Virus record (IMG/VR): IMGVR_UViG_3300009081_000018
Coordinates: 1 to 48,464 of that record
DNA length: 48,464 nucleotides
Strand: one strand, 5' to 3'
From: a virus
Shown here: positions 1 to 48,464 of the stretch, one piece after another
Numbering within the stretch: position 1 is the first letter of the stretch
Layout of the letters: each line of letters starts with the position of its first letter
Notes under the pieces: model-generated
What the model saw: only the letters and a program-made list of their open reading frames with translations
What the model was told of the DNA's origin: nothing
Database searches by the model: none
Position numbers and translations under genes: made by a program

Positions 1-160
1 CGACCCTGACCCGCGCCACAAAGGCCGGATCATAACCGTGATCGCGCTCGACTCAGTCAGCGCCACGGTCAAGTCCAACCGCGGCCGCACGTCCACAATC
101 TTCTGCCGGGCCCTCGAACTCTGGCCCCTCGTCACCACCGATCCCAAGGACACCCCATGA
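1..160 (+). CDS. 3' end of an unidentified ORF (partial)
   Basis: Frame 2 is open from the left edge and stops at a TGA at 158-160, giving 52 residues with no start in the window. The stop overlaps the ATG of ssb in an ATGA junction, the coupling used throughout this operon, so it is very likely the end of a real gene. The fragment contains ITVIALDSVSATVK and SNRGRTSTIFCRALEL and matches no family I can name. If the sequence is circular, it continues in frame from the SF2 helicase that runs off the right edge. It shows no helicase motif VI, so that link is only positional. Confidence 0.6.
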   Translation, partial: DPDPRHKGRIITVIALDSVSATVKSNRGRTSTIFCRALELWPLVTTDPKDTP

Positions 161-618
161 CCGTCAACAAGTGCATCCTCATCGGCAACCTCGGCCGCGA
201 TGCCGAACTCCGCACCACGTCCGGCGGCATGCAAGTCGCCTCCCTCCGCCTCGCGACCACCGACCGCCGCAAGGACGCCGGCGGCCAGTGGACCGACCAC
301 ACCGAATGGCACAGCGTGGTCGCCTTCGACAAGCTCGCCGCCCTGATGGAGCGCTTCGGCAAGAAGGGCAAGCCGCTCTATGTCGAGGGCCGCATCCAAA
401 CCCGCGAGTACACCGACAAGGACGGGCAGAAGCGCTGGTCCACCGAGATCATCGCCGGCGAGATCCGCCTGCTGGGTGGTCGCGAAGATAGCACCGGGGC
501 CACGTCCGACCGCCCCGAGGCCGACCGCAGCGCCGACCGGCAGGCCGGCAAGCCGCCCGCCCGCGCTCCGGCGAAGGCGCCGGCCGATGACTGGGGCGAC
601 GACGGAGTGCCGTTCTAG
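157..618 (+). CDS. ssb: Single-stranded DNA-binding protein (SSB)
   Basis: This 153-aa protein has an OB fold starting MTVNKCILIGNLGRDAELR, with the usual WHSVVAFDKLA and KGKPLYVEGRIQTREYTDK segments. A disordered Pro/Ala linker ends in the acidic tip DDWGDDGVPF (residues 144-153). In bacterial SSBs that tip docks partner proteins, so this one can probably recruit replication and recombination enzymes. It coats ssDNA during replication and recombination. The start has AAGGA seven bases upstream and overlaps the previous stop. It lies downstream of the partial ORF and, if the map is circular, directly after the AEP, DUF927 and SF2 helicase genes. Confidence 0.95.
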   Translation: MTVNKCILIGNLGRDAELRTTSGGMQVASLRLATTDRRKDAGGQWTDHTEWHSVVAFDKLAALMERFGKKGKPLYVEGRIQTREYTDKDGQKRWSTEIIAGEIRLLGGREDSTGATSDRPEADRSADRQAGKPPARAPAKAPADDWGDDGVPF

Positions 619-641
619 CCAACCTGCCGACAGGAGCAACC

Positions 642-1172
642 ATGCGCCGCCGCTCAACCATCCTCCGCCTCGCCCGCCAGATTGGCGATGCGGTCGCCAG
701 TGACCGATTCGCCGCCTCCGTGGACCCGCGCCACTGCGTGCCCGATTGGTGGCTAGGCTTCCCGGCGCTGGCGGCCTCCCGCGCCGCTGGCGAGGTCTTC
801 ATGTTGATCTCCGAAGATGAGGACCGCGCCTACGGCACCGCCGCCCGCGCCGCCGCAGCCGAAGTGGCCACCGCCGTCGCCGCCGAGCTCATCACCAGCT
901 CCCGCGTCGCCGAGTGGTGGCCTGCCGCTCATGCCGCCCACACCGCGCCGGCAGCCCCGGCGCGCACCGGGAGCGACGCCCTCGACATGGCCGAAGCCGT
1001 CATCGCCGCCATCCACACCGCCGCGCGCCGCACCGGCGCCCAACTCCGCATCGAGCGCGGCGTCGTCGCTGCCGCGGCCCGCCGCCTCATCGCAGAGGGC
1101 GCCAACCCCGTGCACGTCCGCGCCGACCTCGTAGCCGGCGCCCTGCGCTTCACCGCACCGGAGCCCACATGA
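642..1172 (+). CDS. Hypothetical Ala-rich protein
   Basis: A 176-aa protein I do not recognise. It is rich in Ala and Arg and looks mostly helical. A Trp-containing patch (PDWWLGFPALAAS) lies near residues 30-42 and a second one (VAEWWPAAHAAH) near residue 90. There is no signal peptide, membrane segment or catalytic motif. It begins 23 bases after ssb, with AGGAGCAACC before the ATG, and its stop overlaps the next start (ATGA). It belongs to the ssb operon and is presumably an early accessory protein. Confidence 0.7.
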   Translation: MRRRSTILRLARQIGDAVASDRFAASVDPRHCVPDWWLGFPALAASRAAGEVFMLISEDEDRAYGTAARAAAAEVATAVAAELITSSRVAEWWPAAHAAHTAPAAPARTGSDALDMAEAVIAAIHTAARRTGAQLRIERGVVAAAARRLIAEGANPVHVRADLVAGALRFTAPEPT

Positions 1173-1495
1173 CCACCGACGACCTGAACCCCTACGGCTA
1201 CTGCCCCGCCGAGACCTGCGGCTGCGCCATTATCCAGCGCGACCGCGACCCGTCCGGCTCAAGCAGGTGCTCGATGGGGCACTTTACGCTGACGCGCGAC
1301 GTCCACACGGAGCCCCTGGTGCAGCGGGCCCGTGCAGCCAAGCTTGAGGCCGAGCGCCAGGCGCTGCGCGACGAGGGTGCGGCAGCTGAGCGGGTGGCCA
1401 TCGCCGAGTTCCTGCTCCACCGCGGGCTGACACGCGAGGCTGAGCTGGTCACCGACAACGCCTACCACCGCATCCTCGACGGAGAGCCCGCATGA
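1169..1495 (+). CDS. Hypothetical small protein with Cys-rich N-terminus
   Basis: This protein has 108 residues. The start at 1169 is chosen because its ATG overlaps the upstream TGA; a longer reading upstream would run antiparallel to codon use in the previous gene. Residues 10-20 (YCPAETCGC) and a later CSMGH could bind a metal. The C-terminal half is a helix with the segment RDEGAAAERVAIAEFLLHRG. A similar EGAAAER segment occurs near the C-terminus of the protein at 17593-18594, so the two may share a short helical module. Function unknown. It couples to the next gene by ATGA. Confidence 0.65.
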   Translation: MTTDDLNPYGYCPAETCGCAIIQRDRDPSGSSRCSMGHFTLTRDVHTEPLVQRARAAKLEAERQALRDEGAAAERVAIAEFLLHRGLTREAELVTDNAYHRILDGEPA

Positions 1496-1758
1496 TAGCC
1501 CACGACGCCCCCGACCCCATCAACCCAACCGCGGGCCTGCGCTGCCCAACCTGCGGCCGCACCCCGCGCCTGTCGGTGACCCCGCCCGAGACGCACCCGC
1601 CCATCGATGCGGAGGCGGAGCTGACGTGCTGCCGCCACTACGCCCACGCCGCGGGCGAAACCGCCGTCAGCGCCGCCGAGGATGCCGCGGGGCGGTGGCT
1701 GCGGCTGTTCCCGGTGGCTGACGCGGGCGGGGATGTTGATCCGGATCCGACCCCATGA
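1492..1758 (+). CDS. Small zinc-finger-like hypothetical protein
   Basis: An 88-aa protein with a probable zinc knuckle: LRCPTCGRTPRL near residues 16-27 and TCCRHYAHAAGE near residues 45-56. Four cysteines plus histidines would suffice to bind one zinc ion. The C-terminal third is an amphipathic helix ending in an acidic-Pro tail. Start and stop both overlap neighbours in ATGA junctions, which supports the reading. Function is unknown; phage proteins of this kind often bind nucleic acid. Confidence 0.65.
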   Translation: MIAHDAPDPINPTAGLRCPTCGRTPRLSVTPPETHPPIDAEAELTCCRHYAHAAGETAVSAAEDAAGRWLRLFPVADAGGDVDPDPTP

Positions 1759-2342
1759 GCCGCGATCCCCTTGACCGCTACTACACCGACGACCGCCTCG
1801 CAGCGGCCTGCATGCGTTGGCTGATCGACTGCTTCGACGCGCCCGACGTGGTCCTTGAGCCCTGCAGCGGCGGCGGGGCCTTCGGGCGCGCGGCGCAGCG
1901 GGCGGCCCCCGGCGTGAGGGTGCTCGGGTGCGACATCGACCCTGACGCCGCGCCCGGCTACCCCTGTGACCGCGTGCCAGTGTCGACGTGGCGCCCGCCG
2001 GCCGGCCTGCCATGGCGGACGTGGATCGTCACGAACCCGCATTACCAGGGCATCTACGACACGGTGCGCGATCTGCGCGCTCTGCAGGACCGGGCCGGCG
2101 CATCGGTTGTGGCCCTGCTTCTGCGCGAGACGACCATCGGGCAGTTGATCGCTGGCGACGACCCGCCGCACCACTTCGTGGTGAGTCCTATCCGGCCGCG
2201 GTGGGGCGGCCCCGGTGGCGCCGCGCTGACGTCGGGGGACACCTGCGGGTCGGTCCTCTGTGTGTGGGAGGAAGGCGAGCGTCAGGGCACCACGTCGCGG
2301 ATCAGCCTGCTTCCGCCTTGGCGCGCAAAGGGCAGTCGATAG
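1755..2342 (+). CDS. DNA methyltransferase-like protein, NPHY variant
   Basis: This 195-aa protein has the class I SAM-methyltransferase layout of phage DNA adenine methylases. It opens RYYTDDRLAAACMRWLID. Motif I is VLEPCSGGGAFG (33-44), followed by an acidic strand end (D60) and then TNPHYQG (93-99) where the family has NPPY or DPPY. The later VVALLLRET and SPIRPRW segments match the C-terminal half of such phage methylases. It probably methylates adenine in phage DNA, against restriction or as a mark. The Pro-to-His change in the catalytic motif may alter activity or substrate. It is last in the ssb operon, coupled by ATGA, and converges on the RNR operon. Confidence 0.75.
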   Translation: MSRDPLDRYYTDDRLAAACMRWLIDCFDAPDVVLEPCSGGGAFGRAAQRAAPGVRVLGCDIDPDAAPGYPCDRVPVSTWRPPAGLPWRTWIVTNPHYQGIYDTVRDLRALQDRAGASVVALLLRETTIGQLIAGDDPPHHFVVSPIRPRWGGPGGAALTSGDTCGSVLCVWEEGERQGTTSRISLLPPWRAKGSR

Positions 2343-2519
2343 CCCACCACCCGCACCCCTCCATCCCGAGCCCCGACGCCCCACCCGGCGCCGGGGCTTC
2401 GTGCTGCCCGGCCCCAACGCAAGCGGCCGCCCGGACTACCCGGACGGCCACCGCGCCCGGCCGAGGCCCCTCCCGGCCCGTGCGCCTGCCTGCCTACCAC
2501 ACCGCGCCCCAAACGCAAA

Positions 2520-2547
2520 GGGCCGCCCGGTGTGACCCGAGCGGCCC
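2520..2547 (-). terminator. Second terminator-like hairpin after the RNR operon
   Basis: A 7-bp perfect stem (GGGCCGC with GCGGCCC) and a 14-nt loop. On the minus strand it is followed by TTTGCGTTT, the only T-rich stretch nearby, so it fits a Rho-independent terminator for transcripts leaving the RNR gene. It may also shield against read-through from the facing operon. Confidence 0.5.
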
Positions 2548-2642
2548 GAGGTGTTCGCAGCGTGGGAGCCTTGCGGTCCGCACGTCGTAAGCACCCTGCG
2601 ACGCCCCAACCATACCCCACCGCCGCCCCGCGCGCAAGCAAG

Positions 2643-2669
2643 GGCCCCGCGCGGCGAACCGGCGGGGCC
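2643..2669 (-). terminator. Terminator-like hairpin just after the RNR gene
   Basis: An 8-bp perfect stem (GGCCCCGC with GCGGGGCC) and an 11-nt loop, about 20 bases past the RNR stop. On the minus strand it is followed by CTTGCTTG, a weak T-tract. Its position makes it the first terminator of the minus-strand nucleotide operon. Confidence 0.5.
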
Positions 2670-2689
2670 TCGGGGCGACCGGCGGACGG

Positions 2690-4756
2690 TCAGCGCCCGC
2701 CGAGCTCGCACGCCCCGCCGGCGCAGGCCGACGTCGCATGGCCCTCGCTGACACCGGTCTCGAACTCCCGCAGGCGCGCCCAGTCCACCGCCGGGAAGGC
2801 GCGGGTCAGGCGGCGGTACTTCGCCGCGCTGATCTTCTCCAAGGGTGCGGCATGGTAGCGCGCATCAGCGACCGGGTAGAACGACAGGCCGCCGATCTGA
2901 TCGAAGTGGTCCCACACCCATTCGCCCAGCGCGTCCCATTCGTCCGGCTTGACGTAGATGGTCGCCGACGCGTTGTGCCCGCGGTCGCCCAGGTACGACC
3001 GGGTCACCTTCAGGTAGCGCTCCGCCTGCTCAATCGCGCCCTCGTCGCCCGCGATCAGCGCGCCCTTGGGTGCGGCCCGGGGGAACTCGAACGACCACGA
3101 CGACACGTCGTCGGCGGTGATGGTCCCGGCCTTCAGCTTCACCGCCTCGCTGTACGACGACGGGGTCGCAGGCACACCGGACGCGCGCAAGAGCTGCGCA
3201 ATCGGGGAGCCCGCGTCGATGGCCACGCGCCGGATGAAGTACGGCGCATAGTGGCCGTGGAAGCCCGACGCGCACCCGAGGACCGCCGCGCTGTTGCCGT
3301 CCGGCTTGACCGCGGTGACGGCCGCCGCGGTGTTGATGCCGAACTTGGGCGCCCAACGCTCATTCTCGGCGACCGCCGCGCGGTTGAGCGCGGTCATCAC
3401 GTCCTCGTCCGTGCTGATCTGCGGGCAGTCCGCGTGCGCCGACAGACAAACCCCGAGCAGCGCGTCGCGGTCGGTGTTGGCCTTCCACCCCGCCCGCAGC
3501 CCACGGAAGTCGGTCAGGGTCGCCTGGATGGTCCCAGCGAAGGCGGCCAGGGCCACCTTGCGCGCCGCGCTCTCCGGCGTGTCCCAGGGGCGCAGGACGG
3601 CCATCGTCAGGTTGCAGAACTGCCCGCCGCCGTCGGTCCACGCCGCATCGCGCGCCGCCCGAAGGAGCAGCATCAGGGCGATCTCCACACAGGGATTGAA
3701 GCCGATGCGCATGAGTGCGCGCCGGGCGCGGGACACACGCTCCAGGCTGATCCGCCACTGGTTGCGCGCCGAAGAGATGAACCCGGGCTCGCCGGATTGC
3801 CCGTTGGACAGGACGCCCCACATGCGCTTGAAGGTGCCGCGCGACAGGGTCAGGCGGGGGTTGGCGTGGAGGGACGAGATGTTGACCTGCCCGCGCAGAG
3901 CGGCGATGTCCGACCCCGGCGCGTACTGCCGCCAGTCCTTGATCGCGGCCATCGCGCTGTCCTCGCCGCTGAAGAGCGCAATCATCGCCGACCGCCGCAC
4001 CCCGCCGACGTGGACCGCCTGCCCGGCGAGGCAGAGCAGGTCGTTGATCTCCACCGTCGTCAAGCCGCGCCGCTGCCGCCCGGCCGCACGGATGACGTCC
4101 CGCAGCGTGTCAAGGTACTTCGCCAGCGGCTCGGGGCCGGAAGCCTGCCCGCCCGCGGTCTTCAGCGGCGCGCCCTTGGGTCGGACGCCACTGTAGTCGA
4201 AGACGACGTCGTCGCCATTGAACCACGCGGTCACGCCGGCCTCAACGGCATCGCGCCAGCCTTCCTTGCTGTCGCCGACGACGTGGACGGCGGGCGCCAC
4301 ATCGCGCCGCGGCATGACCGGGTGCGGCATCAGCGCGACCACGTCCTCCTCGACGCTGTACCCGACGCCGGTGCCGTGCATCAGGACATAGAGCGCCTCC
4401 CAGAACACCGCGGGGCCATCGGCCGCAACCGACGCACAGTTGAAGTAGCTGATATCATTGGTGGACACACCGGCAGACCAGAGCACCCGCATCGCCGGCA
4501 TGACCTCGCGCTTCAGCATCGCCGTGCGCAGGTCCGCCAACCGGGCCTCGAAGCCATCCAGATCGCCGTCCCCATCGGCCGCGATCTTCGCCCGGCCGCG
4601 CGCACGGAAGAAGTCAATCGTCCGGTCGACGCAGTGCGCCCACGTCTCGCGCTCGCCGTCCGGCAAGAGCCGCGCATACGACCGCTTGAACACCGTCTCC
4701 GCGAGGGCATCACCCAAGCCGACATCAACCATCCCAACACCATCCTCAACACCCAT
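2690..4756 (-). CDS. nrdJ: Adenosylcobalamin-dependent (class II) ribonucleoside-triphosphate reductase
   Basis: This enzyme makes deoxynucleotides without an oxygen-dependent radical subunit, using coenzyme B12. The 688-aa protein has the monomeric RTPR layout: FNCAS with C107, the radical-site NPCVEI with C356 and E358, the partner QFCNL with C381, and a C-terminal redox pair ACAGGACEL (C678, C683) that re-reduces the active site. ATG at 4756 is chosen because GGGAGG sits seven bases upstream; an in-frame upstream start adds an Arg-rich, unlikely N-terminus. It is last in an operon with clamp, MazG-like and DUF262 genes and has an extra promoter of its own. The C356-C381 spacing (25) is longer than in the Lactobacillus enzyme (C408-C419). 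Confidence 0.93.
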   Translation of the reverse strand: MGVEDGVGMVDVGLGDALAETVFKRSYARLLPDGERETWAHCVDRTIDFFRARGRAKIAADGDGDLDGFEARLADLRTAMLKREVMPAMRVLWSAGVSTNDISYFNCASVAADGPAVFWEALYVLMHGTGVGYSVEEDVVALMPHPVMPRRDVAPAVHVVGDSKEGWRDAVEAGVTAWFNGDDVVFDYSGVRPKGAPLKTAGGQASGPEPLAKYLDTLRDVIRAAGRQRRGLTTVEINDLLCLAGQAVHVGGVRRSAMIALFSGEDSAMAAIKDWRQYAPGSDIAALRGQVNISSLHANPRLTLSRGTFKRMWGVLSNGQSGEPGFISSARNQWRISLERVSRARRALMRIGFNPCVEIALMLLLRAARDAAWTDGGGQFCNLTMAVLRPWDTPESAARKVALAAFAGTIQATLTDFRGLRAGWKANTDRDALLGVCLSAHADCPQISTDEDVMTALNRAAVAENERWAPKFGINTAAAVTAVKPDGNSAAVLGCASGFHGHYAPYFIRRVAIDAGSPIAQLLRASGVPATPSSYSEAVKLKAGTITADDVSSWSFEFPRAAPKGALIAGDEGAIEQAERYLKVTRSYLGDRGHNASATIYVKPDEWDALGEWVWDHFDQIGGLSFYPVADARYHAAPLEKISAAKYRRLTRAFPAVDWARLREFETGVSEGHATSACAGGACELGGR

Positions 4757-4788
4757 CACACACCTCCCAAAATCAAGAACAGACCCCC

Positions 4789-4816
4789 AGCGTACCACAC
4801 GCCGGGGGCCGGTCAA
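4789..4816 (-). promoter_or_regulatory. Internal promoter before the RNR gene
   Basis: On the minus strand TTGACC (4816-4811), a 16-nt spacer and TACGCT (4794-4789) match the TTGAC-TANNNT form used elsewhere here. A second TTGACC lies at 4823-4818, making a tandem TTGACCG repeat that could be an operator. The predicted transcript would have a leader of about 25 bases before the RNR ATG. Confidence 0.5.
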
Positions 4817-4843
4817 CGGTCAAGACAGACCCCGGACACCCGG

Positions 4844-6058
4844 TCAGTCCAACCGCATCGGCATGACCACGCCGCCGACCCCAGCCCGCGCCCCGGACCA
4901 CGAGACCGGATCGAGCGCGCCAGCCAGACGGAAGGTCACCGGCCCCGCGCCCGCGGCCTTCACGGCGTCGCTGAGATACCGCGCGTTGAAGCCGGTCTGC
5001 AGCGGCGGGCCGTCGACCTCGGCGTCGACCTCTTCCTGCGCGCTGCCCGCCTTCAGCGACACCGCCGCGAGGCCGATCCGGCCTTCGTTCAGCGCGACGC
5101 GGATCGAGCTGTTCTTGTCGTCGGCGCACAGGCCAACGCGGGACAGCCCCGCCGCCAGCGCCCCGCCGTCGACGGTCGCGGTGATGCGGATCGAGGACTC
5201 GGGGAGCAAGACCAGCCGATAGTCCGGAAACTGCCCATCGATCATCCGGTACTCAACCACCGTCGCCTGCGCCCGCACGCCGTCCGGGCCGACCACCCCG
5301 CCGACCTCGGCGCGCAGGTGCCGGGGGCCCCAGGCCAGCGTGACAGTCGCGCCGTCCGGGTCACCGTTGCCGCGGATGACCTGCCGCAGCGCGTGCGCCT
5401 GGGCCTTGCCGAAGAGCGACGTCCGCGGGATCTTGACCGCGCCCGGGTCGACCTTCGCGTCGACGATGACCTCCGCCCACGTCAAGCGGCTGCCGTCCGT
5501 GCCGACCCACCGCAGCGCCCCGGCGGCGCGCCCGTCCGGCCCGGCGACGTGCTCCACCGCCGCGCCGTTCAGGCCCTGCCGGTTGACGTCATCGGACACG
5601 GCCGGGATCACCGCCCCGAGCGCGTCCGACAGAGCCGCCGCGCCGAGCGTGATGCCAGCGCCGTAGGTGACCTCGTCCTTGGCCGGCGGGAAGTCATCGA
5701 CCTCGCCGCACTGCAGCTTGTACTCGGTCTTCCCGGCCTTGACGGTCAGGACGCGCCCATCCTTGCCGCCGGCCTTCATCCACACCGGGCCCGCGCCCTT
5801 CAGCGCGTCAAGGACTTGCACGATCCGCCCCGCCGGCACCGCGACCCGCCCGAGCCCGCGGCACTCCGTGACCGACAGGGCCGGCGTGGTCAGGCGCGCC
5901 ACGCCATCAGTCCCGACCGCCGACAGGCCGTCCCGGGTCAGGATCATCAGCACGTCCGCCGACGCCCCGCCGGACACGTCCCGATCCCGCGCCGCCGCCG
6001 AAGCGGCCAGACCGACGACCAACCGCACCACATCGCCATTCACGACACAATCGAGCAT
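4844..6058 (-). CDS. dnaN: DNA polymerase III beta sliding clamp
   Basis: The 404-aa protein has the three-domain clamp signatures: a middle-domain segment with EYRMIDGQFPDYRLVLLPE (family YRxIDGQFPDYxxVxP), then GFNARYLSDAVKAAG, and a C-terminal VVMPMRL close to the usual VMPMR(I/L). It would form a dimeric ring on DNA and tether a polymerase or other clamp-binding enzymes. Length is close to the bacterial clamp, slightly longer. The start is the ATG at 6058, with GGAGG six bases upstream, overlapping the MazG-like stop as TGATG; an in-frame TTG just upstream is less likely. No DNA polymerase is visible in the window, so it may serve the host polymerase or the AEP enzyme. Confidence 0.92.
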   Translation of the reverse strand: MLDCVVNGDVVRLVVGLAASAAARDRDVSGGASADVLMILTRDGLSAVGTDGVARLTTPALSVTECRGLGRVAVPAGRIVQVLDALKGAGPVWMKAGGKDGRVLTVKAGKTEYKLQCGEVDDFPPAKDEVTYGAGITLGAAALSDALGAVIPAVSDDVNRQGLNGAAVEHVAGPDGRAAGALRWVGTDGSRLTWAEVIVDAKVDPGAVKIPRTSLFGKAQAHALRQVIRGNGDPDGATVTLAWGPRHLRAEVGGVVGPDGVRAQATVVEYRMIDGQFPDYRLVLLPESSIRITATVDGGALAAGLSRVGLCADDKNSSIRVALNEGRIGLAAVSLKAGSAQEEVDAEVDGPPLQTGFNARYLSDAVKAAGAGPVTFRLAGALDPVSWSGARAGVGGVVMPMRLD

Positions 6059-6612
6059 CAAACACCTCCGCCCGCGCCGCCGCGGGCCTCGCGATCATGC
6101 AGCGTCCCGGCGCTCTGCCGGGCCCGCAGCTTCTCCAGGTTGTAGAACGCGACCTCTTGCGCCGAGAAACCAGCGGCACGGCACATGGACGTCGCCACCA
6201 TCGCCAGCGGCAGGCCCCCGAGCACGTCCCCCATCGCCACGCCGATTGCGTGCGCGACGTGGTCGACCCGATCCGTAAGGGTCATCTCGTAGACAGGCCG
6301 CACAGGGTCGGCGGTCCACAGCCCAACGCCGTCCCCCTCCGACTCAAGCGCCGCGTACCACAGCACGTCGCCCAGCTCGGCCCGCAGGTCGACGAAGACC
6401 TCGGCGCCCTTCTTGAGCACGCGCCGGTCATCCAGCGCGCCGAGCGCCTCGCCGAGCTCAGACAGCACCCCGCGCCGCGCCGCAGACGCCGCGCGGTCGG
6501 GCCGGTACGCGCTCAACCGCAGCACCTCGGCGCGGTAGTCCCGCCACCGCAGGCTGCGCCACGGGTCGAACAGCGCGCCGTCCGGCGGCGCCTGCACTTC
6601 ATCACCACTCAT
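6058..6612 (-). CDS. MazG-like nucleoside triphosphate pyrophosphohydrolase
   Basis: This 184-aa all-alpha protein resembles phage MazG-like NTP pyrophosphatases. The metal-binding pattern is SELGEALG (E52, E55) then RAELGDVLWY (E79, D82), and NLEKLRAR occurs near the C-terminus as in the family. It probably hydrolyses dNTPs or NTPs to monophosphate and pyrophosphate, to clear damaged nucleotides, balance the pool or blunt nucleotide alarm signals. ATG at 6612 has GGGAGG spaced seven bases and overlaps the DUF262 stop by 11 bases; a further upstream start would lose that site. It is translated in chain with dnaN (TGATG). Confidence 0.75.
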   Translation of the reverse strand: MSGDEVQAPPDGALFDPWRSLRWRDYRAEVLRLSAYRPDRAASAARRGVLSELGEALGALDDRRVLKKGAEVFVDLRAELGDVLWYAALESEGDGVGLWTADPVRPVYEMTLTDRVDHVAHAIGVAMGDVLGGLPLAMVATSMCRAAGFSAQEVAFYNLEKLRARQSAGTLHDREARGGAGGGV

Positions 6613-7414
6613 CACCACCTCCCGCGGCAGCCTCAAGCCCCGCCAGTGTGTCCGTGTCCATCGGGGTTCCGCCCCGGTTCAGGTCCAAGAACGCCCGCAG
6701 CGCCGCGCGGGTCTGCGCCGCCGGTTCGCCCGATGTCTCGATGACGACGCTGACCACCTCGGGTCTCCGCATCGCCTCCATCGCGTAGCAGCGCAGAAGC
6801 CGCATCTCATCGGTATCAAGCGCCGCCACATCGCCGTCGAGCGCAGCGTCCCGCAGGGCATCGACGGTCCGCCAGTCGCACACCCCGGCGAACGGCAGCC
6901 GCAGGGGGCCGGGCTCCCACGTCCAGCGCGCCGCCAGCGCATCCCACACAGGTCGCCGCAGGTCAGGGGCCGGCGTGCCGTCCGCCCGCCGCATCTTGAC
7001 GCCGACTGCAGTCAAGCGCTGCTGTCCGTCAAGGATCACCGCCTGCTGCCCGGCGGTGGTGTACCGGCGCCAGATCACGACGACCCCGCCGTGCCCGCCG
7101 GTCAGAAGCCGCTCATGGTAGGCCATCACCTGATCGTCGGTCCACACAAAGGGCCGCTGCCACGGCGGCAGGACGAAGGGCATCGAGTCGCGCTGCGACG
7201 ACTCAAGGAACTGCCACAGGCAATGCCGCATCACCTGGACCGACACCGGATCGGACCACCGCGACAACTCCCGGTAGCGCGCCCGGACGTCGGCGGTCCG
7301 ATCCTCGAAGGCATCCCGCTCCCGCAACCGCACCTGCTCGCGGGCTGCCTCTTCGGCCTGCCGCGCCTTGCTGGCCGCAGTCGTCTGTGGGGCCTTCATC
7401 TTGCGCCTGCCCAT
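6602..7414 (-). CDS. DUF262 (GmrS/ParB-fold) domain protein
   Basis: This 270-aa protein has a charged N-terminal helix (residues 10-60), then the DUF262 hallmarks: LPPWQRPFVWTDDQ (82-95), ILDGQQRLTAV (127-137) and a C-terminal LNRGGTPMD. DUF262 is the ParB/sulfiredoxin-fold half of GmrSD-type modification-dependent nucleases and uses NTPs. The usual HNH partner domain (DUF1524) is missing. It may be a regulator, an NTP-dependent sensor of modified DNA or an anti-defence protein; the sequence does not decide. ATG at 7414 follows GGAGGTGGTG. It is first in the minus-strand nucleotide operon. Confidence 0.75.
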   Translation of the reverse strand: MGRRKMKAPQTTAASKARQAEEAAREQVRLRERDAFEDRTADVRARYRELSRWSDPVSVQVMRHCLWQFLESSQRDSMPFVLPPWQRPFVWTDDQVMAYHERLLTGGHGGVVVIWRRYTTAGQQAVILDGQQRLTAVGVKMRRADGTPAPDLRRPVWDALAARWTWEPGPLRLPFAGVCDWRTVDALRDAALDGDVAALDTDEMRLLRCYAMEAMRRPEVVSVVIETSGEPAAQTRAALRAFLDLNRGGTPMDTDTLAGLEAAAGGGDEW

Positions 7415-7461
7415 CACCACCTCCACCCGCCCGCCGATCCACCCGGCACCGCGGCCCCGGC

Positions 7462-7491
7462 AGCCTATCCCCGCTGCCCCGCGCCCGTCAA
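7462..7491 (-). promoter_or_regulatory. Promoter of the DUF262-MazG-dnaN-RNR operon
   Basis: On the minus strand TTGACG (7491-7486), an 18-nt spacer and TAGGCT (7467-7462) lie about 48 bases before the DUF262 start. Directly upstream is a direct repeat of TCTTTGCG with a 10-base period, recalling the CTTTGC-rich block of the divergent plus-strand promoter. The -35 is preceded by GCTA as in the plus-strand copies. Confidence 0.6.
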
Positions 7492-7549
7492 TAGCGGCGC
7501 GCAAAGAACCGCAAAGACCGCGAGAACACCGCAGCCGTGCGCGTCATCG

Positions 7550-7608
7550 ACTTTCTTTGCACTTTGTAGCGACCGGCTATTGACCCGCAGACACCCAGGC
7601 GATAGGGT
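7550..7608 (+). promoter_or_regulatory. Early promoter copy A with shared 36-nt element
   Basis: TTGACC (7580-7585), a 17-nt spacer and TAGGGT (7603-7608). The 36 bases from 7550 through the -35 contain ACTTTCTTTGCACTTTG then TAGCGACCGGCTATTGACC and match copy B (13693-13728) at 35 of 36 positions. The leader then forms a 7-bp stem (GGCGGGG 7618-7624 with CCCCGCC 7634-7640) just before the GGAGCC ribosome site. It drives the plus-strand early genes and is back to back with the minus-strand promoter. Confidence 0.75.
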
Positions 7609-7657
7609 GAAGGGGCCGGCGGGGAGCGAACCACCCCGCCCGACCACGGAGCCGACC

Positions 7658-7957
7658 ATGACCACGACGCGCCATCACCAAGTGTCCATGTCGATCTCAG
7701 AGATCACGGATGCCGCCATCCGATGCGGCGCATCCGCACACTTTCCCTACCTGCGCGATGTTCTGATCTGCGGCCCCGTCGGCGCCGTGAAAAAGACCTT
7801 GGCCGTCATGGGTCTCGGCCTTGACGCGCAAAAGCGCGGCATCGTGCAAGACGTGCGCGATGCTGCAGGCCGCACATGGGGCAGCATCTCGTCTACCCAG
7901 GATGGGCGCGCATCCGTCCGGCTGGACTACCTTCTCGGCAGCGGATCAGACAGGTAG
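7658..7957 (+). CDS. Hypothetical early protein
   Basis: A 99-aa protein I do not recognise. The start is the ATG in GGAGCCGACCATG at 7648-7660, a start cassette used by five early genes here. The protein looks like a small alpha/beta fold (SISEITDAAIRCGASAHF, then VRDAAGRTWGSISSTQDG). There are no membrane segments or metal motifs. It is the first gene behind early promoter A, so it is probably among the earliest expressed; such genes often encode host-takeover or regulatory proteins. Confidence 0.7.
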   Translation: MTTTRHHQVSMSISEITDAAIRCGASAHFPYLRDVLICGPVGAVKKTLAVMGLGLDAQKRGIVQDVRDAAGRTWGSISSTQDGRASVRLDYLLGSGSDR

Positions 7958-7975
7958 GCTCCGCAACCCTCTCCA

Positions 7976-8057
7976 ACAGGGCGCGCCCTGTCCATCACCG
8001 CCCCGCCGTGCGCGCCCTTCCATGGTCGGCCGGGGCGGCGCCGCCTGACGTTCAGGC
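7976..8057. repeat. Cluster of palindromes in the spacer before the exonuclease gene
   Basis: The 214-base gap between 7957 and 8172 has no supported gene. It contains a perfect 16-bp palindrome ACAGGGCGCGCCCTGT (7976-7991), a GGCGGCGCCGCC palindrome, and the short hairpin GCCTGA-CGT-TCAGGC (8043-8057). These could be a terminator or attenuator after the first early gene, or protein-binding sites. Confidence 0.5.
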
Positions 8058-8171
8058 CGGTCCGCACGACGCCCGCGTGGACCGCCCGCCGGAACATCCT
8101 CCCCGGTGGGTCAAGCGCGCTGCCCCAAGTGTGCGACGCGGGCGTCCTTCTCACTGACAGGAGACAGACCC

Positions 8172-9431
8172 ATGCCCACCTTCGCATCGCGAGCCGAATG
8201 GCTCGCCGCCCGCTCCCAACCCGCGCCCGACGGCGGCCCAATGCTGGGCGCGTCGGACGTCGCGACCCCCTTCGGCCTCGGCTTCGTCAGCCCCGCCCGC
8301 TTCGCCGCCATCCTGCGCGGCGAGTTGTCCCGTGACCCCGAGCCGGACGCGCTCAGCGACCCGCGCGCGGTTGGTACGCGCCTCGAACACGTCGCGCTCG
8401 CCGAGTACGCCGTGCACCACCGCCCCGCCGGCGCGTGGCCCTTGGCAGACCAGATCACCCGGTGGGCGCACCCGGACCGGCCCTGGCTCGCTGTCAGCCC
8501 GGACGCGCTCATCGTCGACGGCATCGGCGCCGACGTGACCGGCTTGGTCGAGGTCAAGATCCCCCGGTCCGCCGGCGCCCTGTCCGAGTACGCGCCGGAC
8601 AGCGCCGACGGCTACGGCATCGCCGCGACCCTCGCCGACCCGCGCGGCCCGGCGATCCCCCGGCGCTACGCGCTGCAAGTCCTCGCCCAGATGGCCACGA
8701 TCCGGGCCTACCAAGCCCACGATCACGGCCTCGGCTACGCGCCCGCGCTGACCTACTGCGACCTCTGGGTCTGGGCCGGCCCTCACGCGCACCGCCGGGT
8801 TCGGCTGACCTGGGACGACGGCGCGCAGGCTGCCGCCGATGCGCTCTTCGACGCGGTCGGCGCGTGGCGCCAGCGGCACGTCCTCGAAGTCCAGCCCGTC
8901 CCCATCGGCTGCCCCGACGACGCAACCGTAGCCGTCCGCCTCTGGCGCGCCGAGGGCCAGCACAGCGCGCCGGGGCTGGCCCGGACCGCTGCGGAATACA
9001 CCGCGGCCGCCGACGGCATGAGGCGGGCCGAAGCCCACAAGGAAGCCGCCAAGGCCGCGCTGCTCGGGGCGCTCTACCGCGCCGGTGCTGCGACCGCGAT
9101 CATCCCTGACCCGCACGCCGACCCGGGCGCCCGCACCAAGGCCGCCCGCGAGGGCAAGCCCGCGAAAGTCAACATCACCGGCACCCCGGGCGGCGCCCGC
9201 TCGCTGCGCGTCACGCCGGGATGGCTCACCGACGCAGGCTGTGCCCCGCTCGCCGACGACATCACCGCCCCCATCGAGCCGATCACCATCCCGGGCATCA
9301 CGATCGGCGAGCTCGCCGCGCGCTGGGCCGACGCCACGACCGCCCCGGCGACCGACACCCCGCAGGCCGCCGATCCGGTCTTGGCCGCGGCGCTCGCTGC
9401 GATGGCCAGCGACGACGGGGCGGACTGGTAG
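8172..9431 (+). CDS. YqaJ-type viral recombinase / 5'-3' exonuclease
   Basis: The 419-aa protein has the PD-(D/E)XK exonuclease plan of the YqaJ/lambda-exo family. GASDVATPFGLG (26-37) is the entry segment, GTRLEH carries E72, LAVSPDAL carries D111, and VEVKIP carries E127 and K129. A C-terminal YALQVLAQM supplies the conserved Gln. It resects dsDNA to give ssDNA for annealing by the RecT-like protein two genes on. ATG at 8172 has AGGAGA upstream. The C-terminal third is Ala-rich and variable and may contact its annealing partner. Confidence 0.88.
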   Translation: MPTFASRAEWLAARSQPAPDGGPMLGASDVATPFGLGFVSPARFAAILRGELSRDPEPDALSDPRAVGTRLEHVALAEYAVHHRPAGAWPLADQITRWAHPDRPWLAVSPDALIVDGIGADVTGLVEVKIPRSAGALSEYAPDSADGYGIAATLADPRGPAIPRRYALQVLAQMATIRAYQAHDHGLGYAPALTYCDLWVWAGPHAHRRVRLTWDDGAQAAADALFDAVGAWRQRHVLEVQPVPIGCPDDATVAVRLWRAEGQHSAPGLARTAAEYTAAADGMRRAEAHKEAAKAALLGALYRAGAATAIIPDPHADPGARTKAAREGKPAKVNITGTPGGARSLRVTPGWLTDAGCAPLADDITAPIEPITIPGITIGELAARWADATTAPATDTPQAADPVLAAALAAMASDDGADW

Positions 9432-9443
9432 AGACCACAACGT

Positions 9444-9463
9444 GAGCGCCGGCAGGGCCGGCA
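9444..9463 (+). repeat. 20-nt direct repeat, copy 1
   Basis: GAGCGCCGGCAGGGCCGGCA occurs here and exactly again at 19491-19510, each time just upstream of a start codon. It contains GCCGGC-AGG-GCCGGC, which can fold into a small hairpin. Here it is followed by AAGGAGGACTG-ATG. Confidence 0.7.
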
Positions 9464-9473
9464 AGGAGGACTG

Positions 9474-9950
9474 ATGCCAAGAAAGCCGAAGATGCCCAAG
9501 AACGCCGGTATCCGCTTCGACCCCGCGACGGGTCAGAGTTGGGTCGCCTACGAGGTGACGGTGACGATCAACCCAGCCGAATACGGGGTGTCGCCCGGCG
9601 CTACGAACCGGGAGATGGTCGAGGCCGTGCTTGAGGCGCTGCACAGGTCGGCCGCCGAGCGCGCACGCAAGGCCGTCGCTGACGAGATCAAGAGCCTGCG
9701 CGACGACGTGTTCACCGCGTCAACCGAGGCAGACACCGCCGCCGAGCGCGAGCGCAAGGCCATCGCCGAAGCGCTGCGCGAGGTGGCGAACCCGGGGGCG
9801 CATCCGTGGCGGCTGGTCATGACCCGCGGCGGGCCGCAGGTGGGCGACCCCGAAGGGCGCGGGCTGCCGCTCGCAGACTGGATCGAGCAAGGCGCATACA
9901 AGACCGTCGACGCTGACGCTCGTTGGCAGGACTGCGCCGGCGACAGGTAA
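9474..9950 (+). CDS. Hypothetical charged helical protein
   Basis: A 158-aa protein with a strong ribosome site (AAGGAGGACTG-ATG). The N-terminus is basic (PRKPKMPKNAG). The middle (residues 45-105) is a long charged helix with repeated Ala/Glu/Arg, probably coiled coil, and the C-terminus is mixed (WRLVMTRGGPQVGDPEGR). No catalytic motif is seen. It sits between exonuclease and RecT-like genes; a role in recombination is possible but only by position. Confidence 0.65.
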   Translation: MPRKPKMPKNAGIRFDPATGQSWVAYEVTVTINPAEYGVSPGATNREMVEAVLEALHRSAAERARKAVADEIKSLRDDVFTASTEADTAAERERKAIAEALREVANPGAHPWRLVMTRGGPQVGDPEGRGLPLADWIEQGAYKTVDADARWQDCAGDR

Positions 9951-9982
9951 GCACCGGGAACATCGACAGGCGCGCGGCTCTC

Positions 9983-10041
9983 ACTTTCTTTCGTGAAAGT
10001 AGCCGCGGCCTATTGACCCTGCGCTGAGGGGTGGATACACT
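9983..10041 (+). promoter_or_regulatory. Early promoter copy D, palindromic variant
   Basis: TTGACC (10013-10018), a 17-nt spacer and TACACT (10036-10041). The 36-nt block 9983-10018 aligns without gaps to the other copies but carries a palindrome, ACTTTC (9983-9988) with GAAAGT (9995-10000). This looks like an operator and may show what the shared element is bound by. Confidence 0.65.
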
Positions 10042-10090
10042 CATGGGGCCAGCGGGGAGCAAAACCAACCCTGGGCAGACGGAGCCGACC

Positions 10091-10486
10091 ATGAACGCCA
10101 AGATCACCAAGACCGAAGCCGCCGCCCTCGCCTACGACGACGCCTGCCGCGCCTACACCAACGCGCAGCACCAGAGCATCCGCATCTGGAAGTCCATCCG
10201 CATCGTCCGCGACGGCGGCGCGCTGACCTGGAGCCAGGAGGACGTGCTGGTCGACGTCTGCCGCACCAAGGTCGGCAACCGCGCCTACAACATGACCCAC
10301 GCCGAGATGGCTGAGATGGCCGCCCAGATCAGCCGGGAGAACCTCGCCGCCGCCAGCGCGCTGTGCGACGAACTCGGCGAGATCGCCGACAAGCTGGAGC
10401 AGGCCGCCGCCCGCCGCGAGGCCCGCAAGGCCGCCGCCAAGGCCGCCGAGATCGCCGCCGCCTTCGCCGCCGCGATGGCTGCCTAA
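10091..10486 (+). CDS. Hypothetical coiled-coil protein
   Basis: A 131-aa protein starting in the GGAGCCGACCATG cassette (10081-10093). It begins MNAKITKTEAAALAYDDACR and ends in a long Ala/Arg/Lys/Glu helix (residues 75-131), probably a coiled coil. It has no Cys clusters, membrane segment or enzyme motif. It is the first gene behind promoter D and immediately precedes the RecT-like gene. Function unknown. Confidence 0.65.
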   Translation: MNAKITKTEAAALAYDDACRAYTNAQHQSIRIWKSIRIVRDGGALTWSQEDVLVDVCRTKVGNRAYNMTHAEMAEMAAQISRENLAAASALCDELGEIADKLEQAAARREARKAAAKAAEIAAAFAAAMAA

Positions 10487-10529
10487 GCCCCCAGGGGCCG
10501 GCCCGGCGGCCCCCAACCCTCCGCCCCAA

Positions 10530-10555
10530 GCGCGCCGCCCGGGACCGCGGCGCGC
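10530..10555 (+). repeat. Intergenic GCGCGCCG hairpin, copy 1
   Basis: A perfect 9-bp stem (GCGCGCCGC with GCGGCGCGC) and an 8-nt loop between the coiled-coil gene and the RecT-like gene. The same core recurs at 11962-11987 and 14214-14237, each in a gap between early genes. There is no T-run, so it may act in RNA processing or stability rather than as a simple terminator. Confidence 0.6.
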
Positions 10556-10584
10556 GCCCCTACGCAAGAACAGGACGCCCAACC

Positions 10585-11745
10585 ATGACCGCACCAACGC
10601 CCGAGACCGTCGAACGGCTCGCCGGAACCATCGCCCTGCGCGCCCACGGGCATGCCGGCAAGTCTGCCGACGCCCCGCAGCCGCTCGCTGCCTTCGCCTT
10701 CACCTTCGCCCGCGCCGTGCGGCTGCTGTTCGAGGGCACCGACGGCAGCCTGTCGCGCTGCAGCCTCGACGGCATCGGCGGCGCCTGCCTCGCCCTGGCG
10801 CGGTCCGGCCTCGTGCCCGGCGCCTACGGGGATGCTGCGGCGACCGGCTACCTGTACGTTCAGGACTGGAAGAACGCGCTCCCCGTCGGTCGCCCCAACC
10901 CCCGCGGGCGGATCGCGATGGCGCGCGCCGCCGGCCTCGAAGTCGAGACGGTGCCGGTTGCCGTAGGCGACCCCGTCACGCTTGACCTTGACGGCGATGT
11001 GGTCGACGGCACCCCGAACCCGGACAACCGCCCGACCCGCTGGGAGCACCTGCGCGGCGTCATCGTCCGCGTCGAGGACGTCCGCACCGGAGCGGTCCGG
11101 CGGCACTGGGTGTCGGCCGGCGAGCTCGCCGAGCGCAAGGCCAAGGCCAAGCCGGACAAGAACGGCAAGCTGCGGACGTGGGAGGGTGATCCAATCGCGA
11201 TGGCGCGCAGCAAGGCCCTCTCGATCCTCATCGACCGGGGCACGATCCCGCAGGCGCCGATCCCGGTACCCGGCCTGCGCGAATGGTACACCACCGCCCC
11301 GGCGCCCGCCCTGCAGGTCATCGAAGCCCCCGCTGCCCGCGCCCTGCCCGCGCCCACCGAGCCCGAGCCCGCCGGCGCCCCGCCTGCCGCGCCCACGGCC
11401 CCTGAGACCGCGCCCGCTGCGCCGGACGTGTCAGCACCCACCGAGGCGGAGCAAGCGGCCACGGAGGCCCCTGCGACGGCTGGGGAAGGCATGCCGTCCG
11501 CCCTCTTGCTTGCGCCGGGCGACCTGCTTGCGCTGTGCAAGGATGTGACCGCCGCCGCCTTCGATGACCGTGTGATCAGCGACACCGATGCGGCGGGCGC
11601 TGCGCGCGAGGCCGTCGACGCATGGCTCATCGCCTTGGCCAAGGCCGGCCGCGCGCCGACCATCGAGGCGGCCCGCGCCGCGATGCCCCGCCTGATCGCC
11701 CGCGCCCGCGACCTCGCCGGCAACCCGCCGGCCCGAGAAGCTTGA
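10585..11745 (+). CDS. RecT-like single-strand annealing protein
   Basis: The 386-aa protein follows the RecT pattern. SLDGIGGACLALARSGLVPG (the aqLGLePG-type helix) leads into GYLYVQDWKNALP, then GRIAMARAAGLEVETVPVAVGD, a long loop, RGVIVRVEDVRTG, and WEGDPIAMARSKALSILIDRG near residue 215-235. The last 140 residues are a Pro/Ala-rich linker and a separate helical region. It would anneal the ssDNA made by the YqaJ exonuclease for replication-linked recombination and genome circularisation. The ATG at 10585 has a weak AGGACG site. The match is by pattern, so the exact family is less sure than the class. Confidence 0.72.
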   Translation: MTAPTPETVERLAGTIALRAHGHAGKSADAPQPLAAFAFTFARAVRLLFEGTDGSLSRCSLDGIGGACLALARSGLVPGAYGDAAATGYLYVQDWKNALPVGRPNPRGRIAMARAAGLEVETVPVAVGDPVTLDLDGDVVDGTPNPDNRPTRWEHLRGVIVRVEDVRTGAVRRHWVSAGELAERKAKAKPDKNGKLRTWEGDPIAMARSKALSILIDRGTIPQAPIPVPGLREWYTTAPAPALQVIEAPAARALPAPTEPEPAGAPPAAPTAPETAPAAPDVSAPTEAEQAATEAPATAGEGMPSALLLAPGDLLALCKDVTAAAFDDRVISDTDAAGAAREAVDAWLIALAKAGRAPTIEAARAAMPRLIARARDLAGNPPAREA

Positions 11746-11819
11746 CACCCCGCGCCCCGGCGCATCCCAACCCCGCCGCGCCGTCCGGGGACGGCCGGCA
11801 ACGTGAACGGAGAACCGAC

Positions 11820-11930
11820 ATGGCCTGTGCCCTCATCGCCATCCTGATCAGCCTGGGCCTCGCCCCGAAGACCTGCAACGGCGGCCTGATGGACAACGTC
11901 GCCTGTGAGTGCAACGGCGGCTGGATGTAG
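11820..11930 (+). CDS. Small Cys-rich peptide with CNGG repeats
   Basis: A 36-aa ORF starting at an ATG preceded by ACGGAGAACCGAC, a variant of the early start cassette. The first half (ACALIAILISLGLAP) is hydrophobic like a membrane anchor or signal sequence. The second half has a repeated motif, TCNGG and ECNGG, with four cysteines in all. It is flanked by intergenic sequence on both sides and a hairpin follows. A small membrane or secreted effector is possible; I know of no family. It is too short for standard gene finders. Confidence 0.5.
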   Translation: MACALIAILISLGLAPKTCNGGLMDNVACECNGGWM

Positions 11931-11961
11931 CAGTCCCCCGGCCGCCCGTGGCCCCATCCCC

Positions 11962-11987
11962 GCGCGCCGACCGGGCCTCCGGCGCGC
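11962..11987 (+). repeat. Intergenic GCGCGCCG hairpin, copy 2
   Basis: An 8-bp stem (GCGCGCCG with CGGCGCGC) and a 10-nt loop, between the Cys-rich peptide gene and promoter E. Same core as at 10530 and 14214. It may end the transcript coming from promoter D. Confidence 0.6.
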
Positions 11988-12003
11988 CGCTTCCCCGCCG
12001 CTA

Positions 12004-12032
12004 TTGACGGCATGACGCACGGCGGATAGCCT
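12004..12032 (+). promoter_or_regulatory. Early promoter E, lacking the shared upstream element
   Basis: TTGACG (12004-12009), a 17-nt spacer and TAGCCT (12027-12032). It has the CTATTGAC core of the other early promoters but not the ACTTTCTTTGCACTTTG block. The next gene is a small HTH protein, so this promoter may escape the control acting on copies A-D. Confidence 0.6.
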
Positions 12033-12063
12033 GCGGACAGACCCGCACCCCTTCGGACCGCCC

Positions 12064-12366
12064 ATGACCCGCCGTGCCGTCATCCCCCAACACCCCGCCG
12101 CCGACCTGATCGGCCGCGTGCCTGACGGCCTGCTGGCCTGCCTGATCGGCGTCACCCGTCCGGCCATCGGGCACCACCGCACGGCGCGCGGCATCCCGGC
12201 GGTCGACCCGCGGGCCTTCGTCGACGACACCGGCGTTCAGGCCACGTTCAGGGCCGAAGCCATCGCCGAGGTCACCGCGCGCCCCGGCCGTGCCGACGCG
12301 CTCAACGCTGCGGCCGCGGCGTGGATCCCGGGGTGGGTGCCGGTCGCGCCTGTGGAGAGCACATGA
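12064..12366 (+). CDS. Putative HTH DNA-binding regulator
   Basis: A 100-aa protein with a helix-turn-helix-like stretch at residues 20-45 (PDGLLACLIGVTRPAIGHH then RTARGIPAV). It resembles phage HTH proteins in which a Gly-Val turn separates two helices and a basic recognition helix ends in GIPAV. The C-terminal half is helical (FRAEAIAEVTARPGRADALN). It lies about 30 bases behind promoter E and couples to the next gene by ATGA. It is a candidate for the protein that binds the repeated early-promoter element. That is inference from position and a short motif. Confidence 0.55.
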   Translation: MTRRAVIPQHPAADLIGRVPDGLLACLIGVTRPAIGHHRTARGIPAVDPRAFVDDTGVQATFRAEAIAEVTARPGRADALNAAAAAWIPGWVPVAPVEST

Positions 12367-12632
12367 CCGCAAGGAAGGCAGCACCGGCGCCGCCCTTGGC
12401 GCTCGGCATCACGCCGGACGGCAAACGGTGCGTGCTCGTCGAGGACCGCGACGGCAAGCACGTCCGCGTCGAGGGTGGGCGCAACCTGCGCCTGTCGCGC
12501 GCTGCGTCTTGTCTTTGGTGGACTGCGGCGACGTGGCCCGCATGGATGCCGAGGCCGGTCGGCGGCGGCCTTCCGCAACGCTTGCCCGCGTGGGTCTGCC
12601 GCGCCGCGCCGATGCACAGAGGGAACCCATGA
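12363..12632 (+). CDS. Hypothetical protein, possibly frameshifted
   Basis: An 89-aa ORF whose start and stop both overlap neighbours in ATGA junctions. The N-terminal half (LALGITPDGKRCVLVEDRDG) looks like a normal beta-rich fold and resembles the MTARK...LGIDPG start of the RuvC-like protein downstream. From about residue 50 the sequence is Trp- and Pro-rich (LWWTAATWPAWMPRP) and looks out of frame. The neighbouring frame reads VARCVLSLVDCGDVARMDAE and runs open into the next gene. Either a frameshift near 12490-12520 or a genuinely odd protein. Confidence 0.45.
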   Translation: MTARKAAPAPPLALGITPDGKRCVLVEDRDGKHVRVEGGRNLRLSRAASCLWWTAATWPAWMPRPVGGGLPQRLPAWVCRAAPMHRGNP

Positions 12633-13015
12633 CCGCTCCGCGCTCCGCCCGCGCATGCCTGTCCCGGCAGACGTCCGCCCACCTTGGCCCCGAGCGCGTC
12701 GCTTGGGTCACGTCGCGCGCCGATGCCGCCGGACTGCCGCGCGCTGCCTTCGTGGCGTCGATCTGGCCCCGCGACGAAGCCGGGGCGCTGGCCCTTGTCG
12801 CGCCCCGCCATCCCCGCGCGCCGATGCCCTTGGGTCTGCGCGGCTACACCGCCGCAAGCGCCGGCGGGCTGGCGATCCTGACGTTGCACGGCCCAGCGTG
12901 GGCCGAGGCCGGCGGGCCTGACCTGCGCGGGCGCCTCGCAGCGCACGGGCGCGGGTGGTCGCTGTCGTCGGTGGTCAGGGCCGTGATCGACGCTGCGGTC
13001 GAGGCCGGGGCATGA
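12629..13015 (+). CDS. Hypothetical protein
   Basis: A 128-aa protein starting at an ATG that overlaps the previous stop. Residues 10-35 (RQTSAHLGPERVAWVTSRAD) look helical. The middle holds APRHPRAPMPLGLRGYTAASAG and the end LSSVVRAVIDAAVEAGA. No family is recognised. The frame is open well upstream of this start, so the gene could be the C-terminal part of a longer protein if the upstream ORF is frameshifted. Its stop overlaps the RuvC-like start. Confidence 0.6.
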   Translation: MTAPRSARACLSRQTSAHLGPERVAWVTSRADAAGLPRAAFVASIWPRDEAGALALVAPRHPRAPMPLGLRGYTAASAGGLAILTLHGPAWAEAGGPDLRGRLAAHGRGWSLSSVVRAVIDAAVEAGA

Positions 13016-13674
13016 CCGCCCGCAAGCGCACCCCGAAGCCGGCCGCCCCCGTCCAGCCCCGCCTACCCGGCCCCCGCGTCGTCTTGGGCATCGACCCCGG
13101 GCAGACCGGCGGCGCGGTGGCGCTCTGGACAGCGCCCGGCGCGCTGCCGCAGGTTCTGGGGGCGTGGTCATGGTCGCCTGTGGTGCGGCAGAAGCTGCCG
13201 TGCCTACGCGTGCTCGGGGTCACTGTGGACGGCCCGCGCCCCGAATGGGCGGCCGTGTCGCTCGGCGCGGTCGGCGCATCGGTCCGCGCGCTGGCCTCGG
13301 TCCTCGTGAACAGCATCGACGCCGTAGCCATCGAAGCCGCCCAGGCACGCCCAGGGATGCCCGGCGCTGGCCTCGCCGTCGCCCGCGCTGCCGGTGAGCT
13401 CGCCGGGGGCGTCTGCGCAGCGTGGCACGGGCGCGTCCTGTGGCCTACCCCGTCCGCATGGCGCGCGGTCGCCTACCCCGGACGCACCCGCGCCGCCGGC
13501 AAGCCGGACCCGTCCGGCCTGATCGCCCAGACCGCGGGCTGGCCCGAAGGCGCCGCCGACGTCTGGCCCGACAGCGTGCCCGAGCACGCTGCGGAGGCCC
13601 TCGGCGTCGCGCTCTGGGCCGCGGCGCAGGGCGAAGGGGCGGACGTGCGGGCCGGGGCGAAGGCGAAAGCGTAG
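13012..13674 (+). CDS. RuvC-like Holliday junction resolvase
   Basis: This 220-aa protein has an RNase H-fold nuclease core. The first strand is VVLGIDPGQTGGAVAL (D28); a second acidic residue is in AVAIEAAQ (E108); the C-terminal helix is EHAAEALGVALWAA with H192 and E195 where RuvC has the Asp pair. PSAWR (148-151 region) is typical of phage RuvC-like enzymes. It would cut branched DNA from recombination or replication before packaging. The Asp-to-His/Glu changes in the last motif are seen in some phage relatives but make metal use uncertain. It couples to the upstream gene by ATGA and is last before promoter B. Confidence 0.82.
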   Translation: MTARKRTPKPAAPVQPRLPGPRVVLGIDPGQTGGAVALWTAPGALPQVLGAWSWSPVVRQKLPCLRVLGVTVDGPRPEWAAVSLGAVGASVRALASVLVNSIDAVAIEAAQARPGMPGAGLAVARAAGELAGGVCAAWHGRVLWPTPSAWRAVAYPGRTRAAGKPDPSGLIAQTAGWPEGAADVWPDSVPEHAAEALGVALWAAAQGEGADVRAGAKAKA

Positions 13675-13692
13675 CGCTGGCGCGGCTTCTGC

Positions 13693-13751
13693 ACTTTCTT
13701 TGCACTTTGTAGCGACAGGCTATTGACCGGTGCGCAGCGGTCCGATAGGGT
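13693..13751 (+). promoter_or_regulatory. Early promoter copy B with shared 36-nt element
   Basis: TTGACC (13723-13728), a 17-nt spacer and TAGGGT (13746-13751). The upstream block differs from copy A at one base in 36. The leader can form an imperfect stem (GTCCGGCGGC with GCCGCGGAC) before the GGAGCCGACCATG cassette at 13790-13802. Confidence 0.75.
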
Positions 13752-13799
13752 GAAGGTGTCCGGCGGCGATGGAAGCCGCGGACGAACCTGGAGCCGACC

Positions 13800-14180
13800 A
13801 TGAACGCCAACGCCACCAAGACCGCCGCCATCTGCCTCAAGTGCGACGGCACCGGCAACATCAGCGCTTTCCGGCACATCCACAACGGCCTGTGCTTCGT
13901 CTGCGGCGGCACCGGCATCGCCCCGGCTGGCCTGCCCGCCGGTGTCAAGGTCTCCGCCCCGGTGACCGCTCACCGCGAAGTCAGCCTCGGCGCCCTGGGT
14001 GTCGCATTCATCGAGCGCCACGCCGCCGCCTACGGCACGGCCTTCGTTGCCTACATTGGGCAGGCGGCCGTCTGGTTCAACGTCACCGGCGGTCGGATCG
14101 CCGACCTCGTGGTGAGCGACGGCCTGCGCAGCCAGCGCGCCCAAGTCCAGGCTGCCCTGCAGGGCGCTCTCCGGGCCTGA
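13800..14180 (+). CDS. Zinc-finger protein with DnaJ-type CxxCxGxG pair
   Basis: This 126-aa protein starts in the GGAGCCGACCATG cassette behind promoter B. The N-terminus carries CLKCDGTGNI (residues 12-21) and CFVCGGTGIA (32-41), a pair of CxxCxGxG motifs like one zinc module of the DnaJ central domain. The rest (SLGALGVAFIERHAAAYGTAF, then AVWFNVTGGRIADLVVSDG) is a mixed fold I do not recognise. Such zinc ribbons bind nucleic acid or unfolded proteins. Function unproven. Confidence 0.7.
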   Translation: MNANATKTAAICLKCDGTGNISAFRHIHNGLCFVCGGTGIAPAGLPAGVKVSAPVTAHREVSLGALGVAFIERHAAAYGTAFVAYIGQAAVWFNVTGGRIADLVVSDGLRSQRAQVQAALQGALRA

Positions 14181-14213
14181 CCCCTCCCGCCCGCCGCGGA
14201 CGGGCACCCCTTC

Positions 14214-14237
14214 GCGCGCCGCCCGGCACCGGCGCGC
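14214..14237 (+). repeat. Intergenic GCGCGCCG hairpin, copy 3
   Basis: An 8-bp stem (GCGCGCCG with CGGCGCGC) and an 8-nt loop, ending six bases before the GGAGCCGACCATG cassette of the next gene. This copy has no promoter between hairpin and gene, so it may act as a 5' or intercistronic RNA element. Confidence 0.6.
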
Positions 14238-14252
14238 ACTTTGGAGCCGACC

Positions 14253-14888
14253 ATGACCGAACAAGACGTCATCTTCACCGCGACGGCCAAGAACATCGCC
14301 CAGATCATCAACGGCCGCGTGTCCACCGACACCGACGGCAACCCCACCATCTACGCCGAGGACTACGCCGCGGCCGCCGTCGACGTGCTGCGCGAGGCCC
14401 GCATCCCGTCCGGCGTCGACCGGGCTGCGGCGTGGGATGCCGCCGTGGCGATGCTCCACAACGACGTGCGCGCGGCCATCGCTGCGTTCAACCCGGACGC
14501 CGACGCCTTCCCCGGCGAGGACTTCCCCGAGCCCGCCGACGGCGAAGGCGCCCGCGTGGCGCGCGAAGAGGCGGCGTGGGAAGCGCAGATCAAGGCCGCG
14601 CCGATGCCTACCTCGGCGCTGACGGAGTGGTCTGCGCGCGCGCCGGTCGGCTCGGTCTGGCGCTTCGGTGGCGAGGCCATGAGCTCGCCCGCCGTGGCGA
14701 TGGGTCTGACCGCCCTCGTGGGGCACGGGCGCGACGTCGTCGGCGTGGTCCGCGAGCACGTCGCGGTCGCGGTCTACGGCGATACCTTCCTCCACGCGGA
14801 CGCTGTGCTGATGTCCTTCTCCGCCGGCCCCGGCATCGTGATGCCGATCAACGCGTTGATCTGGGGCGCCAAGCGGGTGGACGCATGA
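14253..14888 (+). CDS. Hypothetical protein
   Basis: The 211-aa protein starts in GGAGCCGACCATG (14243-14255); a longer in-frame start four codons up lies inside the ribosome site and is rejected. The first half is acidic and helical (AKNIAQIINGRVSTDTDG, then YAAAAVDVLREARIPSGVD). The second half is more hydrophobic with beta segments (VREHVAVAVYGDTFLH, SFSAGPGIVMPINALIW). No family is recognised. It couples to the next gene by ATGA. Confidence 0.65.
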   Translation: MTEQDVIFTATAKNIAQIINGRVSTDTDGNPTIYAEDYAAAAVDVLREARIPSGVDRAAAWDAAVAMLHNDVRAAIAAFNPDADAFPGEDFPEPADGEGARVAREEAAWEAQIKAAPMPTSALTEWSARAPVGSVWRFGGEAMSSPAVAMGLTALVGHGRDVVGVVREHVAVAVYGDTFLHADAVLMSFSAGPGIVMPINALIWGAKRVDA

Positions 14889-15421
14889 CCCGCCCCAACG
14901 CCAGCCCCGCCGCCTACATCGACGTCCACGTCACCCCCGGCGACCGCGCCCTGCCGATCTTCGACAACCCGACCCGCCTGCCCGCCGCGCTCTTCACCCT
15001 CTGGCGCCCCGGGCCTGCGCAAGCCCGCGACCTCGTGATCCACACCGGCGCGCCGATGCTGCTGGGCCGCGGCGCCAACGGAGACATCATCGCCACCGTC
15101 GCTCGCATCCGTCCGCGCTGCGCCCGGGGGCGGCACGGAGTCACCGGCTGGGCGCTGGTCACGGAGCAGTCCAGCGTCGGTGTGCGCGTGCTGGTCTTCC
15201 GTCGCCGTGCGCAGGCGATCCGTTGGGCCCGCCGGATGATGAACCCTCTGCGCTGGGAGGATGACGGCCCGGTTGAGTGGACGAACGTCGGCACGGTCGC
15301 CAGCCACCGCCCGCACATCCTGCTCATCGCCGAGCGCGACGCTTGGGTCCGGCGCAACCCGTTCGCCTACACCGGCCCGTCCGGGGCCATCCACTTCTGC
15401 AATGACGAGGACGACACATGA
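14885..15421 (+). CDS. Hypothetical protein upstream of thyX
   Basis: A 178-aa protein; the ATG overlaps the previous stop and its own stop overlaps the thyX start. It looks globular alpha/beta: AAYIDVHVTPGDRALPIF, LLGRGANGDIIATVARI, a basic helix VFRRRAQAIRWARRMM, and a C-terminal segment RPHILLIAERDAWVRR. I recognise no family. Tight coupling to thyX suggests co-expression but says little about function. Confidence 0.65.
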   Translation: MTRPNASPAAYIDVHVTPGDRALPIFDNPTRLPAALFTLWRPGPAQARDLVIHTGAPMLLGRGANGDIIATVARIRPRCARGRHGVTGWALVTEQSSVGVRVLVFRRRAQAIRWARRMMNPLRWEDDGPVEWTNVGTVASHRPHILLIAERDAWVRRNPFAYTGPSGAIHFCNDEDDT

Positions 15422-16269
15422 CCCTCCGCCCCCAGAACCTCGCCGCCGACGGCCTTATCGGCGTGCGCATCCCCATCGGCCCCGCCAGCTTCGTCAGCCT
15501 CGTGGACTACCACGGCAACGACGCCGCAATCGCCCGCGCCGCCCGGGTCAGCTACGGCCGGCACGACGCCGACCGGGGCGCCGAGGCCGACGCGCGGTTG
15601 ATCGGCTTCCTTGTGCGGCACCGGCACACGACGCCGATGGAGATGGCCCGGCTGGTCTTCCACGTCCGGCTGCCGATCTTCGTGGCGCGCCAGTGGATGC
15701 GGCATCGGACGTGGTCGTTCAACGAAGTCAGCGGCCGATACACCGACCTGCCCGCCGACTGCTACCGTCCGCCCGCGCTGCACGCCGAGCCTGCGCCGGG
15801 TGCCAACCAACAGGGCCACGGCGGGCGGCTTGACCCGGACACGCTGGCCAACGCCTGCGCAACGCTCATCGGCGCCGAGCGCGCCGCGGTGTACGGCTAC
15901 CGCGCCCTGCGCGACCTCGGCGTGGCGAAGGAACAGGCCCGGATGGTCCTGCCGGTCGCGGTTTACACCGAGTTCACCGCTGCAGCCGACCTGCACAACC
16001 TGTTGCGCTTCCTGCAACTGCGGACGGCGCCCAACGCCCAAGACGAGATCCGGACCTACGCCGCTGCCATCGAGGGGATCGTCGCCGCTGCCTTTCCCTT
16101 GACCCACGCCGCTTGGTCCGAGCACGTCCGCGACGCCGTCACCCTCTCCTCTGGCGCCCAGCGCGCCCTCGCCGCCGCCCTGCGCACCGGCACCGCACCG
16201 GACCTGTCCGGCCTGCCGCCGCGGGAGCGCGCCGACGTTGAGGCGTGGATCGCGCGGGGTGACCTGTGA
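15418..16269 (+). CDS. thyX: Flavin-dependent thymidylate synthase
   Basis: ThyX converts dUMP to dTMP using methylene-tetrahydrofolate, FAD and NADPH. The 283-aa protein carries the family signature RHRTWSFNEVSGR (95-107), preceded by HRHTTPMEMARLVFHVRLPIF in two parts (68-88). The C-terminal pair AKEQARMVLPV and LHNLLRFLQLRTAPNAQDEI is the FAD and substrate region. Length is normal or slightly long. With the class II RNR it gives the phage its own dTTP supply. Start and stop overlap neighbours by ATGA. Confidence 0.96.
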   Translation: MTLRPQNLAADGLIGVRIPIGPASFVSLVDYHGNDAAIARAARVSYGRHDADRGAEADARLIGFLVRHRHTTPMEMARLVFHVRLPIFVARQWMRHRTWSFNEVSGRYTDLPADCYRPPALHAEPAPGANQQGHGGRLDPDTLANACATLIGAERAAVYGYRALRDLGVAKEQARMVLPVAVYTEFTAAADLHNLLRFLQLRTAPNAQDEIRTYAAAIEGIVAAAFPLTHAAWSEHVRDAVTLSSGAQRALAAALRTGTAPDLSGLPPRERADVEAWIARGDL

Positions 16270-16844
16270 GCACCGCCCGCGTCGTCTACCCCCGCCTGCC
16301 CGTGCCTGCCTACGTGCCACCCTCGCCCGCCGCTGCGGCTGCCCTCAAGGCGCTGCTGTCCGGCGGGCCATGGCTCACCCCGCACGGCCGGGAGGTGGTC
16401 GCCGAGGACATCGAGCGCGTCTACGCCCTGGTCTGCAGGCGCCAGCGGTGGCCGGGCACTGGTGTCACGATCCGGGCCGTGGCGGTCCTCCGTGACGCGG
16501 GCCTGATCGTCCGGCCACGGCCGCCTGCGCGCCCCGGGGCGTGGGTGCCTGCCATCGATCCGGTGCCTGTGCCCCGGCGCCCGGTGGTGCGGGTGCGAGC
16601 GCCGAAGCCCGACCCGTCGGAGCGCGGGGCGAACCCTGCGTGCGTGCGGCCTGCCGATCCCCTGAAGGTCGTGCGGTTCTGGCACCGGTCCGGCTGTGAC
16701 GCGGAGGGCATCGCCGCCGAGCTCGACAGGGCGTGCCCCCGCGACGGGCGGCCCTGGGCGGCGGGCGAAGTGGGCGCGCTGTTGGGCGGGCTTGCCGCGA
16801 TTGACGTGCGCAAGCGGCTTCCGGCGGGGTGCAAACTTTCTTAG
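16266..16844 (+). CDS. Hypothetical basic protein, possible winged helix
   Basis: A 192-aa protein with two similar helical segments separated by a Pro/Arg-rich linker. The first (residues 40-78) includes DIERVYALVCRRQRW and VTIRAVAVLRDAGLIVR, reminiscent of a winged helix ending in a strand. The second (130-180) contains VVRFWHRSGCDAEGIAAELD and WAAGEVGALLGGLAAIDV. It is very basic in the middle, so DNA binding is plausible. Its last codons overlap the start of promoter element copy C. It couples to thyX by ATGA. Confidence 0.6.
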   Translation: MSTARVVYPRLPVPAYVPPSPAAAAALKALLSGGPWLTPHGREVVAEDIERVYALVCRRQRWPGTGVTIRAVAVLRDAGLIVRPRPPARPGAWVPAIDPVPVPRRPVVRVRAPKPDPSERGANPACVRPADPLKVVRFWHRSGCDAEGIAAELDRACPRDGRPWAAGEVGALLGGLAAIDVRKRLPAGCKLS

Positions 16845-16893
16845 CAGATTGTAGCGACCGGCTATTGACCGCTGACGAGGGGTGCGATAGGGT
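16835..16893 (+). promoter_or_regulatory. Early promoter copy C with shared element
   Basis: TTGACC (16865-16870), a 17-nt spacer and TAGGGT (16888-16893). The 36-nt block starts inside the last codons of the upstream gene and keeps ACTTTCTT and TTGTAGCGACCGGCTATTGACC-type sequence, with a few changes in the middle. The leader has a 6-bp stem (CGGGGC 16902-16907 with GCCCCG 16914-16919) before the start cassette. Confidence 0.72.
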
Positions 16894-16940
16894 TGTGGGG
16901 CCGGGGCGCTGGAGCCCCGAGCCCACCACCGGAGCCGACC

Positions 16941-17117
16941 ATGACCACCGCCACCGACCTGACCTCCACCATCATCGCCGCCGCCACCGCCTGGACCAGC
17001 ATGGGCGCCGCCTACGCCATCACGCTCGCTGAGGTGAGCGACATCGCCGCCGACGCTGGCGCGGATGTCGAGGCTGTCGTCGCCGCAGCGCGCGAGGCTG
17101 GTGTCTCCATCGTCTGA
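16941..17117 (+). CDS. Small Ala-rich hypothetical protein
   Basis: A 58-aa protein starting in GGAGCCGACCATG (16931-16943). The first half (TSTIIAAATAWTSMGAAYAI) is moderately hydrophobic and helical; the second is acidic and helical (EVSDIAADAGADVEAVVAA). No cysteines or motifs. First gene behind promoter C. Unknown function. Confidence 0.6.
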   Translation: MTTATDLTSTIIAAATAWTSMGAAYAITLAEVSDIAADAGADVEAVVAAAREAGVSIV

Positions 17118-17228
17118 GACCCCCGGCCACGGGGCCGCCGCAAGGTCCCGGCACCGCCGCGCACACCGCGCGCCGGCCCGCCCGCTGCCGATGCGGGGTG
17201 CCCCTGGGGATGGGGCGTGGAGACGACC

Positions 17229-17393
17229 ATGACCGACCACAGCGACTACGACGGCCCTCCCGCGTGGTGGACCGCCCGACAGGCCCGGCGAATGGCGCGC
17301 CGGCCGCTCTGCGACGAGTACGGCACGCCGCTCGATGACGAGGGCGAGGCCGACGACGAGGACACCGACACCGAAGAGGAGGGCGAGGAATGA
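17229..17393 (+). CDS. Small acidic-tail protein
   Basis: A 54-aa ORF starting in GGAGACGACCATG (17219-17231), a one-base variant of the early cassette, and ending in an ATGA overlap with the next gene. The middle is basic (ARQARRMARRPLC) and the last 17 residues are almost all Asp/Glu (ADDEDTDTEEEGEE). Such acidic tails can mimic DNA or dock on basic surfaces. No family known. Confidence 0.55.
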   Translation: MTDHSDYDGPPAWWTARQARRMARRPLCDEYGTPLDDEGEADDEDTDTEEEGEE

Positions 17394-17596
17394 CCGCCCC
17401 CGACTGGCCCGCCCTCTGGGCCGCCGAGAACGCCGCGCGCAAAGCCGCCGAGGCCCGCCTGCGCGCCCTTCACCACGTCCTGTGGCTGGCCCTCGCCGGC
17501 GTCCTCACCATCGCCGCCCTGTGCGGCACCCTTCACGCCGCCGAGGCCGCGTCGCACGCGGTGGCTCGGCATCACACCCGACAGGAGCAGCCATGA
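17390..17596 (+). CDS. Small single-span membrane protein
   Basis: A 68-aa protein with an amphipathic Ala/Arg helix (residues 5-27) followed by one membrane segment, VLWLALAGVLTIAALCGTL (about residues 30-48). It ends in a His/Arg tail. Both ends overlap neighbours by ATGA. It could be an early membrane-acting protein such as a superinfection-exclusion factor, but there is no direct evidence. Confidence 0.6.
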   Translation: MTAPDWPALWAAENAARKAAEARLRALHHVLWLALAGVLTIAALCGTLHAAEAASHAVARHHTRQEQP

Positions 17597-18594
17597 AGCA
17601 CGCACTGATGCCCCACAACAGCCGCCCCAAGTTCATCGACGGGCATCCTCACTGGATCGTCCGCAGCGCCGACGGCGCCAAACTCGCCACGCTCTACACG
17701 TCCGACATCAACGGCCACGGCGCTGACTTCTCCGCCGAGGTCGGTGGCTCGCTGACTTGCCGCAGCGTGCCGGGCGGCCCCTGCCTGCCGCTGACCAACC
17801 CCAGCGCGGTGCCGCCTCTCGCCTGGACTGATGTCGCAGCCGAGGTCGGCGCGATGTTGGCGGCGGACGGCTGGACTGTGTGCTGGCCGGTGTCCGACCC
17901 AGTCACGGACGCGCCGGTGTGGAGCGACCAAGAGGCAGACTTCCTCGACGCGGTGGCCGATCATGCGTATGCGGAGGGGCGCACCGATTCGGTGCGCGAC
18001 TTCGCCGCCGAGCGCGACGCCCTGCGCGCCTGCGCCGCGAAGTGGGAGGACGCCGCGCAGGTGTGGCGCACCTTCGCCGTCGACGTTGCCGGCGTGACCG
18101 GCGCGCGCGACCCCGACGATGTGGGCATCGAAGACCTGCGCGGGCTGGCCGGGGCGGTGGAACGGCTGCGCGCCTTCGCCCTTGAAGTGGCCTTGCAGGT
18201 CGCCCCGCTCGGCGAAGAGCAGCGCGCTGCCCAGACCACCGTCCGCGACCTGCCCGCGGTGACCGAGGCGCTGCGCGAGGTTGTCGCCGAGCGCGACCGC
18301 GCCGACCAGCGCGCCGACCGCGCCTATGCCCGCAAGGTTGTCGCCGAGAACGACGCTGCCGCCCTGCGCGCCCGCGCCGAGGCCGCCGAGGCCGCGCTGG
18401 CCACCGCGCGGGCGGAGGGGGCGGCGGCTGAGCGGGCGGCGGTGGTGCGGATGCTGCGGGCTGACCTGGGATCTTTTGAGGTCGTGAACGCCGATGCCGA
18501 CGACTACGTGCGCGACCTGGTCAAAGACATTGAGGACGGTGTTCACACTCCGCCCCGTGGAGGGCGCATCACTGCCCCCGTGGAGGGCGCATGA
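17593..18594 (+). CDS. Hypothetical protein with C-terminal coiled coil
   Basis: A 333-aa protein. The N-terminal 95 residues are a mixed fold (GHPHWIVRSADGAKLATLY, VGAMLAADGWTVCWPVSDP). Residues 130-310 are a long Ala/Glu/Arg helix, probably coiled coil, ending with ARAEGAAAERAAVVRMLRAD, which resembles the helix in the protein at 1169-1495. No enzyme motif. The start overlaps the previous stop, and the stop overlaps the next start. Unknown role. Confidence 0.65.
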   Translation: MKHALMPHNSRPKFIDGHPHWIVRSADGAKLATLYTSDINGHGADFSAEVGGSLTCRSVPGGPCLPLTNPSAVPPLAWTDVAAEVGAMLAADGWTVCWPVSDPVTDAPVWSDQEADFLDAVADHAYAEGRTDSVRDFAAERDALRACAAKWEDAAQVWRTFAVDVAGVTGARDPDDVGIEDLRGLAGAVERLRAFALEVALQVAPLGEEQRAAQTTVRDLPAVTEALREVVAERDRADQRADRAYARKVVAENDAAALRARAEAAEAALATARAEGAAAERAAVVRMLRADLGSFEVVNADADDYVRDLVKDIEDGVHTPPRGGRITAPVEGA

Positions 18595-19001
18595 CCGCCG
18601 CCCGCTACCGCGCCGCCTGCGCCGCGCTGGGGCTGCCTGTGTGGCGGCCGGGGATGCTGTCGACGCATGGCGCCCGCGTGCTCGGCGCTGGCCTGTGGGC
18701 AAGCCCGTCGGGTGTCACCTTCGCCGATGAGAACCTCGGCGAAGAGCCCGACTTCACCGACCCCGCGACCCTCGGCTGCCTGCTCGCCGCCGTGCGCGAG
18801 GCGTGGGCCTGCCCCATCTTGCAGGTGTCGTGGCAGGGTCCTGACATCTACCCCGGCGATCCGCTGCCGGAGACGGAGACGGAGCGCCGGTGGTGGCGCG
18901 CACAGCTCCCCGGGGAGGCTTTCGCCTACAGCGCAACCGAAGCCGGCGCCCTGATCGCCGCCCTCGAAGCCGCCGCCGCGCGCCGAGGGGGCCAGCCATG
19001 A
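18591..19001 (+). CDS. Hypothetical protein
   Basis: A 136-aa protein, unrecognised. It contains GVTFADENLGEEPDFTDPAT, then LLAAVREAWACPILQVSWQG, and ends in a helix (EAGALIAALEAAAARRG). The pattern, a strand-helix-strand core with Trp residues and an Ala-rich terminal helix, is common in small early phage proteins. Coupled at both ends by ATGA. Confidence 0.62.
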   Translation: MTAARYRAACAALGLPVWRPGMLSTHGARVLGAGLWASPSGVTFADENLGEEPDFTDPATLGCLLAAVREAWACPILQVSWQGPDIYPGDPLPETETERRWWRAQLPGEAFAYSATEAGALIAALEAAAARRGGQP

Positions 19002-19330
19002 CGCGCCCCTGGCACCACCGCCGCCTGCGGGTCCGCCCCGGCGGGCGGCGCACGTCGGCGGCCGCGCGGCTGCGGGCGCACGTGCTCGCGCTCGGGGCGT
19101 GGGAGGCTGCGCTGGCCGCTGCCTCGGGGTGGCGCGGGGCTGTGGCCGCCGGCCCGCTGGCGCTGCGGGCCTACATCTTCCGTCGGCCGAGGGGTGAGCA
19201 CCCGCCCTCCGCGGTCCAGATGTGCTGGGGCGCGGCCGGTCAGCGGTGGCGGGATGCGGCGCTGGAGTGGGCCCGGCGGGCCGAGGTGGCTGCCGACGGC
19301 TGGGCCGCGGCTGCGCGGAGGTGGGCATGA
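18998..19330 (+). CDS. Hypothetical Arg/Ala-rich protein
   Basis: A 110-aa very basic, Ala-rich, mostly helical protein (RLRAHVLALGAWEAALAAAS and AAGQRWRDAALEWARRAEVA). No motif identified. The reading is supported mainly by ATGA overlaps on both sides; base composition makes other frames open too, so confidence is moderate. Confidence 0.5.
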   Translation: MTRPWHHRRLRVRPGGRRTSAAARLRAHVLALGAWEAALAAASGWRGAVAAGPLALRAYIFRRPRGEHPPSAVQMCWGAAGQRWRDAALEWARRAEVAADGWAAAARRWA

Positions 19331-19518
19331 GGGCCGCCATCACCGCCCCCTGCCCCATCTGCGGCCGCCGCTTCCGCAGCCCCGGGCCCGCCCCGTGGTG
19401 CACGGTCCGGTGCATGGCCGAGGCCCACCGCGAGCCCGAGCCCGCCCCGGTGCCCGACGTTGGGCGCGGGCGGGCGGCGAGGACACACAGGAGCGCCGGC
19501 AGGGCCGGCAGGGAGTAG
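19327..19518 (+). CDS. Small zinc-knuckle protein
   Basis: A 63-aa protein with CPICGRRFRS (residues 9-18) and PWCTVRCMAEAH (23-34), four cysteines spaced as a treble-clef or zinc knuckle. The tail is Arg-rich and disordered, and its DNA contains the second copy of the 20-nt repeat. Probably binds nucleic acid. ATGA-coupled upstream. Confidence 0.6.
   Translation: MRAAITAPCPICGRRFRSPGPAPWCTVRCMAEAHREPEPAPVPDVGRGRAARTHRSAGRAGRE
19491..19510 (+). repeat. 20-nt direct repeat, copy 2
   Basis: Exact copy of 9444-9463 (GAGCGCCGGCAGGGCCGGCA). Here it lies at the end of the zinc-knuckle gene and is followed by GGGAGTAGACA-ATG, so both copies precede a ribosome site and start codon. Confidence 0.7.
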
Positions 19519-19521
19519 ACA

Positions 19522-19980
19522 ATGGCCAACTACGTCAAGATCGACCTGCGCGCCGCAGCGCACGTCATCGCCGCCATCACCGACATCGACGGGTGCATCG
19601 ACCTGTCTCCGTTCGACCCCGAGCTCAAGGGCAAGACCTTCAACGCCCACGACTGTTGGACCAACCCTGACGGGACGCGCTGTGTGTTTAAGTGCGCGTG
19701 GCGAACCCCGGACGCGGCGTTCGCTGCGCTTTCCGCGCGGTTTGAGTCTGAGGTCATCAGCATCGACTACGCTTCCGAAGACATCGGCAACTACTGCGGC
19801 ACCGTGACCTACAACCGCGGACACATCGTAGCCAGGAACCACAGAGGCATTGGGGGCACCTGTGGCGACGCGGTGGATGCCCGCTGGCGCAACTTCGCCA
19901 AGGACGTGTGGCGCGGCTCGAAGCGGAAGCAGCCGAAGTCGCGCAGGCTGGCCGAGGGTGAGCCCCCTGTCACCGCGTGA
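19522..19980 (+). CDS. Hypothetical protein, possible Api92/DUF1281-like fold
   Basis: A 152-aa protein. The core pattern, a helix AAFAALSARFESEVISIDYA followed by SEDIGNYCGTVTYNRG, recalls the ferredoxin-like domain of Api92/DUF1281 phage and plasmid proteins, where a Phe-Glu strand and a Gly-rich strand pair. The C-terminus is basic (SKRKQPKSRR). GGGAG lies before the start. Family assignment is by pattern only. It ends the cassette series before a gap with a -10-like site. Confidence 0.5.
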   Translation: MANYVKIDLRAAAHVIAAITDIDGCIDLSPFDPELKGKTFNAHDCWTNPDGTRCVFKCAWRTPDAAFAALSARFESEVISIDYASEDIGNYCGTVTYNRGHIVARNHRGIGGTCGDAVDARWRNFAKDVWRGSKRKQPKSRRLAEGEPPVTA

Positions 19981-20005
19981 AATCCCGGCCACCCCGCCCG
20001 CGCGG

Positions 20006-20011
20006 TAGACT
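20006..20011 (+). promoter_or_regulatory. Isolated -10-like TAGACT
   Basis: TAGACT fits the TANNNT form of the early promoters and lies 39 bases before the GTG of the last plus-strand gene, but no TTGAC-type -35 is present at 16-18 bases. A weak or activator-dependent promoter at best. Confidence 0.3.
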
Positions 20012-20049
20012 CCGGGCAGGCTCGCCCCACCCCTCCCGGCGGTCGCGGC

Positions 20050-20364
20050 GTGCCCGGGGGGAGCGTGACCGACACCCGCAGGCAGGCCCTCCTCCTCGCG
20101 CTGGCCGCCGCGCGCGGCTACCTGCGGGGGCTGCTCCGGGGCCCCGAGGCTGCGCAGCCCGGGGCGCGGGTGCTGCCGGTCGATGAGGTGCACCGCCGGG
20201 CCAGCGCCGCGCATGAGGCCGTCGGCGTGCTGCTGACGGTGGGTGCGGCCGGCGACGGGGTGACCGGGGCGCTGGCGTGGGCGGCGGTGCGGGCGGTTTG
20301 GGCGGCGGGGAGGCTCTACCAAGCGGCCTGCGCCCACCGACACGAAGGCCCGCCCCATCGCTGA
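20050..20364 (+). CDS. Hypothetical Ala-rich protein
   Basis: A 104-aa ORF with a GTG start; a second GTG at 20065 is possible but has its purine-rich site too close. It is Ala/Leu/Arg-rich and largely helical (LALAAARGYLRGLLRGPEA, then VTGALAWAAVRAVWAAGRL). The hydrophobic stretches are interrupted by Arg, so a membrane protein is unlikely. Its stop lies in the loop of a hairpin. It may be real, but the frame is not strongly favoured. Confidence 0.45.
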   Translation: MPGGSVTDTRRQALLLALAAARGYLRGLLRGPEAAQPGARVLPVDEVHRRASAAHEAVGVLLTVGAAGDGVTGALAWAAVRAVWAAGRLYQAACAHRHEGPPHR

Positions 20365-20372
20365 GGCGGGCC
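20347..20372. terminator. Hairpin between the convergent early and late operons
   Basis: A perfect 8-bp stem (GGCCCGCC with GGCGGGCC) and a 10-nt loop containing the stop codon of the upstream gene. It sits where plus-strand early and minus-strand late transcription meet, so it may terminate both. There is no T-run on either side. Confidence 0.45.
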
Positions 20373-20388
20373 CGGTCGGCGCTGAGGG

Positions 20389-20739
20389 TCAGCCCGCGAC
20401 CCAGACGCTGGCCAGCAAGGCCCCGTGCCGCGCGGCGTAGTGCGCCTGAGTGACGGCCATCAGGTTGTTCTGGCCGGCGGCGGCGGCGCGGTCCTTGGCC
20501 TTCGACCACGCCCGGCTGGCCGGGGTGGCGAGGATGGCGAGGTCCAGCGCGGCGGCGCTGACCTGCGCGGCGGCGGTGATGGCGGCCCACTGCGCGGCGG
20601 TGACGTGCTCGCCGTCCTCGGTCGCGCTGTGCCAGCCGTTGCCCGTGCCCGGGTCGCTGCCCCAGGAGAGCTCGTAGACGGGGGCGGCGAGGGTGCCGCG
20701 GCGGGAGGGGTTGCCGGCGTTGGGGTCGGGTCTGCCCAT
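20389..20739 (-). CDS. Hypothetical protein, last gene of late operon
   Basis: A 116-aa protein with a disordered N-terminus, YELSWGSDPGTGNGWHSATE, and an Ala-rich helical C-terminus (TAAQWAAITAAAQVSAAALD). No family recognised. It starts in a TGATG overlap with the upstream gene. At the end of the late operon behind lysis genes, it may be a minor virion or accessory protein. Confidence 0.6.
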   Translation of the reverse strand: MGRPDPNAGNPSRRGTLAAPVYELSWGSDPGTGNGWHSATEDGEHVTAAQWAAITAAAQVSAAALDLAILATPASRAWSKAKDRAAAAGQNNLMAVTQAHYAARHGALLASVWVAG

Positions 20740-21026
20740 CAGGACACCTCGCCCATCGTGGCCTTGAGGCTGGCCGCCTCGCCTTCGAGGTAGCCGACCA
20801 CCTCCGCCATCGCCCCGCGCAGGTCGGCGCTGGTGATGATCATGTCGTCCTCACGGCCGTCGTCGTCGTTGACGGGCTGGGCGGCGATGACGAGCCAGCG
20901 GTAGTCGCCAGCCTCCGCCCGGTCCGCCATCTCCCGCAGGCTGGCGGCCGTCTCGCGCCACTGCGCCTCGGGGCTCGGATCGTCGGGGACGGCGTAGACG
21001 TCGTCAAGGTCAATGCTGGGCTGCAT
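20739..21026 (-). CDS. Hypothetical acidic protein
   Basis: A 95-aa acidic protein starting MQPSIDLDDVYAVPDDPSPE, with a helix WRETAASLREMADRAEAGDY, a strand WLVIAAQPVNDDDG and a last helix GAMAEVVGYLEGEAASL. The ribosome site AGGAGCCACG precedes the ATG. Unknown function. Confidence 0.62.
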   Translation of the reverse strand: MQPSIDLDDVYAVPDDPSPEAQWRETAASLREMADRAEAGDYRWLVIAAQPVNDDDGREDDMIITSADLRGAMAEVVGYLEGEAASLKATMGEVS

Positions 21027-21037
21027 CGTGGCTCCTG

Positions 21038-21253
21038 TCAGGTCTGCCCACGCGGCCCGGTCACGGCCACGGGCCGCACCTCCGCCGGGGGCGTGGGGGT
21101 GGTGTCGGCGTAGGCGTCTTCAATGCAGGTGAAGAGCGCGATCAGCAGCGCCCGCGCGTCCGGGGTCAGGCTGTCGAGACGCCGAGGCTGGGGGTAGGCG
21201 CGTGTGTTGTTGGCCGGCAGGGGGCTGGATGGGTGCAAGGGCAAGGCGCTCAT
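21038..21253 (-). CDS. Small hypothetical protein
   Basis: A 71-aa protein; the ATG at 21253 overlaps the holin-like stop (ATGA). It contains PRRLDSLTPDARALLIAL and FTCIEDAYADTTPTPPAEV. The LTPDARALLIALF stretch resembles LTPEARAFILTRL in the protein at 22366-22677, so these two may share a short motif. Unknown function. Confidence 0.55.
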   Translation of the reverse strand: MSALPLHPSSPLPANNTRAYPQPRRLDSLTPDARALLIALFTCIEDAYADTTPTPPAEVRPVAVTGPRGQT

Positions 21254-21654
21254 CGGCCCTCCAAGAAGGTCTTGATCGTGGACAGCACGCCCATCGTTCC
21301 CCGGTCGCGCTCGGCGGCGACGGCGATGGCGGTGGCGTGCTCGCCCTGCGTGCGCTCGATGCCGGTCAGCCGGTCTTCGATGCCCTTCAAGCGGGCCTCG
21401 ACAGCGCCGACCGCCCACTTGAGCGCGGCGACGACGGTCCCGCCGCCGACCAAGGCGCCCGCGCCGGTGCCGACGCCGATGGCTTCGAAGCCGGTCCCCG
21501 CGGAGGCGCCCGGCACAGGCGCGCCGTCGACCTGCGCGCCGGCGGTGGCGGCGAAGGCAGCGACGGCGAAGGCCACGGCGCCCGCGACGACGACGAGGGC
21601 GGGGCCGCGAAGGTGGGCGGGGATGCGGGGGATGGCAGGCATGGACGGCATCAT
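21250..21654 (-). CDS. Probable holin or lysis membrane protein
   Basis: A 134-aa protein directly after the endolysin, coupled by ATGA. It has a first membrane span PALVVVAGAVAFAVAAFAA (about residues 19-37), a second Gly/Ala-rich span GVGTGAGALVGGGTVVAALK (60-80), then a coiled-coil tail (ARLKGIEDRLTGIERTQ). Two spans plus a charged tail beside an endolysin fit a class II holin or a related export protein. The start is the first ATG of an ATGATG pair. Assignment rests on topology and position. Confidence 0.6.
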   Translation of the reverse strand: MMPSMPAIPRIPAHLRGPALVVVAGAVAFAVAAFAATAGAQVDGAPVPGASAGTGFEAIGVGTGAGALVGGGTVVAALKWAVGAVEARLKGIEDRLTGIERTQGEHATAIAVAAERDRGTMGVLSTIKTFLEGR

Positions 21655-22091
21655 ACCCCGCGGACTTCCCAATGGGGCCCGTCTTTGGTGCGCTCCCAAT
21701 CGCCGCCCCACGACAAGGTCACCCCGCCGGTCAGGCCCTCATTAGTCATCTTCGCCCATTCCGCCTTGATGATGGGCGCGACGGCATGGTAGGCCGTCCA
21801 ATCCCACGACACCGAACCCTTGACGATGGGCGCGACGTCGACGGCGTGCGAGGGCGAGGCGTTGTGCTTTGACTGCCCCGGCTTTGCGTTCGTGACAGTC
21901 TTCTCGCCCGGGATGCCGCGCCGGCCCTTGGCGTAGAGCTCGGCCTGTTCCGCGTGGGTCCGATGGCCGTAGAGCACGGTCAGATCGTGCGGCAGGTCGG
22001 GGCGCTTGATCACGCGGGCGAAGAGCTCCCGCAGAAGCTCGTGACAGGTCTGCAGGCGCGCGACAGAGGTAGGGCCCCAGGCGTACGGCAT
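21651..22091 (-). CDS. Endolysin, M15 family (VanY / L-Ala-D-Glu) peptidase
   Basis: A 146-aa peptidase that cuts peptidoglycan peptide bridges at lysis. The zinc-site motifs are SKHNASPSHAVDVAP (74-88; H76 and D85) and WGGDW...DGPHWE (128-142; H140). The N-terminal helix and YGHRTHAEQAELY segment match phage M15 enzymes such as those of the Ply500 type. There is no separate cell-wall binding domain and no signal peptide, so release depends on the adjacent holin-like protein. AAGGA precedes the ATG. Confidence 0.88.
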   Translation of the reverse strand: MPYAWGPTSVARLQTCHELLRELFARVIKRPDLPHDLTVLYGHRTHAEQAELYAKGRRGIPGEKTVTNAKPGQSKHNASPSHAVDVAPIVKGSVSWDWTAYHAVAPIIKAEWAKMTNEGLTGGVTLSWGGDWERTKDGPHWEVRGV

Positions 22092-22095
22092 CGGT

Positions 22096-22251
22096 TCAGT
22101 CCTTGTCCGCGAGGTCCGCGATCAGGTCGGCGGCGAGCTCGGCGAGGTCAGCAGCCAAGCGCCGGATCTCGGCGGGGGTGAAGCCGCCGGCTGAAGCGAT
22201 GGTGACGCGGGCGGCGAGTCGCAGCAGGCGGGCGATCAAGGCCGGTTTCAT
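22096..22251 (-). CDS. Small helical protein
   Basis: A 51-aa ORF ending five bases before the endolysin start and beginning one base after the preceding small gene. It reads MKPALIARLLRLAARVTIA, then FTPAEIRRLAADLAELAADL: two amphipathic helices. Tight packing with neighbours supports it. Unknown function; amphipathic helices in a lysis region could touch the membrane. Confidence 0.5.
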   Translation of the reverse strand: MKPALIARLLRLAARVTIASAGGFTPAEIRRLAADLAELAADLIADLADKD

Positions 22252-22252
22252 G

Positions 22253-22369
22253 TCAGCATTCCGGGATGGGCGCGCGGGCTGCGCGACGGGTGGCGTAGGC
22301 GCACAGGTCGGCGGTGGTCAGGCGGTGGACGTGCGGCGCGGCGCCGGATCGGCGGACGATGACGATCAT
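22253..22369 (-). CDS. Very small basic protein
   Basis: A 38-aa ORF starting in an ATGA overlap with the upstream gene. Its sequence includes MIVIVRRSGAAPHVHRL and TTADLCAYATRRAARAP. The segment DLCAYATRR resembles DLCAYLRAAN in the upstream protein, hinting at a small duplication. Function unknown. Confidence 0.45.
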   Translation of the reverse strand: MIVIVRRSGAAPHVHRLTTADLCAYATRRAARAPIPEC

Positions 22370-22677
22370 CGGGCCCCCTGTGTCCAGCGCAGCACGTCGT
22401 TGTGCAGCGCAGCGGCACGGTCGATCAGGTCGTCGGGGGCGTTGGCAGCGCGCAGGTAGGCGCAGAGGTCGGCGGACTCTTGCGGGGCCTCGATGACCGC
22501 GCCGGGCCAGCCAATCCGCAGCGGCGCGCCGTAGTGCGCTTCGCCGTGGTCAAGCCGGGTCAGGATGAAGGCGCGCGCCTCCGGGGTGAGGGTCGCGGGC
22601 AGGTGGTTGCGGACGGCTGGCCCTGGGGTCAGGCACGGGCCGCAGTCGTGGAGGGCGAGGTCGACGGCGGGGGTCAT
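22366..22677 (-). CDS. Hypothetical protein
   Basis: A 103-aa protein starting in an ATGA overlap. It has LALHDCGPCLTPGP near the N-terminus (possible disulfide or metal pair), LTPEARAFILTRLDHGEAHY, and ADLCAYLRAANAPDDLIDRA. No family recognised. It belongs to a string of short coupled genes between the adhesin and endolysin genes. Confidence 0.6.
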   Translation of the reverse strand: MTPAVDLALHDCGPCLTPGPAVRNHLPATLTPEARAFILTRLDHGEAHYGAPLRIGWPGAVIEAPQESADLCAYLRAANAPDDLIDRAAALHNDVLRWTQGAR

Positions 22678-22865
22678 GCGGGCAGGACCGGCGCGCCTGT
22701 GTTCTCGGCGGTCCGCAGGGCCTGCCACACCGCCTGCGCGATGGGGTCGGTGGGCTCGGGGCCGTCCATCAGCGCGCGGGCTTCGGCGTTCTCCATGCGG
22801 ATGACGACGCTGACAAGCCCCTCAGGGGGCGGGTTCTCGATCTGCCACTCGTAGATCGCCTGCAT
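22674..22865 (-). CDS. Small hypothetical protein
   Basis: A 63-aa protein beginning MQAIYEWQIENPPPEGLVSV and containing RMENAEARALMDGPEPTDPI. The start overlaps the adhesin stop by one base (TGATG); a longer frame upstream is a shadow of the adhesin gene. Unknown function, possibly a tail-fibre chaperone by position. Confidence 0.55.
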   Translation of the reverse strand: MQAIYEWQIENPPPEGLVSVVIRMENAEARALMDGPEPTDPIAQAVWQALRTAENTGAPVLPA

Positions 22866-24586
22866 CAGAGGCTCCCCAGCGGCTTCCGGAGGAGCCGCAG
22901 CTTGCGGAGGCGGACAGCAGACCCCGTGGTCGCGCTGCCGTCGTGGTAGAGGGCGAAGGCCGTCCGTCCGCCGATGGTGCTGTCGAACCATGTCGACGAC
23001 GCGGTGACATCTGCGCCGGGCGAGGTCATCGCCGTCGATGCGGACTGCGCGCGGACGCGGATACCGGTCTCTGGGTCGCGGTAGTCGGTCGCACCCTCGC
23101 TGATGAAGATGTCATGCCGGCGGCTGTCTGCGATGGTCACCTGCATCGATGCCCGGTAGAGCCGGGTCGCTCCGGTGGCCACGGTACGAACCGACTGAGC
23201 AGTCCACGACGAAATGTAACAGGACGCCGAGAGCACCGTTCCTGTGCCGCTGTTGTAGCAACGCATCCCAGTCCCAGGCGTTGTCGGCCCCACAGACACC
23301 GTTGTGACGTTGAAGATGTGCACAAACCCGCTTGTGCCGCTGGGTTCTTCACCTTCCACCACAGCCTCAATCAACCAAGCATCACGCCGCGATCCGCCGC
23401 GCAGCGCGCCCCACCCGGCAGGCCAGACCGCCACGGATGGCTGCGTTGTTGTGGCCCCGTTAACGAGGGTCAAACCCGACCCGGACGGGCTGAGGCTGAG
23501 GGTGCGGCTGTCGGTGTTGTTGTTGCGGACGTAGGCGCGCGGGGTGGTCCCGTCGGCCGCGTACAGCGTCAGATACCACGCCGTGGTTGAGGCAGTGGTC
23601 GACGTTGTCGACGCGGCCGTCCAGTCGGCGTCAGTGAAGTCGAGGCTGTCGACAACCTCCCACGACCCCATCGCCGCGCTCGGCGACACGCTGACGGTCA
23701 CGACGCTGTAGCCCTTGGCGCTGAGACTGTCGGTCACCGTGAGCAGGAAGGCGTAGGTCACGCCGTCGGTCAGGCCCACCGCAGTCCACGGGCCGAGGCC
23801 CGAGCCGCCGATGGTCACGCCGGACCCGCCGAGTTCCGTCACCGCATAGGTGTAGGGCCCGGTCCCGCCCGACGGGGCGCCCCACGTCCCGATGGTCACG
23901 CTGGTCGTCCCGGCGGCGAGGCTCTGGCCCGCGGGCGCGGTGCCCGGGGTAACGCTGGCGGCGGTCGCTGCGACGGTGGCAGCGCCTTGCACGGCGAGGG
24001 TCGCCCCGTCGCCGTCGGTGACAGTGCGCTGCAGCACGACCGTCTGACCGTTGACCAGCCCGCTGACGGTGGTCGCCCCGGCGCCAGAGCCGGACTTCGA
24101 CAGCGTGGCCGTAGACGACGCGCCCGTGCTGTCGTACACCACTGACGCGGCGCTGTAGGTGTAGGGGGTCGTCCCGCCGGTCGGGGTCGCCCAGGTGATC
24201 GTCGCCGACGTGGTGCCGGCGGTGACGACCGCGGACGCCGGGGCGGCCCACGCGAGCGCGGGGGCCTCGCCGACGTTGACCAGCGCGTCGCTGCGGCTTT
24301 CCTGTCCGCCCGACGACGCGGTCAGGGTCGCGGCGTAGGCGACCCCGCTGGCCACGGTCCACGTCCACAGGCCGAGGCCGGAGCCGCTGGCGGTCGGCGT
24401 GCTGCCGTCGCTCCCGCGGACGGCGCAGGTGTAGGTGGTGCCGGCTGGGGCGCCGGGGTGGGTCCACGTCGCTGACGCGGACGTGGTGCCGCCGGCGAGG
24501 GATTGGACGGCGGGGGGTGTGGGGGCGGTGAGTTCGTCCGCCTCCCCCGGCGCCCGGGTGAAGACATACCCGCGGCGGTCGCTCAT
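22865..24586 (-). CDS. Tail adhesin / receptor-binding protein with repeated beta domains
   Basis: A 573-aa protein rich in Ser, Thr, Gly and Ala. Residues about 20-105, 110-205 and 210-305 look like three Ig- or FN3-like repeats; each begins with a PxxxSLAxGTTS-type strand and ends in a VTVS/VNV strand (TTSASATWTHPGAPAG, TTSATITWATPTGG, TTSVTIGTWGAPSGG). The C-terminal 260 residues are a different beta-rich domain with WLIEAVVEGEEPSGTSGFVH and TMQV-like strands, a possible carbohydrate-binding or receptor head. Late position and composition fit a surface-exposed tail-tip adhesin. It couples upstream by ATGA. Confidence 0.65.
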   Translation of the reverse strand: MSDRRGYVFTRAPGEADELTAPTPPAVQSLAGGTTSASATWTHPGAPAGTTYTCAVRGSDGSTPTASGSGLGLWTWTVASGVAYAATLTASSGGQESRSDALVNVGEAPALAWAAPASAVVTAGTTSATITWATPTGGTTPYTYSAASVVYDSTGASSTATLSKSGSGAGATTVSGLVNGQTVVLQRTVTDGDGATLAVQGAATVAATAASVTPGTAPAGQSLAAGTTSVTIGTWGAPSGGTGPYTYAVTELGGSGVTIGGSGLGPWTAVGLTDGVTYAFLLTVTDSLSAKGYSVVTVSVSPSAAMGSWEVVDSLDFTDADWTAASTTSTTASTTAWYLTLYAADGTTPRAYVRNNNTDSRTLSLSPSGSGLTLVNGATTTQPSVAVWPAGWGALRGGSRRDAWLIEAVVEGEEPSGTSGFVHIFNVTTVSVGPTTPGTGMRCYNSGTGTVLSASCYISSWTAQSVRTVATGATRLYRASMQVTIADSRRHDIFISEGATDYRDPETGIRVRAQSASTAMTSPGADVTASSTWFDSTIGGRTAFALYHDGSATTGSAVRLRKLRLLRKPLGSL

Positions 24587-24960
24587 CGCCCGACCCCGAG
24601 TTCAGCACTGATGGCGGTGGTGCCGCTCTGCGCGGCCACGAAGATCGAGCGGTTCGGGGTGACCCCTACCGTCACGGGCCGATCTTCGGGGTCACGCATC
24701 TTGACCGCGTACTTGCCCTCGGAGCCCGAGACATGAACGCTGACCTTGTCATCGGTGCCCGAAGCCGCCGCGCCGTCGACCGGCTGCGTCCGGCCCGCCT
24801 CGACGTTGGCCAGCGCGTAGTAGAAGCTATGGGTCGCGGTCAGGACGACGACCGTACACCAAGGCGGCACGATGACCTCTTGCCAGTCGGTGCCGATGGA
24901 TGCCCCGATCAAGCGGGTCGCAGGGGCCCGGGTGTAGCCGGACAGGTCAAGGGTGGCCAT
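24583..24960 (-). CDS. Small beta-rich virion protein
   Basis: A 125-aa protein. The ATG at 24960 has GGAGG seven bases upstream, better than the overlapping GTG. The sequence looks like a compact beta fold (WQEVIVPPWCTVVVLTATHS, VSVHVSGSEGKYAVKMRD). It lies between a tail hub-like gene and the adhesin, so it may be a tail-tip connector. No family recognised. Confidence 0.6.
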   Translation of the reverse strand: MATLDLSGYTRAPATRLIGASIGTDWQEVIVPPWCTVVVLTATHSFYYALANVEAGRTQPVDGAAASGTDDKVSVHVSGSEGKYAVKMRDPEDRPVTVGVTPNRSIFVAAQSGTTAISAELGVGR

Positions 24961-24962
24961 CG

Positions 24963-26549
24963 TCACACCTCCAAGCGGTCGGCGGCATCATCGGGCAGGG
25001 TCGCCAGCGTCAGCGCTACCGTACCACGGAGCGGGTCAGGCTGCACGGAGACAACCATCGCCATCCGGTCGGCCCATCCCCCGGCAGTCGACAGGTACAG
25101 GCCGCCGGTCTGCGTGCCGCTGTAGAGCACGACGTCGCCGGGGCAGAGGGTCCAGTGCCAGAGGCCGGCGAAGTCGGCGCTGATGACCTCGGGGAGCACG
25201 TTCGCCCAGACCGACAGGCGGTCGGCTGCCGCGGCGCGCATCGCCGTCTCGTTTGACCACAGGTACTCGGTGACGTCGTAGACCTTGAGCCCACCCATCG
25301 GGTACTGCGATGCTGGCGCCGCGCCGGTCGTGGTGCCCGACGTGCTCTTGATGCCGACAGGGCCATAGGTGAGGTTGCTCCACGTCGCCTGCTCAACCGC
25401 CGGGCCTTCGACGGCCTGCGCATCGGTGACCCGAAGCCGCTGGATGCGGGCCGTCGAGCGCGACTGCGGGCGGATGTCCTGCGCGCATCGCAGCGTCAAA
25501 AGGCCCTGCCTGAGCGTCAGGAACGCCCCGAAGCCCTGCAGGATGCCGGTCAGCCATTGCCCGCCGTCCGCGGGCAGGGGGTCGACGATGGCTTCGATGT
25601 CGTTGGCGCCCGCGCTGCCGGGGGCGAGGACGTCGTTGACGCTGCTGAAGATGTCCGCGACGTCGACCTCAAGCCCATCCCGCAGCGCGTATCCCCAGTC
25701 GCGCGGGAGCACGTCATAGGCGCCGTTCCCGCCGCTTCCGGTCGACGTCAGAATGCGCGCCACGAACTGCCGGATGTCGCCATAGACGAAGGGGACGAAC
25801 TCGACGACCGACCCGATGGCTGCGTTGACGCGCACCGTCCCGTGCACGTCGGCGGTCGCCACGCCGGTCAGGCGGTCCGGTCCGGTCGCGATGCCGGTGT
25901 ATGTCAGGTAGAACGCTTCAGCGCCCGATGCGGGGGTGACCTTGACCGCCCCGGTCCCGCCGGTCAGGCGCACCCCGGACGGCGGCGCGGCGGCGAGGCG
26001 CAGGGTCGTGTCGCCGACGACGTACCCGACCCCGCTGATGGACCCGGGCGCGCGGTAGGCGCTGAAGAGCTGCGGCTCGCTGCGCAGGTCGCCGTCGCCC
26101 CGCATCCGGCCGGCGAGGGCAGACACCAGATCCCAGACCTCGCAGGTCAGCGTGCCCCGGCCGTCGTTGGCCAGCCCAGCGATGCGGCCCGCGGCGACCG
26201 GCTGATAGTCCGTGTAGGGCATCCCGGGGAAACCCATGCGCAGCCGGACCAGATTGCCCCGGCGCAGGGCGCGCAGGGTGGTCAGCAGGCGCCCATCACC
26301 CGGCCCGCCGACCAGCACCCCGAAGCGCCACGCGCCGGCCTCGGGTGTCCACTCAATCGGGGCGACGCCGGCGGACCCGAAGGTCAGCGCGCCGATGTCG
26401 AGCCACGGGGCGACGGTCAGGCCGAGCCCGCCCGACACCGCGACGTCGGCGGTGGTCAGGATCACCGGCGACCCGTCGACGGTCAGGGCGTAGATCGGCG
26501 CCAGCGCCCCGCTGTCGAGGCGTGCGCGGAAGTCGGCTGACCAACTCAC
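24963..26549 (-). CDS. Tail-tip / baseplate hub-like protein
   Basis: A 528-aa protein starting MSWSADFRARLDSGALAPIY with a GTG that overlaps the upstream stop. Many beta strands (WLDIGALTFGSAGVAPIEW, AGRIAGLANDGRGTLTCEVW) and a late region with DRMAMVVSVQPDPLRG resemble phage tail-hub proteins that build a ring at the tail end. It is third after the tape measure, the usual place for a hub or tail-associated protein. There is no lysozyme or peptidase motif. Identity is by position and composition. Confidence 0.6.
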   Translation of the reverse strand: MSWSADFRARLDSGALAPIYALTVDGSPVILTTADVAVSGGLGLTVAPWLDIGALTFGSAGVAPIEWTPEAGAWRFGVLVGGPGDGRLLTTLRALRRGNLVRLRMGFPGMPYTDYQPVAAGRIAGLANDGRGTLTCEVWDLVSALAGRMRGDGDLRSEPQLFSAYRAPGSISGVGYVVGDTTLRLAAAPPSGVRLTGGTGAVKVTPASGAEAFYLTYTGIATGPDRLTGVATADVHGTVRVNAAIGSVVEFVPFVYGDIRQFVARILTSTGSGGNGAYDVLPRDWGYALRDGLEVDVADIFSSVNDVLAPGSAGANDIEAIVDPLPADGGQWLTGILQGFGAFLTLRQGLLTLRCAQDIRPQSRSTARIQRLRVTDAQAVEGPAVEQATWSNLTYGPVGIKSTSGTTTGAAPASQYPMGGLKVYDVTEYLWSNETAMRAAAADRLSVWANVLPEVISADFAGLWHWTLCPGDVVLYSGTQTGGLYLSTAGGWADRMAMVVSVQPDPLRGTVALTLATLPDDAADRLEV

Positions 26550-27322
26550 GACCGCACCCGGAAGGCCGAAGCCACGAAGCCGGAGGGCCCCGGTGCGCGG
26601 CCGATGGCCTGATCCAAGGACATCGCCAGCGGGGCCGTGTGCGGCGTGGTCGCGCCCCCAAGGGTCACCCCGCGCAGGGCGGCAAGGTGCGCAGGGTGCT
26701 CGGTCAGGGTCATCGTCACGTCGTAGTAGAGCTCGCGGTCAGACCGGATCTCCGGGGTGTCGCCGGGCTCCATCACCAGCACAGGCCAGAACCCGTAGGG
26801 GCGGACGGCGATGGGGGTCTGTGCCATCCGCGACCGGATCGGCGTGGACAGCGTGACCAGCCCGACCGATGACACCGACGTTGCGATGGGTTCTTCGACG
26901 ATGCCCTCGGGGTTTTGGCTCTGGACGATGAGCCGATCCCCCGACACCAGCGCCGCGGACGGCTCCCACGCCAGCATCTGCGACCCGCCCGACGTCAGGA
27001 ATGACGACGTGCCCGGTGTGATTGTGCTGACAGTCCATGCGAGCAACGCCTTGTCGGGGTCGCGCGCGAAGCCGACTGCGCCGCCGCGCTGCAGGTGCGA
27101 GACCAGCGTCCGCAGGCCGTAGCGGTCATCCTCCGACACCGCCTGCAGGTCAAGGGTCACGCGCCAGCGCACGCCCTGCTGAACCCGCACCGCGCGGCCG
27201 GACAGGGGCGACACCCCCTCCGCGACGGCCTCGACATCGGCCTGCAGGGCGGCGGGGTACACGTCGAGCGTCAACAGCCGCGCAGACCCGGGGGCGTACC
27301 AGTAGAACCGCGACGCTGACAT
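26546..27322 (-). CDS. Distal tail-like protein
   Basis: A 258-aa protein directly after the tape measure gene (TGATG overlap), the usual site of the distal tail protein. It has VRVQQGVRWRVTLDLQAVSE and ELYYDVTMTLTEHPAHLAAL, alternating beta strands as in tail-tube-like rings. The long hydrophobic-polar middle is unremarkable. It is probably the adaptor between tail tube and hub. Confidence 0.55.
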   Translation of the reverse strand: MSASRFYWYAPGSARLLTLDVYPAALQADVEAVAEGVSPLSGRAVRVQQGVRWRVTLDLQAVSEDDRYGLRTLVSHLQRGGAVGFARDPDKALLAWTVSTITPGTSSFLTSGGSQMLAWEPSAALVSGDRLIVQSQNPEGIVEEPIATSVSSVGLVTLSTPIRSRMAQTPIAVRPYGFWPVLVMEPGDTPEIRSDRELYYDVTMTLTEHPAHLAALRGVTLGGATTPHTAPLAMSLDQAIGRAPGPSGFVASAFRVRS

Positions 27323-29718
27323 CAGGTGCCCCCCAGGCCCGTTGTACCACGGCGCAGGCCGCCGGGGCGGGTCATGCGGTCAAGATCCCGCAGGGTCGCG
27401 GGCACCACGTCGGGGTGGAGCGACGCGGCTTGGATGACCAGCGTCGGCCCTGCAGGCTGTGGGCCGGCGCCGCGGCGGCTGTAGGTGCGCGCATCGGTCG
27501 GCTGTCCCGGGCGCCCGCGGGGGTCTGTGGCGGCCATCGCCGCGGCCCGCATCTCGCGGAGCTCTTGCGCCCGGGCATCGCTGACCCGTCGGCCCCGGCC
27601 TTGGTCGCCCGGTGTGAAGATGTCCCGCAGCCATGCCCTGACCCGATCCCACGTCTCCCGCCACCAAGTGCGCACGCCATCAGCGATGGATGCCGCGATG
27701 CCCCGGAACCCGCCGATGTCGCGCCACCAACCGACGATGCCCCGGACGATGGCGATGGGAAGCTCAATGGCGATTGCAACGGCCATGCGCGGGATGATGC
27801 TGACGAGGTGCACAATCAGATCAGGGAGCACCTTCACGATAAGGTCCGGCACCAACTGGACGATCAGCGCAGGTAGGTTGCTTAGCCCCTTGATGATGCT
27901 CTGGATCTGCTGCACGATTGCGTTGGACGTCGCCTTGGCGCCATTCTCGCCCAATGCCTGGATGCCGCTGATGGCCTGTCCGATGGCCTCACCGATCAGC
28001 GGGATCGCCTTGGCGAGTTTGGCAAACATGCCGTCACCAGCGACGTTCCCGAGAGCCTGCCCCAGCTTTACGCCGATCTTGGGTATGACTTCGGACAGGA
28101 CGCCACTGACGTCGCCGGAGAGCGCCTGCCCGATCATCTTGCCGGCGTTGGCGGCCTTCTGGATGGACTCTTGGTACATCTTGCCCAAGATGGTCCCGAG
28201 CTCTTCAATGGCGGCGGCGGCCTCTGCCATCGCCTTTGACGTCAAGTCCTGCATCGCCGCCTGCGCTTGCTCACGGGCTGCCTCGGCTACCTGCGGGGCG
28301 CCAATCTGGGCCGCTGCGCGCTCGATGTCGAGCAGCTTGAGCTCGATGGCCTGAAAGGCTGTCAACGCGTCCTTGGGCGGCGCAAGCTGGTCAAGCTCGG
28401 CCTGCAGGGCGCGCAGATCGTCAATCGCCTGCGCGGGGATCAGGTTCGACACCGGCCCCAACGCGGACGCGGCGCGCTCGGCGTCCTGAAACGCCTCCAG
28501 CGCTTTGACGAGGCTGTCGTACTCGCGCCGCATCTCGGCGAGGCGCTTGGCGGCTTCGGCGCGGGACTTGTTTGCGGCCTTCTCCGCCTCGTCCTGCTCT
28601 TCGATGCCCCGGCTGTATTCCTCGGTCGCGTCAATCAGGGCGAGCGCCTCGCCCTTCTGCGTCTGCAGCCGGGCGGACGTCTCTTGCGCGGTCCGCAGGC
28701 GGGCGTGCGCGTTGGCAATCTCTACCTGTGCGGCCTCGCGCTCATCGTCAGACAGCGCGTTGATCTGCCCGCGCAGGCTGCCGGCCACCTCTTGCGATGC
28801 CTTCAGCGCCGCGCTGCGGGCGGCGATGACGTCCTTCTCCTTCTGGATGATGCCGGCGATGGCCAGCTCTTCGGCGCGGTAGTCCTCCTCAAGCGACCGG
28901 CGCGACCGCGTGGCGGCTGCCGCGTGCTTGTCGATCTCGCCGGTCAGCTCCTTGAAGGCCAGCTCAGCGTCAGCGTTGCCCTTGCGGAGCGCCGTGATCG
29001 CGGCGTACACCCCTTCAAGCTGACGCTGCGCTGCCTCCGCTCGGGCGCCTGTCTCTTCCATGCGAGCGCCAAGCCGGCCGGTGGCCTCGGCTGCCTCTTC
29101 GGTGGCGTTGGCAAGGACGCTGTATGCGGCAACCAACGACGCCGCGGCGACCGCGACGCCGGCGATGATGGGTAGCGACCCGCCGAGGGCGGCCTTAAAG
29201 ATTGTGCCGGCCTCCGACACGCTGCCCAGCGCCCATGCGACATCGGGGGCCTGTTGAACGAGGATGGTCAGCGGGTTCGTGCCGGACGCAAGCTGTTGTG
29301 CGATGTCCGCGAGGTTGTACCGCAGGGTACTGACGCGGTTCGACATATTCGAGACGGAGCCATCGGCCTTATCCGACGCCTCCCCCATCTCCTTGATGCC
29401 TTCGGCTGCCGCGGACGCTGCTTCTGCGGCAGCCTCGGCGACCGCATCGGTCGACTCCCCCGCTGCAGCGCCGCCGTTCTTGGGCAGGAACCGCCCATCG
29501 GGGCCACGCGCAGGCCCGGCCTTGGCCGCCTCTTGCGATGCCGCGGCTTGCTCCCGCAGTGCCTCGGCTGTCTCTGCGGCCTGCTGTTCGAGGGCCGCAC
29601 CGGTCTGGGATGCCTCCGCCTGCGCTTCGGCGAGGGCATCGGCCGCGTTCCCGGCGCTCAACAGGGACTTGGTCGCCTCGTCCCGCGCCCTGATGACTAC
29701 GTTGATCACGTCGGACAT
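27322..29718 (-). CDS. Tape measure protein
   Basis: A 798-aa protein that sets tail length and helps DNA entry. It starts with MSDVINVVIRARDEATKSLL and continues as long Ala/Glu coiled coil. Around residues 145-160 is LASGTNPLTILVQQAPDVAW, a typical tape-measure motif, followed by a membrane-like segment (about 182-203). A second coiled coil and a hydrophobic block (roughly 620-675) precede a Pro-rich C-terminus. It is the largest gene, after the tail chaperones. By the usual relation of about 1.5 angstrom per residue the tail would be near 120 nm. Confidence 0.9.
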   Translation of the reverse strand: MSDVINVVIRARDEATKSLLSAGNAADALAEAQAEASQTGAALEQQAAETAEALREQAAASQEAAKAGPARGPDGRFLPKNGGAAAGESTDAVAEAAAEAASAAAEGIKEMGEASDKADGSVSNMSNRVSTLRYNLADIAQQLASGTNPLTILVQQAPDVAWALGSVSEAGTIFKAALGGSLPIIAGVAVAAASLVAAYSVLANATEEAAEATGRLGARMEETGARAEAAQRQLEGVYAAITALRKGNADAELAFKELTGEIDKHAAAATRSRRSLEEDYRAEELAIAGIIQKEKDVIAARSAALKASQEVAGSLRGQINALSDDEREAAQVEIANAHARLRTAQETSARLQTQKGEALALIDATEEYSRGIEEQDEAEKAANKSRAEAAKRLAEMRREYDSLVKALEAFQDAERAASALGPVSNLIPAQAIDDLRALQAELDQLAPPKDALTAFQAIELKLLDIERAAAQIGAPQVAEAAREQAQAAMQDLTSKAMAEAAAAIEELGTILGKMYQESIQKAANAGKMIGQALSGDVSGVLSEVIPKIGVKLGQALGNVAGDGMFAKLAKAIPLIGEAIGQAISGIQALGENGAKATSNAIVQQIQSIIKGLSNLPALIVQLVPDLIVKVLPDLIVHLVSIIPRMAVAIAIELPIAIVRGIVGWWRDIGGFRGIAASIADGVRTWWRETWDRVRAWLRDIFTPGDQGRGRRVSDARAQELREMRAAAMAATDPRGRPGQPTDARTYSRRGAGPQPAGPTLVIQAASLHPDVVPATLRDLDRMTRPGGLRRGTTGLGGT

Positions 29719-29722
29719 CGGG

Positions 29723-29923
29723 TCACCGGGCGCCGGTCAGGGCGGTCAGGAGGGCGGCGAGGGGGCTGTGCTCGGCGTCGTGGCGCTCGCCGGCGAGGGC
29801 GGCGGCGGCGTCGAGGTACAGCGCCTGCCACGGGCAGTCTATCCCGACCAGCGCCGAGGGGCGCACCCCGTACCGGCGCGCGGCGAGGTCAGCGGTCAGC
29901 GGGAGACCCGGCTGCGCGGCCAC
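29723..29923 (-). CDS. Tail assembly chaperone, downstream frame (T-like)
   Basis: A 66-residue frame starting at GTG with no ribosome site, overlapping the end of the upstream chaperone gene by 35 bases in the +1 frame. It includes LTADLAARRYGVRPSALVGI. In many siphophages the second chaperone is made only by frameshift from the first; here TTTC at 29927-29924 allows a Phe tRNA to slip from TTT to TTC. The expected fusion is about 232 aa. Confidence 0.65.
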   Translation of the reverse strand: MAAQPGLPLTADLAARRYGVRPSALVGIDCPWQALYLDAAAALAGERHDAEHSPLAALLTALTGAR

Positions 29924-30422
29924 GAAACGAAGCCACCAGCGCGGCCGCCTCCCGGGCGAAGCCTGTCGCGGCTTCGGCGCACACCCACACAGTGCCCCAC
30001 GGCATCGTCTGGATGCCGACGGTCCCGGCGGCCGGGTCGTCGTCGCCGGGGAGAACCACGCGCATCGGGGTCCACGTCACCCCGTCGAGAGACACCCCGT
30101 CGACCGCAGCCATCACCACCCGGTCAGCGGCCTGCGCGGCGCTGCGGAGGACCGATGCCCCGAGCGCCGACAGGTCAAGGTCCGGCGCGGCAGCGGGGGC
30201 CTTCGCGGCGGCCTCGATCTTCGCCAGCGCCCCGCCGACAAGGCCCTCAAGGACACCGGCCTGCGCGGCCTGCCCCGGCGACAGGCGCCGGACGCGCCAG
30301 TAGAGCGCGGGGCGGTCGCCGTCGGCGGGCTGCATGACGGCGGTGAAGGGCACGGAGGCGGCGCGCAGGACGCTGAGCACGTCCGGCGCGGCGGGGGTCT
30401 GTCCGGGCTGCTCAGGAGTCAT
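29889..30422 (-). CDS. Tail assembly chaperone, upstream frame (G-like)
   Basis: A 177-aa protein between the tail tube and tape measure genes, the place of the lambda G/T pair. Mostly helical (VLSVLRAASVPFTAVMQPAD, LEGLVGGALAKIEAAAKAPA) with strand segments around VTWTPMRVVLP. The ATG at 30422 overlaps the tail-tube stop by 11 bases. The frame ends shortly after the probable slip site. It would chaperone the tape measure during tail assembly. Confidence 0.7.
   Translation of the reverse strand: MTPEQPGQTPAAPDVLSVLRAASVPFTAVMQPADGDRPALYWRVRRLSPGQAAQAGVLEGLVGGALAKIEAAAKAPAAAPDLDLSALGASVLRSAAQAADRVVMAAVDGVSLDGVTWTPMRVVLPGDDDPAAGTVGIQTMPWGTVWVCAEAATGFAREAAALVASFRGRAAGSPADR
29921..29930 (-). promoter_or_regulatory. 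Probable +1 frameshift site in the tail chaperone genes
   Basis: On the minus strand the upstream frame reads TCG-TTT-CGT. Skipping the C after TTT enters the downstream frame at GTG. A Phe tRNA can pair with both TTT and TTC, so +1 slippage costs little. A -2 shift would reach the same frame. Confidence 0.5.
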
Positions 30423-31341
30423 AGGCGCTCTCAGCGTTGACGATGACGATGGTCGGGGTGTCGTTGCTGGCGAAGGCAATCGACGTGGTCAGGTCAGCCA
30501 TCGACCCGCCGACAGTCTCGGTCACGGTCGCCCGGCAGTCCTGCAGGGTGATCGTGATCGTCTTCGCGCCGGTCGCGGTGTCGGTGAAGGTCAGCACCAG
30601 ATCGCCGGTCGTGTCGGCGGTCTCGGCGATGCGCGGGGCAAAGCTGTCCTTGTCGACGACGATGGTCGCGGTCGCGCGCCGGGGCACGCCGACGGACGGC
30701 TCGGCGCTGGTCAGGGCCCCGACCTGCGGGCGGCGGGTCGCGCCGTTGGTGATGGTCGCCTCGGCGCTCTTGACGGTGCCGATGCTGCTACCGCCCCACG
30801 TCACGACGCACTCATACGCCTCGGCGAAGACCACCGACGGGTAGGACGGGCTGCCGGCGGACCCGTCGGCGGCGGCGCTCATGCCGATGATGTCGACGTT
30901 CCACAGCACCTCGCCGCCGGGGGTGACCGACAGGCTGAGGCTGTTGACCTTGCATCCGGCGTTGAGGATCGACCGGCCGCTGTCTCCGAAGATCTGCTCA
31001 ATCGTGAGCGAGGGCAGGGCCGCGGCCGGGCCGTAGGTGTGGGTGTAGGGGCCGGTGCCGGACGATGAGGCAGCGCCGAGGGCAGCGCGCATCAACAGCC
31101 CGAGGCCGCTGTAGGACGCGGGGATGGTCAGAGCACCGCCGACCTCCACGCTGGCGACGAACTCGTCCTTGACGAACCCGCCGGTTCCGTGCGACAAGCG
31201 GCCGCGAACGTTGCGGGTCCGGGTCGAGGTGAGGGTCGACCCGTTGATCGGCCAAGACTTCGTGCGGCTGACGGCCGTGCCGGGGGTGACCTCGACGCCG
31301 ACCATGACGCCGGAACCGCGAGCGCTGTAAGGGACTGCCAT
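30412..31341 (-). CDS. Major tail tube protein
   Basis: The 309-aa protein starts MAVPYSARGSGVMVGVEVTP with GGAGG upstream. The GxGVMVGVEVTPGTAV opening, LTIPASYSGLGLLMRAAL and TYGPAAALPSLTIEQIF segments and a C-terminal Ig-like part (TGDLVLTFTDTATGAKTIT) fit phage tail-tube proteins, which stack in hexamer rings around the tape measure. It comes right before the chaperones, as expected, and has a normal length. Confidence 0.82.
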   Translation of the reverse strand: MAVPYSARGSGVMVGVEVTPGTAVSRTKSWPINGSTLTSTRTRNVRGRLSHGTGGFVKDEFVASVEVGGALTIPASYSGLGLLMRAALGAASSSGTGPYTHTYGPAAALPSLTIEQIFGDSGRSILNAGCKVNSLSLSVTPGGEVLWNVDIIGMSAAADGSAGSPSYPSVVFAEAYECVVTWGGSSIGTVKSAEATITNGATRRPQVGALTSAEPSVGVPRRATATIVVDKDSFAPRIAETADTTGDLVLTFTDTATGAKTITITLQDCRATVTETVGGSMADLTTSIAFASNDTPTIVIVNAESAYDS

Positions 31342-31371
31342 AGGGGCCTCCGGAGTGTCGGTGGGGGTCTA

Positions 31372-32184
31372 TCAGATCGCGGGGGCGATGCCCCTCAGCT
31401 TGAGGTAGTGCCGCTCTTCGGTCGAGAACCCGCTCCAACCGACGCGGAGGACCGCGAGCCCGTCGCTGGCGTTCTGGACGTTGACGAGAGCGCGCACTGT
31501 GTGGCCGCTTTCGTCGGTGAAGAGGCGCAGGTTCGCGGCGAGCATCCAGTTGGGCGCGCTGGCATGGCCGCCGGTCGTCGCGACGTAGAGCCAATCGACG
31601 TCCTCGAAGACGTCGCTGCCGTTGTAGCTGTAGCCTGCCTGAAAGCGCAGGGACCAGCCAAGGACCGCGTAGATGTGCCGGAACTCGTCGACGCCGACCA
31701 CGGCGGTCTGCGCGGGGGTCGGGGTGTTGCTGCCTGCCGACTGCCCCCACGACGGGCTATCCCAAAGGATCGCGCGGCCGGCGGGCATGATGCGCCCGGC
31801 TTCAGCGTAGGCGCCGACGGTGTTGGCGAAGGGGTTGGCGCTGGGGTCAACGGCAACGGCGGTCGCGGGGCCATAGTACAGGTAGACCGTGCGGACGGCG
31901 CCGGCCGGGGCGGTCGCGGGGACGTCGATCTCGAAGTCGAAGATCCCGATCTTGCTGGCGTAGGTCCACGTCGCGCGTTCGTGGACGATGATGGAGCCCC
32001 CGGCCGTAGCGAAGCGCACGTCGTAGCCGTTGCTTTGGACGGTCGCCCAGAAGTGCGCGAGGTCTGGGCCGATGACCAAGCGCGCCACAACCGCGGCGCC
32101 GCCGGGGGTCGCGCCGGTGGTGTCGCACGTCACAGCGACGCGGAAAGCGTAGTTTGCACCGTTGGACGCAGTGATCCAAGCCAT
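31372..32184 (-). CDS. DUF2341-domain virion protein
   Basis: A 270-aa protein. Residues about 10-105 match the DUF2341 pattern: NYAFRVAVTCDTTG, NGYDVRFATAGG, then a Trp region and TVYLYYGPATAV, where the family ends in a YLYYGN-like strand. The rest is another beta domain (GWSLRFQAGYSYNGSDVFED). DUF2341 is usually seen in surface or adhesion proteins. Here it sits between tail terminator and tail tube, an unusual place, so it may decorate the tail or head-tail joint. It starts in a TAATG overlap. Confidence 0.65.
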   Translation of the reverse strand: MAWITASNGANYAFRVAVTCDTTGATPGGAAVVARLVIGPDLAHFWATVQSNGYDVRFATAGGSIIVHERATWTYASKIGIFDFEIDVPATAPAGAVRTVYLYYGPATAVAVDPSANPFANTVGAYAEAGRIMPAGRAILWDSPSWGQSAGSNTPTPAQTAVVGVDEFRHIYAVLGWSLRFQAGYSYNGSDVFEDVDWLYVATTGGHASAPNWMLAANLRLFTDESGHTVRALVNVQNASDGLAVLRVGWSGFSTEERHYLKLRGIAPAI

Positions 32185-32636
32185 TAGGGCACCGCCTGCC
32201 ACTGCCATCGGACAGTGAGGATCGCAGTTGCACAGCCCACGGGCACGCCGACGTCGGCGGCCGCGGACGGCGCGGTGAGCTCACCCAAGACCACGTCCCG
32301 AACCGTCGCCCCGAGCGTCCGGTCGGTCAGGGTCGCGGCGCGCACGCGCTGCCACAGACCCACGGCGGCGATGTCGCGCGAGAGAGGGGTGTCTGCCGTG
32401 CCCTGCGCCCACATGCGCAGCTCGAAGGTCGTCACGGTCTCGAAGCGCGTCAGGGCCGCAGGGCCGTTCGGCGTCGACGACGTCGTCACCATCCGCCACG
32501 CCACACAGTCACCGGTCACCGGGGGGCGGTCGGTCGCGCCGTAGGTCACGCGCTCCGATGTCAGGCCCGACGCGGTGAGGAGCATCGTCCCCACGGCGGT
32601 CATGACGTCGGTGATGGTGGTATCGCGGTCAGACAC
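32184..32636 (-). CDS. Tail terminator-like protein
   Basis: The 150-aa protein starts at a GTG near the upstream stop; a long in-frame extension upstream is a shadow of the neck gene. It contains DVMTAVGTMLLTASGLTSER, WRMVTTSSTPNGPAALTRFE and RVRAATLTDRTLGATVRDVV, fitting the small alpha/beta tail terminators that cap the tail tube. Position after the gp10-like gene supports this. No catalytic role. Confidence 0.6.
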   Translation of the reverse strand: MSDRDTTITDVMTAVGTMLLTASGLTSERVTYGATDRPPVTGDCVAWRMVTTSSTPNGPAALTRFETVTTFELRMWAQGTADTPLSRDIAAVGLWQRVRAATLTDRTLGATVRDVVLGELTAPSAAADVGVPVGCATAILTVRWQWQAVP

Positions 32637-33216
32637 GCTTGAGCTCGGCGGTGATGTTGCGGGCGAGGACTTTGGGCAGGTCGGCAGCGGCGCGGTCGGC
32701 GGCAGGGCGCAGGAAGGGGCGCGCGCGGATGCTGACCTGCTCCACCAGCTTATACCACAGTTGCCCCGACGGCTTGTGCCGCAGGTAGAGCGCCCCGGAC
32801 TTCGCCTTGAAGACCGTGAACAGGCCCGCGCCGCTTTGCCGCAAGGGCCCGCCGAACCGGTCGACACCGGCGGCAGTGCGTGCAGGTGGCAGGGGGATTC
32901 GCAGGTAGCGACCACGCTTCGGGCGGATGGGGTCTTTGGTGCCGTACTCATGGACCCCGGCGTAGCGCACCGACGCCCCGCCGTTGACGCGGCCTCCGGC
33001 GCTGATGACTGCCTCGGGGCCTTCGGGGGTGTCCCGCACGGTCCCGGCGATGGAGCGGCGCAGGTGCCCGGTGCGGACGTTCAGGACCGTCGCAGCGTTG
33101 CCCTTCGCGTAGCCCTCGCCGCGCAGGGCTACTTCAACCATCGTCCGCTGGACTGCCGCGCGGAAGCCGCCAGCGCCCATGCGCTTCAGCATCGCAGCGG
33201 CCTCGGCGGGGGTCAC
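32629..33216 (-). CDS. HK97 gp10-like head-tail joining protein
   Basis: A 195-aa protein with the family pattern NVRTGHLRRSIAGTV near residues 46-60 and VRYAGVHEYGTKDPI near 83-97. It ends in a basic amphipathic helix (RAAADLPKVLARNITAEL). Members of this family help join the tail to the filled head. The GTG start lies one base after the upstream stop. Slightly longer than usual because of a C-terminal extension. Confidence 0.75.
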   Translation of the reverse strand: MTPAEAAAMLKRMGAGGFRAAVQRTMVEVALRGEGYAKGNAATVLNVRTGHLRRSIAGTVRDTPEGPEAVISAGGRVNGGASVRYAGVHEYGTKDPIRPKRGRYLRIPLPPARTAAGVDRFGGPLRQSGAGLFTVFKAKSGALYLRHKPSGQLWYKLVEQVSIRARPFLRPAADRAAADLPKVLARNITAELKRV

Positions 33217-33217
33217 G

Positions 33218-33814
33218 TCAGACCACCGGAACGACGTAGCGGGCGATCATCTGGCGCACAGCGTCCGGCATCGTCTCGGGGCGCAGGGACGTGGAGATGC
33301 CCGCCTCGCTGACAGAGGTCCGGCCTTGGCCGTGCCGCAGGTCGAAGAGATGCCGGGTCAGGACCGCGACGGCGTGCGCAAGGTCATCGGGCAGGGTCGC
33401 CCATCCCGCGGTCACGACTGCGCGCACAGAGCGGCGGGTCAGCGGCAGGGGCGGGTATGCCGGGTCGATCTCGATCATCGACGTCCGGGCGTCGAGGGTG
33501 TAGCCGGCGCTGTCCCGCAGCGTCGAGGCATCCCAGACCCGCGAGGTGGAGACGTGCAAGGACGTGACGGCGGTGATGTTGGGAACGCGCACCAGCAGCG
33601 TGTAACCGTCCTCGGACACAACCACTTCGGGCTCGATCAGCGTGTAGGTCGTGGACCCGAGCGTCGGCGCGCCGTTATCCGGCATGGCGGCGCAGACCGC
33701 CGCGGCGATCATCGCGTCAGCCACGTCGATCAGCGTCTCGATCTTGGTGTCTTCGGCCGTCCCGGTCAGGCCGGGGATCTGCAGGCGCGCAGCGGCGGCG
33801 GTGATCACAGGCAC
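33218..33814 (-). CDS. Head-tail connector (gp6-like adaptor)
   Basis: A 198-aa protein starting at GTG. The N-terminal helical pair (IPGLTGTAEDTKIETLIDVA, DAMIAAAVCAAM) and a central beta part (VVSEDGYTLLVRVPNITAVT) followed by terminal helices (LAHAVAVLTRHLFDLRHGQG) match adaptors that plug the portal ring. Position two genes before the tail terminator is typical. Confidence 0.7.
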   Translation of the reverse strand: MPVITAAAARLQIPGLTGTAEDTKIETLIDVADAMIAAAVCAAMPDNGAPTLGSTTYTLIEPEVVVSEDGYTLLVRVPNITAVTSLHVSTSRVWDASTLRDSAGYTLDARTSMIEIDPAYPPLPLTRRSVRAVVTAGWATLPDDLAHAVAVLTRHLFDLRHGQGRTSVSEAGISTSLRPETMPDAVRQMIARYVVPVV

Positions 33815-34080
33815 GGCAGCACCCCATACGGGTCAGTCGGTTCGGCAGGGCCGTCCGGGGTGTCGGGGTCGCCCGGGGAGCGCTGGGGGCCCGGGGCGGT
33901 GACCAGCCTGCGCGTGAGGTACGCGGGGCCGGCCGGGGCGCGGCCTACGGCTGCGTAGGCGCGCGGGAGGGGGTGGCCGGGCGCCGGGCTGCCTGCGACC
34001 GCGGGGGCGGCTGCAGGGGCCTCAGCGCCCGGCAGGGCGGCCCCCGCCGGCGTGGGGGCGTCGGCGGGGGTGCGGGGCAT
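33805..34080 (-). CDS. Pro/Ala-rich hypothetical protein
   Basis: A 91-aa low-complexity protein (TPADAPTPAGAALPGAEAPA), probably disordered, with a short basic stretch (YLTRRLVTAPGPQRS). It starts in a TGATG overlap and ends overlapping the connector start by 10 bases, which supports translation. It may be a small head or joint protein, or a frame kept by overlap only. Confidence 0.5.
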   Translation of the reverse strand: MPRTPADAPTPAGAALPGAEAPAAAPAVAGSPAPGHPLPRAYAAVGRAPAGPAYLTRRLVTAPGPQRSPGDPDTPDGPAEPTDPYGVLPCL

Positions 34081-34490
34081 CAGACGCGGACCTCGTCAAC
34101 GTAGAGCGAGTAGCGGCCGTAGATGGCCACGCCCGACGAGGTGACGGCCTTGTTCAGCTTGATCGCGGCGCCCGGGGCGATCTCCATCGCGGTGCCGACC
34201 GCGGCCGCCGCGAAGGTCAGGGCAATCGGCGTGGTCGCGGCGAGGTCGCCGGTGCCGCCGCTGCCGCTGGTCTGCGTGGTGAACGTGTGCAGCGTGGTGG
34301 CGCCGTTGGCCAGCGTGATCGTCGCGAAGTTGGTGTCGTTCGCGGTGACGGCGGCCTGCGGGGTGAAGTATCCGCTGATGATGCGGAGACGGCAGGGGAG
34401 GGGGTTGGTGAAGACGTCGCCGGCGGCGGTCCCGGCGGCGATGCCGGCGGCGAGGATCAAGTCCACCTGCCGGATCGAAGGGGTCGACAT
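34080..34490 (-). CDS. Probable head decoration or minor head protein
   Basis: A 136-aa beta-rich protein directly after the major capsid gene, with AGAGGTGA before the ATG. It has ITLANGATTLHTFTTQTSG and LTFAAAAVGTAMEIAPGAAI. Such small beta proteins next to the capsid gene are often decoration or stabilising proteins. No specific family recognised. Confidence 0.55.
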   Translation of the reverse strand: MSTPSIRQVDLILAAGIAAGTAAGDVFTNPLPCRLRIISGYFTPQAAVTANDTNFATITLANGATTLHTFTTQTSGSGGTGDLAATTPIALTFAAAAVGTAMEIAPGAAIKLNKAVTSSGVAIYGRYSLYVDEVRV

Positions 34491-34521
34491 GGGGTCACCT
34501 CTGTGTGGTTGGGGCGGTGGA

Positions 34522-36135
34522 TCAGGAGGCGTTGTAGCCGTACACCACGTTCACGGTCGATGTGGCGCTGAGGGCCGACAGGTGGTCGGGGCTCTCGAAG
34601 GCGTAGCGCCCGGAGGCCACGAGGATGCCGGTGTTGGTCAGGATGTTGGTGTCGGTCTCAAGCCGCAGGCCCTGGCGGGTGCCGAGGATGTAGCGGTCAA
34701 GGTCGACCATCACCACGCCGCCCTTTGTGTTGTTCCCGGCGGTGGCGCTGTGCAGGCCGTCGGTGTGGAAGGCGCCGGTCTCGGAGCCGGTGCGGCCGAG
34801 GGGCCACGCGCGGATGACCGGCTTGCCACCGACGGCGCCGACCTGACCGGTCAGGATCGTGGCTTGCGGGCCGAACTTCTCCAGGGTCGCGATCTGGTCC
34901 ATCACGCTGAACTGGGCCAGAATGTCCTGGAACGACGCGAAGATCGCGACGCGGCCGTTGTTCTGCCCGACGCCGCCGCTCATCTTGGCCTGCATGGCCT
35001 GGATCTTCGCGAAGGTGTAGGTCGACGCGAGGTCGTACTTGGCCGTCGCGCCGATGTCCATCGCCCGAGCGCGGAGACCCAGGAAGGACCGACGGTGGTC
35101 GAGGCTGCCGCCGACCGCGCTGCCGCCCGACGGGCTGCCGACCGGGAAGACGCCCTCGGGCGCCCAGGCGGTGAGGCTGTCCTGATGGGCGGTGTTGGTG
35201 TCGCCGTTGATGATGCCGTCGAAGAGGCCCAGAGCCATCGCCTCGGCGACCTGCGCGCGGGTCTCGGGCAGGAAGGCGATGATGCTGTCCATGTCGGCGT
35301 TGCGGTCGTAGATCACGGCGCAGGCCATGTCCTTGACGCCGTAGGACAGCTTGCCGGTCGCCATCGCCGAGTTGATGAACTCGGCGGCGGCGCTGCCGGA
35401 CGCCGCACCCTGCAGGTAGGGGCGGGGGCGCGCGGTGCTCACCGGCGAGACCATGTTCTTGTCCGTGAGCGTCTTCTGGATGAAGAGACCCACCGGGCTG
35501 TCCATGATCGCGGCGGAGGCCACGCGCAGCATCTCGGGCGACATTACCTCGGAGGGGATGAAGTCGGAGCCGTTGCCGGCGCTGACGCCGAAGACGCGGT
35601 TGATCACGGCCATGCCGTCGTTCGCGAGGCCCATGCGCTTGATGCGGTCGGCCATGCGGGCGAGAGCCTCGGGGGCGTGCTCGCGGGCGTCGCGGAGGAT
35701 CTGCGCGCTCGACGCGCGGGAGGTCGAGACACCGCGCAGGGCAAGGCGGATCTGGATCGCGTCCCACAGATCCTTGACCTCGCGGTGGGCATCACCGTAG
35801 GTCTTCGCACTGGTCAGCAAACCGTCGACGTGCTCGCGGTGGATCTGCCCGTCGAAGCTGTACTGCCGCACGGTGGGCAGAAGCTGCAGCTCGGCATCGC
35901 GACCGAACTCGCGGACGAGGTTGCCGGCGGGGCCATCGTAGGGCGCGGGGGTGTTGGCGATCTCGCGGACCTTCAGGCGGGCGATCTCGGCGTCGAGCTT
36001 GGCGACGTCGGCGGCCTGCCGCTCTTGGGTGAGCTTGACGTCGTTGACGTTGCGCTCGATGTCCGCCTTGGCGGTGTTGATGGCCTTGCCGACGAGGACG
36101 TCGACCTGGGCCTGGAGGGTGCTACTGTCGGCCAT
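34522..36135 (-). CDS. Major capsid protein, HK97 fold
   Basis: The 537-aa protein starts at the ATG with AAAGGAGG upstream; an in-frame Pro/Ser-rich upstream reading is rejected. Residues 1-60 form a coiled coil (AKADIERNVNDVKLTQER), the delta/scaffold domain removed by the protease in HK97-type heads. The capsid domain shows FIQKTLTDKNMVSPVSTA and AWPLGRTGSETGAFHTDG, then a C-terminal IEV-like strand DLDRYILGTRQGLRLE typical of the HK97 fold. It lies between protease and decoration genes. Longer than many MCPs, so an insertion domain is possible around residues 100-180. Confidence 0.88.
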   Translation of the reverse strand: MADSSTLQAQVDVLVGKAINTAKADIERNVNDVKLTQERQAADVAKLDAEIARLKVREIANTPAPYDGPAGNLVREFGRDAELQLLPTVRQYSFDGQIHREHVDGLLTSAKTYGDAHREVKDLWDAIQIRLALRGVSTSRASSAQILRDAREHAPEALARMADRIKRMGLANDGMAVINRVFGVSAGNGSDFIPSEVMSPEMLRVASAAIMDSPVGLFIQKTLTDKNMVSPVSTARPRPYLQGAASGSAAAEFINSAMATGKLSYGVKDMACAVIYDRNADMDSIIAFLPETRAQVAEAMALGLFDGIINGDTNTAHQDSLTAWAPEGVFPVGSPSGGSAVGGSLDHRRSFLGLRARAMDIGATAKYDLASTYTFAKIQAMQAKMSGGVGQNNGRVAIFASFQDILAQFSVMDQIATLEKFGPQATILTGQVGAVGGKPVIRAWPLGRTGSETGAFHTDGLHSATAGNNTKGGVVMVDLDRYILGTRQGLRLETDTNILTNTGILVASGRYAFESPDHLSALSATSTVNVVYGYNAS

Positions 36136-36190
36136 CGTGGCCTCCTTTGGGTGGATGACCGGGAGGGCCGCCCGGCGCGGAGGGAAGGGG

Positions 36191-36961
36191 TCAGACGGAG
36201 GAGGTGGAGACGGGGAAGAGCTTGGCGAGGGCGCGCTCGATGAGGTCCAGCGCATCGGCGTCGGCATCGGCCGGCGCGACCTCCGCCTCGGTGACGTGTG
36301 CGGGGGTCTCTACGGACACGTCGGCCGGGGCGGGGGTCTCGGCGTCGGCGGCGCTGCGCTGCGCGATTGCGTCGGGGTGCATCGGGGTGCCGACGATGGA
36401 GCATTCCATGAGGCGGGGCGCTTCATAGACGTAGCCGCGCTGTGCCCAGCGGGGGTCGTCGGTGGGGTACTTGCTGCGGTCAGTCATCTTGCCGGGGATG
36501 AAGCCGACGCTGCAGGCGTTCAAGACGCCTTCGGCAAGCTGCCGGGCGACTGCGCGGCTGGTCTCGGTGGCGTCGGACGGGACGAAGGCGCCGGTCAGGG
36601 CACGCACGCCGGGGGCGATGTCGGTCACCGACAGGTCGACCCACTTGCCGATGGGGAGGCTCCAACTGTTGTGATTGAAGAAGGCGACGGGGTTTTGGCT
36701 GAACCGCGACAGATCCCAATCCTGCATGACGAGGTCGTGGGCCTCATCGGGCGTGCTCATGGACATCACGAAGCGGTAGCGCGGGGGCTCGCCGTCGTTG
36801 GTGTCCGGCTTCTCGCCGTCCATCGGCAGGGCGCGCAGCATGACCGACCGGAAGAGCGGCGCCGGCTCGATCTCGCCGGGCTGCAGGCCACCGGCCGCGC
36901 GGCGCTCCACGAAGGCGCGGCGCACGCTTGCAGGGGTAGCGATGACCGGGGCGCAGAGCAT
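36191..36961 (-). CDS. Prohead protease (S78 family)
   Basis: A 256-aa serine protease that trims the capsid and itself during head maturation. Motifs: NPVAFFNHNSWSLPIGKW near residues 90-107 with the catalytic His region, LNACSVGFIPGK with the Ser, and RLMECSIVGTPMHPDA with the final acidic-turn region. The ATG at 36961 has AAGGA some 13 bases away; a GTG upstream would lengthen it by 11 residues. The C-terminus is acidic Ala/Pro sequence. Confidence 0.88.
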   Translation of the reverse strand: MLCAPVIATPASVRRAFVERRAAGGLQPGEIEPAPLFRSVMLRALPMDGEKPDTNDGEPPRYRFVMSMSTPDEAHDLVMQDWDLSRFSQNPVAFFNHNSWSLPIGKWVDLSVTDIAPGVRALTGAFVPSDATETSRAVARQLAEGVLNACSVGFIPGKMTDRSKYPTDDPRWAQRGYVYEAPRLMECSIVGTPMHPDAIAQRSAADAETPAPADVSVETPAHVTEAEVAPADADADALDLIERALAKLFPVSTSSV

Positions 36962-36965
36962 GGGG

Positions 36966-38189
36966 TCAGTCCTTGAAGACAGGCCGGGTCGCACACCGGC
37001 AGTTGATGTCTTGACGGGCGATGCCGAAGCCGCCGGGGGACGGAGCGGTGGCCCCTACGTCTTGCCCCGACGGTATCACGAACATACCCCCGGGCGCAAC
37101 ACGTTGCCCATGACAGCGGCGATGGGAGCGGTCCGGTTCGACAGGGAGCGGCGCGCGGACCCATTCAACCTCGAAGTCGACGCCGATGTTGGCTGCTTGC
37201 CCATAGGCCAAGTCGGTCCCGGCCTGCAGGGCGCGGTTGGTCTCGGTCCGGGCGATGGTCAGGGCGCGGGCCGCGGAGAAGGCTTGCGACGACCGGACGC
37301 GCTCTTGGATGTCGCCGATGGACTCGCCGGCGGTGATGCCTGCGATGACCTCGGCCTCGATCTGCCGCTTGGTCGTCTCGTTGACCCTGGTCACCTGCTC
37401 AGCCAACAAGCCGGGCGTCGGGGTCAGGGTCGGTTCCCAAGCGATGCCCCGGCCATTCGGTGCGGTCAGCCATGCCCGGAACAGACCCCAGCCCACTTGC
37501 ACGGTCGCGCCGATGACGCTGGTCACAGCCTCGGCGATGGTCAGAGCCTCGGCTGCGACGGAGAACAGCGCGGCGACGTCATCGGCGATGAGCACCCGGC
37601 GCACCGGGGCGGTCCCGGTAGGCGTCAATAGGCCGGCGCGTACACCCCGGGCAGCGTCAATAGCCCCGAGCCGTGCGATCAGGCGGTCGCGCTGGGCACG
37701 GAGCGCCCCGGACCATGCGCGGAGGACAGCGCGCTCTTGGGTGCGGCGGGCCTTGCCCACGATGCGGCGCGACCGGGCCACCGTCAGGCGCGGGGGCTTG
37801 CCTGCGGCGCGGGTAACCGGAGCGCGGCGGGCTGCGCGGCGCTTCGGCTTGCGCGCAGCCATGATCGCGTCGCGGCGCACGCGCGCCCAGCGCCGGCCGG
37901 CGTCTCCGCCCCAGAGCAGCCAAGCGATCCACTGCGCGGACGGGTCGGAGCGGTCTTCCCAGCCCGCGGCGGTCTGCTGCGCGCCGTGTCTGGCGAAGAA
38001 GGAGTGCATCCGCAGGATGGTTCGGTCGCTGAGGTTCGCGCGGTTGGCGATGTCCCTGGCGCGTGCGACACCGACGGCAGTCCCGCCCCGGCCGTGCTCT
38101 TCGCGGAGGCGCAGGCCGAGGCGCGCGTTGGAAGCCATCCCCGCGGTCGGCTTGCGGTCGATACCGGCGATGTCGCGGTCGACCTTCAC
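36966..38189 (-). CDS. MuF-like minor head protein with an extra N-terminal domain
   Basis: A 407-aa protein starting at GTG in a GTGA overlap with the portal gene. The C-terminal half matches the Mu F/SPP1 gp7 group: SAARALTIARTETNRALQAG (around residue 305-325), then DINCRC at the end. The N-terminal 100 residues hold a separate conserved phage module with GRGGTAVGVARARDIANR and WIAWLLWGGDAGRRWA, usually found in other phage proteins. Basic linkers separate the parts. It is probably a minor head protein injected or placed near the portal. Confidence 0.78.
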   Translation of the reverse strand: MKVDRDIAGIDRKPTAGMASNARLGLRLREEHGRGGTAVGVARARDIANRANLSDRTILRMHSFFARHGAQQTAAGWEDRSDPSAQWIAWLLWGGDAGRRWARVRRDAIMAARKPKRRAARRAPVTRAAGKPPRLTVARSRRIVGKARRTQERAVLRAWSGALRAQRDRLIARLGAIDAARGVRAGLLTPTGTAPVRRVLIADDVAALFSVAAEALTIAEAVTSVIGATVQVGWGLFRAWLTAPNGRGIAWEPTLTPTPGLLAEQVTRVNETTKRQIEAEVIAGITAGESIGDIQERVRSSQAFSAARALTIARTETNRALQAGTDLAYGQAANIGVDFEVEWVRAPLPVEPDRSHRRCHGQRVAPGGMFVIPSGQDVGATAPSPGGFGIARQDINCRCATRPVFKD

Positions 38190-39661
38190 CCGTCGCCCCG
38201 GGCCGCAAGGGCCTCGGCGGCAGCGGTCAGGGCGGCGATGGCCTCGGCGCGCTCGTCGTCGGTAGCGTCGGGGTTGGCGAGCACGTCGGCGGCATCGGAC
38301 AGCGACGATGCAAGGTCGGCGTCTTCGGTGGCGAGGTCTTCATCTTCGTCGAGGTCGTCGTCTTCATCGTCGGGGGAGTCGTCGGCAGGCGCAGGCGCGG
38401 GGGTCTGCCCGGCGGGGGCTGCCGGGGCGGCGGGGGCGGTGAAGGCTCCCTCGGGCACGTCGTCCCAGCCCTCGTAGGCGTAGGCGACGGCCGGGTCCAT
38501 CCCATTCGCGATGTGGGCGCCGATGCGTGCGAGGATGTCGGAGTCGGCGGCCTGCAGGGGCCCCACGCCGCTGAAGTCATGCTCGACGGTGATGCTGTCG
38601 TCGCGGTCGATCCGGCGGGCCAGCATCGTCATCGCTTCGTCCAGTGGTGCGATCTTGCCCTTCAGGTCCGTCCAGTACGACGTGAGCTGCGCGCCGGCGG
38701 TCGCGAAGATGTTCGCGGCATCGACGCCCAAGCGCACGGGCGGCACGCCAAAGACGGCGAGGATGAGGTCACGGGTCCAGCGTCGCTGGTTCGGCCCGTC
38801 CATGTCCTTCGGCGCCCAGTCCAGCGTGTCGAGCTCGGCGCCGGCTGTGCCGAGGACCGCGACCCCGCCGTCGGCGTCGCTGAACAGGCGCCCGATCTGC
38901 GTCTTGATGACGGCGATCTGCGCGGCAGTCCATCCCTGCCCGACGTCCTTGGATGCCGGGCGGTAGATGGCGGCGGGGCGCCCTGACCGAGCCTTGCGCG
39001 CGGTGCCGGCGGCGAGGGCCTGATCAGCGGTCAGGTCGCTGTGGAGTACCTGCGTTGCACCGACGCCGGCGAGGGCCTCAGGGCCGTCCAACACGCCCAG
39101 CGTCAGGACGGACAGCACCGCTTCGGGCGGGTAGGTCTGCATCTTGTCGCTGCCGATCTCGTAGCCCAAGGGCGTGCCGTCGGCGGCGGGGATGACCTTC
39201 ACGCGCTCGGGGTGGGCCCACCGCACGCCGATGGGGGCGCCGTTCAGGTTACTGTAGAGCAGGACCGATGTGCTGCGCCCGGCCAGAAGCATGTCCCGCA
39301 CAGTCGCCTCGCGCCATGTCCGCGACGACGGGTGCCCGCTGTTGGCGACGGCCTTGGGCAGCCAGTGGCCCTCGACGACTTCGCCCCGGCGCTTGACGAC
39401 GATGGGGAGCGCGGCGAGGTCGCCGGCAATCGCCCGGACGCAGGCGTACACCCAAGGGTTGAGGTACGCGCTGAGCGCGATGGTGGGGCTGTACAGGCCC
39501 TCGGTCGGCGCGGCCGCGGCGTAGTCTCCGCCAGCGATGAACTCGCGCGGCTTCTCGACTGGGTTGACCAGCCCGAGCGCACGGGCAACCGACAGGTAGG
39601 CGCGGCCCCAGACGGACGTGGGGGCGACGGCAAGGGGCGCTGTGTCGGTCGGGGTGGCCAT
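38186..39661 (-). CDS. Portal protein, HK97 type
   Basis: A 491-aa portal ring subunit. LNPWVYACVRAIAGDLAALP (about residues 67-86) and WTRDLILAVFGVPPVRLGV match HK97 portals. The C-terminal 100 residues are acidic and disordered (DDSPDDEDDDLDEDEDLA), perhaps a scaffolding-like tail. The ATG at 39661 lacks a good ribosome site; a promoter placed so that its start point falls on this ATG suggests a leaderless transcript. An in-frame upstream TTG would lie inside that promoter. Confidence 0.9.
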   Translation of the reverse strand: MATPTDTAPLAVAPTSVWGRAYLSVARALGLVNPVEKPREFIAGGDYAAAAPTEGLYSPTIALSAYLNPWVYACVRAIAGDLAALPIVVKRRGEVVEGHWLPKAVANSGHPSSRTWREATVRDMLLAGRSTSVLLYSNLNGAPIGVRWAHPERVKVIPAADGTPLGYEIGSDKMQTYPPEAVLSVLTLGVLDGPEALAGVGATQVLHSDLTADQALAAGTARKARSGRPAAIYRPASKDVGQGWTAAQIAVIKTQIGRLFSDADGGVAVLGTAGAELDTLDWAPKDMDGPNQRRWTRDLILAVFGVPPVRLGVDAANIFATAGAQLTSYWTDLKGKIAPLDEAMTMLARRIDRDDSITVEHDFSGVGPLQAADSDILARIGAHIANGMDPAVAYAYEGWDDVPEGAFTAPAAPAAPAGQTPAPAPADDSPDDEDDDLDEDEDLATEDADLASSLSDAADVLANPDATDDERAEAIAALTAAAEALAARGDG

Positions 39662-39667
39662 GCCGCG

Positions 39668-39697
39668 ATCATAGCCCGGGTGCGGTGTCAAGGTCAA
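39668..39697 (-). promoter_or_regulatory. Promoter at the terminase-portal junction
   Basis: On the minus strand TTGACC (39697-39692), an 18-nt spacer and TATGAT (39673-39668). The -35 overlaps the large terminase stop codon. A start point seven bases past the -10 falls at 39661, the first base of the portal ATG, so this may give a leaderless structural-gene mRNA. Confidence 0.55.
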
Positions 39698-41427
39698 CCG
39701 GTGCCCTCCTCTGCGGGTGTGCTGTACCGCCCGCGCAGGGCATAGACGAGGTAGCGCAGGACGTCATGTGCGTGGTCGTCGCCGTCAGTCTCCCACCTGT
39801 CAGCGGTCTCACCGTGGCGGCCCTTGCGCCAGACCAGCCGGGCCGTCTCCCGGATGAGGTTGACGCACCTGTCATGGATGACCACGCCGGGCGTGCCATG
39901 CTTCGGACTGACGGTCATCCGGTCGAAGAGCACCTGAAACGAGGCGGCCCGGCCCTTCTCGGCAGGGGCGGTTGGCAGGTCGTAGAGCGTCGAGAGCATC
40001 CCCCGCTGGTCCTTGCCCTCGGGGTCCGCCCAGCGCATCGTCGGGGCGTCGGACGTCAGGCCGGTGCCGGCGCAGGTCTCGCAGCGGTGCGTCCCGTCGG
40101 CGCAGCGCACGCGCCAGCGGGTCCATTCGTCGCTGCCCACGCCGTCGGTCGGCTGGCAGGCCGGGCAGCCCTCCACCGCCCAGATCGCGGCGGCGTGGTA
40201 GGCGAGGATCTCGTCTGCCTTGTAGTGCTCCCTGTAGACGTGGAGCACGTCGGCGCTCTCGTCATGCGCGGCCCACAGGTGGCAGAAGGGCGCGCGGGCG
40301 CCGAAGTCGATCCCGCCGTAGCGGGGCCAGTGTGCCGGGGGGTCGAAGGACGGGACGACGTAGGGCAGACCGTTGTGGAAGTCGGGGTGCACCGCGCCCT
40401 CCAAGGCCACGATCTCGCCGCGGAGGCGGCTGCGTCGGATCGCTTCGGGCTTCCCGGCCCACTTGTCTGCGACGACGGTCGGGGAGACGTGGGGGTTGTC
40501 CATCGCATGGAGGAAGGCCACGAACAGGCGCGGCGGCGGCGGCGTGCCTTTATCGAGGTGCCCGACGTTGGTGAGTAGGAAGGGGGTCCAGCCCGACAGG
40601 GGCGTCATCGTCGCATAGACAAGGCCGTCGTAGTCGATGGTCCGGGCGCCGATGGAGTCGAACCCCTGCACTGACTGCGGCTCTTCGTCGACCCATGCGC
40701 CGTGGATTTTGGCGCCTTCAAAGGGGTTTTTCGCGTTGCCCTCGCTGGTGTTCTGCGCGAAGGCTTTGCAGACGATCTTGCCGCCGCCCGGCAGTCTGAC
40801 CTCGGCCTCGTTGTCGGCCTCCCAGCCGCGGCGCTTGCTTCCGGCGGGCAGGTACTTGTCCAGCTTCTCCCGTTGGATGGTGCGCGACATCGTGTGCGTC
40901 TGCGACACCGCCCAGAACAGGCCGGGGCCGCGCTGGATGCGCGCCAGCGGCAGGCCGTTGAGGCGCGCCCATGCCTGCGTGTCGGGGTGGTCGGCGCCCT
41001 GCGCGATGGCCACAGCGACCTGCGCGCCGGCTTCGGTCTTGCCGGTCCGGCTGCCGCCGAGCAGGAACGCCTTGTCGTAGTCCCCGGCGAGAAGGGCCCG
41101 CACCGCGCCGATCTGCGACGTGCGGGACTCCTCGATGCCGCAGACCGGGCAGCGGTGGATCGTGCCGCGGACCTCGACCATCGGCGCGCCGCGGCGGCCC
41201 TTGGGTGGCGCGGGGGCGGCTGGGTCGGGGTGGGGGCAGGTGCGGCACTCAGGCGCCCAGAGGCGGGCGTAGGCGAGCGGCGACGCCTTGCGCGCGGCGT
41301 CCTGCGCGTCGAGGATGGCCTCGTAGTCCTCGATCAAGTCGAGGATCTCGTCAGGGACGCGCTTGCGGGCTGCGCGGTAGGCCGCGACCCGCCGGGCGAG
41401 CTCGGCGAGGGCGGTAGCCGGGTCCAT
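39694..41427 (-). CDS. Terminase large subunit
   Basis: The 577-aa packaging motor. N-terminal CRTC...HRCPVCG (C61, C64, C93, C96) is a zinc ribbon. Walker A is GGSRTGKT (124-131), Walker B AWVDEE (244-249). The nuclease domain has YGGIDFGA (D374) and TDGDDHAHD (548-555). A cysteine-rich insert with CPAC and CETCAGTG (C421, C424, C449, C452) breaks the nuclease domain and is uncommon. Start overlaps the small terminase stop by one base. Confidence 0.93.
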   Translation of the reverse strand: MDPATALAELARRVAAYRAARKRVPDEILDLIEDYEAILDAQDAARKASPLAYARLWAPECRTCPHPDPAAPAPPKGRRGAPMVEVRGTIHRCPVCGIEESRTSQIGAVRALLAGDYDKAFLLGGSRTGKTEAGAQVAVAIAQGADHPDTQAWARLNGLPLARIQRGPGLFWAVSQTHTMSRTIQREKLDKYLPAGSKRRGWEADNEAEVRLPGGGKIVCKAFAQNTSEGNAKNPFEGAKIHGAWVDEEPQSVQGFDSIGARTIDYDGLVYATMTPLSGWTPFLLTNVGHLDKGTPPPPRLFVAFLHAMDNPHVSPTVVADKWAGKPEAIRRSRLRGEIVALEGAVHPDFHNGLPYVVPSFDPPAHWPRYGGIDFGARAPFCHLWAAHDESADVLHVYREHYKADEILAYHAAAIWAVEGCPACQPTDGVGSDEWTRWRVRCADGTHRCETCAGTGLTSDAPTMRWADPEGKDQRGMLSTLYDLPTAPAEKGRAASFQVLFDRMTVSPKHGTPGVVIHDRCVNLIRETARLVWRKGRHGETADRWETDGDDHAHDVLRYLVYALRGRYSTPAEEGTG

Positions 41428-41951
41428 CAGTCCTCCGCGCCGTCGTCCTCGTCATCGACAGGCGCCGCGCCGGGGGCGACGTCATCCTCCCCGTCGTCGG
41501 CGCCCTCGTCATCGTCGTCGGCCTCATCCGGCGGGGGAAGGGTCGCGAGCGCGGCGCCCAAGCGCTCCGACAGGCGGGCGAGACGGTCCTCGGGGGACTC
41601 GTCCGACCGGCTCTCCAAGACCTCGACGGTCGATGTCTTGCCGACGCCGATCCGGTCAAGGATGGCGATGGCCGCGTTGACCTGTGCGGCAGGTGGGGCC
41701 GTCGTGTCCTTGGCGATGCGGACCAAGGCGGCGACGGCGGCGAACCGGCCCCCGCGCAGCGCGCCGCGGGTGGCCTTGGTGATCTCGGCGACCCGGCGCT
41801 CGATCTCGGCCTTGACGTGGGGGCGCTTGAGCGCGACTTCGACGCCCTTCTCGGTCAGGCCGGAGAACTCGGCGGCCTTCCGGCGCGTCATGCCGTTGGC
41901 GATGGCTTCGGCGAGGAGGATGTTGCGCGGGGTGAGGCGGCCGACGGTCAT
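41427..41951 (-). CDS. Terminase small subunit
   Basis: A 174-aa DNA-recognition subunit. The N-terminus has a helix-turn-helix (NILLAEAIANGMTRRKAAEF, then SGLTEKGVEVALKRPHVKAE) of the TerS type. The middle is helical (AALVRIAKDTTAPPAAQVNA) for oligomerisation, and the C-terminal 40 residues are very acidic, a probable contact for the large subunit. The order just before the large subunit is standard. Confidence 0.85.
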   Translation of the reverse strand: MTVGRLTPRNILLAEAIANGMTRRKAAEFSGLTEKGVEVALKRPHVKAEIERRVAEITKATRGALRGGRFAAVAALVRIAKDTTAPPAAQVNAAIAILDRIGVGKTSTVEVLESRSDESPEDRLARLSERLGAALATLPPPDEADDDDEGADDGEDDVAPGAAPVDDEDDGAED

Positions 41952-41952
41952 G

Positions 41953-42813
41953 TCATGCCCTCGCTTTGCGGTGTTCGGGGGAGAGGATGCAGGGGTAGGT
42001 GTTCGCGCTGTTGATCTTGTGGTGGACCCGGTACGCCGGGGATCGCGGGTCGCCCAATGTGCTGATCTGTACGGACGATGGCTGCACCATGACGGTATAG
42101 AACGATTTCACGTAAGTGCCGAACGCAAGGTAGATGTCGGTCAGGCCGCCGGTGTTCTGCTGTGTGTTGGCCTGATTTAGTTGCGCCTGGATGATCGTTA
42201 GGAACACACGCCCTAACACTCCGAGCGAAACGTATGTATTCACGTCGTCGTTGAGCTTGCCACAAAAGTAGAAGGGCCGCTCAGAGTCACAGATAAAGCT
42301 ATTCATAGCCTTTCTGCGTGTCGACCAATCTGGGCTGCCTCCGATATGATCCCCCCCTTGGGACAATGCAACGCACTGGACCCCGCTTGCAGAAAGGAAC
42401 TCCACCAAAGCACTAAAAACGTCGTCTAAGTGCGTTCCGCCCCAAAGTTTGGCCGTACAGTATCGCCCGGCTGAGTTGAACCGAAGATAGAAGCTGTTGT
42501 AATCGTCGTCCAACTCAATGAAATACCGATAGCCGTCGGCCTTCGCGATGCCCCAAAGCGCGTTCCGGGCGTAGATCACCGACCGGCGCTCGTCGAAGTT
42601 GTCCATCTCGTCGAAGAGCAGCGCGGCCTCGGCCTTGCTGAACTTGACGACCTCGGCGCCGTAGCGCTCGACGTACTGGGGTCCGGTCTTGTCCTCGTCA
42701 TCGATCACGATGCGGATGGGGCCGGTGTAGCCCGACCGGCGCAGGATATCGTAGGTCTGCACGTTGTCCGGCCTGCCGTGGCTGAGGATGTAGGCGCAGA
42801 AGTCAGGACGCAT
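41953..42813 (-). CDS. Glycosyltransferase, GT-A-like, resembling phage DNA-modifying TAGT enzymes
   Basis: A 286-aa protein starting MRPDFCAYILSHGRPDNVQT. It has a nucleotide-sugar Rossmann core (GPIRIVIDDEDKTGPQYVER, 31-50), then DEMDNFDERRSVIYARNALW (68-87) and the metal-binding FIELDDDYNSF (98-108; D102-D104). This order recalls the TET-associated glycosyltransferases proposed to glycosylate modified phage bases. It lies between a ParB-domain gene (11-base overlap) and the terminase. The C-terminal two thirds (about 42040-42530) has clearly lower G+C and more A/T-ending codons than neighbours, a sign of separate origin. No TET or thymidine hydroxylase is in the window, so the acceptor is unknown. 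Confidence 0.68.
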   Translation of the reverse strand: MRPDFCAYILSHGRPDNVQTYDILRRSGYTGPIRIVIDDEDKTGPQYVERYGAEVVKFSKAEAALLFDEMDNFDERRSVIYARNALWGIAKADGYRYFIELDDDYNSFYLRFNSAGRYCTAKLWGGTHLDDVFSALVEFLSASGVQCVALSQGGDHIGGSPDWSTRRKAMNSFICDSERPFYFCGKLNDDVNTYVSLGVLGRVFLTIIQAQLNQANTQQNTGGLTDIYLAFGTYVKSFYTVMVQPSSVQISTLGDPRSPAYRVHHKINSANTYPCILSPEHRKARA

Positions 42814-43693
42814 CGGCCGCGCTCCGGTCTGCAAGCTGCCCGAGCCGCTCGGAGAGGTGGACGAAGCCGTTCTCGATGGCCTTGTCGAAGTCGATGATGA
42901 CCAGCGCCGAGCGCTCCATGAGGTCTTGCAAGGCAGGGTCGGCGTGGCAGTAGAACTCGGCGATCTGCCGGTACTTGAAGACCGTGTGCCGATGGGCGGC
43001 GGCAACCATGAACGCCCGGACGTCGGGTGGCAGGCTCGCGCGCTCGATCTCGGCGATGAGCGCCGACGTCTTGCCCTGATCGAAGAGCTCCGACGTCTCG
43101 GGGCGATTGCCCTTCGGCGTGTAGGTCGGCGCCTTGACCTTGCGCGTGTACGGGTTGTCCTCGATCACGTCGGCGGGCTTCGGGACGTCGACGGCCGGGC
43201 CGGCGGGGCCCTGCGATGCGGGGGTGACGACCTCGGCCTTGGGTGCCGGACCGGTGTTGATCGGGTCGGCGCTGACTTCGCCGTCGTCGTCGCTGATGCC
43301 GTCAAGGTACTTGTCGATCTCGGCGTCGGAGAACCCGAGCCCCGACAGGTCGAAGAGCTCTTCGTCGAGTCCATGCAGCGCCTCGGCGAGAAGCGCGTCA
43401 TCCCACTCCGCGAGCTCGCCGAGCTTGTTGTCGGCCAGCGCGAGGGCCTTCGCCTGCGCCGGGTCCAAGTCCATGAACCGGACCAGCACCTTGTCGAGCC
43501 CGAGCGACTGCGCGGCAGCCCAACGGGTGTGGCCTGCGATGATCACGTTGTCAGCGCGCCGGGCGATGATCGGCGAGGAGAAGCCGAAGCGCTTGATTGA
43601 GCCGGCGACTTCTTTGATGGCGGCCGCGTTCTTCCGGGGGTTCTTGTCCCACGGCTTGATCGCGTCGATAGCAACCCACTCTGCTTCCGCCAC
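42803..43693 (-). CDS. ParB-domain protein with phage C-terminal module
   Basis: A 296-aa protein, first gene of the late operon, starting at GTG with AAGGGGG upstream. The N-terminus is a ParB/Srx domain: WVAIDAIKPWDKNPRKN (6-22), VAGSIKRFGFSSPIIARR, and the signature VIIAGHTRWAAAQSLGLD (50-67), then ALALADNKLGELAEWDDA. The C-terminal 130 residues hold a module found in phage ParB and methylase proteins (KGNRPETSELFDQGKTSALI, HTVFKYRQIAEFYCHADPAL, MERSALVIIDFDKAIENGFV). No methyltransferase domain is attached. Adjacent to a glycosyltransferase, it may bind or mark DNA for modification or packaging. Known for the family: NTP binding and sometimes nuclease activity. Confidence 0.75.
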   Translation of the reverse strand: MAEAEWVAIDAIKPWDKNPRKNAAAIKEVAGSIKRFGFSSPIIARRADNVIIAGHTRWAAAQSLGLDKVLVRFMDLDPAQAKALALADNKLGELAEWDDALLAEALHGLDEELFDLSGLGFSDAEIDKYLDGISDDDGEVSADPINTGPAPKAEVVTPASQGPAGPAVDVPKPADVIEDNPYTRKVKAPTYTPKGNRPETSELFDQGKTSALIAEIERASLPPDVRAFMVAAAHRHTVFKYRQIAEFYCHADPALQDLMERSALVIIDFDKAIENGFVHLSERLGQLADRSAADAS

Positions 43694-43816
43694 TTTGGTC
43701 CCCCCTTGCCCCTACGGCCCGCCCCGCTGCCCCCAGGCGCGCCCTGTCAGCCCGCCCGACCCTTGACCCTGCCCCGCGGCTGCAGCCCGTCCTGGGCCCC
43801 TGCAGCGCGGCAGGGA

Positions 43817-43893
43817 GGCCGCCCGCACCCGCAACGTCCGGACCTTGTGCCCGGCACACGTCCGGGCGGCTTGTCGGGTAGGCGCGGGCGGCC
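43817..43893 (-). promoter_or_regulatory. Structured leader of the late operon
   Basis: The roughly 200-nt leader between the late promoter and the first late gene contains GGCCGCCCGC (43817-43826) that can pair with either CGGGCGGC (43863-43870; 8 bp) or GCGGGCGGCC (43884-43893; 10 bp). These are mutually exclusive stems, as in attenuators or antitermination sites. CCGGACGT occurs twice between them. No peptide with a ribosome site was seen. Confidence 0.45.
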
Positions 43894-43900
43894 TGGGGGG

Positions 43901-43929
43901 ACAATAGCGCGGGGAAAGGGTGGGGTCAA
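43901..43929 (-). promoter_or_regulatory. Late operon promoter
   Basis: On the minus strand TTGACC (43929-43924), a 17-nt spacer and TATTGT (43906-43901). It faces the whole late operon from about 208 bases upstream of the first gene. It lacks the 36-nt element shared by the early promoters, consistent with different timing. Confidence 0.65.
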
Positions 43930-44428
43930 GGGGCGGCCGGTCGCGGGCGGGTCGTCAAGCCAGTCGCCCGACTGGTGTCCTGGTCACCTGCGACGGCAGC
44001 GCAATATCAACGGCATAGGAGGACCGAAGAGGGCCGGTCGTCATGGGACACACGGCATGGTACCCGTCTTTTTGCCTAACCTTCCGCTCGACTTCGCCGA
44101 AAAAGTGAGACACCAGAAACGCATGCACTCTGCCCCATGACTGGATCAGAAGAAGAGAAGATCTCCCGTGTGGGGGGAGGGTCTTCTTCTCTTCTGCGGA
44201 GGCTCCCCCTAAAAAACGATGTATCTCAGATCTGGTAACTTTATAGCTTATACTTGCTGATAACGTCCTACTGGGCGCCATTCTCGCCGGGTACCAAACG
44301 GGTACACGGCCTGCGACCGGCCCGCAGCGTCAGGGCGAGAACAGCGCCAGCATCGCCATCCACAACGCGCGACCCGGACACCAAGGGCCGCGACCCGACC
44401 GCGACCGCACTTCCCGCGCTCTTCGGGC
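43930..44428. other. Divergent control region with AT-rich island, possible origin
   Basis: This region lies between the late and replication operons. About 43990-44280 is far less GC-rich than the rest (A- and T-runs, TTTATAGCTTATACTTGC). It holds a long inverted repeat and no supported gene. A 108-codon minus-strand frame (44281-43955) crosses the inverted repeat with poor codon choice and is doubtful. Low stability, dyad symmetry and position next to the primase gene fit a replication origin, but no repeated initiator sites are obvious. Confidence 0.45.
44151..44195. repeat. Inverted repeat in the AT-rich island
   Basis: AGAAGAGAAGA (44151-44161) pairs with TCTTCTCTTCT (44185-44195); an inner CTCCC pairs with GGGAG (44175-44179) across a bulge. 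The arms are purine-only against pyrimidine-only, an unusual sequence in this genome. Could be an origin hairpin, a terminator or a triplex-prone site. Confidence 0.6.
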
Positions 44429-44458
44429 TTGACAGCAGCCCCGCCCCTGCGCTACAAC
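44429..44458 (+). promoter_or_regulatory. Replication operon promoter
   Basis: TTGACA (44429-44434), an 18-nt spacer and TACAAC (44453-44458). The -35 is consensus but the -10 lacks the final T. It lies about 115 bases before the AEP start. Confidence 0.45.
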
Positions 44459-44488
44459 CAAGGCGCCTGCTGACCTGGGCACCCCGCC

Positions 44489-44519
44489 TGCACCGCCGGA
44501 CTTGCTACCCGGCGGTGCA
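44489..44519 (+). repeat. Perfect 11-bp hairpin in the replication leader
   Basis: TGCACCGCCGG (44489-44499) and CCGGCGGTGCA (44509-44519) pair exactly with a 9-nt loop ACTTGCTAC, 54 bases before the primase start. No T-run follows. It could be an attenuator, an RNA-binding site or an operator for autoregulation by a replication protein. Confidence 0.6.
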
Positions 44520-44573
44520 GGGCCACCGGGCCCCGGACGCTACAGCGGCGACACCCCGTGCCCCAGGTCACCA

Positions 44574-45527
44574 ATGCAGAGCACCCACGACGGGCACCCG
44601 TGCCCGACGGCTACCTACACCTGCGCCCGGTCCTCAGCGACAGGCGCGCCCCACCCGACGACGTGGGGGCAGGTGCGCCGCGCCCTGACGCGCCACGGCC
44701 GCCCGCGCCCTGCTGACAAACTCGCCACGCCGTGCTGGGCCCCGCACATCCTTGGGCCCGACCTGCGCCGCCGCGCCGCCGACATCGTCTCGGTCCACGC
44801 GCTTGTGCTCGACTACGACGACGGGGCCGACGTGCCCGACGTCATGGCGCTGTTTCCTGAGCGCGAGCGCTGCGCATACACGACGTGGTCCGCGCTGCCC
44901 GGCGCCCCGAAGTGCCGACTCGTCTTGCCCTTGGCTGCCCCGGTCGCCGGCGGCATCTGGTCTGCCGTGATGCGCCTGATCTTGCAGGACATCGGGCAAG
45001 CGCACGCCGCCGCCGACCCGAAGTGCGTCGACCCCTCCCGGCTCTACCTGCTGCCTGTGCAGGGCCCTGTCGAAGTCGCCGACTACGCGCCCGGCGACCT
45101 GCTTGACGTCGCCGAGTACGTTGATCGGGCCGAGTACGACGCCGAGCTGGCCCGCCTCGCTGCTGAGCACGCGCGCGCGAAGTCTGCTGCCCGCGCTGCC
45201 GCTGCCGTGCGCTGGGAGCGCGGGGCCGACGACCCCGCCGAGCGCCGGACCCGGGCAGGCCACCGCGCCCTGCGCACCGACCCCGCCGCGCGCCGCGCCG
45301 CCGCCGACGACCTGCGCGCCAAGGTCGCCCCGCGCGACGGGTCCGACGTCGCCCACGGGCTGACCTGCCCCGGCTGCGGGCGCCCCGATGCATGGTTCGT
45401 GGTCGACCCGCGCAAGGCATGGTCGGCCTCGTGCAACCACGTCAAGTCCTGCGGCTGGCACGGACCCGTCGCTGACCTCCTCACCGCCGCCGGGCTTGAC
45501 GTCGGCGCCTACGGATCGCCAGCATGA
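44574..45527 (+). CDS. AEP-like primase-polymerase with zinc ribbon
   Basis: A 317-aa protein. VHALVLDYDDGADVPD (74-89) has the D-x-D metal site of archaeo-eukaryotic primases (D80, D82), followed by AYTTWSALPG, KCRLVLPLAAPV (113-124) and CVDPSRLYLLPV (151-162), the typical order in phage primase-polymerase proteins. The C-terminus has a zinc ribbon (CPGCG ... CNHVKSCGWHG). It probably primes, and may extend, phage DNA. ATG at 44574 has no strong ribosome site; an upstream TTG lies in the leader hairpin. It overlaps the DUF927 gene by ATGA. Confidence 0.72.
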   Translation: MQSTHDGHPCPTATYTCARSSATGAPHPTTWGQVRRALTRHGRPRPADKLATPCWAPHILGPDLRRRAADIVSVHALVLDYDDGADVPDVMALFPERERCAYTTWSALPGAPKCRLVLPLAAPVAGGIWSAVMRLILQDIGQAHAAADPKCVDPSRLYLLPVQGPVEVADYAPGDLLDVAEYVDRAEYDAELARLAAEHARAKSAARAAAAVRWERGADDPAERRTRAGHRALRTDPAARRAAADDLRAKVAPRDGSDVAHGLTCPGCGRPDAWFVVDPRKAWSASCNHVKSCGWHGPVADLLTAAGLDVGAYGSPA

Positions 45528-47734
45528 CCGCGCCGAAGCCCGCCCCCGCCCTGTCCCTCGCCCCGCCCGCTGACTGGGGCCTTGAGACCACCGCCGCCCG
45601 CGCCCGCCGTGATCGGGCTGCCGCGGTCTTGGGGCCGCTCGCTGAGGCCGTTGCAAACGAGCACGTCGCCCCAGGCGAGCGCCTGGGCGCATGGGCCCGG
45701 CTGAAATCCGCTGCCTGCGACGTCGCCGAGCTCTTGCACGTCGCCGGCAACGATGACCTGCGCGACCTGCTCGCCGCCGGCGGCGCCATCCGGGGCGGGT
45801 CCGCGGACTACCGCGCGCTTGACGCCGCCTGCCGCCGCGTGGCTGCCGACGCCGCCAAGGCGCAGGCCGCCGCCGCGAAGGCATGGGCCGCTGAGCAGGC
45901 CCGGCAGGGCCCACCCCGCTTGACCGCATCGGGCGCAGCGAAGCGCTTGCTCGACTTGGTGGGGCAGCCCGCGGTCCCCCAGCCGTTCGAGATGAGCGAC
46001 AACGGCGTGGCATGCATCGTGTACGACGAAGACGGCGCGCCGACCGACAAGGTCAAGCCGGTCGCCTCGCGCCCGATGGTCCTCTGCGGCCGGGCCGTCG
46101 ACGTCGACAGCGGCGAGCATCACGCCGAGGTCGCATGGATCGACGACGCCGGGCGCCCGGTCCGCCAATGGGTGCCGCGCGGCGATGTGATGGACGGCCG
46201 CAAGCTGCTGACTTTGGCAACCCACGGCGCGCCTGTGTGCTCGCCGACCGCGACCGAAGCCGCCCGCTACCTCGACGCGCTCGACAGCGCATGGGGCCCG
46301 CGCCTGCCGGCCCGGCGCATCGCCGCGCGCATGGGTCACCACGGCGCCGGCTTCCTGCGCGGCGCGGGCTGGCACCCGGGCCCCGCGCCAGCCGTGCTGG
46401 AAGGCGAAGACGTGCCCGAGGCCGCAGCGCCCCCGGCCGCCCCGCCGATCCACCTCACCCCGCCGGGCGGCTACGAAGCCCTATGCGCGTCTGTGCATAG
46501 CCGCGGGACGTGGGAAGCGTGGCAAGAAGCGTGGTCCTTGGCTGCTTCCCGACCGATTGCGCGCTTGGCTGTCTATGCAGCCTTAGCCTCGGTCATCCTG
46601 CCCTGGACGACCGGCCGCGGCTGCGTGGTCGACCTGTGGGGGCACACGTCCATCGGCAAGACCACCGCGCTGAACCTTGCCGCGTCGGTCTGGGGAGCAC
46701 CCGGAACCTACGTGGGCAAGTGGTCATCGACCCTGACCTACCGCGAGCGCACCGCCGCGACCCTGTCCTGCCTGCCGCTCATGCTCGACGACACCCGGCA
46801 GGTTCCACCCAAAGAGCGCGAGACCATCGGCCAGACTGTCTACACCCTCGCCGACGGGCAGGGCAAGGGCCGCGGCTTCGTCTTCGGGGCGCAGGCCCGA
46901 GCGGTCTGGTGTTCCTTCACCATCAGCACCGGCGAGAGCCCGCTCTTGGGCACGTCGCAGGACGAAGGCGCCCGCGCCCGCTGCCTGTCGGTTGAGGGCG
47001 CGCCCTTCGCCAGCCGCGACGAAGCCGCCGCCGTCGCCCGCCTGACCGACCGGCACTATGGGCACTTGGGCGCCCGGTTCGTCGACGCGCTGCTGACCCG
47101 GGGCAAGGCCGCGATCACCGAGGCTTGGGAGGACCGCGACGCCGCATGGGCCGGCGTCCTTGCCCCCTTGGGTGCCCTGCCCGGCCGCTTGGCCGCCCAC
47201 ATCGCCGCGCTGGACGTCGCTGCGACCTTCGCGCACGAGTCCGCCGGCCTGCCGCACGGCGAGCGCGCCGCCATCGACGAAGCCCTGTCGGTCGCTGCCG
47301 GCGCCGCTGTCCTTGCTGCCGCTGACGCCGACAAGCCGCTGACCGCCCTGCGCGCTGTGCTGACACGCGCCGCTGCGCAGCAGACCGCCTTCTGGGGCCG
47401 GCACGTCCTTGACCGCGAAGGCGAGCCCCGCCCGCCGTCCGGGGGATGGCTGGGGCAATGGCTGCCCGACAAGTCCGACGACCCGCGCGACCGCTGGAAG
47501 CACGTCGCCATCGCCGTCACCGTCATCCGGCGGTGGCTCGCCGAGGACCGCTACGACGGCCCCGGCGTCTTGGCTCAATGGGCCGCCCGGGGATGGCTGG
47601 CCCTGCCGCGCGAAGAGGCCCGCACCTACGACAAGCCTGTCAAGGTCGACGGGCAAAGCATGCGCTGCGTCTGCATCCTGCGCGCCGCATCCGACGCCGC
47701 GATGGGTGATGGTCGCCCCGGTGGTGCGGAATGA
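45524..47734 (+). CDS. DUF927 helicase-like ATPase
   Basis: A 736-aa protein. The DUF927 core spans about residues 340-560: WSLAASRPIARLAVYAALAS, then Walker A GHTSIGKTTALNLAAS (about 372-387), LPLMLDDTRQVPPKE as Walker B region, YTLADGQGKGRGF and TISTGESPLLG. The family is found with phage and plasmid primases and is thought to be the replicative helicase. The N-terminal 300 residues are an Ala-rich domain with GRAVDVDSGEHHAEVAWIDD. The C-terminus is helical with Trp-rich parts. Coupled to AEP and SF2 genes by ATGA. Confidence 0.85.
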   Translation: MTAPKPAPALSLAPPADWGLETTAARARRDRAAAVLGPLAEAVANEHVAPGERLGAWARLKSAACDVAELLHVAGNDDLRDLLAAGGAIRGGSADYRALDAACRRVAADAAKAQAAAAKAWAAEQARQGPPRLTASGAAKRLLDLVGQPAVPQPFEMSDNGVACIVYDEDGAPTDKVKPVASRPMVLCGRAVDVDSGEHHAEVAWIDDAGRPVRQWVPRGDVMDGRKLLTLATHGAPVCSPTATEAARYLDALDSAWGPRLPARRIAARMGHHGAGFLRGAGWHPGPAPAVLEGEDVPEAAAPPAAPPIHLTPPGGYEALCASVHSRGTWEAWQEAWSLAASRPIARLAVYAALASVILPWTTGRGCVVDLWGHTSIGKTTALNLAASVWGAPGTYVGKWSSTLTYRERTAATLSCLPLMLDDTRQVPPKERETIGQTVYTLADGQGKGRGFVFGAQARAVWCSFTISTGESPLLGTSQDEGARARCLSVEGAPFASRDEAAAVARLTDRHYGHLGARFVDALLTRGKAAITEAWEDRDAAWAGVLAPLGALPGRLAAHIAALDVAATFAHESAGLPHGERAAIDEALSVAAGAAVLAAADADKPLTALRAVLTRAAAQQTAFWGRHVLDREGEPRPPSGGWLGQWLPDKSDDPRDRWKHVAIAVTVIRRWLAEDRYDGPGVLAQWAARGWLALPREEARTYDKPVKVDGQSMRCVCILRAASDAAMGDGRPGGAE

Positions 47735-48464
47735 ACGCGCCCGACGCTCTGACCGCCGCCACCCCGCCCGTCGACCGCGCTGAGGCCGCCGACCTGCGCC
47801 GCCGCGCCCGCGCCGCGCTGGACTTGGCCCTGTCCTCGCACAGCACACCTGAGCGCGAGAGCGCTGTCCGGGTCGCCGACCGCCTGTCACGCCGCCTGAT
47901 CGCCGGGGGCTACCCGCCGATCCCGGGCACACCTTCGGCCGCCGAGGTCATCGCTGCGAAGGCTGCCGCGCCCCGAGGCCGGCGCAAGCGCCCCGGGCCC
48001 GAGGCCCCACCACCGCCTGCCGAGGCTGGTGTCCTCGCCCGCATCGCCCCGGCCGCCGGCAAGCCGCCCCGGCACCACCCGCGCCCGCACGACCCGATCC
48101 CGGACGCCCCGGCCCGCCCCCTGCGCGCATGGCAGGCCGCTGCACTGGCCCGCGTGCGCCCAGCCTTGGGGCGGACCCACACCCCCGACGACGGCCCGCC
48201 GCGCGCCCTGCGCCCGGTCGTCTGCGCGTTCATGGGGGCCGGCAAGTCCGTGTTCATCGCTGAGCTTGCGCGCCTGTGTGCCGTCAAAGGCTTTCAGGTC
48301 GTCGTCGCCACGCCGCGGCAGAAGCTGGTCCGGCAGCTCGGCGAGACCATCCAAGCGTTTGTGCCCGACACCGGCCTCGTGATGGCCGGCTATCGCCAGC
48401 CCGCCCGCGTGATCGTCGCCTGCTTCGCCTCGCTTGCCCAAGCCAAGGCCGCCGTCGAAGAGAC
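47731..48464 (+). CDS. SF2 DEAD/DEAH-type helicase (N-terminal part)
   Basis: The frame is open to the right edge, so the protein is partial (244 residues). After a Pro/Ala-rich region come RAWQAAALARVRPALGR (Q-motif-like), VVCAFMGAGKSVFIAELARL (Walker A, GAGKS), FQVVVATPRQKLVRQLGET (motif Ia) and RVIVACFASLAQA (Ib). Motif II and the second RecA domain would lie beyond the window. It may help unwinding at origins or forks with the AEP and DUF927 proteins. The ATG overlaps the DUF927 stop. Confidence 0.8.
   Translation, partial: MNAPDALTAATPPVDRAEAADLRRRARAALDLALSSHSTPERESAVRVADRLSRRLIAGGYPPIPGTPSAAEVIAAKAAAPRGRRKRPGPEAPPPPAEAGVLARIAPAAGKPPRHHPRPHDPIPDAPARPLRAWQAAALARVRPALGRTHTPDDGPPRALRPVVCAFMGAGKSVFIAELARLCAVKGFQVVVATPRQKLVRQLGETIQAFVPDTGLVMAGYRQPARVIVACFASLAQAKAAVEE

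Follow-up and report, generated by a model that had tools for sequence, protein, structure and literature searches.

The TAGT enzyme of phages T2 and T6 attaches a second glucose unit to glucosyl-5hmC (PMC13216743, PMC13390438). In a 2026 survey, 288 of 753 phage genomes had TAGT homologues that were solitary, accompanied by neither alpha- nor beta-GT; these were listed as "potential novel transferases" (PMC13216743). TAGTs were initially connected with TET/JBP genes, and DNA-base glycosylation was proposed for them, in the work of Iyer et al. (2013) as far as it is relayed in PMC4111573. Phage DNA-modifying genes can also occupy the slot before the terminase. In Gordonia phage CaiB, such genes have been described as nucleotide modification enzymes preceding the terminase (PMC9302106). 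The ParB_N-N6/N4 DNA methyltransferases (phrog_498) of T280, EJ-1, and Javan213 are found in the same slot.

Here, we analyzed a locus on a linear IMG/VR virus record of 48,464 bases with 72% GC, which is possibly incomplete; the whole record is referred to as the window. A preliminary description had read a glycosyltransferase (GT) gene and an overlapping ParB-domain gene in the window as a possible DNA hypermodification pair. The window GT shares the Pfam family PF20691 and the GT-A fold with the T2/T6 beta-glucosyl-HMC-alpha-glucosyltransferase. The T-even enzyme differs in that it extends the glucose on 5hmC and acts downstream of an alpha-GT and a dCMP hydroxymethylase, whereas for the window pair no 5hmC route was found and the C-terminal domain (CTD) of the ParB-domain protein is a constant partner. 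T-even phages were absent from the tblastn matches to the window GT and to the CTD. The TET/JBP-associated cassettes, at least as summarized in PMC4111573, have the TAGT family and the proposed DNA-base glycosylation in common with the window, but the window and 13 other records have no TET/JBP. The CaiB cassette has the slot before the terminase and a homologous ParB_N; its predicted chemistry is oxidation and amino-acid transfer, and neither CTD nor TAGT is present there. The ParB_N-N6/N4 methyltransferases have a ParB_N that is 46–49% identical to that of the window, but they carry the methyltransferase half in one polypeptide, in contrast to a CTD plus a separate GT.

Gene order in the window

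The pair is part of a packed run of minus-strand genes, in the order ParB-domain gene, GT, TerS-position gene, TerL, and portal (PHROGs; Table 1). The overlap between the ParB-domain gene and the GT gene noted earlier is real, as both minus-strand ORFs are present and share 11 nt (ATGCGTCCTGA). Between the GT stop and the start codon (ATG) of the TerS-position gene lies a single nucleotide. Hence, the pair does lie next to the terminase, directly upstream of the TerS-position gene, TerL, and portal. The GT starts with the ATG at 42813 (MRPDFC..., 286 aa), and the ORF from 43005 is merely an in-frame upstream extension.

Table 1 Features of the locus in the window
Feature	Position	Strand	Basis
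ParB_N-CTD protein, 296 aa, GTG start 43693	42803..43693	(-)	PF02195; phrog_620 over residues 5-282
ParB_N domain, residues 5-89, swappable targeting module (proposed role)	43427..43681	(-)	PF02195; identity to methylase ParB_N
CTD, ~residues 178-286, extended segment Y182-P198 and helical core	42836..43162	(-)	Stand-alone homologues, linkage, invariant residues, model
TAGT-family GT-A glycosyltransferase, 286 aa, ATG start 42813	41953..42813	(-)	PF20691, phrog_842, model and fold search
LDDDY metal motif of the GT, residues 101-105	42499..42513	(-)	DDDY invariant in 33 aligned sequences
Small gene, TerS identity from position only	41427..41951	(-)	Weak phrog_15261, function unassigned in PHROGs
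Terminase large subunit (TerL)	39694..41427	(-)	phrog_2, E 4.5e-14
Portal protein	38186..39697	(-)	phrog_12, E 6e-26

The 3' two thirds of the GT gene (41953–42550) have a GC content of 55%, compared with about 72% genome-wide, and the GT genes of the relatives L016–L018 are likewise low (57–60%). This segment therefore appears to be either old foreign DNA or constrained. The divergent intergenic region contains two hairpin-capable inverted repeats (44146–44200 and 44487–44521), one with 16-nt arms that are 88% paired and one with perfect 13-nt arms, which are possibly a terminator, packaging, or origin signal.

The glycosyltransferase is a TAGT-family enzyme

The GT matches the TAGT profile PF20691 with 77.7 bits (cut-off 27.5, E 1.5e-21) over profile positions 4–205 of 205. 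It also matches phrog_842 (E 1e-61), which bears the name of the T2/T6 beta-glucosyl-HMC-alpha-glucosyltransferase. These matches are far above chance, and the protein is a TAGT-family GT-A enzyme. The HMM comparison with TAGT that had been proposed earlier thus gives the expected family. The predicted structure (pTM 0.85) yields GT-A fold matches from E 1e-5; these are generic, with some protein glycosyltransferases (e.g., glycogenin and SunS) among them. The LDDDY metal site is real too, and its DDD is invariant in 33 aligned sequences. A search of the GT profile against the sequences of solved structures gave no match. Kinship with capsular or lipid GTs, which would have spoken against an action on DNA, was not seen: no solved GT is close by sequence, and the fold matches are those of any GT-A enzyme.

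The ParB-domain protein carries a second, unnamed domain

The match of the ParB-domain protein to PF02195, the profile of the sulfiredoxin-like ParB_N domain (38.9 bits, cut-off 26.3), covers the first third of the protein only, and the match to phrog_620 (E 1e-53) covers residues 5–282. With the full ParB/RepB/Spo0J model TIGR00180, the score of 48.4 bits stays below the cut-off of 58.45, and the match stops at residue 92. In the predicted structure, ParB_N is followed by a disordered linker and a CTD of about 110 residues. The fold search with this model listed only ParB_N-type matches, e.g., Noc and ParB. For the CTD, there was no Pfam, NCBIfam, or convincing PDB match. Its profile gave only chance-like helical matches among solved structures (best E 0.003), and a Pfam search with 30 CTD members assigned no family. 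In 11 of these 30, "Phage L5 gene 47" matched weakly (best E 0.003). A helix-turn-helix was considered for the CTD segment IAEYYAHA..EVQ and dropped, as nothing matched.

The extended segment of the CTD has the conserved pattern YTxKxxxPxYxPxGxxP, and R235, H236, Y248, Q256, E260, and D268 are invariant in the helical core. The tyrosines 182, 191, and 248 are invariant, and Ser262 is nearly so. In 190-kb Vibrio phages, a stand-alone CTD ORF that is 51% identical to the window CTD lies directly before the GT. Neither the CTD nor its strict linkage with TAGT is described in the literature that we searched. The 2013 TAGT paper was outside this search and may mention ParB beside TAGT, so we claim no priority for the ParB-TAGT pairing itself.

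The C-terminal domain and TAGT are the inherited unit

The linkage of CTD and TAGT was found independently from both sides. The scan with the GT covered viral contigs (80 loci), and a separate scan with the CTD covered genome contigs (48 loci) and viral contigs (80 loci). By the automatic rule, 206 of 210 CTD places have an adjoining GT; after the exceptions were checked, the number is 209 of 210. Three exceptions (L001, L003, and L024) are artefacts of the distance rule, as their GT ORFs extend far upstream. In the fourth (L202), the GT lies 3.2 kb downstream of the CTD and is fused to a methyltransferase. The CTD and GT genes overlap in 121 of the 130 pairs measured. ParB_N, however, is absent in 26 of the 210 CTD places. 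Some of these are contig ends, and several are genuine stand-alone CTD genes (L008, L070, L106, L125, L134, and others).

The two parts also vary together. Over 103 loci, the distance correlation between CTD and GT is 0.51 (0.48 as a partial correlation given ParB_N; 0 of 500 permutations), compared with 0.23 (partial 0.13) between ParB_N and GT. In the 56 loci with TerL, the values are 0.58 for CTD–GT and 0.24 for GT–TerL. Adjacency by itself inflates the co-variation of CTD and GT, yet ParB_N, which is encoded in the same gene as the CTD, does not show this rise. From the linkage and the co-variation, the inherited unit is CTD plus TAGT, to which ParB_N has been added or exchanged. Hence, the pairing described earlier does co-occur widely, as the proposed co-occurrence check shows, but it was assigned to the wrong domain: the constant partner is the CTD, whereas ParB_N is swappable and sometimes missing.

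The pair was found in phages, prophages, and contigs from Proteobacteria, Firmicutes, Bacteroidota, actinobacteria, and verrucomicrobial and other lineages. One case is archaeal, the haloarchaeal virus HHTV-2. A GT without CTD was seen in Lactobacillus phages Ld17 and LL-Ku, in L141, where the CTD match is partial, and as extra GT copies in L118. In Ld17 (L007, 75–833) and LL-Ku (L014, 90–938), a shortened or divergent TAGT opens the record and ParB-CTD is absent, which looks like decay of the cassette. Tandem CTD-TAGT pairs are present in L070 (7015–9525), where both CTDs stand alone and a radical-SAM/SPASM gene follows.

ParB_N is shared with DNA-modifying enzymes in the slot before the terminase

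Two comparisons show the exchange of modules behind ParB_N. In Lactobacillus phage jlb1, the order is ParB_N-CTD, TAGT, TerS, TerL, and portal, and in Lactobacillus phage T280, it is ParB_N-N6_N4 DNA methyltransferase, TerS, TerL, and portal. The two are 72% identical in ParB_N over 118 residues, 65–80% in TerL, and 67% in the portal, whereas the C-terminal modules differ. Among actinophages, Nocardia phage NTR1 has the order ParB_N-CTD, TAGT, and TerL, and CaiB encodes ParB_N, Tet_JBP, an amino acid:DNA transferase (PF18724), a P-loop kinase (PF18751), an oxidoreductase, and TerL. Here, ParB_N is 58% identical over 131 aa and TerL 46%. The Tet_JBP match of CaiB is weak (E 5.6e-4, below the cut-off) and agrees with the published annotation. 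On these sequence comparisons, ParB_N is best described as a swappable front module common to DNA-modifying enzymes and CTD plus TAGT. Together with the position of the cassette, the shared module points to DNA as the probable target.

Of the 106 non-redundant loci with room for a terminase, at least 85 have one no more than 4 kb downstream. Modification late and close to packaging, as put forward before, fits the position in most loci. In the big Vibrio phages, however, the pair sits among replication genes, so a coupling to packaging is not general. ParB_N proteins with neither methyltransferase nor CTD also occur upstream of the terminase, namely in Vibrio phage X29 (L219, 140–742) and in Rostov 7 (L012, 5977–6594). 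Either the slot has a third use here, or these proteins are remnants.

Known acceptor-preparing enzymes are missing

By HMM search, Tet_JBP (PF12851) is absent from the window and from 13 further records with the GT family. This search works, as it finds CaiB, the positive control. C5-cytosine DNA methylase is likewise absent from the 14 records. The ThyA family (PF00303), which comprises thymidylate synthase, dCMP hydroxymethylase, and 5-hydroxy-dCMP synthase, was found only in two Vibrio phages among the 14 records and is absent from the window; the controls gave signals in 9 genomes. The alpha-GT and beta-GT profiles (PF11440 and PF09198) found nothing in 10 records, a search in which the positive control gave no signal either. 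For the window contig, the earlier observation that TET, hydroxymethylase, and cytosine methylase are missing therefore holds by HMM.

Thus, no known enzyme makes the acceptor in these records. To our knowledge, all known DNA glycosyltransferases need a hydroxylated base, and we know of none that acts on an unmodified DNA base. With these pathways absent, the base may be canonical, may be prepared by CTD-TAGT itself, or may come from an unrecognised or host enzyme, or else the acceptor is not DNA. In the literature searched, no nucleoside analysis or enzyme assay was found for phages of the CTD-TAGT clade.

Several window genes had been overlooked before. ThyX (15418–16269, plus strand; PF02511, E 1e-46), ribonucleotide reductase (2690–4816), and MazG (6058–6636) form a nucleotide-metabolism set. 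ThyX was considered as the acceptor-making enzyme and rejected, as nothing links it to the cassette. A small methyltransferase-like ORF (1755–2342, plus strand) matches the DNA methyltransferase family phrog_799 (E 3e-11) and has no Pfam match. A GmrSD_N ORF of 300 aa (6602–7504, minus strand; PF03235, E 5.5e-12) was seen with no nuclease half in the ORF. GmrSD enzymes cut sugar-modified DNA, and a GmrS-like protein is odd in a phage that bears a TAGT.

Accessory genes vary between loci

In relatives, sugar-related genes touch or overlap the cassette. UDP-galactopyranose mutase (GLF) does so in L111, where it scores above the equivalog cut-off, and in L118. RGP-family proteins do so in L039, L048, and L086; the RGPs of plants are UDP-arabinose mutases. 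Cytidylyltransferases do so in L047, L131, L185, and L195. In L185 (8323–9318) and L195 (2942–3895), CTD and TAGT are separated by a histidine-phosphatase-cytidylyltransferase fusion, which hints that the donor is CDP-activated. A gene resembling sugar-nucleotide epimerases accompanies the cassette in L097. No donor gene was seen beside the window pair. As the accessory genes differ between relatives, the donor sugar probably varies while the CTD stays constant.

Radical-SAM genes also touch or overlap the cassette in eight loci as well as in L070 and L137, and the nearest named models of the radical-SAM and radical-SAM/SPASM genes are peptide or protein maturases. A class I methyltransferase lies between CTD and GT in L125 and is fused to the GT in L202 (11547–13265), apparently the same kind in both; in L095, a remnant was seen by eye. 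A P-loop, kinase-like domain fused to the GT in L123 has a weak Pfam match only. Two or three consecutive GTs are present in L103, L114, L118, L121, L128, L133, L137, and L203.

Proposed mechanism and alternative explanations

DNA is probably the target in some form. The full model, in which the pair is a two-protein DNA glycosyltransferase targeted by ParB_N, has in our view slightly better than even chances. Hence, the initial reading as DNA hypermodification was right about TAGT, and DNA remains the best-supported target, given the DNA-acting TAGT members and the shared ParB_N module and slot; it erred in taking ParB as the constant partner.

In this model, the TAGT protein serves as the catalytic subunit of GT-A type, as seen from HMM, fold, and the invariant DDD, and would use an NDP-sugar. 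The CTD is its dedicated partner by linkage and co-variation and may form a physical complex with it. Both are probably made in step through the gene overlap, which suggests translational coupling. The YTxKxxxPxYxPxGxxP segment would pack onto the GT, and the helical core, which contains the invariant residues, would present or activate the acceptor. The interchangeable ParB_N would bring the enzyme to phage DNA, as it apparently does for the ParB_N-methyltransferases. As the cassette lies directly before the terminase in most loci, the mark would be set on the DNA at a late stage, either ahead of packaging or while it proceeds. The acceptor in the window would be a canonical base, one prepared by CTD-TAGT, or one from an unrecognised or host enzyme, since no TET, ThyA-type hydroxymethylase, or C5-methylase was seen there. 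The host pool would supply the sugar, as no donor gene adjoins the pair.

Some points speak against this model. The ligand of ParB_N may be CTP or a protein instead of DNA, the CTD could itself be the acceptor, ParB_N is missing in some loci, and no known phage route supplies the acceptor. CTD-TAGT may tentatively be seen as a self-sufficient two-subunit enzyme that puts the sugar onto a canonical DNA base or onto an acceptor group of its own making. Such an enzyme, possible though clearly less favoured than the full model, would work without TET, hydroxymethylase, or modified nucleotide pools, with interchangeable donors, and in both bacterial and archaeal viruses.

The main rival is a protein acceptor, which we consider unlikely and still serious. 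TAGT would then glycosylate the CTD, or a virion or host protein presented by it, and ParB_N-CTD would be a sugar-bearing protein that is DNA-associated or packaged. The CTD is always present and offers the invariant tyrosines and the near-invariant Ser262, the maturase-like radical-SAM(/SPASM) genes join some loci, glycogenin and SunS are among the (generic) fold matches, no DNA acceptor pathway was found, and RefSeq names the E. coli GT GREB1-related. DNA is nevertheless favoured, as ParB_N and the slot are common to DNA methyltransferase and TET/amino acid:DNA transferase cassettes, the TAGT members of known activity act on DNA, and a peptide substrate would be short and variable, whereas the CTD is a helical domain and conserved.

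Somewhat less probable still is glycosylation of a DNA base that has been pre-modified by an unrecognised enzyme, with the CTD as an accessory only. This enzyme would come from the host, from a missing part of the contig, or from a new phage gene, and window candidates would be ThyX or the small methyltransferase-like gene. The hydroxylated base needed by the known DNA glycosyltransferases, the possibly incomplete contig with these two genes on it, and the ThyA-family enzyme of the two Vibrio phages are in line with it. On the other side, the complete small phages c5 (31.8 kb), jlb1 (38 kb), and HHTV-2 (52.6 kb) have no Tet_JBP, ThyA, or C5-methylase, and the wide host range of the pair makes a common host enzyme unlikely.

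Two further explanations fare worse. An enzyme that alters the cell surface or another glycan, for superinfection exclusion or seroconversion, with ParB_N-CTD being incidental, is improbable: the donor genes (GLF, cytidylyltransferase, epimerase) serve surface glycans too, but no membrane segment or flippase partner was seen, the CTD/ParB_N fusion or linkage is constant, and the slot before the terminase is common to DNA-modifying cassettes. A chance neighbourhood of a ParB-like regulator or packaging factor and an unrelated GT, for which ParB_N proteins alone before the terminase (e.g., in X29) could be cited, is contradicted by TAGT at 209 of 210 CTD places and by gene overlaps that recur in phages from many phyla of bacteria and in one virus of haloarchaea, and we give it hardly any weight.

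Occurrence in isolated phages and in E. coli

With the present results, one clade of solitary TAGTs has a constant partner domain, a proposed targeting module, and a list of sugar-donor genes. As viruses infecting many bacteria, and one archaeon, carry the pair, the target of the sugar becomes a testable question; isolated phages with the pair include Lactobacillus c5 and jlb1. If DNA is the target, the sugar modification would be made without the known base-preparing enzymes.

Rac-type prophages of E. coli carry the pair, and intact copies consist of ParB_N-CTD plus TAGT and adjoin the terminase. The proteins are 34% (ParB) and 50% (GT) identical to those of the window. The ParB protein is named YnaK, and the GT is named "GREB1-related protein" in some annotations (PGAP). 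K-12-type strains differ in that only a short ynaK remnant is left and the GT is gone; in laboratory-type strains such as 4FA, the remnant lies beside ydaY. Among 5426 complete E. coli genomes, 885 contain the E. coli version with a coverage of 80% or more of its length; hence, if DNA is the target, the modification would also be a common one that has been overlooked.
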